Below are positions 1 to 64,000 of a stretch of DNA of 64,000 bases, piece by piece (within the stretch, counting starts at the first letter, position 1; each line of letters starts with the position of its first letter). Made by a program: the position numbers and the translations under genes. This DNA is from Malassezia japonica (lineage: Eukaryota; Basidiomycota; Malasseziomycetes; Malasseziales; Malasseziaceae). The stretch spans positions 310,001-374,000 of the forward strand of contig NC_083372.1 in the NCBI RefSeq assembly GCF_029542785.1. The letters run 5' to 3'. The notes beneath the pieces were generated by a model. That model saw only the letters and a program-made list of their open reading frames with translations, did no database searches and had not been told where the DNA came from.

Positions 1-932
1 CGAGATGTTCAACCCCGACTATGCGCTCTTCCAGCCGTGCGCGGCGGACCGCACGACCTACCAGCCGAACCGCATGAGCTCGGTGAACGACTTGCACCTG
101 TCCTTCTTTACGTTTATTGGGCGCGTGATTGGCAAGGCGATTTACGATGGGCGCCTGCTCGATGCGTACTTTACGCGCAGCTTTTACAAGCACATCCTGG
201 GGCGCGCCGTGGACTACAAGGACCTCGAGGCGGTGGACCCCGAGTACTACAACAGTCTCGAGTGGATGCTGCACAACGACATCACCGACGTGCTCGACCT
301 GACCTTTGCCGTGGAGGAAGAGGTCTTTGGCGAGACGCAGCTCGTCGAGCTGCGCCCTGACGGCGCCTCGATTCCTGTCACGAACGAAAACAAGGAGGAG
401 TACGTGCGCCTGGTCACCGAGCAGCGCCTCACGAACTCGATCAAGCAGCAGATCGACGCATTCCTCACCGGCTTCCTCGAAGTGATTCCCCGCGACCTGA
501 TCCAGATCTTTTCCGAGCAGGAGCTCGAGCTGCTCATCTCCGGCCTGCCCGACATCGATGTGGACGCGTGGAAGAACCACACGGAGCTGCAGGGCTACTC
601 GAGCAGCGACTCGATGGTCCAGTGGTGGTGGCGCGCGGTGCGCTCCTTTGACCAGACCCAAAAAGCGAAGCTGCTCCAGTTCATCACCGGGACAAGCAAG
701 GTGCCGCTGGAGGGCTTTGCGCAACTGCAAGGCGTGCATGGCACGCAGCGTTTCAATATCCACAAGGCCTTTGGCGAGAATCGCTTGCCGGTCGCGCACA
801 CATGGTACGTTTTTTGTCTACTCATCCAGTTTCAATCAGCTCGACCTGCCGCAGTACGATTCCTACGAAAAGCTCCGGAGTCAGCTGCTCCTCGCGATGA
901 ACGAGGGTGGCGAAGGCTTTGGCCTGGCATAG
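1..932 (+). CDS. TOM1: HECT-type E3 ubiquitin ligase, C-terminal part (TOM1/HUWE1 family), 5' partial
   Basis: This is the 3' end of a large gene that begins left of the window. Exon segments are 1-804 and 830-932, separated by a 25-nt intron. The encoded protein is the HECT catalytic domain, which takes ubiquitin from an E2 onto a cysteine and passes it to substrate. Visible landmarks are the N-lobe segment with [22 protein letters not shown] and the C-lobe ending with [19 protein letters not shown] and the terminal EGFGLA typical of the TOM1/HUWE1/UPL1 group. The catalytic Cys codon is split by the intron (TG at 803-804, T at 830), giving the expected T-C-F-N-Q. Without splicing the frame reads into nonsense. 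Its stop lies 8 bp from the stop of the convergent UBR1 gene, so the transcripts almost certainly overlap at their 3' ends. Confidence 0.93.
805..829 (+). other. 25-nt intron splitting the HECT catalytic Cys codon
   Basis: Starts GTACGT and ends CATCCAG. Removal joins TG and T into the Cys codon that is essential for HECT ligase activity, followed by F-N-Q-L-D-L-P. It is one of the slightly longer members of the short-intron set seen throughout the window, whose most common form is exactly 22 nt. Confidence 0.93.
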
Positions 933-940
933 TGGTATAA

Positions 941-3900
941 CTAGAACGTGATCCAGCCGCCGTTGGAGACGTTGGCTTCGGTGCGTCGTGTGACAATGTT
1001 GGCGATGCCATGCGTAAGCCACTGCTTGCGCAGCTCGTCGTAGCGCTGCGTGTGCAGGCGCTGCGGGCGCGCTTTCAGCAGCGAGTGGTCTACTTCGCCG
1101 TGCGTGTTGAGGTAGGGCGAAGAGGTGAAGCAGCCGTTGCGCTGGAAAAGCAGCACCACTACATTGCTTCCGACACGGAAATGCGCGCCAAGACGCCCAC
1201 CACAGTGCTCCATGTGCTGGTGGCACTCGCCACGTCCTTCGTCGTCGAGGTCGCTGCAGCAGAAAGACTGCTCACAGAGCACCTCGCCACAAAAGAGGCA
1301 CAGCGAGCACAGGGGGGGGAGCGTGTTGCAGCGTTTGCACACGCGCGTCTGCGTCTGCTGCAGCAGGAGCGCAAAGTCGTGCGGCAGAGGAAGCAACTCG
1401 TAAATGTGGGGGTGCTCAAGCACCAGGCTCGGTACAGCCGTCCGCGCCTCGTGCGGCTCTGCAAGGATCGGCAAAGGGCGGAAAAGTGGGGAGAGGTGGA
1501 CGTACGCGTGCTTCGTCCAGCCCTCGACAAGCATCGCGACAAGGCCGGCAGGCGCCGCGTGCATCGGCAGCGCTTCCGCAGGCAAGGGGATACGCAGCTG
1601 GTGCAGCAGGCGTACATACTCGGGGCCCTCGGCCGGCTCGGGCACCGCGCCGCTCACGATGCGGTGCAGGAGCGCGGCGCGGCGCAGGAACGGAAGCGTG
1701 TAGGCACACAGGAGCTTGGCGAGGTCCTGGTCGCTGCAGTGGTCGAACCCGAGCGTGATGTTGCCGCGCACGTAGCCCACCAGGTTCACAATGCTCGTCA
1801 CGAGCCAGCGGGCGTGGGGGAAGATTTGCACGGCCTCGGCACCGCCTACTGCGCTTTCCTCCGCCTTGCGGCGCTCGCCGTGGGCAAACGACGGCTGGGC
1901 AAGGCCAAAGACGGTCTGCACTAGCGTCACATAGTACAGGAGCGCAGTGGCGTGCAGGAGGTGCTGCGGCATGAGCACCGCCGCCTCGACCAGGACGCCG
2001 AGCGCGTTGCGCAGCAGCAGTGGGTTGCGCACCGAGTGCTCGCCGGCCCAGTGGGGCATGAGGCGCTTGAGGAGGCCTTGGCGCATACTGTCGGCGCCTT
2101 TTGCGTCCTTGCACGCGACATGGGCGAGCGACGAGAGGGTCTCGAGGAGCGACTGGACAAGCTTGATCTGCTGCTCGCTCAGCGCCGCAGCGACGTTGGA
2201 GCCGGGCGGGGTGACGCCACGCTGTGTAATCTCGAGCTGCGCCAGCGTGTAGCCCACGACGTGCTCGGGGATGTAGATCGCGTCGCCTTGCACCGCATCG
2301 CCCGCGTACTCGAGGATCGTCTGGCGGCGGTCGCGCGAGCGCGCCCAGCTCGTTTCGTACGCCAAGAGCTGCAGCACGGAGCGCGTACGCTGCAGCATCT
2401 CGGCGCACTCTTCGCTCCCCAGCACGCTCGTGCCAAGATCCGGGTTGTGCGGCGTGGCAGAGGCCGGGGCGTAGAACGGCAAAAAGCAGCCCGAGCCGCA
2501 GTCGTGCTCCTGGTGCTCGGCGCGCGCACTCGCCGACGCCGACGTGTTCTTCAGGATGGCAATGTTGATGCGGCGCACCCATTCGGTGAGCGCCTGGTCA
2601 TCCGGCACGACCTTGCCCAGCGGCACCTCGCTAAACGGCGAGCGGCTCATGGCACTCGCGCCCGGCTCAGGCAGCAGCGTGTTGCCGAGGCTCTTGCACA
2701 GAGGGCAGATAAACTCCAGGCGCGAGAGGTCCTCGGGGTGGGAGCGCGCGACCTGCATCGCGTGGCGCTGCTCGGTGCTCTGCAGGTACATGTTGAAGCA
2801 CGCGACGTGCATGCTGTGCCCGCACGTCACCGCGACAAAGCCCGTCGTGTGGTTCTCGGCGGCGTAGCCAAGGGCGATGCGCGGCTTGTGCGGATCGGCC
2901 TGCTCGTAGCGGTGCAGGTGGCCACGCGTGCGCTGCCCGTCGTTCTGCGAGCGGTCCATATCCAGCGGCATGCCGATAATCTCTTGGAACGCCGACTGCT
3001 GCCGCGGCGGCGTCGTGCGCATCAGATGGCTCTCCTGGATGTGCAGGAGCGTGCCGAACGAGCGGTGGCCGTCGAGGCGCTCCTGGCACAGGATACATGT
3101 GCCGTAGTCGTCCACGGTCTCGTCCATGCCGTCCTCGTCGTCGCTCAGCTCGTCCTCGAGCGTGGCAAGGAGCGACTTTTGCTGGTCGGAGAACTTTTGC
3201 ATGATGGCCACCTGGCGTTCCTTCGCCGCCTGGCGCTTCGCATCGTCGCTCGGCGCAGGCGGCGGCGCGGCCGGCTGCGGCAGGGCGGCGGCGAGCGCAG
3301 GGTCCAGAGCGGCCGCCGCGTCAAAGAGGCCGCGGATCTTTTCGTGGTACGCCGAGAGGCGCGACTCGGTGAGCATTGCAGCGAGCAAATCGGCGAGGCT
3401 CTGCGTCTCGACGTGGTCCGCATGCGGCACTTGGAGCGCCTGCGTCAGGTGCGGCACAAACGCCGCGCCGCGCTCCGCGACGCCGACGTAGAGCAGGTGT
3501 AGCGCCGCGTTGAGCAGCGTGTCGGGCGGCTCTGCGTAGCCGTACGTCGCATTGCCCAGCGTGCCCGCCACGATCTGGAGGAACGTGGGGCAGTGCAGCA
3601 CGTCGCCGAGGCGCGCAAAGAGTGTGCCGTCCAGTGCGCCGAGCGCAGGCCGGGGCGCGCGGGGCACATCGCCGGTCTTGGCGCGACGTTCGGCGAGCAC
3701 CTCTTCTGCGCGCTCGCGCTGGTTGCGCGAGTAGTGCTGGAAGAAGGGCTGGACCTCGCCGAGGTACTCAGGCTTCAGCTCATACATGCCGAGGTCGTTG
3801 GTGCCGTCCGGCGAGCGGAAGTTGGCGACGCGCGCAAGCTCGCGGTCAAAGCACCCGTGGTCCGTGAAGCGCTCGGGAATCTGCTTGGTGACTTCCGAGT

Positions 3901-6499
3901 AAGTTCCTGCGCCGAGCACGAGGTAGTGGATGAGCTCGCGGCGCACCTGCTGCTCGATCGGCCAGTGTGCCGGGACGCTGATCTCGGTAAGAAGCATCAC
4001 AAGCAGCAGCAGAAGCTCTTCGGCCATGAACGTCGCCTGCTCTCCGTCGTACAGGGCGTGCCCGCGCTCTCCGCTGAACCACGCCACGAGGTCAAAGCGG
4101 TCGAGGAGCGTGACGAGGAAGCGGTCGTGCGACACGAATGCGAGCGCGCACTGCTGTACAAACAGGTCTTGATCGTACATAATGTCGCGCATCCACATGC
4201 TGTCGCGGTAGTGGTAGGCCTGCGAGCGGATCGCAAAGCCGTTGCGCACCCACACGTTGCAGCGGATCTGTGCGAGCTTGACCGTGACACGCAGCGGGTG
4301 CTCGAGGAGTGCTAGCATTGCGTCCTCGCTAATCGGCGGCGCGAGGCCGGGGTGTGCGCCGACGCTTTTGAGCATCTCGGCCAGGAGCCAATGCATCGGG
4401 TGGTGAAACGAGACGGGGTCCTGTGCCACGACAAACTCGGCGACCGGCACGGCCGCTCCCTCGTCGCTTGCCGGGAAGCGCACCGTGTGCATCGCGCTGC
4501 TCGGGTGCGTGCTCGGGTCGAGTGTCTCGAGGCGCGCGAGGTGCGCGAGGATCGTGTCGGCGGCAAACTGCAGTCCCGCACTGAGCTGCTCGCTGGTCGC
4601 GTGCTGGAACGCCTCGCCGAGGATCTTGGCGAGGCGGCCGAGGTGCGAGCTCGCGTGGAAGACCTGGTACCACAGCTCGCTCTCGAACTCGACGTGCGCG
4701 TGCGCCGCGCGCGTGTCCGGCGCGATCCCGTGGAAGTACGCAAAGAAGGTGAGCCACGGCGCGAGGAACGCGGTGGCGTGCTGCGCAATGTTCTTTTTCA
4801 CGTCGCCCGCCGCGAGCAGGTAGCGTGTGTCGTGGAAGACGTGGTAGCACTTGGCCTGCGACAGCATCGGCGCATTCGCGTTCGCCTGGCCGCGAGCGGG
4901 CGGTGGCGAGGGGAGAGTGAGCGCCGTGACACGGCTCTCGTTGTCGTTCACAAACAGCGCATGGAGCACCTGGAGGAGGGTGTGCATGAAGTTGTGCTCG
5001 ACGACGAGGCGCGCGGCGACGCTCGGTACGCTAAACAGCTGCACGGTCATGTGGTAGATGGAGTGCTCCGGCTCGCGGTCGTGCAGGATAAAAGTCTCGA
5101 TCATGCGGGGATAAACGTAGGCAAAGTGCACGGCGATCTCGAGCTTGGCCTCACGGCACGCAATCAGGTCCATGATGAGGTGGCGCACGTCGAGACGCGC
5201 CTCTTTCCACATCTTGGTGTCGAGGAGGAGGAGCGCGTCGAGCTTGCACACGCGGCTCGGGTCAAAGAACTCGCGCGCAATGGTCGTCGGCGCCTCTGCC
5301 CACTCGCTATTCTTCCAAGGCGTGAGCAGGAGCGTGGTGATGAGCACCTTGAAAGCGCGGCCGTCGACGCCGTGCGGCGTGTACAGCGAGCAGCTCGCGA
5401 GGTCCATCAGGAATGCAAGCACCACGCCGGCTACCTCCTGCACGTAGTAGTCAAATGCCGGCTGAACCGTGACCAAGAGGCGCTGGATGTTGATGCGGCG
5501 CGCCATGATCACCAGGCGACGCAGCTCGGGCATGATGGCGAGAACCTCGCGGCCGTGCTTGTCGACCTGCTCCGCAAATGCGCGTGCGCCGTGCGCATTC
5601 AGCGACGGCATCACGTCCATGATCTTGTCGGAGACGTCGGTAAAGGTGTGCTTTTCGTCGTTCCAGAGGAGCGCCGCAAACGGCTGCGGTGCGTCTTCTG
5701 CTTTCCCTTTTGTGTCAAAGAGGCGCTCGAGCGTCGGCATGCGCTTCAGTTCTTCCACGAGCTCGGGGCCGAGCGTGGGCGCACGCTGCGGCTCGGCGGC
5801 GGTGATCACCTGCAGGTAAAACGTCAGAAGCAGATCGGAAAAGGCCGTAATGGACGTGCGTGCGTCCTCCGGCACGCCGGCGTGCAGGCTCTCGAGCGTC
5901 GGATCCGCCTCGGGTGCCTCGTCGATCTCTGTGTGGGGATGCATGCTGTGGAACTCGCAGCGCAGATCGCACTTCCACGCCTCCTCGTCGCCACAGTCGC
6001 AGCACGCGCCGTTTTCGTCCGCCACGCTAAACACAATGTCGTGCTGTTCGCGCGCGTGGATCGAGTTCTGGAAGCACATCGCACACTGTACACAAGTATC
6101 GTCGTACGAGCAGTCGTGGCATCGGAAAATGGGCTCGCCTTTGCGAAAGACGTGGCCGCAGGCCATCCCGCGGCGATGCGAGGAATACTCGGGCTGCGCC
6201 GCGACAGGCGCCGCTGCGCCGCCGCTCGCACCATGTGCCGCAATCGCATCCGCACGCCGCTGAGCCTGTGACAGACTCCACTCGCTCTGCGCGAGGAGCG
6301 CAAGCGCCGCCGCAGGCGTCAGCGCGAGGTCCGCAGGAAAGAGCCACGCGGGCGAAACAGCGGAAAAGAGCGCCTCGTATAGCTTGCGGCGCACATCCGC
6401 CTGCTTCTCCACGGGAAGCCTGTACGACTCGAGGTCGTCGCGCGTCGGCAGCGCCGCGATGCGCGGCAGCAGCTCCGCGACCGCTCCTACCCCGCTCAT
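941..6499 (-). CDS. UBR1: UBR1-type N-recognin E3 ubiquitin ligase
   Basis: A single uninterrupted exon of 1852 aa, close to the usual size of fungal UBR1 (about 1900-1950 aa). The N-degron pathway ligase recognises destabilising N-terminal residues. In order, it shows a UBR-box zinc finger (about residues 112-182, a dense Cys/His cluster containing CGHVFRKGEP and CHDCSYDD), a ClpS-like type-2 site (around residue 276, LWNDEKHTF), and a RING-type zinc region near 1135 (CILCQERLDG, then CGHSMHVACF and CPLCKSLGN). A further Cys-rich segment sits near the C-terminus (CKRCNTLPPLCSLCLFCGEVLC). The ATG at 6499 is preferred because the longer frame starts overlap the divergent TRS33 gene; an in-frame ATG at 6541 is the alternative. 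It is convergent with the HECT ligase gene. Confidence 0.93.
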   Translation of the reverse strand: MSGVGAVAELLPRIAALPTRDDLESYRLPVEKQADVRRKLYEALFSAVSPAWLFPADLALTPAAALALLAQSEWSLSQAQRRADAIAAHGASGGAAAPVAAQPEYSSHRRGMACGHVFRKGEPIFRCHDCSYDDTCVQCAMCFQNSIHAREQHDIVFSVADENGACCDCGDEEAWKCDLRCEFHSMHPHTEIDEAPEADPTLESLHAGVPEDARTSITAFSDLLLTFYLQVITAAEPQRAPTLGPELVEELKRMPTLERLFDTKGKAEDAPQPFAALLWNDEKHTFTDVSDKIMDVMPSLNAHGARAFAEQVDKHGREVLAIMPELRRLVIMARRINIQRLLVTVQPAFDYYVQEVAGVVLAFLMDLASCSLYTPHGVDGRAFKVLITTLLLTPWKNSEWAEAPTTIAREFFDPSRVCKLDALLLLDTKMWKEARLDVRHLIMDLIACREAKLEIAVHFAYVYPRMIETFILHDREPEHSIYHMTVQLFSVPSVAARLVVEHNFMHTLLQVLHALFVNDNESRVTALTLPSPPPARGQANANAPMLSQAKCYHVFHDTRYLLAAGDVKKNIAQHATAFLAPWLTFFAYFHGIAPDTRAAHAHVEFESELWYQVFHASSHLGRLAKILGEAFQHATSEQLSAGLQFAADTILAHLARLETLDPSTHPSSAMHTVRFPASDEGAAVPVAEFVVAQDPVSFHHPMHWLLAEMLKSVGAHPGLAPPISEDAMLALLEHPLRVTVKLAQIRCNVWVRNGFAIRSQAYHYRDSMWMRDIMYDQDLFVQQCALAFVSHDRFLVTLLDRFDLVAWFSGERGHALYDGEQATFMAEELLLLLVMLLTEISVPAHWPIEQQVRRELIHYLVLGAGTYSEVTKQIPERFTDHGCFDRELARVANFRSPDGTNDLGMYELKPEYLGEVQPFFQHYSRNQRERAEEVLAERRAKTGDVPRAPRPALGALDGTLFARLGDVLHCPTFLQIVAGTLGNATYGYAEPPDTLLNAALHLLYVGVAERGAAFVPHLTQALQVPHADHVETQSLADLLAAMLTESRLSAYHEKIRGLFDAAAALDPALAAALPQPAAPPPAPSDDAKRQAAKERQVAIMQKFSDQQKSLLATLEDELSDDEDGMDETVDDYGTCILCQERLDGHRSFGTLLHIQESHLMRTTPPRQQSAFQEIIGMPLDMDRSQNDGQRTRGHLHRYEQADPHKPRIALGYAAENHTTGFVAVTCGHSMHVACFNMYLQSTEQRHAMQVARSHPEDLSRLEFICPLCKSLGNTLLPEPGASAMSRSPFSEVPLGKVVPDDQALTEWVRRINIAILKNTSASASARAEHQEHDCGSGCFLPFYAPASATPHNPDLGTSVLGSEECAEMLQRTRSVLQLLAYETSWARSRDRRQTILEYAGDAVQGDAIYIPEHVVGYTLAQLEITQRGVTPPGSNVAAALSEQQIKLVQSLLETLSSLAHVACKDAKGADSMRQGLLKRLMPHWAGEHSVRNPLLLRNALGVLVEAAVLMPQHLLHATALLYYVTLVQTVFGLAQPSFAHGERRKAEESAVGGAEAVQIFPHARWLVTSIVNLVGYVRGNITLGFDHCSDQDLAKLLCAYTLPFLRRAALLHRIVSGAVPEPAEGPEYVRLLHQLRIPLPAEALPMHAAPAGLVAMLVEGWTKHAYVHLSPLFRPLPILAEPHEARTAVPSLVLEHPHIYELLPLPHDFALLLQQTQTRVCKRCNTLPPLCSLCLFCGEVLCEQSFCCSDLDDEGRGECHQHMEHCGGRLGAHFRVGSNVVVLLFQRNGCFTSSPYLNTHGEVDHSLLKARPQRLHTQRYDELRKQWLTHGIANIVTRRTEANVSNGGWITF

Positions 6500-6539
6500 G
6501 GCGTTCGGAAAAGAAGCACGTGGCACCACGTGTACTACC

Positions 6540-7219
6540 ATGCACGCATCGGTGCCGGGCACGGTGCTGGGGGGACGTGCGGCGCCCTTGCCGCTCGTTC
6601 ACGCGCAGGTTGGCGCGCCGCGTGCACAGCATGCGGTAGACCGTGTGTGCGCGACGTTGCTCCAGATAGAAATGGCCGCGACGCTCGCGCAGAGCGCGGC
6701 ATACAAGACGAAACGCGCCAACGATATGGTCGCGCAGCTGCACCTCGACGACCCCGACGCGCGTGTCCCGCCCGCGCTGTCGAGTGCGGATGAGGCCGAA
6801 ATGGCGAATAGTCGTATGGAGGCCGTCGGCGCGCATGCCGGCGCGTGCCTCGTCGAGCGGTACGTAATGCGCCTCACACAGCCTTGCGACCGATCGGCCA
6901 CGCACCAAGGACACGCTCGAGCGCGTAAAATTCGTGTGCAAGGAGCTATGGACGACGGTATGGGACAAGCAGATCGACAATCTGCGCACGAATCACCGCG
7001 TAGGTTCTCTGGCTAACCCAGGGCGTCTTTGTCCTCCAGGACAACCACTTTCGGCCGCTACTGGGCGTGCGCGACGCGCCGGTCTATGTTGCGCAGCAGC
7101 TCGCGTACGCCACCGGCATTATCCAGGGCGCGTTGCGCCGCCTGGGCGTCGCGGCGAGCGTGCACGCCGACGCATCCGCCATGCCACAGTGTGCTTTTCA
7201 CGTGCGTGTCGCTACGTAG
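6540..7219 (+). CDS. TRS33: TRAPP complex subunit TRS33/TRAPPC6
   Basis: Three exons (6540-6859, 6882-6999, 7022-7219) joined by two 22-nt introns encode 211 aa. TRS33 is a core subunit of the TRAPP Rab/Ypt guanine-nucleotide-exchange complexes that tether vesicles at the Golgi. Splicing restores the conserved family run ERVKFVCKELWTTVWDKQID, then NLRTNHRGVFVLQDNHFRPL, and a final helix-strand unit with GIIQGALRRLGV and MPQCAFHVRV. The N-terminal helix LLQIEMAATLAQSA also matches the family. The insert between this helix and the GACLVERL segment is Ala/Asp-rich and longer than in animals. The start could instead be the ATG at 6672, but that would remove part of the conserved first helix. It is divergent from UBR1. 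Confidence 0.88.
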
Positions 7220-9853
7220 CTAGTCCATATCGCTGTCGCTGTCGCTCTCCTCCTCGCCTGACGACGAGTCGGACTGGACAAGGTCGTCGTGCTTGCTGCT
7301 CGCCTCTGCCTCGGCGGGCGTCGCGGGCTTCGGCGTGTGATCGGGGTCGTTGAACTGCTGGAGCTGCTGCTGGAGGCGCGCAATGCGCTCCGCCTCCTCC
7401 GTCTCGTCCAGGTTCTTCTTTTTCAGGCCGCCCGTGCCGCGCTTCCGCCCGTCGATCGGGGCCGAAGCGGGCGCCGGCTTGCCGTTGGGGCCGAGCTCCG
7501 GCTGGTTCTTCTTCTTGGGACGCACGACGTACTTGTACAGCTTGTACAGCGTCTGGGGCGACAGCTCGTCAATGTCGAGCTCGATCTCGTCGTCCTCACC
7601 GCCCTGCTGGCCAGGGGGCTTGTCCTCGTTGAGGATGCGGATCGCCCCCTCGAGACGCTCGTCGGTGAGCTCGGTGATCTTCGCCGCAAGCTCCTCTTTT
7701 TGGTCAAAGGTGACGGTCCGCACGTCCTCCTCGTCGCTGCCGGCCGAGCGCTTGCGCGGCGCAGGCGAGCCGCTGGCCTTCTTGGCCTTCTTCTTCGGTT
7801 CGCCTTTGCTCTTGCCTTTCTTGGCCGAGCCGTGGACGTCGGCGTTCGAACGCTTCTTGCCCTTCTTGCCCATCATGCCGCTCACACTCATCGCACCGGC
7901 CAGCGCAGCCTGCACCGAGTTCAGCGCGACGCGCGTCGAGGTGATTAGCACAGGGTTCTTCGACTTGGAGTTTTCCAAAGTCTCGAGGGTGCCTTCGAGC
8001 TCGGCAATCTGGCGCTGCAGCTGCTGCACAAGCACTGCGTTCGCATCCTCCGGGTCCAGGTCCTCGTCCTCATCATCGTCATCGTCGACATCCATCTCCT
8101 CCTCGGGCTCCAGCGGGGGAGGTACGGGCTTCTTTTGCATCTTGCCTTCGTACACGTCCTTGAGGCGCGCACCCATCACGTACACGTCCGAGTCGGGGGG
8201 GTTGAACGTGAAACAGTTGTTAAACATCAGCTGCATGTCCGCATCAAACGCAGCGAGGTCCGCATAGCCGCCGGTCTTGAGCTTGCGCTGGATCGGCGTG
8301 AGGGCAATCGGCTTCTTGATCGTCGCGTAGTACGCGGGCGCCCAGTCAAAGTCCTTGGCGGGGATATCGTAAAAGACCCACGCCAGATCCTGGTGCGCAG
8401 GCTTCAGCAGGTCGTCAATCACGCGCACACAGAACTTGAGCTCGTCGTTGATGACCTTGGACCAGTACGCCTGCTCGCGCGGCGTCAGCTGCCCGTTCTT
8501 GCCGTGGCGGTTGAGGATCGCACGCTTCGACGCGGGGTGCAGGTGCTCCTCGGTCCACGGCAAGTCGCGGTTCGCTGGGGGGTGGATCTCGCGCTTGGGG
8601 CGGCCGCCGTTGGACGACGAGCGGCGAATCGTCGGCAGCGTAGACGACGAACGACGCTTGGCCTCGTTCGCGTTCGCCTCGTTTGCGACGGCAACAGCCG
8701 ACGCAAGGCCTTTGCGCTGCTTCTCAAAGACGCCGCGGAGTGCTTCGGCGTTCTTCGTAAAGATGTGTTCCGCGCCGTTGAAGCGCTTGCAGTTGTCAAA
8801 GACAAGGAACACGTCGCGCTCAAACTCGTCCACGTATTTGTACTGGTCCTGCTCCATATTAAGCTTGCCAGAGTCGACTGCCTGCTTCAACTTGTCCGAC
8901 ATGCGGTTCTGGGAGCCCGGAGGGCCTTTCAGGTGGAACGCAGTCAGCGCCAGTTTCTGGTCGATCGTGCCGAGATCCATGGGGTGAGTAATGATCTGGG
9001 TATAATGGGGGATGTTGAGCGCGATCGGGTCCACAGGCTGCAAGAACGCGGCGGCCTCTCGTCGCGACTTGAGCGATCGGATCGTGTTTTGGGCATACTT
9101 TACATGCGGCATGGCCATTTCCATATGAGTCAGGCCATCCTCCGCTGCAGGCTGAGTGGAAGTGGCCGTGGCCGTGGGCTGAGACGCTGACGGTGTCTCT
9201 TTTGTGGGGGCGTCGGCGGAGGGCGTAGGCTCTACCGTGGGGGCGTCTGCCTTGGGCTCCTCTGGCTTGGGCTCCTCTGGCTTGGGCTCCTCTGGCTTGG
9301 GCTCCTCTGGCTTGGGCTCCTCCGGCTTGGGCTCCTCCGGCTTGGGCTCCTCCGGCTTGGGCTCCTCCGGCTTGGGCTCCTCCGGCTTGGGCTCCTCCGG
9401 CTTGGGCTCCTCCGGCTTGGGCTCCTCCGGCTTGGGCTCGTCAGGCTTGGGCTCGTCAGGCTTGGCTTCAGTCGCGACCTCGTCCGTCTTGGCCACCTCC
9501 GCCCTGGCCACCTCCGCCCTGGCCTCCTCTGCCTTCTCCACCTCGCCCGTACCCTCGTCGGCCGGCGCCGCAATCGAACTCGTCGTGCCAGGCACCGACT
9601 CGGGGGGAATGCCGACGTTCGCGGGCGGCATGCCTCCCAGCATCATCTCCGCAGGTGCAGTCGGCAGCGTCGTGTCCGTTTTGATCGGCTCCGATGCCGT
9701 TTCCAAGGCAGGCACTGACACGCCCGAAGGTGCCTGCACGGGGTGTGGGGGAGCGAGCACTTCCGGCTCCTCGCCACCGGTGGTAGCGGAGGCCGGCACC
9801 TCTGTCGGGCGTGCATCGGCAGGCACGCTCGCCTGGTGTTCAGTATCGACCAT
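7220..9853 (-). CDS. BDF1: BET-family double-bromodomain chromatin protein (BDF1-like)
   Basis: An 877-aa protein in one exon. BET proteins bind acetylated histone tails and recruit the transcription machinery (TFIID in yeast). It has two bromodomains, about residues 248-360 and 471-571, each keeping the acetyl-lysine-binding Asn (FNGAEH and FNPPDSD), a coiled, KK-rich linker, and an NET domain at about 718-785 (ELAAKITELTDERLEGAI). It ends in an acidic Ser/Asp tail (SSGEEESDSDSDMD). A proline/glutamate/lysine pentapeptide repeat precedes the first bromodomain. The frame stays open to an ATG at 10006, giving 928 aa. The segment between the two ATGs holds a plausible 31-nt intron (GTGCGT to CTTACCCCAG) that would make it 5' UTR, so I chose 9853; the start is uncertain. 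It lies tail to tail with TRS33, whose stop abuts this stop. Confidence 0.9.
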   Translation of the reverse strand: MVDTEHQASVPADARPTEVPASATTGGEEPEVLAPPHPVQAPSGVSVPALETASEPIKTDTTLPTAPAEMMLGGMPPANVGIPPESVPGTTSSIAAPADEGTGEVEKAEEARAEVARAEVAKTDEVATEAKPDEPKPDEPKPEEPKPEEPKPEEPKPEEPKPEEPKPEEPKPEEPKPEEPKPEEPKPEEPKPEEPKPEEPKADAPTVEPTPSADAPTKETPSASQPTATATSTQPAAEDGLTHMEMAMPHVKYAQNTIRSLKSRREAAAFLQPVDPIALNIPHYTQIITHPMDLGTIDQKLALTAFHLKGPPGSQNRMSDKLKQAVDSGKLNMEQDQYKYVDEFERDVFLVFDNCKRFNGAEHIFTKNAEALRGVFEKQRKGLASAVAVANEANANEAKRRSSSTLPTIRRSSSNGGRPKREIHPPANRDLPWTEEHLHPASKRAILNRHGKNGQLTPREQAYWSKVINDELKFCVRVIDDLLKPAHQDLAWVFYDIPAKDFDWAPAYYATIKKPIALTPIQRKLKTGGYADLAAFDADMQLMFNNCFTFNPPDSDVYVMGARLKDVYEGKMQKKPVPPPLEPEEEMDVDDDDDEDEDLDPEDANAVLVQQLQRQIAELEGTLETLENSKSKNPVLITSTRVALNSVQAALAGAMSVSGMMGKKGKKRSNADVHGSAKKGKSKGEPKKKAKKASGSPAPRKRSAGSDEEDVRTVTFDQKEELAAKITELTDERLEGAIRILNEDKPPGQQGGEDDEIELDIDELSPQTLYKLYKYVVRPKKKNQPELGPNGKPAPASAPIDGRKRGTGGLKKKNLDETEEAERIARLQQQLQQFNDPDHTPKPATPAEAEASSKHDDLVQSDSSSGEEESDSDSDMD
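9251..9465. repeat. 15-bp tandem repeat encoding KPEEP pentapeptides
   Basis: About fourteen 15-bp units sit head to tail. On the minus strand they encode two KPDEP and twelve KPEEP pentapeptides within the N-terminal region of the BDF1-like protein. Units at the left end carry TCT where the middle ones carry TCC and the right-hand pair carry TCG/TCA, so the array has zones of near-identical units, as expected from local slippage or unequal exchange. The repeat also creates a spurious Gly/Ser-rich open frame on the plus strand. Confidence 0.95.
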
Positions 9854-10107
9854 TCTTAGGACGGCTGGGGTAAGCGGCTCCTCCACGCCACGCACCTGCA
9901 AGATCGTCCGGGTTGCGGCCGTACCTTCGCGTTCGGAAATGGGTCGCGCGCGTGCCGATTGCACGCGCACTTTTATAGTTGAAGCCCGTTTGCGTCGGTG
10001 CGTCATTGCAACGAATCAGAAAACGGCCCGCATCGGGATTTTCCAACGCAGTGCAGATGTGTCACGTGAGCTATGACGGCACGCGATCGCTGTACGCCTG
10101 CCAGACG

Positions 10108-11013
10108 ATGGCCAAGAAGAAAGCGCCTCAGCTGGACGCGTGGTGCTGGTATTGCGAGTATGTACCTTGACTGACGCAGCCGCGAATTCGAAGATGAAAA
10201 GGGTACGATAGCAAACTAACGCAGTGTTGATTCAACACCAAAAAGCACGCCATTTCAAGTGCCATCTGTGCCCGAGGCGCCTGAACACTGCAGGCGGCCT
10301 CGCGGTGCATCTGGGGCAGGTACACAAGGCCGAGCCGGGATTGTACGTGGTTTTTCTGACGCAGACTCGAGAATACGCTGCCTGGACGTGCTTCGTTCGA
10401 CATCGAGATCTACGGCATGGTCGGCGTGCCGGACGGCGACCTACGCGAGTGGATGGCGCGCAAGGGCGCGCGACAGCAGCAGCAGGGCGCGCAGCCGGTG
10501 CAGCACGCGCCGAAACGGCCGCGCATCGATCGCGCGCCTCTCTCGGCTGAGCAGCTCCGCGCACAGCTCGAGGCACACAAGGCGCTCATGAATGGCATCG
10601 CGCCGACCGCACCTGTGATGTACGGCGTGCCGAGCACGACAGTGCAGGCGCAGGCGCCTGTCGCTGCGCCGGGACCCGAGGTGGCAGCGCCGGCTCCAGC
10701 GCCGGAGCCGGCGCCGTCCGTGCCCCATGACGCGCCCCCTGCGCCTCTGTCTGCCCCGGAAGCATCTGTGTCGCAGGCGGCGCCTGTACCTGCGCCTGTG
10801 CCGCCGGTGGTGACGCCGGTCGGACCGCCGCCGCCGCCGCCAGCTGCGGAAGAGCCGGTGCCTCCGTCCGACGCCCCCCCCGCCAAAAAAGCGCGCTTGG
10901 CATACACCGACACGGAGCTGCACCCCGACGAGAAGCGGGCGCAGCTGCCGCGGTACGCATATCGCGAGTCGGCTCCGCACGCTGGCCGCCCCAGCGCCGC
11001 AGAGCTCTTTTAA
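10108..11013 (+). CDS. BuGZ/ZNF207-like C2H2 zinc-finger protein
   Basis: Four exons (10108-10157, 10180-10202, 10225-10342, 10365-11013) with three 22-nt introns encode 279 aa. Splicing yields the family hallmark: WCWYCDREFEDEKVLIQHQ, then [19 protein letters not shown] and [10 protein letters not shown], followed by a linker with [20 protein letters not shown]. In animals BuGZ binds microtubules and the checkpoint protein BUB3 and interacts with spliceosomal factors; the fungal role is less certain. After the zinc fingers comes a segment with [14 protein letters not shown] and a long Pro/Ala-rich low-complexity region (about residues 130-240), then a C-terminal [14 protein letters not shown] motif. 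I could not place a clear BUB3-binding GLEBS motif. The second exon is only 23 nt. The start MAKKK is typical of the family, although the frame stays open upstream. Confidence 0.88.
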
Positions 11014-11037
11014 TGTAATCATAATGGGTATATAACG

Positions 11038-12093
11038 CTACGGCATGGACACGTCGCCGAGACTTGCGCGCGCGCCGAGGCGTGCCGCGACAAATGTCTT
11101 GGCATTCGGGTTGAGGCGCCGTGGCCGGAAGCCGGCGTGCAAATAGTCGCTCCCCTCCAGCGAGCCGTGCGGCGTCGGGGGCGTGCACGACACCGAAGAG
11201 AGTGGCGAGTGGCACAGTGGCGGGACGCTCAGTGTCGGGTCGATGCCAAGCCCTGTCGGTTTGCGGGGTACAGGCTCCGCGCTGTCCTCGTCGTGCGTCG
11301 AGAGCAAGCTCGACGGCAAGAGATTCGCCACGTCCCACGCCGGCGGGCTCGGCGGGCGCGACTGCAGCGCTGCTGCCGTGCGTTTCAGTGCCGCGATCTC
11401 TTCGCGCACTTCGCGTGCGCGTCCAGCCATGGCACGTGCCGTGCTCGTGTGTCGTGCATGCGATTCGGATGCGATAGAGGCACGCCGCGCCGCCGCGCCC
11501 GTCACGGCGTGCACGCGCTCTTGGGCCTCGAGGAGCGCGGCGCGCCGCTCTTCGAGGCGCGCGTGCGCACGCGCGTGCGCATCGCGCGCCTCTTTTGCGC
11601 GCGTACGTGCGGCGCAGAGGGCATGTTCTGCGGCGAGCGTCGCGTCGTCCAGTGCGCGCAGGTCGCGGCGCAGTGCATAGCGCGTGTGGTCGTCGTATTT
11701 TTTCTGTGCGCGGAGCGCGTCGAGCTCTTCTTGTAGCTGCGCAATGGAATGGTGAGGGTGCTGCGAGCGGTCCTCGACGAGCGCCAATGCGACGGACGGT
11801 GCGCTGTGTGGCTCAGTCGTGTCGAAAAATGCAAGGTGCCACCAGTGGCCCAGTGCGCCTACGTACGTCGCCCACGTACGCCGGTCCGTGTCGTGCGGCA
11901 CGCGTGCCACGCGGAGAACGCCGAGGTCGTACAGCGCCACAGCGCCGATATCGAGCGTATGGCACGGCGTTTTTCCTCCAACTACCCTTGTTTCGCTATT
12001 CGCGAGCACCGTGCGCGCCCGCAGCGCAGCGAGCGCCGGGAGCGTGCACAGCGCTGCCAAGCCGACCAAGAGCAGCCACAGCAGCGCGTCCAT
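11038..12093 (-). CDS. Predicted membrane-anchored coiled-coil protein, unknown function
   Basis: A 351-aa single-exon protein I do not recognise. It starts with a strongly hydrophobic segment (MDALLWLLLVGLAALCTLP, residues 1-25) that looks like a signal anchor. A small folded-looking region with many Trp and Leu residues follows (to about 110). A long Ala/Arg/Glu-rich heptad-like coiled coil follows (about 115-240). The C-terminal third is Ser/Pro-rich with a conserved-looking patch ending GARASLGDVSMP. The frame extends far upstream on the same strand, but that part lies antisense to the lipase gene and is rejected. The gene is divergent from the lipase with about 126 bp between ATGs. A role at an ER or organelle membrane is only a guess. 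Confidence 0.7.
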   Translation of the reverse strand: MDALLWLLLVGLAALCTLPALAALRARTVLANSETRVVGGKTPCHTLDIGAVALYDLGVLRVARVPHDTDRRTWATYVGALGHWWHLAFFDTTEPHSAPSVALALVEDRSQHPHHSIAQLQEELDALRAQKKYDDHTRYALRRDLRALDDATLAAEHALCAARTRAKEARDAHARAHARLEERRAALLEAQERVHAVTGAAARRASIASESHARHTSTARAMAGRAREVREEIAALKRTAAALQSRPPSPPAWDVANLLPSSLLSTHDEDSAEPVPRKPTGLGIDPTLSVPPLCHSPLSSVSCTPPTPHGSLEGSDYLHAGFRPRRLNPNAKTFVAARLGARASLGDVSMP

Positions 12094-12219
12094 GCCAGGA
12101 CAGGAGAAGCAGCGCGCCACTTCGGCCGAAATGCATGGTTCACGTGATAGTCGTGCCCCACACAATTCCGGCGCGTAGCAGCGCGCGAGGAGGTTTTTGT
12201 GTGGGGACCGCGGCCCACC

Positions 12220-14121
12220 ATGGCGAGCCGTCCGGTATCGAACCGGCGACGCAATTATAATCAGCGTGCGACGGACTTTACCGAAAGTCATGACCTGAAC
12301 GATGAGTTCCATGATGTGCCCGGTCTCGCGTCCAACGCGGGCCACGAAGGGACACACGCCCACTGGGCAGACGAAGAAGAGCCCGCCCCGCGTACGAGCG
12401 GCGAGATGGCCTCGACGATGGGCCGCCCGAGTGGCGAGTACGAGGATGCGTTCGATGATGCGGAGCCGTACGAGAGCGAGTACGGCGCGCCGTCGGCCGC
12501 CGAGCGCTACAGCGATGCGCCGAGCGCCTACGACCCCGAGAGCGAGTACGGAACGAGCTACGGCGGCGCCGGTGCCGGCGCTGCGCCGTCTTCGCGCCAT
12601 GCACCGGCTTCGCGCCATGCTCCGGGCACGCGCCAGTACACCACCGACTATGACGATGAGCCGGCGCATTACGAACGCGATGTGAGGATCGAGCGCCCGC
12701 ACACCGAGGGTGCCAATGCTGAGAACTACTACGGCAGCAAGCAAAAAGAGTTGGACTATGAGTACCGCCCCGAGTACCCCTCGGCCGGCGAGGACGAGGA
12801 CGTGGGCGGCTTCCCCGCCTTTTTCCATCACCCTGTTGGGCAGTATGGCAACTTTAACATCTTCCAGCGCCTCTATCTCGAGATAAGGCAGATGGCGTCG
12901 TTCGGTCTGACTAGTGTTGCGTTGGTTGTTGTGGCGAACCTTGCCTTTATCTCCTACTTTAACCCCTTCCGCAAGTCGCCGCCCAAGGCACGTACGGACC
13001 TCGAGTTTGAGCGCCGCATCACCGGTGAGCGCCTGAGTGGCCGTGTGGAATACTATGCCGAGTACTGGGGCTACAAGTGCGAAGAGTACGAGATTACGAC
13101 CCGCGGCGGCTGGATCCTCAAGGCGCACCGTATTTCGGACCCCCGCCGCCCTGGCGGCCGAGGCTACCCCGTGATTGTGCAGCACGGTATTCTGTGTAAC
13201 TCGCTCTTTTATTTTACCAACGAGGAGCGATCGCTCGGTTTCTGGTTGGTGGACCAAGGCTTTGATGTGTGGAGCACCAACGTCCGCTCGAACTACAACG
13301 CAGGCCACACCCAGTACGGCCGCTGGGACCCTCGTTTTTGGGCGTGGGGTATGATGGAGCTGGCCGAGGACCTGGTCGACGTTGTGAACTACATCCTGCA
13401 GCAGACCGGCTACAGCCAGTTGGCGTACATCGGCCACTCACAGGGCACTGCCTCCATGTTCCTTGCGCTGAGTAACGGCAAATACCCCAGTCTGGGCAAC
13501 AAGCTGAGCTCCTTTTGCGCGCTCGGCCCTGCGGTGTTCCCCGGTCCCTCGCTGCGTCGTTTCCCCTTCCGTGTGATGCAACTGCTCACGTCGCGCTTTG
13601 CCTGGTCGTTTGTCTTTGGTGTCCGCGACTTTTTCCCAGCGATCGAGCTTGGTCGCCAGGTGGCACCGGCGTACATCTTTGGTCACTTTGCCTATGTTAT
13701 TTTCGCTTACCTGTTCGATTTCCACGACCACAACTGGATCGACCGCCTGAAGCCCAAGATTTTCCGGTCAACCGGTATCCAGACGAGTTCCGAGCTGCTT
13801 TACTTCTACATGCGCTCGTTCGTCGGCCGTGGCTGTATCTTTGACCCGAACGTCCATACCCCGTGGTTCCCCAAGCAGTTCCCTCCTCTGACGGTTGTCT
13901 ACGGTACGACCGACTACCTCGTCGTCGGCAAGCCGCTCGTCGAGCGTCTTTTGCGCTACGAGAACAATGTCGAGATCGTGCACATTGTTGAGCTGCAAGG
14001 ATTCGAACATATGGACATGGTATTGGGTGTCGATGCGTACAAGGTCGTCTTCCCCAAGATCAAGGATACCATTGTGCGCACCATGGATCTGGAGGATATG
14101 CCGGCCAAGGCAGTGATGTAG
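12220..14121 (+). CDS. Membrane-anchored alpha/beta-hydrolase lipase, sterol-esterase type
   Basis: A 633-aa single-exon protein of the lysosomal acid lipase/steryl ester hydrolase family (yeast TGL1, YEH1, YEH2), which cleave steryl esters or acylglycerols. The first 210 residues are acidic and disordered (many Tyr, Glu and Ser). One transmembrane helix follows (about 226-250, LTSVALVVVANLAFISYF), then the lid/cap domain with HRISDPRRPGG and the oxyanion segment VQHGIL. The catalytic triad is predicted as Ser407 in GHSQG, Asp565 in GTTDYL and His597 in GFEHMD. A membrane or lipid-droplet location with the hydrolase on one face is inferred from the single helix. In a lipid-dependent yeast such an enzyme would fit sterol-ester turnover, but the substrate is not shown by sequence. 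Confidence 0.9.
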   Translation: MASRPVSNRRRNYNQRATDFTESHDLNDEFHDVPGLASNAGHEGTHAHWADEEEPAPRTSGEMASTMGRPSGEYEDAFDDAEPYESEYGAPSAAERYSDAPSAYDPESEYGTSYGGAGAGAAPSSRHAPASRHAPGTRQYTTDYDDEPAHYERDVRIERPHTEGANAENYYGSKQKELDYEYRPEYPSAGEDEDVGGFPAFFHHPVGQYGNFNIFQRLYLEIRQMASFGLTSVALVVVANLAFISYFNPFRKSPPKARTDLEFERRITGERLSGRVEYYAEYWGYKCEEYEITTRGGWILKAHRISDPRRPGGRGYPVIVQHGILCNSLFYFTNEERSLGFWLVDQGFDVWSTNVRSNYNAGHTQYGRWDPRFWAWGMMELAEDLVDVVNYILQQTGYSQLAYIGHSQGTASMFLALSNGKYPSLGNKLSSFCALGPAVFPGPSLRRFPFRVMQLLTSRFAWSFVFGVRDFFPAIELGRQVAPAYIFGHFAYVIFAYLFDFHDHNWIDRLKPKIFRSTGIQTSSELLYFYMRSFVGRGCIFDPNVHTPWFPKQFPPLTVVYGTTDYLVVGKPLVERLLRYENNVEIVHIVELQGFEHMDMVLGVDAYKVVFPKIKDTIVRTMDLEDMPAKAVM

Positions 14122-14233
14122 TTGCGTAGAAAAGCCTGGAAAATACAAAACTATTTGCGCCTCGGGCGCGGCTGTGTGCTCTAAACATACAACAAATACA
14201 ACCGCAAAGCGGTGCGGTAAAGTACATTTGGGA

Positions 14234-16484
14234 TCACCATTGCGTCTTGCCATGCGGCGCGATGCGCGCAAAGCCTTCAGGCGACGCATACTCCGCAGGC
14301 GCCTCGGAGAGGTTCATACTGCGCAGCGGTGCATAGAGCGGCACGTTGGGTGCGTACAGGGGGGCAGCCTCGGCATAAGCCCCGCCTGCATACACCGGCT
14401 CCTGCTTGCGGCGTCCGCCGCGGCCACCACGCCCGGCGCCGACCGCGCCGGGAAAGTTGCGCGCCGCGCCGCCGCCGCGAGAGAAGCCGCCACGGCCACC
14501 ACGCGGCGCGTACGGCGCCTGGGCGTCGGGGCCATCGCGCTGCAGCTTGCTCTGGATCCGCTTGCCGTACGGCGTGTTGCGGATCGCGGGCAAGATCGGG
14601 CGGATGCAGTTCACGAGGTGCATGCGCTGCACGGGCTCGGCATAGTCCAGCGCGGTCTGCACGACATAGTTCGCAAACGAGTCGCGGAGGAGCGACTCGA
14701 GACGCGTCTCGTCGATCAGCTCCTCGACCAGCAGCTTGCGCGAGCCGGGCTGGGCCACGCGAATGCACTTTTCGATGACGTTCGAGGAGAACTTTTGCGC
14801 AGAGAGCAGGCAGACGTTGCCGAGGAACTGGTGGGTGACCGCCTCGCTGAAGTGGGGGTCGTTCAGGTCCAGCACGTACTGCACCACGTAGTTGCCAAAC
14901 GGATCCTGGACGAGCGGCAGGGCGTGGCGCGTAATTTCCTTGACGAGCTGGAAGCGCTGCGCCTCGGTCGCGTGGTCGATGCAGCGCTGCAGGACGCAGC
15001 AGCCGTGACGGTGCGTCGCAACGTCCATGCACTTCTGCGCGACAGCGTCATAGATAAACTGGCTCTCCTCGGCAGAGAGACGGTTCAGGCATTTTTGGAT
15101 CACATGGTTGCCGTTGAGGTCCTTGATCAGCGTCACGACGTTGCGGCTGAGCGCGGCGATGATCGCCTGCGTCTGCGCGGGCGTCGAGATGAAGTCGATC
15201 GTCTTTTGCACCGCGCGCGTGCCGTGCATATTGAGCGAGATCGTGACGAGGTCCGCGGCAATCGCCTCGACAATCTGGTCGCGCTGCGCATCGGTGCAGT
15301 ACTCGAGCAACTTCTGGCACAAGTAGTTACCAAAAGGATCCGTCATCAGCTCCGCAAAGTAGGGAAACGTCTCGGAGAAGATCAGGTCGCACTGCGCAGG
15401 CACGTCTTCCTCGAGCTTCTTCTGCAGGAAGCGGCAGCCGTACTGGTCCTTGCACAGCTGCGACAGCTCGCCACGCAGGTCCTCCAGACGCATCGTCGAG
15501 AGGTCGAGGTCGGTGCGGCGCACGCCTTTGAAGCCCTGCTCCTCGCTCGGCGTCTCGGGCGTGAGGGGGGCACGGGCGGCCTTGGTGCCACGGCGCTCGT
15601 CCTTGCGGTAGCGAGAGAAGTTACGCTGCGTCTCGGGCGCCACGCCGGCATCCGTCAACGGGCTGCGGCCGGGCGACGTGTCGAGCGGCAGCGGGGCGCT
15701 CGGCGTCTGGCCGAGGATCGGAGGGATACCGAGCGCCGATGCGTCCTGCAGCGAGGTAGGGCGCGAGTTGAACGGCAGCGGCGCGCCGGACGTGGGGTGC
15801 ACACCGAGTCCGGGGTAGGCGTTGCTCAGTGGCAAATTGCCGCGCGACTCTTTTTCAAAGAGCTCCGCGCCCGGGGCAGGGAATGCAGCACTGCCTGGGG
15901 CCATTGGGTGCATACTGCCCGAGAACGGCGCAGGGGGATCGTGCACCGACAGCGATCCGGTCGACGCCGCAAGCTCGTTCACCGACTCGTCGATGCTGCG
16001 GGCGAAATCCGTCGGGGTGGCGTGCAGCCAAGGCGACAGCGCCGCACTCCTGCCAGACACAGGCTGCACGCGGTGCTGCCGAGGGGACATGTGCGACAAA
16101 GGAGCGAGATCCAGCGCGGAGGAAAAGGTCGAAAGCTGCGTTAGATTAGATGCGTACCGAGCTCGGAAACTCGTCATGGCGGAGAAGCACAGGGAATTCG
16201 TCATCGTCACCCGACAGGTTGTACCTGCGCATAAACGTCGAGTCGTCCGCGGCTTCCATCTCATCGTCAAAAAGGAAACGCTCGTTGAACATGGAGCCGA
16301 TCGGAGCGCCGGGGGCCGCGACCGGCGCCGTCGGGCGCGGCGCGCGGCCGGGCGTCTTTCCCGTCGGCACACGCGGCTCGTCGTTTGCACGCACGTCCGC
16401 GCGATCGTTAGGGCGCGCACCCGGAGCCGCGGGGGGTGCGGCGGCGCCCAGGGCGGGGGCGGCGGGGTTTGGAGGGAGCGCCAT
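14234..16484 (-). CDS. PUF-family RNA-binding protein (Pumilio homology domain, PUF4-like)
   Basis: Two exons (16158-16484 and 14234-16135, 22-nt intron) encode 742 aa. PUF proteins bind UGUA-containing 3' UTR elements and regulate mRNA decay or translation. The Pumilio homology domain covers roughly residues 290-640, with eight helical repeats showing the usual base-recognition motifs (DQYGCRFLQ, DPFGNYLCQK, NMHGTRAVQ, DLNGNHVIQK, HRHGCCVLQRC, DPFGNYVVQY, KFSSNVIEK, DSFANYVVQ) and the closing IRNTPYGKRIQ. The repeat sequences resemble PUF4 more than PUF3. The N-terminal third is Pro/Ala/Ser-rich and disordered; the tail after the domain is an RGG-rich segment (RGGRGGFSRGGG and GRGGRGGRRK), probably a second RNA-binding element. 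Splicing at phase 0 gives a start of MALPP. Confidence 0.92.
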
Positions 16485-16778
16485 TGCGCAGGAAAAGAGA
16501 GCTGAGGAGGAACTGATCAAGCAGTCGGGTATTGAATGGAGTCCAGACAGGCAAATCCCATATACAGAGCCTGCGAGGACCGATCCACTACGCCCGCAAC
16601 GATCTACAAGTACACCAAGTGCAAAAATGCAGCGCAACGGACTTGCACCTGCACGGCACCCTAGAAGAAAAAGGCCGTCCTCACGTGGTGGGCCGCCGCC
16701 ACGCCGAGAGGCTGACTCAGCGTTAGGGACCAATCGTGCACAAGCGGCGGCGGAGCTGCGGAGGAGAGTCGGCGATTG
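16485..16778. promoter_or_regulatory. Promoter gap between RFC1 3' end and PUF gene start
   Basis: About 294 bp with no supported gene. It lies between the 3' end of RFC1 (minus) and the start of the PUF gene (minus), so it should contain the PUF gene promoter and the RFC1 polyadenylation region. I see no tRNA, repeat or mobile element in it. Confidence 0.5.
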
Positions 16779-18976
16779 CTACTTGGCCTTGGCTTTGGCC
16801 TTGCCCTTGGGCTTGGCCGCGCGCACAAGGCGGTCCTTGGTCGGGTCCTCGTCCTCGTCCGAGGCCTCGACAGGCTCGGGTGCTTCGTCGTCGACCTGGG
16901 TTAGGGTAGATACGTACACCATAGGCTTCTTCGTTGTCCGGCTGCCCTTCGCCTTTGAGCGCCTTGGTCTTTTGCGCGGCGGCGGGCAGGTTCGCGGTGC
17001 GCTGGAATGCGACAGGGCTGTGTGAGATGGGATACGTACTGGCTCCCTGCGTTGTAGGCGCGGGTAAAGGCGGACTTGACCGCGGCAGGCAGCTTCTTGA
17101 GGCGCTCTTCGCGGCGCTCGTCGCCGAGCTCGAGCTCGACGAGCGTCTCGCGGTCCTCAGGGATGAGAAAGTAGGCATCCATCGTGTCGATCACCTCGGG
17201 AATGCCTTCTTGCGCGTGCGCCAAGAGAGGGTCGACCAGCTTTGGCAGGAGCGCCGAGAGGTAGTTTTGGCGCACGTCGTCCTTGGTCCCGGTGCTCCTG
17301 AGGCGCATGCGGGTTTGCACGTCAACGAGCTCGCGCTGCAAGCGCATCCGCTTCGAGTTCTGGCCGAGGAACGCGGGGAACGACGGGAAGCCGCCGTGCG
17401 AGCCGTACACAAGCGAGCACGGCCGCACGCTCGACGTAATGCCGTGCAGCGGCATGAGAGACCAGTGCTGCTGGGGGCCGTGCATCAGCGTGTCGACCAT
17501 GTCGCCGTCAGAAATAGAAAGCGAGGCTTTGGACAGCAGCTCGAGGTGGCGCAAGTCTTTCAGCGGAGGGTTCGGCTCTTTTTGAGCCAGCACAGGATTC
17601 GTCTTGAGATAGTTTTCCTCGACCATCAGCGGCACGATCGAGTGGTCCTGGAAGTAGTAGTCGAGCTTGTCGTTGAGCGACTGCCTGTTCAGCGGCCCGA
17701 ACCGCTGCGAGGAAGACAGCTCAGAGTACAGCGAAAAGGGCGTCTGGAGCGTCGGCTTCTGGTTCGCCGCGCCAAACTGCTTGCTCTCGTCAAAGGTCAT
17801 GGCGTTCTGCGAGAGCTTCCACGTAGAGAGCATGTTGGTCACCAGGCGCAAGTCGCTCTGCGCCGCGGTGATCAGCTGGTCCATCACCTCGGCGGGAATC
17901 TGGAGCTTTTCGCGGAAGGCGATCGAGAGCATGCGCGAGCGGATCGCCTGCACGGTCGGCTTCGCAAAGGTCATGTTAAAGGTCGTCGAGTACAGCGGCT
18001 GCATCTTGGGGTTGCGGCGGTCGTTGCAGATACAGATAATCGGTACCTGCGTCTTGCGGATCAGCGCATTGATCGCACCGACACCGCCGCGGTCGCCGCC
18101 CGACATGCCGTCGACCTCGTCCATAATAATCACGGTGCGGTCCGACACAGGGAGGTCGGACTTGACGCCGCACCAGCCCTGGATCGAGCGGTTGGAAATG
18201 GTGTCGGCGAGCGCAGTCTCCAGCAGCTTCTTGCTGCGGGTATCGCTGGCGTTGAGCTCCAGCGCCTGGTAGCCCTCGAGCTTGCACACGAGGTGCACCG
18301 CGGTGGTCTTTCCGACGCCGGGCGGGCCCGAAATGAGCATCGCACGAAAGGTATTTGTCGCGTTCGGGCCCGGCTTCTTAAAGTTGGACTGGCGCGAGCG
18401 CGGCCAGTCGCGCAGCCACGCCTGGAGCTTCTCGACGTTGGACTTGTTTCCGACGAGCTCTTTCAGCTGCCGCGGGGCGTACTTGTTCGTCCACAGCTGG
18501 CCAGTCGGCGCGTCGGTCTGCGGCGCCATCTCTTTGGCGGCGGTCTGGATCTTCTTCTCCTCGTCCTTCATCTTTTGCACGACCTTGGGATCGAGCGCGT
18601 GGGTGCCACGCTCGGCAATCAGCGCGAGGAAGCCATCCTCGGTAAGCGTCTTGAGCTTGTTCTTCTGGATCACTTCGAGCTTCTTGGCGCCTGCATTCTC
18701 ACCGAGCACGACATACGACGTCTTGGACGACGGCGCGGTCGTAACCTTGGCGCCGTACCGCTTCGCGAGGTCCACCGCGTCGTCGCGCGAGAGGCTCTGG
18801 AGCTCGCCGGTAAAGACGAGCGTCAGGCCGGCCAGGCAGTTGGGTTTTCCTTCAGGAATCGACTTCGATCCGGGAGCAGCAGGTCCAGCAGCACGCCGCG
18901 CGGCCGCCTCGCGCCACGCAGGGGCCGTCTTGGGGCGCTTCGAGGAGGCATCCCCGTCGGGCGCCTCGCGTTTCAT
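16779..18976 (-). CDS. RFC1: Replication factor C subunit 1 (clamp loader large subunit)
   Basis: Three exons (17040-18976, 16918-17017, 16779-16895; both introns 22 nt) encode 717 aa. RFC1 is the large ATPase of the complex that loads PCNA at primer-template junctions. It carries a BRCT domain (about 43-122, GLTLVFTGELQSLSRDDA), an AAA+ module with Walker A GPPGVGKT at 217-224, Walker B IIMDEVDGM and an RFC box with RNPKMQPLY, and the RFC1-specific C-terminal domain. The two last introns are supported because they restore the conserved SHPVAF motif and an acidic plus Lys-rich nuclear tail (EASDEDEDPTKDR, then KPKGKAKAKAK). The protein is shorter than yeast RFC1 (861 aa), mostly from a reduced N-terminal extension; I see no clear PCNA-interacting motif there. 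Divergent from RGP1, 34 bp between ATGs. Confidence 0.94.
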
Positions 18977-19010
18977 CGCGCCTCGCCAAGCTCCACCTCC
19001 ACATTCCAGC

Positions 19011-21199
19011 ATGGAAGCGCGGTCGGCGCTGGTGGTGGCCGTCACGCCGCGGCAGCCCTCGGTGTTTGCGGGCGAGGAGCTGGAGTGTGTGATTACCTTT
19101 ACGAATACGAATACGCTGAGGAGTGTGGACGAAGGGCGCGCGAATCCCGCCAAGGCGTACGCGCAGCGGCGCGTCGTCTCGCATGCATTTTCGAGCACGA
19201 GCCAGGCCAAGGTCGACGAGGTGGCCGGGCGCCTGGGCAAGGTGGGGTTTGCAACAGACACCGCGCATGGCACGACACTTGGACGTGGCGTGCCACCCCG
19301 GCGGCACCGCAAGTTTGCGTCACGGTCCGAGCAGTGGCCCGACCGCAAAAGCCGGCTGCCTGCATCGCATCCCCACGCGCGTCAAAAGTCGGTCGTGGAG
19401 CACCAGGTCGAGGACCTGAGCCGCGCGTTTCAGCTGCAGGAAAAGGAGGAGGAGGATGAAGAGGAAGCGCCGCCACCGGTGCCCGAGTCGCCGATGCCGG
19501 ACACCTACGGCGTCGGACAGACGGCCGGCGTCGACTCGGCCCTGCGCGACTCGCTCACGTCCTGGTCGCGCGAGCAGGCCGATGTGCTGCCGCCCGCGCG
19601 CAAATTGCACCCCAGCCCCTTGTTCCCGGACCCCTATGCACTGCCAGACGGCCACGAGAAGCTCATCTGGGCCTTTGCGCAGTTTGGCGGGACCATGGAG
19701 CTCGACCGCGCACTGGTGCGCCCGGCTGACTTTGACCAGCTGCGCCTGCGCCTCTCGCGGGGCGAGCTTGCTCCGAGCACGCCGCAGACGCCAGCGACAC
19801 CAGGCGACACGCCGCGGCTCGTCGGCGGCGGCGAGCTGGGGTACGATACCGAGGTCGAGGCCGGCTCGCTCGAGTTCGAGACGGGCTACTCGGACACGGA
19901 CCTCAAGGCGGAGCACACGCCGTCGGTTGCCGCGCTCACCGCGCTCCTCTTTCGGTATGCGCGGTCGCCCACGCCGCAGAGTGGCGCTAGTCGCGCGCCG
20001 CATACGCCGCGGCACATGCGCAGCGGCTCGACGCTGTCTGATATGCGTGCGCGTGCGCTCTTTTCGCGGACACTGCCGACATACTCGACGCCGCCAACGA
20101 TCCTCGGCATCGACATGGTCCTCGCGCCTGGCGAGTCGCGGTCGTGTACGTATTTCCGCTGACGCAGTCACCTTTCGCCTGCGCATTCCGCCCGACCTTC
20201 CGCCGTCGTTCCACGGGCACGCGGCGCACTTTGACTACTACATGACTGTCGGCACGAACCGCATCGATGGTGCTCTGCCCGGGACGCAGCAGTCGCGCCT
20301 CTTGCATGTCCCGATCCGTGTCTATAACCACGTCGGCCCGTCTGGCGCCGCGGCGTGTTTCGACCTGCTGAATCCGATCGTCTCGCTGCAGCCCGAAGCC
20401 GAGGTCGCGTACGCGGATGCAGATGACCTGAGCGAGCGCGAAAAGACGGCCGCATTTGTGCGGCAGGTGCTCGATGGCGACGCGGCATCGGCGACGGCGC
20501 TACGCGGTGATACTATGGAGCACAGGTGCATGGACACGGTCAATGACCTCGCGCGCACCGCCGGAAAGGGTACGTCGCCGCACTAACGCAGTTTCGTACG
20601 ATATCGCCAAGGACGGGCATGTGGCCGCAGTGCTGACCCTCGCTCGTGCACGCTACCGCCTCGGAGATGCCGTGCAGGCGCTGGTGCGCATGAACCTGCC
20701 CGGGGCACGCGTGCGCATCGTGCGCCTCGCCGCTTCGCTCGAGTCGCACGAGGAGATCGATGCGAGTCTCGCGCTGCTTCCCGGCCAGCGCACGCAAAAG
20801 CAGACGCGCCAGGTCTATGCGACCCACCACGAGTCGACGCTCGATACGCGCCAAACGAGCATTGTGCTCACGATTCCCTCTGGCGCGACGCCGGAATTTG
20901 CGACGAGCGGCGTGAAGCTCAAGTGGACGCTGCGTGTGTCGCTCTTGACGCAGACCAGCGCGCTGCAGAGTGATCAGGGCTCGGTCGGCATCGCGCCGGT
21001 GCCGCACTGGGCGCCCGAGAGCGACGCGTACGCCGCCTTTCACACGGCGTTCCAGCGCACGCCGGCGCTTGCGGGGGTCGTGCAGGACGACGAGAAGCGC
21101 GTCGCGACCAAGCTCGAGATTGTCGAGTGCTCGGTGCCGATTGGCGTCTTGCCGAATAGCTCCAAGAGCCGGACGGTGCCGATCGAGTTGTACGCATAG
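19011..21199 (+). CDS. RGP1: RGP1-family subunit of the RIC1-RGP1 Golgi Rab GEF
   Basis: Three exons (19011-20145, 20168-20569, 20592-21199; two 22-nt introns) encode 714 aa. RGP1 together with RIC1 activates the Golgi Rab YPT6/RAB6. The N-terminal arrestin-like beta strands are visible (LVVAVTPRQPSVFAGEEL, then ECVITFTNTN). After splicing, family motifs appear: FTFRLRIPPDLPPSFHG, FDYYMTVGTNR and SYDIAKDGHVAAVLTL, then ARYRLGDAVQALVRMN. A long disordered insert (about residues 60-360) with acidic runs and many Thr-Pro sites separates the first strands from the rest, larger than in yeast RGP1. The C-terminus ends in the conserved ECSVPIGVLPNS segment. It converges on the SEC20-type gene, with 4 bp between stops. 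Confidence 0.88.
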
Positions 21200-21203
21200 C
21201 TAC

Positions 21204-23522
21204 TTACAGTTCGTCGTGAAGCGACGTGGGGGTAGGAACGAAGGCATCCGACACGACCGACGACGCTTTGCCGAGCACGTCGCCCACAGCGCTCGGCGCG
21301 TGGCCGAGGGCGTGGACCGCGGACGCGGCCTTGCTGAGCAGGGGCTCGGCGGTAGTCGTGGGGGCAAGCACCTGGTCGAGCGAGACCGAGGCAGAGTGCA
21401 GCTTGGCCGAGGCCGCGCTGTACACTTCGGGCGCGAGCGTCGCGGCGGCAGACTCGAGCGACGCCGAGGCGAGACTCAGGGCGGCCGCGGCTTTGCTCAC
21501 ATGGGCATCACGAGGGGAGGGGGTCGTTAGAGGGGAAGTGGCAGGGGCGGGGGTCGACGAGGTAGCGTCGAGCAACGTGGTGCTCGGCACTTGGATCGTG
21601 CTCGACACGTCGCTCGACGAGGGCGCGACACTGGCAGCGCTTGTCGTAAATACGCTGGAGGAGGGCGGGGCATGTGCAGCGCTGGTGGCATCGGCCACGT
21701 CACGCGAGGCATCGCTGTACGTCGCATCGTCTCGCGAGGCATCATGAGACGCCGCCTCGTCATGCGAGGCACCGCGCGACGCTGCCTCGGCATCATCACT
21801 CGACGATGATGCGACACTGGCAGGATCAGAGGCACGCTCCTCCTTCGACAAGACACTAGCACTGGGCGTAGGCTCTCCTTTTGTACTCGACACACTGCCT
21901 CCCGCGTCCGCCGCTGCCGACGTGGCCGATACCGCATTGCTCGACGCACTGGGCTCGGCGAGGAACTCGGCAGACGAGGTAGCATCGCCCCCCGTAGACA
22001 CACTCGTGGTCCGCATCTCGCGCTCCTCTGGACTCGCTGTTTGCTGCGCGCCACTCGAGCCCGTCACGGGCACCACCGACCCCACACGCGAGACGGCCTC
22101 GGGCATCGGCTCCGGCACAGGCTCCATGACGCTCTCCTGGGGCACGTCAGGCACAGGCGCCGGTGCAGGCTCCGGCGCCGCTTCCGGCGCGGCATCCGTA
22201 TGCGATTCCGCCTCGCCGGCCAGGACGCGGCTGGGCTCGTCTGGCGCGGGCGTCGCACGCTTGATGGTCTGTGCCGTAGACTGCGGCACGTCCATCGTAC
22301 CCATCTTCCTGCGCGGCTTCTTGGCCAGCGGCGAGGCGGCCGTCGTGGCCGTGCGCACGGGCAAGTCGCGCAGCGCATCCGACTCGAGCTCCGCAAAGCG
22401 CGCCTCGAGCTCCGCCTGCTCGCGCTGGGCAATTGCCGCCCGGCGTGCCTCGTCTTCCTGTGCTTCGCGCTGGCGGTGCGCCTCTTCTTCCTGCGCCTCG
22501 CGCAGCTGACGCGCCTCGGCCTCGGCTTGTGCCTCGGCGTCGCGGAACGCCTCGGCGTTCCGCCGGGCGTCGACGCCACGCATCGCGCCACGCGGCCGCG
22601 TCCACGTCGACGGAGACGGAAGCGGCGTGTCCGGCATGCCACGCGTCGCGTCGGCGATCGGATCGTCACGGTGCACGCGCTTCCGCGGCGCTTCTGCCGG
22701 CGAGCGGCGCATAGCCGTCGCGACCGACGCCGTGGCCGCGAGCGATGCGGCGGAGTGCGACATGCCTGGGATATGCTTCACAATGCCCGTGGCGCGCCAT
22801 GCGAGGCCCAGGACCGAGAGGCCTTTGCTGATGACGCGCACATACAGAATGTAGGCGATGCACCCTACAAAGAAGGAGAGGGACGCGACGAGCACGCCGA
22901 GGTCCCAGAGCTCTTGGCGCTCCATCTGCTTGATCAGGTCGACCGAGTTGCGCAGCAGCGACCCGAATGACTGGTATGCCTCGGAGATCTGCGCGAGTCC
23001 TTCCGAGGACTCTTCGAGAAGCTGAGCAGAAAAGCCCGACTTTTCGAGTTCGGTCGACATCAGTGCGACGGTGCGCTGGAGCGCAGACGTCACTTCCTCG
23101 GATGCTGCCTCGGCGCGGTCGCCCGACGCCTTTTTCGTGCGCTCCTTGGCATTCTGGGAGCCGAGTTGGAGCGCATCGCGTGCCGCATTCTCGGCGGCGG
23201 CCTGGACAGTGCGCTGGGCGCCCAGCAGGCATTTCCTGGCCTCCAAGCGGAGTGCATCGAGTGTTTTGCGGTCTTCGCGCGCGGCGGCCTCAATGGCAGC
23301 ACACTCAGCAGGTGTACTGCCGTCCGGCGCCTCGTCGGCGACTTGGCGCACCAGCGCGCCGATCTTGGCGAGCGTCGCATGGAGTTCCTGCTCGGTCTCG
23401 GCCAGCTCCGCAGGAGTGCGGCACTGGGAGATCTGTGCAAACTGCACGTCACGTACGTCGCGTACGCGCCGCGCTGCCTGGTCGCGCAGCACGCGCACGT
23501 CCCTCGGCAGCACCTCGGCCAT
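21204..23522 (-). CDS. SEC20: SEC20-type SNARE with very long lumenal tail ending in HDEL
   Basis: A 772-aa single-exon protein. The N-terminal 230 residues fit SEC20/BNIP1, a Qb-SNARE for Golgi-to-ER retrograde traffic: a coiled cytosolic region, then the SNARE-like segment LQRTVALMSTELEKSGFSAQ and LLEESSEGL, then one transmembrane helix at about 206-228 (VLVASLSFFVGCIAYILYV). The last four residues are HDEL, an ER-retrieval signal; yeast SEC20 also ends in HDEL, and the topology (C-terminus in the ER lumen) agrees. What is odd is the roughly 540-residue tail after the helix: a basic patch, a Glu/Ala/Arg coiled coil (about 315-380), then Ser/Ala/Pro/Asp-rich low complexity. The ATG at 23522 is used because the longer frame begins with a non-ATG codon. 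Confidence 0.82.
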   Translation of the reverse strand: MAEVLPRDVRVLRDQAARRVRDVRDVQFAQISQCRTPAELAETEQELHATLAKIGALVRQVADEAPDGSTPAECAAIEAAAREDRKTLDALRLEARKCLLGAQRTVQAAAENAARDALQLGSQNAKERTKKASGDRAEAASEEVTSALQRTVALMSTELEKSGFSAQLLEESSEGLAQISEAYQSFGSLLRNSVDLIKQMERQELWDLGVLVASLSFFVGCIAYILYVRVISKGLSVLGLAWRATGIVKHIPGMSHSAASLAATASVATAMRRSPAEAPRKRVHRDDPIADATRGMPDTPLPSPSTWTRPRGAMRGVDARRNAEAFRDAEAQAEAEARQLREAQEEEAHRQREAQEDEARRAAIAQREQAELEARFAELESDALRDLPVRTATTAASPLAKKPRRKMGTMDVPQSTAQTIKRATPAPDEPSRVLAGEAESHTDAAPEAAPEPAPAPVPDVPQESVMEPVPEPMPEAVSRVGSVVPVTGSSGAQQTASPEEREMRTTSVSTGGDATSSAEFLAEPSASSNAVSATSAAADAGGSVSSTKGEPTPSASVLSKEERASDPASVASSSSDDAEAASRGASHDEAASHDASRDDATYSDASRDVADATSAAHAPPSSSVFTTSAASVAPSSSDVSSTIQVPSTTLLDATSSTPAPATSPLTTPSPRDAHVSKAAAALSLASASLESAAATLAPEVYSAASAKLHSASVSLDQVLAPTTTAEPLLSKAASAVHALGHAPSAVGDVLGKASSVVSDAFVPTPTSLHDEL

Positions 23523-23589
23523 GGTCTGAAGGGGTCGCTTACTCAGCTGGCTCGACACGTGGAAGGGCGCCGAAGCTTAATTTTCATAC

Positions 23590-23995
23590 AAGTGGTTTGG
23601 CTGGATCATTCTGGTTATTGCGGCTAGAGTGATTTCCGACGTTTTCGCACGCCGTGCTGCGAACAATGGCGTGCCAAAGGCCTACCCCCTGAACTGGAAG
23701 AAGGACGGGCTGGTCATTACTGGCGGACAGGGCGGTATCGGAAAAGCGTTTGTCGAGGTGCTTTCGCGCCGACATCAGGCGCGCATTGCGGACCGCGACC
23801 TTGCTCCGCCAACTTACATGGCTGCCAAGGACTGCGCGCCCCCTATTCCCTGGATCAAGATGGAGTGACACCCCCCACGTGCGCACGTTGATCGTTACGC
23901 CTACCAAGGTGCACACGCACCTGGGCGAGGGCGATGCGATGAAGGACAATGACAATTCTTTTCCACTCCCAAGGACCATACCGATTCGCTGCCCC
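23590..23995 (+). pseudogene. Truncated, internally deleted short-chain dehydrogenase copy
   Basis: This is a broken relative of the two intact dehydrogenase genes that follow. The first block (23590-23868) reads KWFG.. through the NAD(P)-binding motif (TGGQGGIG in place of TGGSAGIG) to WIKME and a stop at 23866-23868. It then jumps directly to sequence matching the C-terminal third of the intact genes (about 23880-23995: VRTLIVTPTKV, then MKDNDNSF), in another frame. Missing are the first 65 or so codons, the whole middle with the catalytic Tyr and Lys, and the C-terminus. No functional enzyme can be made. It lies in the upstream region of SEC20 and of the first intact copy, at the left edge of the tandem cluster. 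Confidence 0.85.
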
Positions 23996-24154
23996 TACCG
24001 ACATAATCCCTACCTGTATAGAACGCCATCACTACGCCGCGCACGGGGCACCTTCGGTATTCACGCGCTGTGCTGACTCAGCCGGTTCACTGCACGTGTA
24101 TATCGGCCCCATAGTTTAATTAATGCCGAAGTGAGTAGAACGGTACCAGCCACT

Positions 24155-25363
24155 ATGTCCTCGTCTGCCAACTTCCGCGAGCCGTTCTCTGTTGACACTG
24201 TCATCCGTGCACTGGACAAGGTGCCGTTCAGCCCTCCTTTCCTGGTGATCCTTCCTGTCCTTGCTCTCTTCCTCGACCGCCGCGGAGAGTCCGTGCAGGA
24301 TGTGATTAGCAATCTCCCCACGTTCGCTGCCTGGAAGGAGCTCCTGTTTGACCGCTACAAGTGGTTCGGCCGTGCAATGATCTTTATTGCGCTCAAGATG
24401 CTCTCGCGCTGTCTCTCGCGCCGCGCCGCGAACAACGGCGTGCCGAAGGCCGACCCCCCGAACTGGAAGAAGGACGTGCTGGTCATCACTGGCGGCTCTG
24501 CCGGTATCGGCAAAGACATTGTCGAGTTGCTCTCGCGCCGTTACCAGGCGCGCATTGCCGTCCTCGACATTGCTCCGCCCACATATGTCGCTGCGAAGGA
24601 AGGCGACCCCCCGATCCTCTGGATCAAGACTGATGTGACAAAGCGCGAGGCGATTGCGGCTGCGAACAAGAAGATCATCGAGACGTTTGGCGAGCCGCCG
24701 TCGTTTGTGGTCTCGTGCGCTGGTATTGCGATCGGCGGCCCCCTCCTTACCATCTCGCCCGAGTCGGTGATGAAGACCATCCAGATCAATGCCATTGCCA
24801 ACATTCACATGGCGCAAGAGTTTGTGCCGAACATGGTCAAGCAAAACCACGGCCACTACGTCACGGTCGCGAGCTCGGCCTCGTACTTTACCCCTGCCAA
24901 CCTGTCGAGCTACTGCATGAGCAAGGCCGCCACGCTCGCTTTTCACGAGGAGCTCCGTACGGAGCTGCGCGTTCTCTACAAGGCCCCCCGCGTGCGTACA
25001 TCGGTCGTTACGCCTACCAAGGTTCGCACGCTCCTCGGCCACGTCCTGAAGGACAACGACAACAAGTTCCTCAACCCCACCCTCGAGCCGATCCAGGTTG
25101 CGACGGCCATCGTTGATGCAATCAACAGTGGTCTCTCGCAGGCGATTTCGCAGCCTCTGACCACCAAGATGCTCCCTTTCGTACGCGCCATGCCCGACTG
25201 GTACCGAGCGCTGGTCGAGTGGATCGGTAACACCGACCAGGTTGTGACGGAGGAGAACATTGCCCTCGGCCTCAAGTCGGGCTACGGCAAGAACTGGTCC
25301 GAAGAGGACTACAAGGCGATTCTTGGTGAGATGGACACCAACTACAACAAGAAGTCGGCGTAA
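24155..25363 (+). CDS. Short-chain dehydrogenase/reductase, tandem copy 1
   Basis: A 402-aa intronless SDR with a Rossmann fold. Near the N-terminus is a hydrophobic stretch (FSPPFLVILPVLALFL, about 21-40) and a second amphipathic one (WFGRAMIFIALKML, about 69-82), suggesting membrane association as in the SDR16C/retinol dehydrogenase and 17-beta-HSD11 group. The cofactor motif is TGGSAGIG, the active site has a Ser in VASSASYF and Tyr253 and Lys257 in YCMSK. Substrate is unknown; lipid, steroid or ketone reduction would fit the family. It is the first intact copy of a tandem pair; upstream lies a broken third copy. Long stretches are nearly identical in DNA to copy 2, so the pair is either recent or homogenised by gene conversion. 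Confidence 0.9.
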   Translation: MSSSANFREPFSVDTVIRALDKVPFSPPFLVILPVLALFLDRRGESVQDVISNLPTFAAWKELLFDRYKWFGRAMIFIALKMLSRCLSRRAANNGVPKADPPNWKKDVLVITGGSAGIGKDIVELLSRRYQARIAVLDIAPPTYVAAKEGDPPILWIKTDVTKREAIAAANKKIIETFGEPPSFVVSCAGIAIGGPLLTISPESVMKTIQINAIANIHMAQEFVPNMVKQNHGHYVTVASSASYFTPANLSSYCMSKAATLAFHEELRTELRVLYKAPRVRTSVVTPTKVRTLLGHVLKDNDNKFLNPTLEPIQVATAIVDAINSGLSQAISQPLTTKMLPFVRAMPDWYRALVEWIGNTDQVVTEENIALGLKSGYGKNWSEEDYKAILGEMDTNYNKKSA

Positions 25364-25510
25364 GTAGACGAGCACTATTTTCTTTTGGCGCACCAAGCAG
25401 CGAGTCATTGACGCGAACGCCGTGTCCCTGACTAAGCCGGGTACACGTGAAAGTGACAAGGCTCGAGCGCCTTAAAAGATGTGCGCCCCGATCCTCTACC
25501 CCAGAATACG

Positions 25511-26716
25511 ATGTCTTCACCTCAAAACTTCCGCGAGCCGTTCACGATCGATGTTGTGATCCGTGCACTGGACAAGGTGCCGTTCAGCCCTCCTTTCCTG
25601 GTGATCCTTCCTGTCCTTGCGCTCTTCCTCGACCGCCGCGGAGAGTCCGTGCAGGATGTGATTAGCAATCTCCCCACGTTCGCTGCCTGGAAGGAGCTCC
25701 TGTTTGACCGCTACAAGTGGTTCGGCCGTGCAATGATCTTTATTGCGCTCAAGATGCTCTCGCGCTGTCTCTCGCGCCGCGCCGCGAACAACGGCGTGCC
25801 GAAGGCCGACCCCCCGAACTGGAAGAAGGACGTGCTGGTCATCACCGGCGGCTCTGCCGGTATCGGCAAGGACATTGTCGAGTTGCTCTCGCGCCGTTAC
25901 CAGGCGCGCATTGCCGTCCTCGACATTGCTACGCCGACCTATGTGGCCGCCACGAACGGTGCGCCCCCGATCCTCTGGATCAAGACGGACGTGACAAAGC
26001 GCGAGGCGATTGCGGCTGCGAACAAGAAGATCATCGAGACGTTTGGCGAGCCGCCGTCGTTTGTGGTCTCGTGCGCCGGCATTGCGATTGGCGGACCCGT
26101 ACTCTCTGTTTCGCCCGAGTCGGTGCTCAAGACGATGCAGATCAATGCCATCGCCAACATTCACATGGCGCAAGAGTTTGTGCCGCATATGGTCCAGCAG
26201 AACCACGGCCACTACGTTACCGTCGCCAGCTCGGCCTCGTACTACACCCCCCCTATGCTTTCGAGCTACTGCATGAGCAAGGCCGCCGCGCTCGCTTTCC
26301 ATGAGGAGCTCCGTACGGAGCTGCGCGTTCTTTACAAGGCCCCCCGCGTGCGCACGTCGATCGTTACACCTACCAAGGTGCGCACGCTCCTTGGCCATGC
26401 CCTGAAGGATACCGACAATGCGTTCATTAGCCCTACGCTCGAGCCGGTCCAGGTCGCCGAGGCCGTGGTCGGCGCGGTGAACAGTGGTCTTTCGCAGGCG
26501 ATTTCGCAGCCTCTGATGACCAAGCTGCTGCCGTTTGTGCGTGCCATGCCCGACTGGTACCGCAAGCTGATCGAGATTGTCGGCAAGACCGACAGCGCAG
26601 TTACCGCCGACTCGATCCGCGAGGGTCTGCGTGCTGGCTACGGCAAGAACTGGTCCGAGGACGACTTCAAGTCGATTCTTGGCGAGATGGACTCGAACTA
26701 CAACAAGTCGCAGTAA
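25511..26716 (+). CDS. Short-chain dehydrogenase/reductase, tandem copy 2
   Basis: A 401-aa intronless SDR, collinear with copy 1 over its whole length. It keeps the cofactor motif TGGSAGIG, the active-site Ser in VASSASYY and the YCMSK Tyr/Lys pair, so it should be catalytically competent. The first 16 residues and the C-terminal half differ from copy 1 (for example TPTYVAATNGAPP against PPTYVAAKEGDPP, and KLIEIVGKTDSAVTADS against ALVEWIGNTDQVVTEEN), which could change substrate range or membrane contacts. The promoter gap between the copies is 147 bp and does not look duplicated. As for copy 1, the physiological substrate cannot be named from sequence. Confidence 0.9.
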   Translation: MSSPQNFREPFTIDVVIRALDKVPFSPPFLVILPVLALFLDRRGESVQDVISNLPTFAAWKELLFDRYKWFGRAMIFIALKMLSRCLSRRAANNGVPKADPPNWKKDVLVITGGSAGIGKDIVELLSRRYQARIAVLDIATPTYVAATNGAPPILWIKTDVTKREAIAAANKKIIETFGEPPSFVVSCAGIAIGGPVLSVSPESVLKTMQINAIANIHMAQEFVPHMVQQNHGHYVTVASSASYYTPPMLSSYCMSKAAALAFHEELRTELRVLYKAPRVRTSIVTPTKVRTLLGHALKDTDNAFISPTLEPVQVAEAVVGAVNSGLSQAISQPLMTKLLPFVRAMPDWYRKLIEIVGKTDSAVTADSIREGLRAGYGKNWSEDDFKSILGEMDSNYNKSQ

Positions 26717-26766
26717 ATAGCCACGTGCCATTAGTCCTAATTCGCCCAATTTGCTCTACTTTTCGA

Positions 26767-27127
26767 ATGGAGCGATTCGCGACGTTTCACGCGTCGCACT
26801 TTGCGGATCCCGCAAAGCGCGCGTGGTGTGCGTCGCACCTCGCGCCTGCAGCGCCTGCACACGGTGCGACGCGCGAAGAGAAAGAAGATGCCTGGACGGC
26901 GCTCCTGCCTGGGGAGACCGAGGCAGCGTGGCAGGCGCGGCACGGCCTCAAGCACCTCACCCCCGGTGCCGCGCGCATGTTTGACCAGAGCCGGCGCTTC
27001 CGCGAACAACGTACGTAGCATTGCTAATGCAGGCGCGCACGACGACGAGGCGCAGGCGCCTCACGAGCCTTCCGATCTTGATACCCTGCGCACCCGCGCG
27101 CTCGCGGCGATGCACAAAAAAGCCTAG
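26767..27127 (+). CDS. Small hypothetical protein
   Basis: Two exons (26767-27010 and 27033-27127, joined by a 22-nt intron with the standard local layout) encode 112 aa. I do not recognise the family. The protein is soluble-looking, rich in Ala, His and Arg, with a His/Trp-containing N-terminal segment (ERFATFHASHFADPAKRAWC), a middle part with ETEAAWQARHGLKHLTPGAA and a basic C-terminal helix. Coding potential is supported by an uninterrupted frame across the intron and by a start just downstream of a pyrimidine-rich leader. It follows the second dehydrogenase by 50 bp on the same strand. Confidence 0.6.
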
Positions 27128-27323
27128 GTATGTAACTATGGGCCGATGATGTCTGTCATCCTTACGCGCGACTCCTGAGCGTACGCCGCTGCATGCGTAC
27201 ACGATGCGATGCCGCGGCGCGATCCACTGAGGCCCTCTTCTCCCGGCAGGCTGACGCCGTAGCACGTGACCTCGGCCATGGCCGGCGGCCCGTTTGTCAT
27301 AGCCGTTCCCTGCGTTTTTGACC

Positions 27324-27755
27324 ATGTCGATGCTGCGTGTTGTCCCCCGTGCTGCGTTTGCGCGCGCTGCTGCCCCTGCTGGCCGTCGTTCCCTCTCGTC
27401 GGTGACCTCGTGGAAGGCGAACACTGAGGCTGCCAAGGCCTTTACCGAGGCCCGTGAGCACGCCTACGAGCACGCTGCCAGTACGTTGCTGCACTAACCT
27501 CTAGAGTCGACCGACCTCTGGCGCAAGATCAGCCTTTACGCGCTGATCCCCGGCGCGATCGTCTTTGGTGTGTACACCTTCAAGATTGAGGCTGCGCACG
27601 CCAAGCACCACGAGCACGTTCTCGAGGAGAACGACGGCGAGCTGCCCGCCCGCCCCGACTACGAGTACCTGAACATCAAGAACAAGAAATACCCTTGGGG
27701 CCAGCAGACCCTGTTCTACAACCCCAAGGTGAACTACCCTGCTCCGGACATGTAG
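27324..27755 (+). CDS. COX13: Cytochrome c oxidase subunit VIa
   Basis: Two exons (27324-27480 and 27505-27755, 24-nt intron) encode 135 aa. COX13 is a nuclear-encoded single-span subunit of mitochondrial complex IV. The first 30 residues are a mitochondrial presequence (Arg- and Ala-rich, no acidic residues, with RRSLSS). The mature protein has LWRKISLYALIPGAIVFGVY, which forms the membrane helix, and the family C-terminus with EYLNIKNKKYPWGQQTLFYN. Splicing completes a Lys codon and joins the presequence to the STDLWRKIS motif. Length and motif order are typical. Confidence 0.95.
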
Positions 27756-27806
27756 TTTCCTCGTAGACTCACCACTGACTAGCGAAAGCGTTACCCGTCT
27801 GTGATA

Positions 27807-29551
27807 CTATGCATCGTGGGTGCGGTCACCCGTATCGAACAAAATCTCCTCAATGCGCCGCGAGAGGCCGGCGATCTCCTTCTCGGGCGTCGCAGACTCG
27901 GCCTGGCTCTCCTCCGCGTCCTCCTCCTCGGTCTCGCTCTCGCCGTGGGCCTGGAGCTGGCGCACGAGCGAGAGGATATGAGGGCTATCGCGCACGCGCT
28001 GCTCCAACTCGCTGTTGTTGCTCTCGAGGAGCTGGACGAGCGTCCAGACAGCAATGTGCTGGAAGGTCGTGTCGTCAGACTCGAGGAAGCGCACGAGGTA
28101 GCCGTGCAGGCCGCCGTTCGGCTTGTCCCACACGGCGTTGAACGGCGCGTAGTCGTCCGACTTGCTGCTCAGGTTGCCGAGCGCCGCGGCCGAGTTGCCC
28201 TGGACTTCGATCGAGGGCGAAGCGGTGAGGGGAAGCAGGACCTCGCAGATACCCATGTCGAGCAGCTGCGGCTTAAGGTCTTCCGACAGAGCCAGGACCG
28301 CAGTGCAGGCGGTCATCTCCGACTGGACGCTGAGCGGCACGTGGAGCACGAGCTCCTTGATGCGCTCGACGGCGCCCGCGTCGATGATCGCGGCCTTGTT
28401 CCGCTCGCTGCTCGCGGCGAGGTTACGCAGCGTGCTGATCGCGTGGCACTGCAGCTCCTCGTTCTCTTCGTGGCTCAGCAGCTCAATGAGCGGGTGCAAA
28501 AAGCCAGCGTCGATGATCGGGCTCTCGTTCTGGGGGTGGATCGAAACGTTGCGCACGCACGCGGCTGCCGACAGGATCAGCGGCAAGAAGGACGAGCGCA
28601 GGAGGCGGAGCAGCGGCGGAAGGCCGTTGCTGCGCACAATTTCGATCTGGTACTTTTCGTCGCTCGCGAGGTTGCGCAGCGCGAGCGCCGCCTGGCACTG
28701 CACCTTGAGGCTGCCGCTCTCCATCAGGCCAATGAGGTTCTGGACAAGACGCGGCTCGCCCTGCGCAAGCTTCTTGCGGTTCACGCTGTCCACCGCAATG
28801 TTGCTCAGCGCAGTGGTGCAGTAGTACTGCACGTCCGTGTCCGTGCTGGCCAGCAGCGTGACGAGGACCGAGATCGCGCCCGCGTTCACGAGCTGCTGCC
28901 TGTTCTCGTCACTGTGCGTCATGTTGAGCAGCGCACCGGCAGCGTTGCGCTGGACGCGGATATCCTTGGAGCGGGCGAGGCGCGTGAGCGGCACGAGCGC
29001 ACCCGACTTGGCAATCTTCGTCTTGTTGTCATCGTGCGTCGCGAGGTTCGTGATGCAGCCCACCGCATTGCACTGCACTTCCACGTTGGGGCTCAGCATC
29101 TGACGGATCAGCGGCTCGAGGCCGCCGAGCTTGACGATGAGCAGCTTGTTCTCCGAGTTCACGGCGAGGTTGCCCAGCGCCGCACTCGACGCACGCTGCA
29201 CCTCGACATCGTGCGACTGCAGCAAAAAGAGGACGGGCTCGAGCGTCTCGCGGCCCACCTCGCGCACCTCCTTCTCGGTAATCTCGGCAAAGGCGAGCGC
29301 GGCACTACGCTGCAGGTCGACATTGTCGCTAAACGAAAGCGTAGACAGCGCACGCAGCGGCTCTCCGGAGAAAAAGTCCGTCTCGGAACGATCTGGGTCA
29401 GGGGGTGGTACGTACTCTCGAGGTACTGGAGCAGGTCAGCCACCGCGTCGCGCTCATTGTCCAGGAGCAGCGGCTCGTACTGCGGACCGCGCGACCCCAC
29501 ACCTAGCGTGAGCACTATTGAATACGTACAGCAACTGCACAAATTTCCCAT
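27807..29551 (-). CDS. VAC8: Vacuolar armadillo-repeat protein VAC8
   Basis: Three exons (29530-29551, 29416-29502, 27807-29392; introns of 27 and 23 nt) encode 564 aa, close to yeast VAC8 (578 aa). VAC8 sits on the cytosolic face of the vacuole and acts in vacuole inheritance, homotypic fusion, the nucleus-vacuole junction and the cytoplasm-to-vacuole pathway. The reconstructed N-terminus MGNLCSCC has an N-myristoylation Gly and palmitoylatable Cys residues, the expected lipid anchor, which is only found by accepting the tiny 22-nt first exon. Eleven or so armadillo repeats follow; highly conserved blocks are [34 protein letters not shown] and [16 protein letters not shown]. The C-terminal tail is acidic and divergent. 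Confidence 0.95.
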
Positions 29552-29659
29552 CGCACTGGCTGTTCTACGCGGGTTCCAAGGCCGGCAGGCTCACCTCTCG
29601 TGGCGCGGAGCGTGCCCTGGCCGGGTCTCTATTTCGGCCGAAGTGGGAAGAATGTGGAG

Positions 29660-30746
29660 CTACAGAAACGCGCCTTTGGTCCCCGACGCGAAGCGCGACG
29701 TGAGCTCGGCGGCGTCGGCGACGGTGCGTGCGCGCGCGCGCTCGTCCATCAGGCGCGAGCCGGCGCCCAGGACCTTGTCTTTGTCGAAATAGGGGGTCGT
29801 AGTACGCTCGAGGTCCTCGGCCTCGCGCTGCGCACGTGTCTTGCGTGGAGGAGACTGTGATCGGGTATCGGAGCGTGCGTGGCGGTGGTGGTGGCGATCA
29901 CGGTCGGAGCGGTCGGAGCGGTGCCGGTCGGAGCGATCGCGACTGCGGCGCTCCCGATCGTGCTCGCGACTGCGGTGCTCACGGTCGTGTTCGCGACGGC
30001 GGTGCTCCCGGTCGTGCTCGCGCTCGCGGCGCTCTGCACGGTGCCGATCGTGCCGCTCGCGGCGCTCGTCGCGCTCCGAGCGCGTCTCTTTATGTCTGTC
30101 ACGGCGCTCGCTGCGTTCGTCACGCACGCTGTGCTCGTCACGCACGCTGTGCTCGTCACGCACGCTGCGCTCGTCACGGTCTCCTCCTTTGTCTCTCCGT
30201 AGCTCGTCCATCCGCTTATGGCGGTGCTGGTCCAGTAAACTCGCACTCCGCGATGCATCCTGCATAAGCCACTCGACGAACCATGCTTTTGATCTTTTCG
30301 CGAATATCCGAGTCGCGCTTGGTTGCACGCTCGCGCGCGAGGCGCTCGCTCTCGTCCTCGGTCGACTGGTTCGGCAGGTCGACGCCGCCGCCGCTCATAA
30401 TGCGCTCGCGCCGCTGCTCGGGCGTCTCGGTCCATAGCCGCCGCGCCTGCTCCGTGTCGCCGGTCGGTCCGACGCCTCCCGAGCGCTGCACACGTCCCCC
30501 TTGGTGAAATCCGCGCGCACGGAGCGGCGCGCCGCTCGCTTGGATCGACGCGGCAATGCCGCCGCTCGTATCGGGCATCTCGACCATCCACTCTGGCCGC
30601 GCGCTCTTCTGCGGCTGCCGCGCGTCGCGCTCGGCCATTTCACGCTGGCGCTGCTCGCGCTCACGAAAGGCCTGCACGCCGTCGTCCTGCGCGGCCGGCG
30701 CAGCGCCCGCCGGCATCGGGCCAATTTCCCCTTCGCTGTCCGACAT
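29660..30746 (-). CDS. GPALPP-motif/DUF3752 protein with RD/RE-rich region
   Basis: Two exons (30282-30746, 29660-30259) joined by a 22-nt intron with an atypical GTTCGT donor encode 354 aa. The N-terminus carries an IGPMPAG motif after acidic residues and then RPEWMVEMP, and the C-terminus has SASLLDQHRHKR and, at the very end, FDKDKVLGAG.. through ELTSRFASGTKGAFL, all matching the DUF3752 (GPALPP1) family of nuclear proteins of unknown function. Between them is an expanded basic/acidic dipeptide region (about residues 175-290) of repeated ERHD, REHD and RSD units, like those of SR-type splicing proteins. This region is much longer than in relatives. The start ATG is 31 bp from the ATG of the divergent WW/FF gene. 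Confidence 0.82.
29880..30200. repeat. Low-complexity Arg/Asp/Glu/Ser coding repeat
   Basis: Imperfect tandem units in the DUF3752 gene. On the minus strand they read as DERSVRDEH units (three near-identical 18-bp copies near 30125-30180) and as REHDREHRS-type units (about 29940-30020). The pattern of short, slightly varied copies suggests replication slippage under selection for an RD/RE-rich composition. Confidence 0.85.
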
Positions 30747-30777
30747 GTTGGAGAGAGACCTCCACTTTTCGACCGCC

Positions 30778-32704
30778 ATGGAAGCGGAGCGGCCCAAGGA
30801 AAAGGTGCCTATTCCAGGCACGGACGGGTGGCTGCGTGTCACTACGACCCACGGAAACGTTTTCTACGCACAGAAAAAGACGAAGCGCTCGGAATGGACG
30901 GTGCCTGAAGAGATTCGCGAGCAGGTCGAGGCGATGGAGCCGAAAGAAGAACCGCAGGCGAAGCGCATGCGTGTCGCGTCGCCCGCGCCGGAGCCTGAAG
31001 CGGAAGAGCGCGAGCCGACGCCGCCGCCTGCGCCGGAGCCCGTACCAGCAGCGATGCCTGCTGCGCCGTCACTCTCGTTCGAAGAGGGGCGTGCTTTGTT
31101 TATGAACATGCTCACTTCGTTGAATGGCACCGCGCACGAGGTCAACGCGATGGCGCCATGGGACCGCGAGCTGCCCAAGTTTGTGCACATGCCAGCGTAC
31201 AGCGCATTGCCCAGCACACGCGACCGCGAAGAGGTGTTTAATGAATGGTGCAAGCTGCGTCTACGGGAAAAGCGTGCTAAGCGTACCGAGCCTGCGCCGC
31301 CCAAGGCGCCGGATGCGGGCGCGGGGCGTGCGCTGCGCTCGCTGCTGAAGAAGAATGTAGTGTCGACACGCGCGACGTTTGACGACGCCAAGCGCAAGTG
31401 GGGCTCGGATCCTGCTTTTGCGTCCGTCGACGAAAAAGAGGCACGCCAGATCTTTGACGCGTGGATCGCCGAACTGAGCGAGATCAAGCGCACGCTGGCA
31501 AAGAAGGCGGATGCTGCGTTCCTTGCGCTCCTTTCGGAAACGCTGCCGAGCCCAGCCGAGGTGCGGAAACGCGAAGGAGCCGATGGCGTTCCGGACAAGG
31601 CGCAGGCCGCTACGATCTGGGCGTCGGCAAAGAAGACAAACGGGCTTGTGCAGGACAAGCGGTACGATGCGGTAGGCAGTGCGACACGGCGTGCCGAGCT
31701 CTTTACTCGGTGGATTCGTGGTGAAAAGGAGGAGGAGAAGGAGGAGGAAAAGCAAGAACCGGCGCCCGTGCCACACGCAGAGCCCCCTGCACCCGTGCCA
31801 CACGCCGAGCCCCCTGCGACCAAGCGCGACGATGCCGCAAGGCGCGAGCGTGCGCTGCAGCAGCGCCAGGAGCAAGTACGCCGCGATAATGCACGCATGA
31901 ATGAGCGGAATCGAGCTGCGCGCCACGACGTCGCGGCCGAGCAGCGCGAGAGCGACTTCCGGCAGCTGCTCTTGGATGCCGTTCGTGATCCCTGGCTTGC
32001 GTGGGACGATGCGCAGCGTCTCCTGAGCCGTGACGAGCGCTTTGCGCCTCACAACATGCGCGACGTGCTGAGCGACGAGATGAAACGTGTCTACTTTGAC
32101 GAGCACCTCTCGCGCATCCAAAACAAGCGGCGTGACCAGCTTGCGCGGCTCTTTGCAAAGCATACGCAAGACGAGCGCGGCATGGAGCGCCTCGTCGCGG
32201 ACGAAGACAGCGTGCTTGCACTCGTGCGCCACGACGACGAATTTGATAATGCCGGCCTGAAGCGGTTTGTCGGGGAGGATGCCGGCGTGCACAAGGTCCC
32301 TACGACGACCCTCTCTCACGAGTTCCAGGCGTGGGATGCATGGCGGAACGCGCAAGCGCGTTCCGAGTTTACCGAGATGCTCAAAGAGAATGCGTTTGTC
32401 GATTTCTGGGGCCGGCTCCGCAAGGAGAAGGAGCAACATGGCGATGCACCGAGCGACACGGCCGTACCGGAGGACGAGGACGTGGATCCCGAAGGCGTGT
32501 CTGTCCTGGACATGGCGTCGCACGTCGATCTTGCCGAGATGGAAGCGGTGCTCAAGGTACGTGCTCTGACTGACCCAGCATGACAAACGCTATCGGATTT
32601 TTGCGCACGTCCCCGAGCAGCGTACCGAGTGGATCAAGGACCACTTGCGCACGCTCGCGGTGCCGAAGCAGACGATTCATCAATTTCACATTCGTAACGC
32701 GTAG
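30778..32704 (+). CDS. WW and FF domain protein, transcription elongation/splicing regulator (TCERG1/DRE4-like)
   Basis: Two exons (30778-32556 and 32579-32704, 22-nt intron) encode 634 aa. Residues about 16-50 form one WW domain (DGWLRVTTTHGNVFYAQKKTKRSEW..P), and from about 110 onward there are a series of FF domains: FMNMLTSLNG, LRSLLKKNVVSTRATFDDAK, FLALLSETLPSP and FRQLLLDAVRDPWLAWDDAQRL, then FTEMLKEN. The last exon completes the final FF repeat (RYRIFAHVPEQRTEWIKDHL). This order of few WW and many FF repeats fits TCERG1 (CA150) and fission-yeast Dre4, which couple RNA polymerase II elongation to splicing; PRP40 is an alternative but usually has two WW domains. A duplicated PVPHAEPPA unit and a Glu/Lys run lie in the linker (about 325-350). 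Confidence 0.85.
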
Positions 32705-32707
32705 CTA

Positions 32708-33252
32708 CTACTTTTGCGGCAGAAGCACACTCCAATCAAGGGCAAAGCCGAGCTTGGTCCCCGGCACGCCGAGGAACCAGTGGGAGGAGGAAGGGGTATC
32801 GGTGGCCACGGCCGCACACGTCGTGCCGCTTACGCACGACGGTGGCCGAGGAATCAGGCCAAACAGGCTGCGTCCTTTGCTCAGCGCCAGATCGGTCCAG
32901 CACCACGCGCACGGCGCGCTGTCCGGCAGCGGCGCATCCGGTGCGAGGGCAGCGGTCGGTGCAGACACCTTCCCGAGCCATTGCAGCACGCGCGTCATAC
33001 CGAAACCGATGCGTGTGTCGGCGTACGGCACCGACAAGGCCCACTGCACCGGCTCCGAAGGCGTGTGCCAGTAGCACGATGTGAGGAAGAGCAGGGCGAT
33101 GATCACGCCACAGTACATGCTGCGGTTAGCAAGGTGACCTACCATGGGCGCGTCTGCATCAAGTAGCTCGCAATGAACAGGAACAAGAACAGCGGCGGCG
33201 CCGCAGGCAGCGGCAGCAGAAAGACGGGCAGCCACCACCGCAGACAGTACAT
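32708..33252 (-). CDS. Predicted two-helix membrane protein, unknown family
   Basis: Two exons (33143-33252 and 32708-33119, joined by a 23-nt intron with branch sequence CTAAC) encode 173 aa. I do not recognise it. Two hydrophobic segments lie near the N-terminus: LPVFLLPLPAAPPLFLFLFIASYL (about 8-31) and YCGVIIALLFLTSCYW (about 38-54), divided by the Cys-bearing turn created at the splice junction. The remaining 120 residues look soluble, with several Trp and Cys residues and a conserved-looking end (KLGFALDWSVLLPQK). Its stop is 3 bp from that of the convergent WW/FF gene. An ER or mitochondrial membrane location is possible but not shown. Confidence 0.65.
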
Positions 33253-33332
33253 GGTGAAAAGTGGAGGCTGGGGGAAAAGAGGCGAGCAGGATGAACTACG
33301 GCCTATGCAGACAGGATGAACTGTGTCTATGC

Positions 33333-34725
33333 TTACAACTTGGCCGAGGCCGAGAGTTTTTGCATGAATGCACGCACTGCATTCTCGATGGAAGGAAGGT
33401 TGAGCAGGAATGCGTCGTGGCCCTCGCTGCTGTCCACCACTTGCAGCTGCGAGCCCGGGACACTGTGGTGGATAAAATACTGGTCGGGCGGGGGATAGAC
33501 GAGGTCCGAGGTGATGGAAAAGGTAATGACCTTGCAGCCCACCGGCGAGGTGCCGAGGTGCCGGAGCACGCCGGCGAGGACCTCGTCGCTGTCCGCCGAG
33601 CCCGAGTCCTTCGCCCAACTGTGACGGTCGCGCGCTGCGTCGTGTGCGTCGAGCTTGTGGGTAAGGTGCACGTAGCAGTTGGTATCAAAGCGCTCCAAGA
33701 ACTTTTCACCCTGGTATTTCAGGTAGGACTGCACCGCAAACATCTCTCGACTCTGCTGGCCTTCGATCTTGGCCAGCTCAGCAGGCGTCGTGCCGCTCTT
33801 CTCGGCAAGCTTGGTAATTTCGCCCGACTTGTCCGCGGCGGGCTTCAGGTTCTGCTTGCCGCGCAGGCGCCGGAAGCGCCGGTCGACGCTGTCGGGGTGG
33901 CGGTAGGTCATCATGGCGCACATACGCGCGGACGCCAATCCCTGCTCTGGGGGGTCTGAGAGGAGGTAGCGGCCGCCTTTGTAGCGCGCATCGGCAGCAA
34001 TCGACGCGCGCTGGATCTCGGACCAGGCAATGCTCCAGGCAGAGTGCCGTGCAGGGCTCGCGAGAAGCGCGACGCCGCGGATGTAGGGCTGCTCGTTCTT
34101 GGAGCCGTTTGGCAGGGCATCCACCGAACCGGGGTTGCGCACAGGGAAGCACAGCGGCCACTCGAGCGAGAGCATGCCGCCCATAGAGCCGCCAATGACC
34201 AATGCAATCTGCTGGACACCGACATAGTCGAGCACATGCTTATGAAGGCTGGATAAGCGAGGATACGTACCGCACATCGTCGCGCAGAGTCGTGTGGGGG
34301 AATTCATCCGCCCACCAGGTAATCTCCGTCTGCTCTTTGGATGCACGCACATGCTTCGCGCACGTCCACTGGCCGTTCTGCACATCCTCTCCGCCTCGCC
34401 GGGTCACTGGCGAGGCCGTGCCGTACGGCGAGCCGATCACATTGCAGCACACCACAAAGTACTTGTTGGTATCGAGAACACGGCCCGGGCCTACAAAGAA
34501 TGACCACCACTCGGTCGCCACGACGTTGCCCGAGATAGCGTGGCACACGACGATCACATTCGAGCCAGTCGAATCAAGCTTGCCCCAGGTTTGGAAGGCG
34601 ACAGGGGCATTGGTCAGCCGCACGCCGCTTTCCAAGGTGAACTCGGGGACAACCAGGTACCTCTGGTCCACATTCACCGCAAACGGCGACGTAGGGCCGG
34701 GCACCTCGAACGGAGCCGAAGCCAT
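33333..34725 (-). CDS. MET2: Homoserine O-acetyltransferase
   Basis: Two exons (34271-34725 and 33333-34248, 22-nt intron) encode 456 aa. The enzyme transfers an acetyl group from acetyl-CoA to homoserine in methionine biosynthesis. It is an alpha/beta-hydrolase fold protein: nucleophile Ser173 in GGSMGGM, the family signature NVIGSPYGTASP, an Asp in the TSDLVYPPPDQ segment and the catalytic His in SEGHDAFLLN near the C-terminus. Exon joining restores LRDDVRLHKHVLDYVGVQQ. Length is slightly below yeast MET2 (486 aa). Its ATG is only 81 bp from the end of the tandem CAND1 gene, so its promoter is confined to that short gap or overlaps the CAND1 3' end. Confidence 0.94.
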
Positions 34726-34806
34726 ATCGTGGAATATAGGAGTCAGCGGTTGTCGAACTCGCGCACGTGCTAATTGATTGGGTTACAGCAAAACGCTTGG
34801 GCCATT

Positions 34807-37800
34807 CTATGGGGCGGCCGTTAATTTGGCCAGCAGCGGCGCGTGGGGCGACTGCTGCGTCTGTGCGATCAGCTCGCAAAAGTCAGGGTACATAGACACC
34901 TCACAGGCTGCCGAAAGGTGGGCAAGCACACGCACAGCAGCGTGCGTGAGCTCGTTGGCCTTTTCCACCTCCTGCTTTGTAGCATTGTCGCGAATCTTGC
35001 GCGTGAGAACCGTGCGCAGCGGCGCACTGATCTCGTCGAGGAAGGGGGAAACCTGCTCAGGAGCAAGATCCGCAATGCGCATAATCATCAGACAGGCAAG
35101 CAGCTTGACACTGTCGTCGTCCTGCAGCGCCTGCACAGCACAGCGCAAAACGTCGGTCACTTGCATCTCTGCAAAGCACGTCTCGAGCAGTGTAAAAAGC
35201 GTCTCGAACGCATTCTTGCGCAAGTCGAGGCCATCGTCCGTAATCACTGTAAAGGGTCCCATAGCCACCTTGCGCTTCAGGTCCTCGCGCACGACAGTCG
35301 TCTGATACAGCTTGGGCAAGAGCGCGCCGAGCTGCTCTTGCACCAGCTCGGGGCGGTTGTACACCACTGCGTGCAGTGCCATGACGGCGCCACGGCGCAC
35401 TTCCAGCTCCTCATCACCCAGGAGCTGCAGGATGCGCCAGAGCTGGGGCGCAAGCATCGCATCGAGTGCATGCTCACGGTCCAGCGTCACTACTGTGCGG
35501 GCGACGCCCAGCACCTTGGCACGGACAGCGGGTGTGTGCGAATGAACCTCCTCCTCAAGCTGCTGCAGGCAGGAATGGGGGTCGCTAAAGACCATACGCG
35601 CAATGCACTCACACAGCACGTCAAGCACGGCCTGTCCCGCATCGTCCAGCGACAGCGACAGGACATGGAGCGTAAGACGCGGCCAGTAGTGGGCAGTGAG
35701 CATTTCGAGCTGCTCGTCGTTGGCATTGGCAAGCGCTTCACGCAGGATACGCAGCGCTGGCACAAGGTCCTCTTCCAGACGCGCATCAAGCGGCGCACGG
35801 AACTGAGCATCGCCGAGCACCATGCCGCCGAGCGCAAAGGCGCGCCCGGTGCTCTCGGGCGCGCCTAGCACCTGGGAAAAGACGACCGGAGCTTCGGGCC
35901 AGCCACACAGCGTGCCTTGCTGACCCAAGACACCAAGCGTATAGTAGCCGAGACTCTGAGGAGCAGCGTCCTGTGCCGCAAGCAGCGCCGTTACGCGCGA
36001 CAACATGGCAGGCAGAGCGGCCGACGTGCCGGCCGCCGCGCCGAGACACCGTGCAAAGGCCAGCGGCGTGAGAGAGCCATGCGTGGGTGCAGCACACTGC
36101 GCTTCCCAAGTGTTTTCCAGCGCCGAAACGAGCGCAGGTGCAAGGCTGTCCTCGGCGGCTGCGAGCGAACGAAGCAGCCCACAGAGGACGTCGAGCGTAT
36201 GCGTCGGCAGCGTCGGCGAGCCGAGCAGCGGAAGCACGGCATGGAGCACACTCTCGACCACCGTGCGACTCTGAGTGGGGTCTGTACGCACCACCAGGTC
36301 CGCCAGGGCAAGGAGCGGTGCCAAGGTCGGCGCCTCGGCACTCACAGGAACCGAGCGCAGGAGCTGGACCACGGCGACGCGGCCATCGTAGGGGACATGC
36401 TCGCGCAGCAAGGCCAACGTGCTGTACAAGCACCGCAGGGCTAGCACACTCACGTTGCTGTCCGGCACCGACGCGAGGCTGAGGAGAGGCTCCAACAGGC
36501 TCTGTGCAAAGGCCGACAGGAGAGGAAGCGGTCGCAACGTATCGCATGCCAGCACGTCGAACACGACTGAGAGGCAGGCAGTACGCAGCACCTCATTCGC
36601 AAGGCGCGTCCGAATAGCGTCGAGGCCTGGCTCAAGACGCGCGCCCAGCTCAGGACCGGCGGAGCACAGCAGAGTGCCAATCGTGCCCAGCGCGGCTTCA
36701 CGCAAGGCTTGGTCCGAGTCGCTGCGCTGCAGGCGCTCAAGCGCAGCATCATAGAGACGCGCAAGCTGCGACACCACCGCTTGTGCGCCAAGCGCCTGCA
36801 CCACGTTCTGGGAGAGCGTCGCAGAGGCACGAAGCGCTTCGAGCGCCGTGCGGTGGTGCTTGGCTGCAATCGCATCCGCATACACCTGCACCACATAAGG
36901 AAGCTCGGCTGCTAGCTCGGCGGGCGCGGCCATGGCGAGCTCCCGAAGGAGCGCCACACAGGCCAGTGCACGGCTCCGGTCATGCGCCACTGCCTCGCGG
37001 TTGCCAGACAGAATGCGGCGCACGGCAACGAGAATCGGCTCACGGTGCGGCGCCATGGCCTTGCCAAACACGGCGGCGAGCTGTGCCAAGGTGTCGAGGC
37101 ACGCAATCTGCGTCACCGGCGAACCCGTGCAGGCCTGGCGGCCGAGGGAGCGTACGGCATGCGGCAAGAGGTCCAAAAGAGGCGCGGCGCGCTCCGCACG
37201 CTCGACATTGTCGCGCTTGCGCTTGTGTCCGCTTACCTCCGGGCCATCTGCGAGGCGCTGGAGCAGGAGAGCAAATGTGCTCAGTACCTCCAAGCGCACA
37301 CTTTCTTCGCGCTCGCTGAAGCGCGCGACGAGTGCACTGGCAATTGTGTAGGCCATTGGGCGCACCGCATCGAGATGGTTTGTGCAGAGCGCGGCAAGCA
37401 GCTTGCCCGAGGCGCGGCGTACTTTCCAGGATAGGTCGTCGTCGTCCGAGTAGTCGTCGTCGAGAAGGTCGTCGTCTTCCTCCTCCTCTTCTTCCTCCTC
37501 TTCGTAGTCGGTTGCATTGGGATCGTACTTGAGCAAGGAAAGCACCTGCTCGACGAGGTTGTGCAAGTCCATCGAGCCAGGCGTAATGACGTGCACGAGC
37601 AGCGAGGAAAGCGTCTGCAGGCACGACTCGAGGAACTCGTCCCTGTCGTCCTGGTCGAGGTTCGTGCCGGCATGTAGCACATGCAGCACATCCTGCGCAC
37701 GCGCAGCGGCTACAGGGCGCAGGCGCAGAGGCGTCTCGCGCGCCAACACGCCCAGCAGTTGGATGGCCGTGCGCGTCGCAGCAGGGGGCGCGCCTTGGAG

Positions 37801-38565
37801 CGTGGCCAGGCCACGCTCGAGAACCTGGGTGTAGGTAGCAGGCACGCATTCCACACTCAGCATACCCAGTCCCTGGATTGCGCGCTTGGTCAGTGCAGCA
37901 CGGCTGTGCAGCACGCCGAGCAGCGTCTCGAGCACGGACGTCTGCATGGAAGGGTCTTGCACGATGGCCTCGGGGAAATGTGCAAGCACATCCAAAAGCG
38001 CATCCATTGCACTCGTCTGCTGTGCCTGGCTCACGTTGGACGACTGCACCTGGGCCACCAGCACAGGCACGAGATTCTGCACAGCGACTTGACTCAGTGC
38101 TGCGTCCGCAGCGATCTCGTCCATGGTCGTGCGCAGGGCTGTGTGAGCTAGGATACATACCGAGCGATGCAATGTCGCGGCGCTCCTCATCGTCCTCGCG
38201 CACAAGCGCGCCAAGGCTCGTGATAATCACATGGAAGTTTCCTCCGCGCACGCGGGTCGACAGCGTGCCGAGTCTGGGTAAGCGCGTAGACGTACGTCTT
38301 CACTGCGAGGTTCTTTACCTCTGCATTTTTGTCAATCAGCAGTTCCAACACCTCCTTAACTGTCGCTGCTTCTACCGTCTCATCCATAGGATGATAAACG
38401 AACGACTCGTGCGAGATGCTCGAAGCCAAATCGTTCAAGGCCATATACCTGCGTAAGCCAGAGTCACCTACCGAAAGTCGGCATCGGGAGACTTCATCTG
38501 ACGGTAAGCACTCAGGAACATACCTTGTCCAAGAGCGCAAGCATTGTTGCGCGGTTCGCACCCAT
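34807..38565 (-). CDS. CAND1/TIP120, cullin-associated substrate-receptor exchange factor
   Basis: Five exons (38524-38565, 38472-38497, 38296-38448, 38161-38273, 34807-38138; introns 26, 23, 22 and 22 nt) encode 1221 aa, the usual length. CAND1 wraps unneddylated cullin-RBX1 and exchanges F-box modules of SCF ligases. It is all HEAT repeats. The N-terminus reconstructed from four small exons is MGANRATMLALLDKMKSPDA then DFRYMALNDLASSI, followed by LLIDKNAEVKNLAVK and DDEERRDIASLALRTTMDEI, all matching CAND1. The C-terminal TIP120 domain has GPFTVITDDGLDLRKNAFET and IMRIADLAPEQVSPFLDEI. An acidic loop (runs of Glu and Asp at about residues 345-370) is also typical. Exon 2 is only 26 nt. Single-frame reading would miss about 110 N-terminal residues. 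Confidence 0.94.
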
Positions 38566-38665
38566 CGTGCCTCCCCACGTCCTGTGCGCGACGCAACCTG
38601 CGACCGGGCGCACAGGGCCTTCCTCCACATTTTGTCAGCAGCCAGAGTGCTTGGGCAACTAGGGT

Positions 38666-40259
38666 CTACGAACGGCCGCGCTTGGAGCGCTTCTCTTTGT
38701 GCGAGTCCTCGTCACTCTCATCATTGTTAGCCTGCTCGCTGACGACCGCCATGTTGGTCCACAAGTTTTCTTCGTCCGCCTCCTCCTCTGTAGGCTCGCG
38801 ATGAACCGTGAAGGAGGTCTTCTCGGCAGCCATCGCAATAGCGTTCTCGACACCCGTAAAGTACGAGCAGAGTGTATTGCCACGGCGGCGCTGGCCATTG
38901 GAGTAGGGAGTGCCAATATCAAAGAGGCGAACGAGGCGATCAAGGGAGGCGCCGAGAAGGAAGGTTTTCCGCTCCTTTTCCTCCTGCACGGAGAGAACCA
39001 GCAGACTGGAAATCGTGCCTGTGATATCTGGGTTAGATGCATAGACATACCTTTGTACTGGAACAAGACACGGCCCGCCTTGAAATCCACCGCATAGAGG
39101 TTCCGGGCCGAGTCACCCACAAACAGGAGGTTGTCTTTCAGCGAGGGGGTAAGAACGCGGATCGCGCCTTGGTTCTTGGTAGCGATCTGCCACTCATGTA
39201 CGTGGCGCGCATTCTTTTTGCCCGGCTCATAAACGCGGATCACGCCATCTTTCGTGCCCACGACCACAGAGGCCATCAGTGTACCGGATTCTGTCTCGTC
39301 CGACGAAGGCACAAAGGCGATGGAACGGATTAGAGGGTGTCGAGGGAGCGACAGGGCATCGTTGGGGAGGTTCTTGGCACGCCAGATTTCGCCAAACAAC
39401 AGGTCACGCTGCTTACTTGCATTGGACGAGGCAGGACGGCGCTTCTTGCCAGAGACAATCTCGGCACTCGTCTCGTCCTCGCCCGTTTCCTGCTGCGCAG
39501 GATCTTCGCCTTTGCGACACGCTTCCAGCGTCTTGGGAAGACTCCATACAGAGAGAGGAACCTGTTCACCACCGTACGCAAAGTACTGCGGAGCATCCGT
39601 GTCAGGGTAAAAAGCCACTTGGTGCAGAGGAGCACGCACGTTCCATTTGAGAGAAATTTGATCAAGCTGCTCCTCACTTGCTTTATCCAGAAATGTCACA
39701 CTTTCAGGGGACTCGTCATCCTCAGTCACCCGAATATGGAAGCTTGACAGAGGGGTATAACGGAACGCGCCACCAGAAGTACAGCTCAGAACACCTCTGT
39801 TCAACGTCAGCATCTGCATTCAAGGCGAATACATACCCTTCAGTTATTTTAAGCCCAACCCAGCGCTCAGCACCGACGCGCATGCGGTCCTCACGAATAG
39901 TACACAACAGCCGAGCACCATGTGGTTCGGCCACAGACTCCTCGCCAGCCGCAGATTCACGGCCGGGAGGAAGGATCACATCCACAACACCACTTTTGCG
40001 GCTCATAGCGATCTACTCCGTGTTAGTCACCTGCTATTGTCCTTCAAATACATACCACAGGCCACTTGGATCCATCCACGAGAGTCAGAATACCGTATGC
40101 AAGCTCCTGGCATGCTACAGCAGCACCATACCGGCAGCCGGGTATATCCACTTGCTCATACCTCTGAGACTTGGTATACAGAGTTTTGAGGCGGCCAGTG
40201 GAATCACCAACAAACACCCTAGCCTCAGGGACGTCGGCAGGTACGTTGCCCTCTGCCAT
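38666..40259 (-). CDS. NSA1: Ribosome biogenesis protein NSA1 (WDR74), WD40-repeat
   Basis: Four exons (40056-40259, 39837-40012, 39050-39796, 38666-39026; introns 43, 40 and 23 nt) encode 495 aa. NSA1 is a WD40 beta-propeller in nucleolar pre-60S particles that works with the AAA ATPase RIX7. Signature segments are RVFVGDSTGRLKTLY at the N-terminus, MSRKSGVVDV, FGEIWRAKNLPNDALSL, VVVGTKDGVIRVYE and TFLLGASLDRLVRLFDI near the end, then an acidic/basic nucleolar tail (DESDEDSHKEKRSKRGRS). Two of its introns (43 and 40 nt) are clearly longer than the local norm, and its codons are less GC-biased than most genes here. It is the left neighbour of the AT-rich island. Confidence 0.9.
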
Positions 40260-40344
40260 ATTCAGATGTGGGTGGAGGCAAAGCAAAATCTTCGAGCCCT
40301 GCTGCTTGTCAACGTAAGCAAAAGAAGGCTGAGCAGGACTGGCT

Positions 40345-40815
40345 CAACGAAAGCATATTTAGACAATACTTATTTAATATAACATATAATTACTATTATC
40401 ATAACGAGAACATTATATACAAAACAAAACAAAACAAATAGGAAACTAAATAACTATATTTTCCAACATTTTATTATTATTATAATAATAACATACTCCA
40501 AATCTAAACCAATCCACACATTTAATATCTAGTATATAACATTTCAACATAGATAGCCATTTGATTCAATATAAAATATTTAATGAATATTTGTTAAATT
40601 TAATTCATATTATACATATTGTTTGTTTAACAATAAATAATATTTATGTGTATCAATTAAATATATCAGTTAGTTATTCAATTATATATTTTAATTGTCG
40701 GATTATTATTAGACAACCTATTTTATGTTCAATGGAACTCGCGTATGTTGAAATAATATAAATAAAATGCTATATTGAATTGAATATGCTTCAATTTAAC
40801 ATTTTTGTAGGGGTA
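40345..40815. other. AT-rich island, candidate centromere core
   Basis: A sharply bounded AT-rich block in the divergent gap between NSA1 and the aminopeptidase P gene. By direct count 40381-40800 holds 81 G or C in 420 bases (about 19% GC), against well over 50% in the genes around it. It contains an AAAAC run (about 40421-40437), an inverted repeat TTATTATTA-TTA-TAATAATAA (40471-40491) and many short AT palindromes, but no gene. Published work on Malassezia describes centromeres as 3-5-kb kinetochore-bound regions spanning an AT-rich core, without transposon arrays; this island fits that description. Alternatives are an inserted mitochondrial DNA fragment or an origin. No other stretch of the window looks like it. 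Confidence 0.7.
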
Positions 40816-40898
40816 TTGTCCCATGGTTGGGTCAGCCCTGGAAGTTGGCGCTGGCAGGTCCGATTTGGTGCAGCTGCCACGCGAGCATCCCTCGATTT

Positions 40899-42952
40899 AT
40901 GTCACTGGGCTGCCGCCGAGCTCTTCGTTTGCTTGCCCCCTTGCGAGTACGAGGCACCGTACCTTTGACTCCTGCTTACTTGCGTCTGTCCAACACTCGT
41001 GCGTGGACTGGCATTCCCTTTGTACCTCGCACCTATCGTACACTTGCGACCAAGTCGTCTGTTTCGGTCTCCGCTATGGGCGCTGTGAACAATGGGGTGG
41101 TACCAACCGCCGAGATTGTAAAGAAATTGCGCAGCCTTATGAAGGAGAAAAATATCGATGCGTACATCGTCCCATCGGAGGATGAGCATGCGAGCGAGTA
41201 TCCTGCCGATTCTGATCTCCTGCGTGGCTACGTCACCGGCTTCAATGGTTCGGCTGGATGTGCCCTGATTACCCAGAACGAAGCGCTGCTTTTTACAGAC
41301 GGTCGCTACTTTTTGCAGGCCTCGCAGCAGCTTGAACCTGGTGTTTGGACGCTGATGCGCATGGGTGAGCCGGATGTCCCTACTTGGCAAGAATGGCTCA
41401 CGCAATCCCTGTCGAGCGGGGCGCGCGTCGGTGTCGACCCCAAGGTGATTGGCGTGGAAGAGGCGCAAAAGCTGATCGAGGACCTCCAACTCTTGGATAT
41501 CTCCTTCGTGGCGCTGCCCGAGAACCTGGTTGCTGCGGTGTGGGAGGGCCGCCCCGAGCGTCCCCAGAAGCCTATCACATCGCTCCCCGACTCGCTCACT
41601 GGCAAGTCGTTTGACAAGAAGATCCAGGAGCTGCGCAAGGATATGCAGCAAAGAGGAGCCTATGGATTTGTGGCTACGATGCTGGACGAAGTTGCATGGC
41701 TTTTCAACCTGCGCGGCACCGACGTGCCGTACAACCCCGTGTTCTTCACCTTTGCTATTGTAACGCTCGACCGTACCGTACTCTATGTGAACGAAGCTCA
41801 GCTCACTGACGATGTTCGCCAGCATCTCGGTACGAGTGTCGTACTCCGCCCCTATGGCGAGTTTTACAACGACTTGCGTGCGATGGAACAACAGCTGCAG
41901 CCTGGCCAGAAGCTCTTAATTGGCAAGCGTGCATCTTACGCTGTGTTCCAGGCGCTTGGTACGGAACGTACGCTCGTTGACCGCTCGCTGGTGGTCGACA
42001 GCAAGAGTGTGAAGAACGTGGTCGAGCTGGACGGTTTCCGGGAGGCGCACCTTCGTGATGGCGCTGCGCTCGCGTCCTACTTTGCCTGGCTCGAGGAGGC
42101 ACTTGCCAATGGCGAAAAGGTGTCAGAGACCGAGGGAGCCAACAAGCTTACCGAATTCCGTCAGAAGCAGGAGGACTTCCAGGGCCTTAGCTTCACCACC
42201 ATCTCGTCCACTGGCCCGAATGGTGCCATTATTCATTACTCGCCACCCGAAGAGGGCAGCCCCTACATTGAGCGCGATGCGTTGTATTTGTGCGACAGTG
42301 GTGCTCACTTCCCCTTTGGTACCACGGATGTTACGCGTACGCTGCACTTTGGCACCCCCACTAGCTATCAGCGCCGCTGCTTCACCCGTGTGCTCCAGGG
42401 ACACATTGCGATCGATCGCTTGATTTTCCCGTACAACACGACGGGCTATGTGATCGATGCCCTGGCGCGTGCGCCGGCTTGGCGCGACCATCTCGAGTAC
42501 CGTCACGGTACTGGCCACGGCGTTGGCCACTTTTTGAATGTACACGAACCTCCGATGGGCATCGGCACGCGTCTCACGTTTAATGACACGGGTCTCAAGC
42601 CCGGTATGGTAATCAGCAATGAGCCAGGCTACTACCTCGATGGTGAATGGGGTATTCGTATTGAAAACTTGGTTATGTACGTCGTGTTTTCTCACCCAGT
42701 GTCCAGCCGCACCTGCTTCCGTCGGGTGTGTCGGAGCCGCCGACGAGCAAAGGATTCCTTCGTTTCGAGCACATCACCATGTGCCCGATCCAAACCTCGC
42801 TCATTGATGCGAGCCTGCTTACGAGTGACGAGCGCGCTTGGGTCAACTCGTACCACGATGAGGTGCTCACCAAGCTCCGCCCTATCCTTGAGAAGCAGGG
42901 CGACGCTCGCGCGCTCAAGTGGCTCGAAAAAGAATGCACCGCGCGTGTGTAA
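40899..42952 (+). CDS. Xaa-Pro aminopeptidase P (metallopeptidase M24)
   Basis: Two exons (40899-42676 and 42700-42952, 23-nt intron) encode 676 aa from the first ATG. The enzyme removes an N-terminal residue before proline. Two creatinase-like N-terminal domains precede the pita-bread catalytic domain, whose metal ligands are visible in order: Asp in LCDSGAHF and GTTDVTRT, His in GTGHGVGHFLNVHEPP, Glu in ISNEPGYY and Glu in RFEHIT. The first 59 residues, up to an internal ATG at 41076, are Arg-rich and nearly free of acidic residues, like a mitochondrial presequence. Starting at 41076 gives 617 aa, the size of cytosolic aminopeptidase P. One gene may therefore make both forms. It is the right neighbour of the AT-rich island. 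Confidence 0.92.
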
Positions 42953-42971
42953 GTAGATCATGAAATCGAAA

Positions 42972-44088
42972 TCAACGCGGCACGTCCTGTTGCACGACTG
43001 TCGCTGTACGTCCTTCACTTCGCGTACCCAGCGCAGTCGAAACGCGACCTAGAAGCGAGGAAAAGGCGCCCGTGCGACGCGGTTGCGCCTCGGCGACCGG
43101 TGCCGGGGCAGCCGCTGGTTCCGACATAGGCACGGCACCTAACCGTGCGCGGTGCTGTACCGTGCCGAAATCCCACATGCCCGTGTTGCGCTCGGGATAC
43201 ACGTCCGACTTGGCCGGGGACACATCGCCTTCGGTCGCCTGAGCAACCCTTCGAGCGACCAAAGGCGCGAGCGTCGATGTAGGCGCCGCACTGCGAATGA
43301 GCTTGTGCTTTAGCAACACGGCAGCGCTGGGACGCTGCTGAGGATCGCGTGTAAGGCACAGATTAACAAACTGTTGGAGAGGCTTGGGGTAGGTCGGGCC
43401 AAGCGTCGGCGGAGGGTTCCGAGGGATCAAATGCAAGACCTTCATCGGGTGCAGATTCGCATAAGGCGGATCACCTTCTGCGAGCTCAATCGCTGTGATC
43501 CCCACGCTCCAAATATCCGCCTTGGAATCGTATCCACTCTGCTTCACGACTTCCGGCGACATCCAGTACGGCGTGCCGACAAATGCACTGTCCTTTCGTG
43601 ACGCCATGGTAAGCTGGCCCGCGACGCCAAAGTCGGCAAGCTTGACGCTGCCGTCATGGCACAGCAGGATATTAGCAGCTTTGATATCACGGTGCAGCTT
43701 ATTGTCGCTGTGCAGGTATACCAACGCGTGAAGCACTCCACGGAGCACAGGAGCAATGTGCTCGGTGCGCAAGAGCCCCGCATCGAGCATATCCGCACAG
43801 CTGCCCCCCGCGCAGTACTCCATTACAATGGAGAGCTGCGGTCCTTGCAAGAAGCTGTCATAGTAGGCCGTGATGTAAGGGTTATGTACCTGGCTCAGCA
43901 CCGCGATTTCGCGCTGCACTGCGAGCAGTTCTTCGCCGGACAGCTCCAAATCAACCACCTTGATCGCGACAACCTGGCCATTGGTATTATCGCTACCGCG
44001 GAATACCTCGCTACATTAGTTGGTCCACGTACCCGTACGACCCTGACCCGATGCGCGCCTGTTTGGTATACCGTACTGCACCGTGCAT
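42972..44088 (-). CDS. STE20/germinal-centre-type Ser/Thr protein kinase
   Basis: Two exons (44033-44088 and 42972-44010, 22-nt intron) encode 364 aa. The kinase domain starts almost at residue 1 and fills about 250 residues: glycine loop GSGSYGEVF (formed across the splice junction), VAIKVVD lysine, HRDIKAANILL catalytic loop, DFGVAGQL, the STE20-family signature GTPYWMSPEV and the subdomain IX motif DIWSVGITAIELAEGDPPY. This pattern is of the MST/GCK-III group (fission yeast Nak1/Ppk11, Ustilago Don3), which act in polarity, septation and the morphogenesis network. The C-terminal 110 residues are disordered and short for this group. It follows the S/T-P-rich gene in tandem, its ATG 38 bp after that stop. 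Confidence 0.92.
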
Positions 44089-44126
44089 GGTGGAACACAA
44101 ATCACGTGGAACTCGTTACTTCATGG

Positions 44127-45561
44127 CTACATACGTACGAACGACGGGGCAGGCGGCGGGCGCGGGGACTGCGCCCAGAGCGGGCGCGAGGACCGTGCGC
44201 CAAAGTCATCAGAACGGAGGCGCAGATGGCGCGAGCTCTTGGCAGGGAGACTGGCTGTAAGAGCCTGCGTGTCCTGCCGACGCCGCGCGCTGCGCGGCTG
44301 GGGTGTCGGTGACATGTTGAGGGACTCGCCATAGCTAAAGCTCGATCCCAGGGACTTGGGCGTAACAGGGTACGCAGGCGATGCGGCTGGAGGCGTCGTG
44401 ATACTGCCGCTGCGGTCGTGCGAGACGGGCAGCGGGGTTTCCAGCGTGCTGTACGACATGCTGCGGCGGTGTCCGCGCAAATCCGTTCGCGCTGCCCATG
44501 CCTTCTCCGGACTAGGCATCTTGCCATGGCGCACCGACCGACCGTCGTGTGTGAGTGCGGCCTCGTGGGCACGCGCATGCGGCACATCATGGCCCTCCGC
44601 ACCGTGCTTTACGTCGTGCACAAACCGCGGCGGGGCCAGAGGACGTGCTTCCATTTCGGGATGCATGCGCATGGGCCGGGGATGCGAGCGCGGCGCTTCA
44701 AGCGGCAGAGGATCGTAGCCCCGGACCGGAATGTAGCTGTCGAGCGACTGGCGATCCGGGATCGACGAAGTAGACGCAAAGCGCGCGTGACGCGACGTCG
44801 ACGGCGCCAACATGCGCCGTGACGGCGACTCGCCGCAGAGTCCCAGGTTCTGCGCGAGGGACGAGGCGATGTGTCCGTTCGGCAGGCGGCCCGCAGGGCT
44901 GCGGTGCCCATGCGACGGGAAGTGGAAGGTGTCGTCGCCCTGCGTCCGCATGCGCCGCCGCTTAAACGGCATGCGGAACTGCGCGGCCTGCTGCTCATGT
45001 TGTAGCAGAGCAGCCGACGGGTGGTTGTGCATGTCGCTTGTCGCACCGCCCGAGCGCTGCGGCGAGCCGAGCTGCGGGGACGACGCGACACGGTTCAGCC
45101 AGTCGCCTGCGCTTGCCGGCGTGCGCACCTTGGGCGTGGAAGGCGCGGCGCGGGGCGAAGACGCGACCGGCGAGGGCGGCATGGAGGATACTCGAAAGAC
45201 GGGCGAGGCGCCTTGCCTGGAGGGCGACTCGAGCGCAAAGTCTGCGCCAAAGAGACCTTCATACAGGTCGCTCGAGCGCGGTGTCTCGGACGCGGCCTTG
45301 CGCTTGCGGCTGTTGGTCGGCGTCCGCGGCGCAGTCTGCACGATCGCGTGCGGTTCGGCGAGCGGGAGAGGTGTACCGAGCGTGTACTCGTTGGCTACGC
45401 GGTGATCGCGTGCAGTGTTGGAGAGACCAGCATGGAATGCGGCGGCTTCTAGGCGTTCTCGGAGACGATGGGCGTGCTGGGTCAGACTAGCGACGTACCT
45501 CTACGAGGCGGGGCGTGCCGAAAGTGTCCGCTTCGGGCTGCGAAATTCGAACCGCCGCCAT
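44127..45561 (-). CDS. S/T-P-rich disordered protein, possible WHI5/NRM1-type G1/S regulator
   Basis: Two exons (45499-45561 and 44127-45476, 22-nt intron) encode 470 aa. Nothing folds obviously; about 22 Ser-Pro or Thr-Pro sites are spread along it, with basic clusters (NSRKRK, KRRRMR) that suggest a nucleus-located CDK or MAPK target. Joining exon 1 gives HAHRLRERLEAAAFHAGLSN near residues 22-41, which resembles the short helical motif by which WHI5/NRM1 proteins bind SBF/MBF (L-x-x-RL-x-x-A-x-F/Y). The match is weak and only the spacing is suggestive; a generic transcription co-regulator is an alternative. A long 0.8-kb upstream gap, large for this window, would fit a regulated promoter. 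Confidence 0.6.
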
Positions 45562-46353
45562 GGTTGGCGCTGGCGGAGCTGCGTTGCTCTGTGGCGTGTT
45601 GAATGCGACGCTCAGCGCGTCGGACTATCACTAAGGCGCGCGTCTGTGGCGTACACCAAGAGGACACGCAGGCGGGACTTGAAGCTGCAGGGGCGGTCTG
45701 CCAGGAGTCTGCAGGTGGCCGGCGCGCAATTAAACCCGCGTCGCGTAGCGCGTCGGCCGGAAAATGCCAGGCGCCTCGTGGCGCATGCATGCGCAGAAGA
45801 CGTCACTATTGGATTGGCACGCTTCCACCTGACAGGTGTGGGTTATGCACGATCAGCACGGGGCCCGCAGTGTTCAAGGGACCGTGTCTGGGGGCCGAGT
45901 CAGGTTGGGTGTTGTGCAGCAGGAACCAAAAGAAAGTTTGTAGTCTATGTAGCCAATCGTGTCGATCACGTTGAGGTAGTATGATATGCGTGTTTTCTTT
46001 GTGTACGAGATCGCTCGTAGCGAGTGCTGATGGGAAACCGCAGCAAAGAGGTCATAGGCGGCACGACGCGTCTCGGGCGCGTGTCGTGGCGCGTGCGTAG
46101 ACGATAGACGATCCGCCCTTATTTTCTTGCATTCGCGGCATCTATCTACGATTCGCTACATTGTTGACCCTTTGTACCGTCTTGTATCGCCTGCAACGGC
46201 CCGCAGAGCCGCAGCGGAGTGCGACGCAAGCCACGCGCGCCCCCGCGGCGCCGCGATCGCGCGCGGTGCTCGCTTCGAATTCCGCGGAGATAATTCGGTC
46301 GCCACCGTAGCGGGGCTTAATAAGCGCGACCGTGCGCACCCTTCCACCCAAAA
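45562..46353. promoter_or_regulatory. Long non-coding gap between divergent genes
   Basis: About 790 bp without a credible coding frame, the longest gene-free stretch of normal GC content here. It separates the S/T-P-rich gene (minus) from the OCIA-like gene (plus) and must hold both promoters. It contains an AT-richer stretch around 45930-46000 and a T-rich tract near 46120-46130. I looked for tRNA-type boxes, a signal-recognition-particle RNA and a U3-type RNA and could not identify any, but a non-coding RNA cannot be excluded. Confidence 0.45.
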
Positions 46354-47341
46354 ATGAACCCTACGTATCCGAGCCCCGACGCCGAGCCGCAGTCCCCCCC
46401 TCCCGGGATCGGCAACGCAGACAAGCTCACACCGAAAGAAGGTACGCACTCTTCCTAACGCAGCCGAGGTGCTCCGTGAAATCGGCACCAACGTATGGCG
46501 CGCACGTGTGGTGGGATTCCTTGCTGGCACCGCCGGCACCGTCTATGCGATTCGCCGTCGTAACCGCCCGACAAGCGCGCTGCGCACCTTTGCGCTTGCG
46601 TTCTTTGGTGGATTTGCAGGCTCGATGGTGTTTATTCCCATCGGCATCGGCATGAGCCGCAGTGCGATGCGCAGCATCGAGAATCCCCAGCACCTTGCCG
46701 GCGTGCTCAAGCAAAAGATGGAGGACCGCCGCCAGGGCGGCCCTCTTGGCTCCTCTCCGCCATTCGACGCCTCGTCGGAGAACGCGGGCGATGGCACCGG
46801 GCCGTGGACGAATACGCCGCGTGCCGACTGGGGCGATGCCCAAGCTCCTCCCGCGCGTGGCCCATGGGCAGCGACCGGCGACGGCGCGACGCGCGGTCCG
46901 TGGGCGTCGATGGGCAGCGGCCCTGCGCGTGGCTCGTGGAGCGACAAGCCGCAGGATGCACCGTCGCGAGGCCCCTGGACGCCCGGCCCGCCCATTGCGC
47001 GTGCGCCGCCCGCAGCGTCGCAGGACTGGTCGACGACCGAGTCGCTGGACAGCGCTGAGCCTGCGCAAGAAGCCCCTGCCGGAACCGGCCCCGGGACGCG
47101 GTGGGCGCAGCTGCGCCAGGACCGTACCGGCCAGCCGAGCACCTGGGAAGATATCCGGCAGCGCAGTGCGAAAGAGGCGATGGCGCAGCAGAGCCAGCAG
47201 CAAGCATCCCGTGCGCCCCCCGCCGAGCCCCGCGTCTCGGACTACGACCGGGCGGTTGAGGAGTACAACAAGGCGATGGAGCGCGAGCGCCAAGGCCTCG
47301 ATGTCACGACCGGCTTTGCGGACGATGCGCAGATCCGCTGA
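46354..47341 (+). CDS. OCIA-domain-like membrane protein with proline/tryptophan repeats
   Basis: Two exons (46354-46441 and 46464-47341, 22-nt intron) encode 321 aa. The N-terminal 100 residues have a LTPKEAEVLREIGTNVWRAR helix followed by two hydrophobic segments (VVGFLAGTAGTVYAI and FALAFFGGFAGSMVFIPIGI), an arrangement that resembles OCIA-domain proteins of mitochondria and endosomes; similarity is by pattern only. The middle carries five degenerate units built round RGPW or GPW (about residues 140-220), then an Ala/Gln-rich region and a final helix with DYDRAVEEYNKAMERER. Location and function are unknown. It converges on the next gene, 49 bp between stops. Confidence 0.65.
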
Positions 47342-47390
47342 AATAGATTTCGTAATGGCTACATGCTGGGTATCTGCACTAACGTGGCGC

Positions 47391-49235
47391 CTACGCTTTG
47401 GGGATCGGCGGCACGGGCGGGATATTCTGCCGCGTGCGGTGCTCGGGCATGCCTTCCGAGCTGCTCGCCGAGCTGTACGAGCAGTGCACCTTGTTGTCAA
47501 AGAAGAGCGCTGGTGCGCCGCCCGACGGCAGCGCAAGGCCCAGCCCAAGCGCCGCCGTCGACGGCTTGCGCTGCGGCCGAAGCACCTTGCTCGACTGCGC
47601 GCGGCGGAGCGTGCGCGCCTCGGACGGGTCCGAGAAGCCGGTGCGTGTGCCGAGCACGTTTGGTTTTGGCGGGCTGTGGCTCGGCGCAGGCCGCGTCTTG
47701 CTCGGCTTACGCACGTCGAGCTTGGGGCGTAACTGAGGCGCATTTTTGGGCTCCCGGAAAGCCATGGGCAGCGCGCTGGGCGCGAGCGGAAGCGACTGCG
47801 GCAGAGGCGGCGCAGGCGCATTGCTGCCCAGTACGCTGCGCTGCGCAGCGTCCGAAACGCCAAGCACCGGGCGCTCCTCGCCGAACGCTGCGATGGAGCG
47901 CGAGCGCGAGCGGCTCAAAGCGCGCTGCATGGTCGGACTCTGCATCAGCACATCGTCCTCTTGGTTCTCCTTGTCGGGTGACATGGGATGCGTGGCGTCG
48001 TCAAACTTGGAGAGCATCGCATAAGGCTGCTTCTCCGAGTGCGGCGCCGCATCGGTCGCGGTCCGCTCGTCGACCGACTCTTTGAGCGCGTGAATACGCT
48101 CCGACGCGCTCCGCACGCGGCGCCGTGAGCCCGAGGGTGTCCGCAGCCCATCGAGGCTACGCAGATGAGGCACCGACACTGTCCGCGGCGCGCGCTTGCG
48201 CGGCGAGCGCCGCCGGCTCGGAGGGCCGAGCAGATGCTGCTCCGAAATCGTCTCGGGGGCGTGGAAAAGGCCATAGAGACCGGCAATCGTCGCGCGCTTC
48301 ACGAGATCCAGGCGAGGCTGGGGAAGGTGCCGGAAGAGCAGCTGCATGTCGCTCGGCTCGTAGTCGCGTTCCGATAACCCGAGCTGCTTGGGAGCGCTCA
48401 CACCACGCGGCGTCGACACCATCAGCGTCGGCGGCGCAGGCGGCACCGGTTCGTCAGTCGACGCTTCCCACGTCAGACGCACCGGGCAGTCGTGCGCGTG
48501 GTAGCGCGGCTCGACGTTGGCTGCCGCTTTGCGCCAGCGCATCGCCGAGCGCGCAGCGCCACGGCCACAGCTACATACAGGCGGCTGAGGGCGCAGCGAC
48601 TTGGTACTGCTGCGTCCCCGCAGAGTCTTTTGCAAGAGGTCTTGGCTCTTGGAGCGGCGTAGCGCGCGCGAGGGAGCTTTCGGCTCCTCGTCGCAGTGTA
48701 CCACTGCATCCTCTTTCGAGACGACCGGCGCAGCAGGCGATGCGAGGAACGAAAGCGAGGCGGCGCCTGGAATGGCCGGCGCTGCTTTGGGCTCGGGCAT
48801 GGGGGGCACGCCGCTGCGGTACGCGCGGCTTGCGTCCCAGATTACGCTGCGGCGGCGCGGGATGGAGCGCAGAGCGACTTCGCTCTTGCTGCTCTTGAGC
48901 ACGCGCCGCTGCGGCGGGTCGTAGTGGACGTCAGGGTGGGCTGTGTCCTGTGCTTGGGAGGCCATCATGCCTTTCATCCATGCCTGGATGTCGGGGTATC
49001 CGTCGGGCTTTTGGCCCTCGTCCGGTAGTTCGTCCGCATCGTCAATGGACATCACCACCGGCGCTTTCGGCGCCGGAGTGACGATGCGGGTCTCCTTGTA
49101 TCCCTCGCGTTCGAGGAGTTCTTGGAGGCTGTCGAAGCCGGTGGTGGGGGTGGTGTTGGAGCGCAAGGGCGGCGCACGCCCAAGACCGAGTCCGGCGTGC
49201 GAGTGCCCTGGTGGTGTCATCTGCATAGCTTCCAT
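47391..49235 (-). CDS. Hypothetical disordered protein with KEN box
   Basis: A 614-aa single-exon protein that I do not recognise. It is Pro/Ser/Arg-rich with basic motifs (RRRSVIWDASRAY, PSRRRSPRKR) and a DKENQ sequence around residue 425, which is a potential KEN degron for the anaphase-promoting complex. Small patches look conserved: an N-terminal TTGFDSLQELLEREGYKETR helix and a Trp/Met segment GYPDIQAWMKGMMASQ. A middle part has several Cys residues (VCSCGRGAARSAMR, HAHDCPVRLTW). These might bind a partner or metal, but no known domain is evident. The ATG at 49235 is used; upstream codons in the open frame lack an ATG. Confidence 0.65.
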   Translation of the reverse strand: MEAMQMTPPGHSHAGLGLGRAPPLRSNTTPTTGFDSLQELLEREGYKETRIVTPAPKAPVVMSIDDADELPDEGQKPDGYPDIQAWMKGMMASQAQDTAHPDVHYDPPQRRVLKSSKSEVALRSIPRRRSVIWDASRAYRSGVPPMPEPKAAPAIPGAASLSFLASPAAPVVSKEDAVVHCDEEPKAPSRALRRSKSQDLLQKTLRGRSSTKSLRPQPPVCSCGRGAARSAMRWRKAAANVEPRYHAHDCPVRLTWEASTDEPVPPAPPTLMVSTPRGVSAPKQLGLSERDYEPSDMQLLFRHLPQPRLDLVKRATIAGLYGLFHAPETISEQHLLGPPSRRRSPRKRAPRTVSVPHLRSLDGLRTPSGSRRRVRSASERIHALKESVDERTATDAAPHSEKQPYAMLSKFDDATHPMSPDKENQEDDVLMQSPTMQRALSRSRSRSIAAFGEERPVLGVSDAAQRSVLGSNAPAPPLPQSLPLAPSALPMAFREPKNAPQLRPKLDVRKPSKTRPAPSHSPPKPNVLGTRTGFSDPSEARTLRRAQSSKVLRPQRKPSTAALGLGLALPSGGAPALFFDNKVHCSYSSASSSEGMPEHRTRQNIPPVPPIPKA

Positions 49236-49334
49236 CCTGCGGGCGTGGCCCTCAGCAGCGCCACAGGCGCAATGTCGAAGCGTGATCCAAAACAACACTG
49301 GGGTAGCCACGCGAGCATCACGTGACCCAACTGA

Positions 49335-52102
<2,768 letters not shown>

Positions 52103-52214
52103 TGCCTTCCCCGCACGTCGGCGTTGCGCGGGGGCATATTACATAATCATGGCACCGGTCCCTACGTAAACAGAATGCACGCTGCAACGTGGAGCCCGAA
52201 GTAGTTCCTGAACG

Positions 52215-53126
52215 ATGTCGTACGGGCACTCTGCATTTGTGCCGCCGCAGCACATGTCGAACGATGCATACCGCTACTCACAGCCTCCGTCCTCGTCGCC
52301 ACAGTGGATGGAGAATGTGAAGGAGTACTCGTCGCAGGCCGAGGACCTGATCGATGCGTGGTCGCAGCCGATCAAGCCGTACCTCCCTGCGCTCGGCCGC
52401 TTCTTGATTGTGGTGACCTTTTTGGAGGACGCCATGCGTATTCTGACGCAGTGGGGTGACCAGACGACCTATCTGAACCGCTACCGCGGCATCCCGCTCT
52501 TCCTCACGCACGCCTTCCTCTTGCTGAACGTGCTGGTGATGACCGCCGCATCGATCATGGTGATCATCCGCCGCTTCCCCGAGATCAGCGTCGCATCGCT
52601 GCTGGGTGTGATTGTGCTGCAGGGACTTGGATACGGCCTGATTACCGACTTTAACTTCTTCCTGCGCAACCTGTCCGTGGTCGGCGGTTTGCTCATGGTG
52701 CTGTCCGACTCCTTTGCGAACCAGCGCAAGAACCTGTTTGCAGGCCTGCCGAACGTCAGCGAGACGGACCGCAAGATCTACTTCCAGCTCGCGGGCCGTG
52801 TCCTGCTCATCTTTCTCTTTATCGGCTTCGTGTTCCAGGGTGAGTGGAGCTTCTTCCGCGCCGCCGTGTCGGTGCTCGGCTTTGGCGCGTGCATCATGGT
52901 TGCGGTCGGCTTCAAGGCGCGCTGGAGCGCCATGTTCCTGGTGCTGCTGCTGAGTGTGCTCAACATCGCGGTGAACAACTTCTGGACCGTGCACTCGGCG
53001 CACCCCCAGCGCGACTTTTTGCGCTACGACTTTTTCCAGACGCTGTCCATTGTCGGTGGCCTGCTGCTGCTGGTCAACATGGGCCCGGGTGGGCTCTCGA
53101 TGGACGAGCGCAAAAAGGTTACTTAA
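52215..53126 (+). CDS. ERV29: SURF4/ERV29-family ER cargo receptor
   Basis: A 303-aa intronless multispanning membrane protein. ERV29 packages soluble secretory cargo into COPII vesicles. The first 45 residues are polar, followed by seven or so hydrophobic helices; the family motifs are LPALGRFLIVVTFLEDAMRI, then RGIPLFLTHAFLL, YGLITDFNFFLRNLSVVGGL and the final HPQRDFLRYDFFQTLSIVGG helix with GPGGLSMDERKKVT at the C-terminus, where the lysines near the end form a COPI-type retrieval signal. Length is typical (yeast 310, human 269). Its stop lies 98 bp from the convergent SEC14-like gene. Confidence 0.95.
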   Translation: MSYGHSAFVPPQHMSNDAYRYSQPPSSSPQWMENVKEYSSQAEDLIDAWSQPIKPYLPALGRFLIVVTFLEDAMRILTQWGDQTTYLNRYRGIPLFLTHAFLLLNVLVMTAASIMVIIRRFPEISVASLLGVIVLQGLGYGLITDFNFFLRNLSVVGGLLMVLSDSFANQRKNLFAGLPNVSETDRKIYFQLAGRVLLIFLFIGFVFQGEWSFFRAAVSVLGFGACIMVAVGFKARWSAMFLVLLLSVLNIAVNNFWTVHSAHPQRDFLRYDFFQTLSIVGGLLLLVNMGPGGLSMDERKKVT

Positions 53127-53224
53127 TGGTCGGGATGCCCATGCGTTGAAATGTAGTGCTTGCACGTACATGTAGCTATAAATCCAGCTGGGAGGAGATG
53201 CGATACAAGCATAGAAAGAATGGA

Positions 53225-54121
53225 TCAGGCGGACGGCACCCTGCGCGTGCCGTCCGGCTGGATACCGCACCGCTCGACCAGCGCCTTCCAGTAGACGTCA
53301 AAGTCGAACTGATAAGGATAAGCTCCGCCGGGGAACTGGTCGTCAAGCTGATTGCTCTCGATGAACTCGGTCATGTCGGGGCAGTTGAAGCGGATCTTGT
53401 CCTTGGTCACCGGGTCCAAGAAGGGCGAGAGCGCAGAAAAGAAGGCCGAGATGAACTTGGGCATATGGCACACAAACGCGCGGCCGAGACGCTCGACGTA
53501 GTGCGTCTGGAGGATGTGCGCGACGTGGCGCGCAGTCCCGAGCGACGGCATGGTCGACAGGTTTGTCCCGTTAAAGTCGACGACGATCGTGAGCGTCTCC
53601 TGGCCCGGCGGCATGAGGTTGATGCCGCGCTCCAAGCTCCAGACCATGTAGCGGATCTGGCGGGGACTCGTCTTGGTGTTCTCGCGGCCGGGGCGCAGAT
53701 AGAGGATCGGGCGTGCCTCGCGATCAAAGCCACAGAGGATATGCTTGCCCGTCTCCGCCTCCGGCGCAACCTCGTCCGGCGGGATAATCTCCGGCTTAAA
53801 GTCTCGGCGCCATTCGAGCGTGTCGAGGATCCGGCGCTTGGACGCCTTGAGGTCGCCACGCGTCGCACGCAGGTAGCGCTTGTACAGCACGGGGTTCGCG
53901 AGCCACTGCTCCTCGTACGGCAGGTACGCCTCGGGGCAGGGGTGCTGCGCAATGTAGTCGAGGACGTGCTGCTGCAGCTCCTGGAGCTTTTCCTCGTCGC
54001 CCTCTTTCAGCTCCGGCTGCGGCCCCGGCTTGGCGCCGGGCGGAGGGGTGAGAATGACCTCTGTCGTCCGAGGCCCCTCGTTCGCCTTCTCCTTCTGGGC
54101 ACGATTAAACAAGAAGGACAT
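53225..54121 (-). CDS. SEC14-family phosphatidylinositol transfer protein (CRAL-TRIO domain)
   Basis: A 298-aa intronless protein. A CRAL-TRIO N-terminal helical part is seen at about 55-105 (LYKRYLRATRGDLKASKRR), and the lipid-binding domain follows at about 120-290 (RPILYLRPGRENTK, LTIVVDFNGTNLSTMPSL, then VCHMPKFISAFFSALSPFLD and TKDKIRF). This pattern fits the SEC14-like PDR16/CSR1 group, which moves phosphatidylinositol and other lipids between membranes and affects azole tolerance in yeast; I cannot say which subgroup member it is. It starts MSFLFNRAQ; upstream in-frame codons are not ATG. An adenine run lies on the plus strand at about 54176-54185, just beyond the start. Confidence 0.85.
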   Translation of the reverse strand: MSFLFNRAQKEKANEGPRTTEVILTPPPGAKPGPQPELKEGDEEKLQELQQHVLDYIAQHPCPEAYLPYEEQWLANPVLYKRYLRATRGDLKASKRRILDTLEWRRDFKPEIIPPDEVAPEAETGKHILCGFDREARPILYLRPGRENTKTSPRQIRYMVWSLERGINLMPPGQETLTIVVDFNGTNLSTMPSLGTARHVAHILQTHYVERLGRAFVCHMPKFISAFFSALSPFLDPVTKDKIRFNCPDMTEFIESNQLDDQFPGGAYPYQFDFDVYWKALVERCGIQPDGTRRVPSA

Positions 54122-54212
54122 CAGGAGGAAAGGTACCAGCTCCCTCCTACCCCCGACGTGGCCCGACCTCCACCACAAAAAAAAAGGTCCGCGGAGCTGC
54201 GCTCTAATTCAT

Positions 54213-56001
54213 CTATACTTTCGAAGCGGTCTGTAGTGCGCGCAGCGCATAGTAGCGCACGTCCGGGTCGCGATCGTCGCTCAGCACCTGGAGCGCAGGC
54301 GTGATCTTCTCTTTAATGTTACGCTGGCCCTCTGGCGAGGACTCGAGCTCGGTGGAGAGCACCTCGAACGCCTTGGCGACGTTGAAGCGGATGTTCGGCA
54401 CGGGGTCCTGCACCATGGGCAGGATCGTGGTCAGGACGCTCGTCACAATCGTATCCGTATCGAGCGACGGCGCCATGGTCGTCACCGCAAAGATGGTCGT
54501 CATCCGGTACAGGTAGTTGGGGTGCGAGCCCATCTGGAGGACCTTGGGAATGATGGAGGTGCGCGCCCATTCCACGCCAAAGACCTCGGTGAGCTTCTTG
54601 AGATTGACGGTGGCCGCCTCGCGGATGGAAAAGACGGTGTCGCCGAGCCAGCTCATACACAAGCTGCTCAGCTGTTCGTTGAAGAATTGCACACCGAGCT
54701 GGTGCGCCAGCAGCGGGATGTTTTCAATAATCGCCTGGCGCACGCGCCACTGCTTATCTTCGGCGAGCTCCATAATCGCAGGCAGGAGCGACTGCGACAA
54801 GAGGTCGATCCCAATCACCTCGTTCACCTGCTCCAGACGCGAGATAATGTTCAGCCGCACATCCGGGAACTCGTCCTTGAGCAGCTGGAGGAAGAGGGGC
54901 AGGAGGTGCTCGGTCGTCGCCTCCTTGCCGAGCAGCGGCGCCAGCGCGCTGATCTGCGCGGCGAGCGCACCACGCACATGCTGCGACGGGTCGTCCGCGA
55001 GCTCCTTGACGACCGGGAGCAGGCGCTCGAGGATCGTCTGCTGGTCCATGAGCTTGGCGAGGCCCGGCGTCTGGCTCGCGGCGGCCGTGCGCACCTCGGC
55101 CTCCGCGTCGCGCATGAGGTTAACGTAGGCAGGAACGAGGTCCTCCTGCACCACCTTTTCGTTCACCGCCGACGCGAGCTTGACAAAGTGGTCGGCGGCC
55201 ATGTAGCGCACGCGCCAGCTCTTGTCCTGGAAGGCGCTGCGGATCGAGCTCAGAAGGAGCTGCTGCGTCTCGTTCTTGTCGAGGACTTCGGCGATCGCAA
55301 CCAGGTCCTGCACGGTAAGCAGGCGCACCGAGTCCTGCTCGTCCGTCGAGAGGCGGCGGTATAGCGGGAGGATATCCGAAACCACCACGTCCTTGGACAT
55401 GTGCTTGACCAGTGCGCTCATATCGCGCGCCACCGCACGGCGCACCATCGGCGTGTCGTCGTGGCACAGCATCGCAAACATCCCGAGCACTTCCGCGCGC
55501 ATCGCAGGCGGCACACGGTCATAGACCGACGCAAAGAGCGACGCAGCGCTCGTCCGCGACGTGAACCAGTCGCCGTTCGACAGGCGCTTCAGCAGGGGGA
55601 GATAGGCATCCTGCACCTGCTTCTCGTTCATAATCTTGGCAATCTTGTTGATCGACTCGCACGCCTGCGTCAGCGAAGAAACGTACCTTTTCGCGCACGA
55701 CCGTCTCCTCGACCGTCGCCAGGTTCTCCAGCGGGCCCAGGAGCAGGTGCGCGTACTGCGCACCGCCGAGGTACTCGGCAAAGTTCGCATCGAGCTCCTC
55801 GGCGAGCGCGAGCAGCACCTCGTCCTCGTCGTCAAGCGACTCGTGCAGGAAGGGGATCAGCTCGTCCCGCGCACGCTCGGGACCCAGCGCCAGCGCAATC
55901 GTCGAGATGCGGTGAATCGAGTTCAGGCGAAGTGTGACATCGTCTGATTTCAGCTCGTCAATCAAGATCGCAATCGGATACAGTTGCTCGTCGTCTTCCA
56001 T
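54213..56001 (-). CDS. TPD3: Protein phosphatase 2A scaffold subunit A (PR65)
   Basis: Two exons (55687-56001 and 54213-55664, 22-nt intron at phase 0) encode 588 aa, matching the 589-aa human PR65. The subunit is a solenoid of 15 HEAT repeats that holds the catalytic C and regulatory B subunits. Landmarks are [20 protein letters not shown] at the start, [54 protein letters not shown] and [11 protein letters not shown] near the end. The intron lies between VVREK and ACESINKI, deep in a highly conserved repeat, so its excision is well supported. It is divergent from REV3, the two ATGs being 84 bp apart. Confidence 0.96.
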
Positions 56002-56085
56002 CTTGCAACTGCCCTCGTGGTGGTCCGCGGCCGATCGCGACCTGCGCCGCCACCCGGTTGAAGATCACGTGACACCTCCGCCGGC

Positions 56086-59000
56086 ATGCTCGGTGGGGGG
56101 CTGTACCTGACGAATTTTGACTATGTGCTGGTGCGCCCGGGGCGCTTTGACCGCGCCGAGAGCGCGTTTGCATCGAGAAAGAGGCTTCCGATTGTCCCGG
56201 TGATCCGCGCGTTTGGCGCGACGCGGGGGGGGCAGCGCTGCTGCGTCCACGTCCACAACGTCTATCCGTACTGCTATGTGGAGTACACGCAGGCGCTCGT
56301 GCCGGACGTCGTCCTGCCGTACATCCAGCGCTTGGGGAACGAGCTGAACCGCGCATTCGCAGCGGCTGCGAATCAGCCGACACGCGAAATGCAGCTCGTC
56401 GCGGCGATTCACCTGTGCAAGGGGATGCCGTTTTATGGGTACACAGAAACGCCCCACTACTACCTCAAAATTTCGTACGTGGACCCGGCGCTGCGCATGC
56501 GCCTCGCATCCATCCTCGAGAGCGGACGGGTGATGGAGACCAAGTTTCAGCCGATCGAGGCACACGTGCAGTACCACCTCCAGTTTATGCTCGACTACAA
56601 CTTGTCGGGGTGCGACTACATGGAACTCGACCAAATCTACTTTCGGGGGCCTTGGCCGCCGGAAGAGAGGGGGGGGTGGAACGAGGAATCGATTCCGCAC
56701 GCTCAAAAAACCGACCTGCCTCGCGACACCTACTCGGAACTAGAAGGAGACGCCGAGGCACACCACATCGCCAACCGCCGCACGATGCGCGAGGCACACG
56801 GCAAGCCAGAAGCCAAAGACGAGCCGCTCGTGCCGAGCTTGCGTGGGCTCTGGGCGCAGGAACGCATGCGCAGGCAGCACGCCGGCCTCTCGCCGACGCC
56901 GGAACGCAGCGCCCCTCGTCCGCGCACGGACCCATCGGATACACCGTGGGTCGCTGCGGAGCGCCACGCCGCACAGCTCGCGGCGCGCATCGAGGAGGAC
57001 GCCAAAGAGGAGGAAATTCCGGATCGGGGGATGGAAAAGTACGTCTTGGACGCATACCAAACCCCGGAGCTCTTTCACGCCCACGGATTGGAGCGCGTCG
57101 CGCCGCCCGACGCGTCGGGCACCTCGGCCAAGATCTTTGACCTGCAGCACGCACAGAGCCAGGGGTCGCAAGAGATGCCGACGCTGCGTACGGCGCCGTC
57201 GCAGTCGCTCGCGATCGAAACCTCCTTGTTCCTCAGCTCCTCGTCGCATTCGGAGCACGAGCCGAGCCCTACCGAAGCGCCGCCGCCGCGGGCGCCGCGC
57301 AAGCGAAAGAGGACACCACATGCTCCGCACAAAGCCCAAAAAGGGTGGTACGCGTACCGCACGCCTGCGCCGACCAAGCAAGAGGTCATGCGCTCGTTCG
57401 CCTTCTTCGGCCTCCCCGACGTGGAATATACGCCGTGCCACTTTTCGCGGGCATCCGACGTGCCTGCGCTGGCACGCGAGTACGCCAACAAAGCGTTCAC
57501 GATCCCGTCATCCACACTCGCACACATGCCCCTTTTCCAGCACTGGCCGGAGCGCCGTGAGCGCAGCGCGGAGGGAGTGCACCCTATTCCGCACTGGCAA
57601 ATCGCACACGCGCCGCCGAGCGCAGCAAGTGTCAAGGCGTGGCTCGCACACCACGAACCACAGCCGACGCCTGCCCCGCTTCCCAACTCGCAAATCCCAC
57701 TACCGCGCATCTCCGAGTCGCAGACCAACACGCCAGTGCTCGACATTGGGCGCCAGCACATGACAACGCTCGCGCTCCAAGTCATCGTGCCGACGCGCGC
57801 CGACCTTGTCCCCGACGCGCGCCAGGATGCGATCGAGGCTGTCGTCTATACCCTGATGCAGGACGCGGAGCCTGACGCATCTGAGCCATATATCTACGAG
57901 ACGGGGCTCGTGTACGTCTCTTCGCCTCGGCGTCTCGGCCTCGCTGGGGTTACGGTGCACTACGTCGATACCGAGCTCGAGCTGCTAAACATGCTCGTGG
58001 ACATCGTGCGTGCGCTCGATCCGGAAATCCTCACAGCATACGATGTCCACCGGGAATCATGGGCGTACGTCGCGGAGCGCGCCAGTCTCTTTTACGAGTA
58101 TGACCTGCTGGCCGAGCTGGGGCGGGCGCGCCGCAAAGCGGGGGGGTCGGCATCCGTCGACCAGTGGACCGTGACGCATGCCTCGGCGCTGCGCGTGCAA
58201 GGCCGACACGTCCTGAATGTCTGGCGCATGATGCAAGGCGAGGTGGCCCTGACGCAGTACACGCTTGAAAATGTCGTGTACCACATCCTCCATCGACGTA
58301 TACCCCACTACGACCATGCCACGCTTACGGCCTGGCTCCGTTCCGAGCGTGCCTCGGACGTGGTCCGCACGCTGACTTACACGGTGCGCCGCGTGCGCTT
58401 CGCCCTCGAGCTCCTGGAAAAGTCTGAGCTGCTCTTTCGCACCGCCGAGTTTGCGCGCATGTACGGTATCGACTTTTTCTCGGTCCTCTCACGGGGCTCG
58501 CAGTTCCGCGTAGAGTCGGTGCTACTGCGCATTACCAAGCTGCAAAGCTATCTGCTCCCCTCGCCGAACCGCGAGCAGGTCGGCCAGCAAAATGCAGCCG
58601 AGTGTGTCCCGCTGGTGCTCGAGCCCCAGTCGGCCTTTTACCGCAGCCCACTGCTGGTGCTCGACTTCCAGTCGCTGTACCCCTCCATGATGATTGCGTA
58701 TAATATCTGCTACTCGACGTGCCTCGGGCGACTGGTTCCGTTTCAGGGGACCTACAAGCTCGGTTTCATCGAGCACGCGCCGCCGCCCGGTGCAATGCGC
58801 CGCCTCGCGAACGACGTATACGTTCTTCCGAACGGTATCGTGATGGCTAAGCACAACGTACGCGAGAGTACGCTTGCCCGCATGCTCCGCGAAGTGCTCG
58901 AGACGCGCGTCATGGTGCGTACGGCAATGCGTGCACCGGGCGTAAACAAGGCCATGGCGCGCCGGTACCAGGCGCAGCAGTTATCTCTCAAGCTCCTGGC

Positions 59001-60207
59001 CAACGTCACGTACGGATACACCGGGGCGAGCGCCTCGGGGCGCATGCCGTGTGTCGAGATTGCCGATGCAATTGTACAGAGCGGACGCGAGACGCTCGAG
59101 CGTGCCATGAACCTCATCGAGCAGACGGAGGAGTGGGGCGGCGAGGTGGTCTATGGCGACACGGACAGTCTCTTTGTCTCGCTCCCCGGAAAAAGCAAAG
59201 AGCAGGCGTTTGCCATCGGCCGCGCCATCTCCGAGGCGGTGACCAAGATGAACCCTGAGCCAGTCAAGCTCAACTTTGAAAAGGTCTACCTGCCTTGTGT
59301 ACTGGTCGCCAAGAAACGGTACGTCGGCTACAAGTTTGAGTCGCCGAGCCAGCTCCGCCCTGTGCTGGACGTCAAGGGACTCGAGATTATCCGCCGCGAC
59401 GGATTCGTGGCTTTGCAGCGCATGCAAGAGGCATGCGTCCGCATCCTCTTTGATACCCAGGACCTGACACTGGTCAAGCAGTACTGCCAGCGGCAGTGGT
59501 CCAAAATCTACGCGGGCCTCGTCTCCCCGCTGCACCTCGTCACGGCCAAGGCCGTACGACTGGGATCGTACAGTGGTCCGAATCTCCCCCCAGGTGCTGC
59601 ATTATCTGCGCGGGACCTGCTGCACGATGCCCAGCGCATTCCCCACTCCGGCGAGCGTATACCCTATCTCCTTCGCCATGGCCTGCCGAACACGAAGCTG
59701 TCCGACCTCGCTGTGTCGCCCCGTGCGGTGCTTTCCGATCCTGGTCTGCGTCTCTACGCCGATCACTACATCCGCAAGCTGCTCGTCCCTGCGCTGAGCC
59801 GCATCTTTAACTTGGTCGGCGTGGATGTGCAGACATGGGTCGACGAGATGCCGCGGTCGCGCACTGTGGTCTCGACGCGCGCCTTCTCCGTGGAGACCTG
59901 TGCAGTCTGTGGCCAGGCTACGGCGCAGTACCTGTGCCAGGACTGTACCCGGAATCCCGAGCAGACGCTGCACCGTGCCGCCTCGGAACTGAACGAAGCC
60001 GAGGCGCGGCAGGCCGCGATCCATACCCTGTGCACGTCCTGTGCCGACGATGGCTCGTGCGAGCGGCCGCCGTGTGTATCTCTCGACTGCCCCGTGTCCT
60101 ATACCCGTACCAAGAACGACGCGGCGGTCCACGAGCGGAGCGCACGGCTTGCCCACGTCCTGGAAAATGTCGTTCATTATCCTAGTGAGGATCCATGGGT
60201 ATGGTAG
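56086..60207 (+). CDS. REV3: DNA polymerase zeta catalytic subunit
   Basis: A 1373-aa B-family polymerase in one exon. REV3 with REV7 extends mismatched or lesion-containing termini in translesion synthesis. The N-terminal B-type domain is visible (NFDYVLVRPG, HVHNVYPYCYVEY, then GCDYMELDQIYFRGPW). Exonuclease-like segments are degenerate. Catalytic motifs are A at about 863 (FQSLYPSMMIAYNICYS), B near 968 (KLLANVTYGYTGASASGRMPC) and C near 1023 (VYGDTDSLF). The C-terminus has the CysA zinc-binding site CAVCGQATAQYLCQDC (about 1270) and the CysB [4Fe-4S] site with four Cys starting CTSC (about 1317). The central part (about 200-520) is disordered. Size is a little below yeast REV3 (1504 aa). 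Confidence 0.95.
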   Translation: MLGGGLYLTNFDYVLVRPGRFDRAESAFASRKRLPIVPVIRAFGATRGGQRCCVHVHNVYPYCYVEYTQALVPDVVLPYIQRLGNELNRAFAAAANQPTREMQLVAAIHLCKGMPFYGYTETPHYYLKISYVDPALRMRLASILESGRVMETKFQPIEAHVQYHLQFMLDYNLSGCDYMELDQIYFRGPWPPEERGGWNEESIPHAQKTDLPRDTYSELEGDAEAHHIANRRTMREAHGKPEAKDEPLVPSLRGLWAQERMRRQHAGLSPTPERSAPRPRTDPSDTPWVAAERHAAQLAARIEEDAKEEEIPDRGMEKYVLDAYQTPELFHAHGLERVAPPDASGTSAKIFDLQHAQSQGSQEMPTLRTAPSQSLAIETSLFLSSSSHSEHEPSPTEAPPPRAPRKRKRTPHAPHKAQKGWYAYRTPAPTKQEVMRSFAFFGLPDVEYTPCHFSRASDVPALAREYANKAFTIPSSTLAHMPLFQHWPERRERSAEGVHPIPHWQIAHAPPSAASVKAWLAHHEPQPTPAPLPNSQIPLPRISESQTNTPVLDIGRQHMTTLALQVIVPTRADLVPDARQDAIEAVVYTLMQDAEPDASEPYIYETGLVYVSSPRRLGLAGVTVHYVDTELELLNMLVDIVRALDPEILTAYDVHRESWAYVAERASLFYEYDLLAELGRARRKAGGSASVDQWTVTHASALRVQGRHVLNVWRMMQGEVALTQYTLENVVYHILHRRIPHYDHATLTAWLRSERASDVVRTLTYTVRRVRFALELLEKSELLFRTAEFARMYGIDFFSVLSRGSQFRVESVLLRITKLQSYLLPSPNREQVGQQNAAECVPLVLEPQSAFYRSPLLVLDFQSLYPSMMIAYNICYSTCLGRLVPFQGTYKLGFIEHAPPPGAMRRLANDVYVLPNGIVMAKHNVRESTLARMLREVLETRVMVRTAMRAPGVNKAMARRYQAQQLSLKLLANVTYGYTGASASGRMPCVEIADAIVQSGRETLERAMNLIEQTEEWGGEVVYGDTDSLFVSLPGKSKEQAFAIGRAISEAVTKMNPEPVKLNFEKVYLPCVLVAKKRYVGYKFESPSQLRPVLDVKGLEIIRRDGFVALQRMQEACVRILFDTQDLTLVKQYCQRQWSKIYAGLVSPLHLVTAKAVRLGSYSGPNLPPGAALSARDLLHDAQRIPHSGERIPYLLRHGLPNTKLSDLAVSPRAVLSDPGLRLYADHYIRKLLVPALSRIFNLVGVDVQTWVDEMPRSRTVVSTRAFSVETCAVCGQATAQYLCQDCTRNPEQTLHRAASELNEAEARQAAIHTLCTSCADDGSCERPPCVSLDCPVSYTRTKNDAAVHERSARLAHVLENVVHYPSEDPWVW

Positions 60208-60244
60208 ATTATCTATGGTATAGTTGAGATACCACGTAGCTCCT

Positions 60245-63116
60245 TCATGAAATGGGCAGATCGCCGCGCATCAGCTGACGAGCGGCTACAATGTTGCGTG
60301 CGAGCGTGGCGGTGTTGGCGTCGGCCACAATGACTTCCGGCGAAAAGTCCACATGGAAGGCAGACGAGATGCCGGTCGCAATATGCTGGACCTGGAGGTG
60401 GCTCCAGAGCGTCAGGTCATCGGGGTCCTCGGACTGGTACGGCGGCGTATCCTGCGAAGGCGAGTCGGCAAGCGCAAAGTGCACAATCTTGGTCAGCGAC
60501 GCGTAGGTCTCCGAGAAGGAGTAGGGGTCCTTGGGCGTCTCGACGTAGATCTCAAACGGCTCGCTGCGCGCCAGCACATCGTGGCTTCCATCGTGGTGGT
60601 AGCGCAGCTCGTAACGGCCCGTGCGCCACGGCAGACGAGGGCCACGGAAGACGCTGATGCCTTCCACGTGGTCCAGCTCCTGGTTCACGTCCGAGACGCC
60701 TTCCGTGCCGAGCGGGCCACGCTCCTTGCCAGCATGCTCGTCGCCGACCCACTCCTGCTCGGCCAAACCGACCCACTTGCCACGGCTCGAGAGACGCGTG
60801 ACAAGCAGGCCCGACTCTTCGCGGCCGCTCGGCTCGGCATCAAGCGAGTCGACCAGGTACATGCCAATCCAGTCGCGGCGCGAGTGGTTGCGTGCGGCCG
60901 TCCAGCGAGCCGAGATCGTCTCGCCGAGGTGGTAGCGCTTGGCCTGCGTGTTGGGCGAGTCGGCGACCATCACGCTGTACTTGGAGCGGTCGATGGTGCG
61001 GATCTCGTTGCCAGTGCGCATGTTGAAGAGCTTGTTGCGCTGGTCCAGGAAAATCGCCTGTGTGTTGTCGACGAAGCGCTCGACATTCGGGCGGCCCTGC
61101 GCGAAGATCTGATCGACAACGCTCTTGGCCTGGACTTGCGTGCGGCGCAGCGTCTCCTGCACATCGCGCACCTTGGGGTGCTGGTTTGCATTGCGGAAAA
61201 GAAAGGCGTTGCGACGCGCAATGTTCTTCATCTGCTTCGTCACACCCGAGTCTTCGCGCACCTCCTCACCGTACAGCTTGCGCATATGGGGCCCCTCGAC
61301 GTAGCTCAGGAACCACCAGTGCGAAAGGTGCGAGAGGATCGCAATGCACGTCACCAGCGGGCTGCCGCTGATGAGCGCCATACCAAAGAAGGCGGCGCCA
61401 CCCATGCTGCGTTCGGGGTTGTTCAGGAAGCGGTAGATACCCGTGTACGACAGACGGCGGGGGTAGTCGGCAATGAAAAAGTCGCCGTACAGCCAGCCAA
61501 ATGGACCCAGGACGTGGTAGGAGGAGCGCGCGCTCCAGATGTGCAGCAGGATCAGCAGCACACCGAGCACATGGCGGAGCAGCGTCGTGCCGGCGGGCCA
61601 CGCCTGGTCAACCGGCGCGTAACAGCGGAAGGCGAGCATCGCAAACGACAAGTACGTCATCACGAGACTCGTGTTGTAGATGACCTTCCACTGCTCAAAC
61701 GCCTCGTACACCGCATCGCGCGCGTCGGAAAAGGGGTAAAACTTCAAAAAGTGGCGCACGATCCACTTGTCGCTCGACTGCGCGTTGAGCGCCGCACCGA
61801 GACCGAAGGAGTGGTAAATGCGCCAGGCCAGTGCATTGGTGCACAGCAAGACCACAAGCGTGCGGGGGCCCACATTGTAAAAGAGGAACGGAAGCGTAGC
61901 ATACACCACGGCCACCACGAGCAAAAAGTCGGTAGCACGCAGCATATCCAGGCGTGAAAAGACGACGTTGTCATTGCGGAAGAGGCGGTGGTGCAGGTCG
62001 TGCGCAACGGTCTCGGGCGAGGGCGTCGTCCCGTCCGAGGACGCCGGCGTTTCCGACGACGAGTCTATCGCCGCCTTCTTCTGCGAGACGCGCGCCGCGA
62101 TCGGGCGCTTCTCACCATAGACACGCTCCATGTGGGGGTTCTCGAACAGCACCAAGAAGAGCAGCTGCGAAGCGTGTGCAGCAAGCGACACAAAGAGCAC
62201 CGTGTAGCTGCCGGTGAGCAGCGACAGGCCGTAGTAGCCCGCATAGCCAATGCTGTACATCGGATCCGGCGCAACCTCGTACACGCCGTCGAACACGAGG
62301 TTTTGCAGGCAGAGGAAGAAGCAGTCGCCCCAGTACCAGGCGTAGTCCTTCACCACACGGTGCGCATCGAGCTTGACCCAGATGTTGAACACGATGAGGA
62401 GCAGGCCGGTCGCCCAGCGCACGATAAACAGGAACCAGCCGAGACCACGCGTGCCGTGCATGTTGGACACGCCAAAGAAGAAGTAGGCCGTAAAGTCGTT
62501 CAACAGAATCACGTCAACCATCGAGCGGAATAAGAGCCATGTGTTGTACTCAATCGGCATTTCCTGCGTTAGTGGCACCACACACCTCAAACTTGTACTG
62601 CTTGCCCATCTTGGTCTGCAGCTGCTGCTGTATCCACGCACTGATGCGCGGCGAGCGCTTCGGGTCCATCCAGCCCTCGCGCTCCACCAGGCGGACGATC
62701 CAGCGCGTCGTGCTCTGCTGGACCAGCAGGTATCCCAGTCCGCCGTTGTACGAGATACGCCAAAATGCAAAGTAGAGCATAAAAAAGATCCGTGCGGTCG
62801 ACCGCGACAAGGTGAAGAAGAGCACGACCTGGACCGTGAGCGAGACGATCGTCACATAGTCCAGCGGTGTCTTGGGAAGGTCCGGACGGAAGATGGAGCT
62901 AAGCATGTCCGGCGTCTCTTGGACATGGAACAGACGGCCGTCAGGCGTGCGGCCCAGCACGGCGCCCTTCTGCGACCCCGCCTTTTCCGGCTCCTGCGCC
63001 GGGGTAGGGGTCGAAGTACTAGTCGTGTTGCCCGTTGTGGTCTCCGAAGCACCTTGGCGCTGACGGAGACCCTCTAGGGAAGATGGGGTGTTCACGGCGG
63101 TACTATCCGCACTCAT
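60245..63116 (-). CDS. CHO2: Phosphatidylethanolamine N-methyltransferase
   Basis: Two exons (62586-63116 and 60245-62563, 22-nt intron with a GTGTGT donor) encode 949 aa (yeast CHO2: 869). It makes phosphatidyl-monomethylethanolamine from phosphatidylethanolamine using S-adenosylmethionine, the first step to phosphatidylcholine. It is a multispanning ER protein with two methyltransferase-like halves: GYAGYYGLSLLTGSYTVLF and a second GMALISGSPLVTCIAILSHL module, each followed by an HMERVYGE or HMRKLYGE motif (probable cofactor-contacting glutamates). The last 400 residues form a soluble domain that ends in a conserved HFALADSPSQD segment. The N-terminal 60 residues are Ser/Thr-rich. The start at 63116 is the first ATG; further upstream there is only a GTG. 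Convergent with REV3, 37 bp between stops. Confidence 0.93.
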
Positions 63117-63329
63117 TACCGATTCTTCGGAGGTGGTTGAACAACGCCCAGCGAAAAGATCCCCCACACGACGAGCTGGTATTCCCTGCAGCTCGCCACG
63201 TGGCGATAAACCTACGCCGGATCGCTACGGATGTGGGGAATGCCGAAAGCGCCGAATGCCAGCAATGTCTAGGATTCTCAACTACGACTAGCACAGCCCG
63301 TCATCCTTGTACATAATTGCGGCAGACGC

Positions 63330-64000
63330 TTACTGCAGGATCTGCTTGTCGACGACCTTGCCGTCCGAGTCGATCTTGTAGACGATCGGGACACCGGTCG
63401 CGAGCTCCGTGTTGACGATCTGCTCACCGGTCATGTTCTCGAGAGCCATGATCACGGCGCGGAGCGAGTTGCCGTGGGCAGCAACAAGGACCGACTTGCC
63501 CTCCTGGACAGCGGGCTTGATGTGCTTCTCAAAGAAGGGAAGCACACGCTCAGCAGTAAGCTTCAGCGACTCGCCGCCCGGGGGGACGATGTCGTACGAG
63601 CGGCGCCAGGTGTGCACCTGCTCCTCACCGAACTTGGCACGAGCGTCGTCCTTGTTGAGGCCGGTGAGCTCACCGTAGTCGCGCTCGTTCAGGGCCTGGT
63701 CCTGGGTGACCGGGATGTTCTCCTGGCCGATGGCCTTGAGCTGGATACCCAGGGTCTTCTGGGCGCGCTGCAGAGCAGAGGTGAAGGCGAGGCTGCGACG
63801 TGTTAGTACGGTGCTCGCAAGAAGATACGTACTCAAAGTGAGTCTAGAAGCGCGGCAGGCAATGCCGTGTTAGTACATGCTTTCACAGTCACACAATACG
63901 TACGAGACCAGCCTTCTTGAGCTCCTCGGCACCCTTGAGGGCCTCCTGCTCACCCAGCTCGGTCAGGCTAGGGTCCCTCCAGCCGGTGAACTGCACGGTG
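63330..64000 (-). CDS. GPM1: Phosphoglycerate mutase, 2,3-bisphosphoglycerate-dependent, 5' partial
   Basis: The gene's 5' end, including the catalytic RHG motif, lies beyond the right edge. Three exon parts are present: 63904-64000, an 11-nt exon 63833-63843, and 63330-63792; the introns are 60 and 40 nt. The product interconverts 3- and 2-phosphoglycerate in glycolysis. Landmarks are [20 protein letters not shown], then [17 protein letters not shown] restored only when the 11-nt exon is included, [18 protein letters not shown] and the second catalytic region [20 protein letters not shown]. The strong TACTAAC-type branch sites of both introns and the high GC-ending codon bias fit a highly expressed glycolytic gene. 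The tail [19 protein letters not shown] is complete. Confidence 0.93.

Follow-up and report, generated by a model that had tools for sequence, protein, structure and literature searches.

An AT-rich intergenic island of Malassezia japonica is very probably a centromere core and carries a mid-core switch in strand composition

Introduction

What is a short, AT-rich island doing between two genes of the otherwise GC-rich genome of Malassezia japonica? The island lies in a window of 64,000 nucleotides, the whole stretch of DNA analysed here, which comprises bases 310001-374000 of contig C3 (NC_083372.1; 1,024,655 bp) in an assembly of nine contigs and 8,433,779 bp. The original prediction, made from the letters of this window, was that the island is either the centromere of the chromosome or an inactivated relic of one; a nuclear insert of mitochondrial DNA was named as a reading that would speak against both. 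A centromere of this chromosome is already predicted in print, and its form is ordinary for the genus. We asked how well the island corresponds to the published centromere, which of the alternatives survive, and what else the composition of the core reveals.

Results

Composition and borders of the AT-rich core

The borders of the core were taken from the maximal-scoring AT segment, which runs from 40355 to 40809 of the window (C3:350355-350809, no strand assigned), is 455 bp long and contains 18.7% GC; we take it to be the predicted M. japonica CEN3. The base count given in the original prediction was reproduced, with 81 G/C per 420 bases (19.3%) at 40381-40800, and the slightly wider interval 40345-40815 contains 94 G/C per 471 bases (20.0%). 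The 1-kb flanks of the core have 53.6% and 56.9% GC. The statement that everything else in the window is GC-rich also held, the lowest 400-base window outside the core in the 64 kb having 51.0% GC and the remaining 400-base windows averaging 63.2% (sd 4.2).

The AAAAC run noted originally is present as three units at 40421-40435. Short inverted repeats, noted at the same time, are present as well, the longest perfect one being 10 + 10 bp, but they are at the level of chance: 72% of 60 first-order shuffles of the core contained a perfect inverted repeat of equal or greater length, and inverted repeats were dropped as a functional element on the strength of this shuffle test. No direct or inverted repeat structure beyond chance is found within the core, and in a search that skipped simple repeats and very common words the 471 bases matched only themselves in the genome. 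Signs of a gene were likewise absent: no Pfam match up to E = 1 was obtained in the core (five of 24 code-4 frames searched) and no Rfam match at gathering score in the window. AT-rich, intergenic, shorter than 1 kb and flanked by two genes, the core agrees in form with the short regional centromeres of Malassezia.

Genes flanking the core

The left flank is formed by NSA1, which encodes a ribosome biogenesis WD40 protein and occupies several open frames on the minus strand (38662..40259, where 38662 is the end of the searched open frame and not a mapped gene end). The main open frame has 45 relatives, several of them called Ribosome biogenesis protein NSA1; the named ones belong mostly to Malassezia and smut-group fungi, with those of M. 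brasiliensis and M. vespertilionis nearest, and a comparison with the PDB returned no relatives. An in-frame ATG is located at 40259, 96 bp off the core, and its frame is presumably the first exon of NSA1.

On the right, a gene for aminopeptidase P extends over 40899..42953 on the plus strand, with matches to the Pfam families Creatinase_N, Creatinase_N_2 and Peptidase_M24, a PDB relative (3ctz) and, going by the names of its relatives, a cytosolic type of product. Among the 120 matches listed of 6060, relatives reach 96% identity, named Malassezia relatives show 64-79%, and the nearest named ones are from M. psittaci and M. obtusa. The open frame probably departs from the gene at an intron near the 3' part. 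Its first in-frame ATG is at 40899, 90 bp off the core. A second in-frame ATG follows at 41076, and the stretch between the two is Arg-rich; it could be a mitochondrial presequence, in which case one gene would supply two differently targeted forms.

With NSA1 on the minus strand and aminopeptidase P on the plus strand, the gap is divergent, as originally described. Since the in-frame ATGs lie at 40259 and 40899, which on our reading are the start codons in use, the core occupies most of a divergent gap of 639 bp.

Correspondence with the published M. japonica centromeres

Table 4 of PMC7025860 (eLife 2020) lists nine troughs for M. japonica, of which one belongs to scaffold 3: the predicted CEN3 of JCM11963 at BCKY01000003.1, 350,068-350,603, with 24.3% GC. 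A window of the same length centred on the originally noted island (40313-40848) has 24.3% GC, equal to the published value; centring it on the AT segment gives 24.1%, and the values range over 23.6-26.4% when it is moved by up to 60 bases. With midpoints 246 bp apart and equal GC over equal length, the island and predicted CEN3 are probably the same locus.

Contig C3 carries telomere repeats at both ends, (CCTAAT)n over 360 bp on the left and (AGGATT)n over 678 bp on the right, and the offset of +246 would fit a published scaffold without part of the telomere repeat. The repeat is the variant TTAGGA, not TTAGGG; four telomere repeats exist in the genus according to the excerpted text of PMC12506658.

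Read forwards or mirrored, the coordinates of Table 4 place a centromere no more than 1.6 kb from the island (located as described below) in seven of the nine cases, and no more than 0.5 kb away in six. The midpoint offsets are +263 (C2), +246 (C3), +498 (C4), +108 (C6) and +434 (C9 against Scf8), and, in mirrored coordinates, -177 (C5) and -1586 (C7), the C6 value assuming that the printed end of CEN6 is an error. That entry reads 240,968-250,550 in the table yet is given a length of 582. We consider 241,550 the probable true end, in agreement with the island at C6:241134-241600; throughout C6:246000-255000, GC stays at 42% or above in every window. On C1 and C8 the islands fit the coordinates of Scf1 and Scf10 in neither direction, being hundreds of kb away; it may be that these two scaffolds were assembled with other joins or breaks than C1 and C8, or that the strains differ by a rearrangement. 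Measured over the published lengths, GC differs from the published value by no more than 0.5 points in seven of nine cases and is 1.3 points higher in C1 and C7; moving the measured stretch by up to 60 bases changes the result by between 1.4 and 4 points.

Nine islands on nine contigs

An AT-rich island was found on every contig (9/9), with lengths of 455-514 bp and 17.8-21.9% GC, that of C3 having the second-lowest GC of the nine. One island per chromosome had been put forward originally as the mark of a centromere, and the first half of this expectation is borne out on all nine contigs; the second half, that no chromosome has another trough, was covered in part. On C3, 83,656 of 1,024,655 bases were examined (the window and the two chromosome ends), and the core is the GC minimum within them; no 400-base window in C3:1-10000 falls under 33.5% GC. 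Over all contigs, 356,936 bases were examined and contained nine regions with a 400-base window below 30% GC, all of which are the islands, in what is not an unbiased scan because the stretches were nearly all chosen at predicted places.

Forward table coordinates, in nine stretches (two of them on C6), led to the islands on C2, C4 and C6, that is, on three of eight contigs. Mirrored, exchanged or neighbouring coordinates gave 20 further stretches, which yielded the islands on C5, C7 and C9 and 17 stretches without one. The islands of C1 (C1:488913-489396) and C8 (C8:493180-493670) were found through AT-word matches, two of three short stretches containing an island. The stretch C8:475000-476000, picked by a word match, proved not to be an island. 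We presume, mainly from the list in PMC7025860 together with the word matches, that a second trough per chromosome is unlikely.

At C4, a Mac-domain acetyltransferase frame extends with its 3' end into the island, and at C7 so do open frames belonging to an RNB gene and to a gene with weak aspartyl-protease and UBA matches; the AT segments of these two contigs seem to include coding sequence.

AT words shared by the islands

The sequence TAATATTTAATA has no match in the genome. Three further words, AATAAATATTTA, ATAATAAATATT and TAATAAATATTTA, were picked from seven of the islands; the nine islands together make up 0.05% of the genome. The first of these has six of its ten genome matches inside islands, and its reversed control has 6 matches. 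The 13-base word TAATAAATATTTA has 17 of 33 genome matches inside islands, at least one in each, against 36 for the reversed control. For the 12-base word ATAATAAATATT, with up to two mismatches, the genome holds 127 matches (100 of the 127 listed, completely for C1-C6) and 100 of the reversed control. Some matches of this word are duplicates, a single palindromic site having been counted once per strand.

On C1-C6, clusters of at least four matches of the 12-base word within 500 bases are confined to five islands, those of C1 (6), C2 (4), C3 (8), C5 (7) and C6 (5). The C4 island has three, equal to a spot at 4806-5050 near the left end of C3; this spot is the next densest on C3, where 8 of 18 matches fall in the island. 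Because the reversed controls are similarly frequent (6/10, 100/127 and 36/33), the words reflect AT-richness and not a motif, and a shared DNA word of this kind as the centromere motif was dropped. A 12-bp AT-rich motif enriched at Malassezia short regional centromeres is published; the three words that gather in the islands are of our own choosing.

A strand-composition switch in the middle of the core

What is new here is a mid-core switch in strand composition, which is seen in nine of nine cores. In the C3 core, the left part (40355..40559) is A+C-rich on the plus strand and the right part (40560..40809) leans towards G+T. Expressed for halves of 227/228 bp, the AT skew is +0.16 and the GC skew -0.58 in the first half, and -0.09 and +0.14 in the second; the cumulative peak falls at base 205 of 455. 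The orientation of a contig is irrelevant to the switch, since the reverse complement of a core keeps the sign.

All nine cores have an A+C excess of the left over the right half. The difference in A+C minus G+T amounts to 0.198, 0.248, 0.339, 0.202 and 0.332 in C1 to C5 and to 0.116, 0.202, 0.371 and 0.451 in C6 to C9, with a nine-core mean of 0.273. The background, consisting of 2786 overlapping windows of 480 bases at a step of 120, has a mean of 0.001 and an sd of 0.098. Not one of 200,000 random sets of nine windows reached 0.273, and likewise no random set did so when drawn from the 214 background windows under 50% GC. Block shuffles within the cores, with blocks of 1, 20 or 50 bases, reached the observed mean in 0/20,000 trials each, and letter shuffles gave p < 0.05 for the single-core peak in eight of nine cores (0.06 in C7). 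C6 taken alone is unremarkable, as 11.9% of background windows attain its value.

When the two components are separated and the island halves compared, the sign is as expected in 9/9 cores for the AT part and in 7/9 for the GC part, and 400-base windows picked by their GC minimum alone give the same counts (9/9 and 7/9). The GC part is missing or inverted in C4 and C7, and that of C6 is close to zero in the fixed 400-base window. The switch is most marked up to 400 bases from the centre; a weaker tail continues, on the left side only, as far as about 800 bases. No report of a skew switch at Malassezia centromeres was found in the titles and abstract openings of the literature searched; the word 'skew' is absent from the main text of PMC7025860 and from the excerpted main text of a 2024 review (PMC10977804).

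Replication or transcription as the source of the switch

Every C. albicans centromere has the same skew signs, together with ORC binding and earliest replication, and Koren et al. (2010) interpret the place of the switch as a constitutive origin (excerpted text of PMC2924309). GC skews are also reported at the centromeres of C. lusitaniae and C. fructus in an excerpt of PMC8262905. By analogy, an origin reading of the cores is plausible, and the switch point at 40560 would be a putative replication start.

Alternatively, the switch may be produced by divergent promoters or other effects of transcription and not by replication. We regard this as unlikely, though well worth weighing, promoters being the chief competitor of the origin reading. 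GC skews at gene ends are reported in unicellular fungi (excerpt of PMC3315797), and four of the nine islands (C2, C3, C6 and C9) appear to lie between diverging genes, the left genes at C2 and C6 having been judged by open frames alone. At C5, a Tra1-type gene on the left points towards the island. Two islands are in apparently convergent gaps: C4, with a MED14 gene on the left and the Mac-domain acetyltransferase on the right, and C7, with the RNB gene on the left and on the right a frame with sub-cut-off aspartyl-protease and UBA matches in Pfam. The same two islands bear on the question from both sides. Their untrimmed cores are without the GC part, as effects of transcription would allow, but when the gene tails are trimmed the AT skew still switches, from +0.24 to -0.01 in C4 and from +0.08 to -0.16 in C7, and promoters alone are insufficient to explain the switch because the two gaps are apparently convergent. 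The trimmed GC skews go from -0.12 to -0.18 in C4 and from +0.16 to +0.23 in C7; since they do not switch as expected, a partial contribution of transcription is possible.

Discussion

In all probability, the C3 island forms the core of the centromere on one M. japonica chromosome. With islands on nine of nine contigs, seven of them at published M. japonica coordinates, the centromere interpretation is supported. We hold with high confidence that the best explanation of the whole is a single short regional centromere core, taken to be the predicted CEN3, with a putative kinetochore over it and a probable origin.

It is very improbable that the island is instead an old centromere, now inactivated, on a chromosome that uses another. 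In M. furfur, centromeres are described as having become inactive when chromosomes fused, yet the inactivated centromeres of that species lost their AT-richness (both in the excerpted text of PMC7025860), whereas the C3 island has 18.7% GC. Since each of the nine contigs has one of the nine islands found, none of these is surplus. The word-match list for C3 offers no second spot comparable to the island (three matches against 8), and the left end of C3, where the three-match spot lies, has no 400-base window under 33.5% GC. Because C3 has telomere repeats at both ends and the paper gives a single trough for the scaffold, this half of the original alternative is unlikely.

A nuclear insert of mitochondrial DNA, with which the low GC and the abrupt borders would agree, is barely credible and was rejected, given that the island has no coding or RNA match (Pfam in five code-4 frames, Rfam at gathering score), that similar islands stand at published centromere sites, and that a 455-bp mitochondrial piece would probably hold gene sequence because the M. 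japonica mitogenome is small and without introns (28,009 bp, intron-free, in an excerpt of PMC10113387). In the assembly itself, COX1 has no match.

For the centromere core, a mechanism can be proposed by analogy with M. sympodialis. CENP-A would replace histone H3 across the AT-rich gap, and CENP-C and the Mis12/Mtw1 complex would assemble on CENP-A. A weaker kinetochore domain would reach outwards for 1-2 kb on either side, covering NSA1 and aminopeptidase P, both of which would remain active beneath it. A Mis12 domain was found at C1:60644-61015 (67.4 bits, Pfam cut-off 25.7) and a CENP-C_C domain, in two pieces, at C1:457483-457711 (best 33.8 bits, cut-off 29); as a control, the CENP-C_C profile matched four of 14 control genomes, none above the cut-off. 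The CENP-C_C locus lies about 31 kb from the C1 island, which may be a coincidence. A gene for CENP-A was not identified: of eight histone matches, the one candidate examined, on C5, is H2B.

By analogy with Candida, the core would probably also contain a replication origin active in almost all cell cycles. Forks moving away from the middle of the core in both directions would, over evolutionary time, render the right strand G+T-rich and the left strand A+C-rich. Extended to the genus, the proposal is that the centromere cores of all Malassezia serve as constitutive bidirectional origins, that the switch is a fossil of long-constant forks, and that this coupling, common to ascomycete and basidiomycete yeasts without shared DNA sequence, maintains the AT-rich cores; we advance this tentatively, judging its chances to be a little below even.

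In Table 3 of PMC7025860, M. japonica CEN3 (partial synteny) shares a row with M. slooffiae CEN5, M. globosa CEN2, M. restricta CEN8 (partial), M. vespertilionis CEN3 and M. furfur CEN5, whose synteny is given as broken in M. sympodialis, M. dermatis and M. nana. As the break predicts, the named relatives of NSA1 and aminopeptidase P in M. nana are on contigs that differ in length (1,198,975 and 1,328,904). The same is true of M. vespertilionis (951,778 and 1,316,352), despite there being no break in Table 3. In M. psittaci (3,117,606) and in M. cuniculi (1,883,502), the latter with a partial NSA1-like match, both relatives are on contigs of equal length; the comparison shows shared against different contigs, not adjacency. 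If C3 is the published scaffold 3, it carries the orthologue of an ancestral centromere that was broken in the M. sympodialis lineage, a break that accompanied the fall in chromosome number from nine to eight (PMC7025860).

The C3 island agrees with a published prediction made from another assembly, and its flanking genes are now named. The skew switch is a feature of all nine cores that is independent of primary sequence, and it opens a test, in a basidiomycete, of whether early and constant replication holds a sequence-independent centromere in place.

Compared with predicted CEN3, the present analysis adds tighter borders (455 bp), the telomere repeats at both ends of C3 and the strand-composition switch. 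The core resembles those of M. sympodialis in being an AT-rich, intergenic core in a GC-rich genome; the cores of that species measure 81-1152 bp with 13.2-20% GC (PMC7025860 Table 1). A kinetochore domain of 3-5 kb was measured there by Mtw1 ChIP-seq (PMC7025860), whereas in M. japonica such a domain is predicted, and the M. sympodialis locus orthologous to M. japonica CEN3 is a synteny break (PMC7025860 Table 3). The likeness to Candida albicans and C. dubliniensis lies in the excess of A and C on the left and of G and T on the right, so far as it is visible in the cores, the central switch and the lack of shared primary sequence (excerpted text of PMC2924309). The Candida species are ascomycetes, and according to the same excerpt their skew extends over about 3 kb per side and is led by GC, whereas in M. 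japonica it is contained mostly inside the 0.5-kb core, is led by AT, with the GC part in seven of nine cores, and marks a putative origin.
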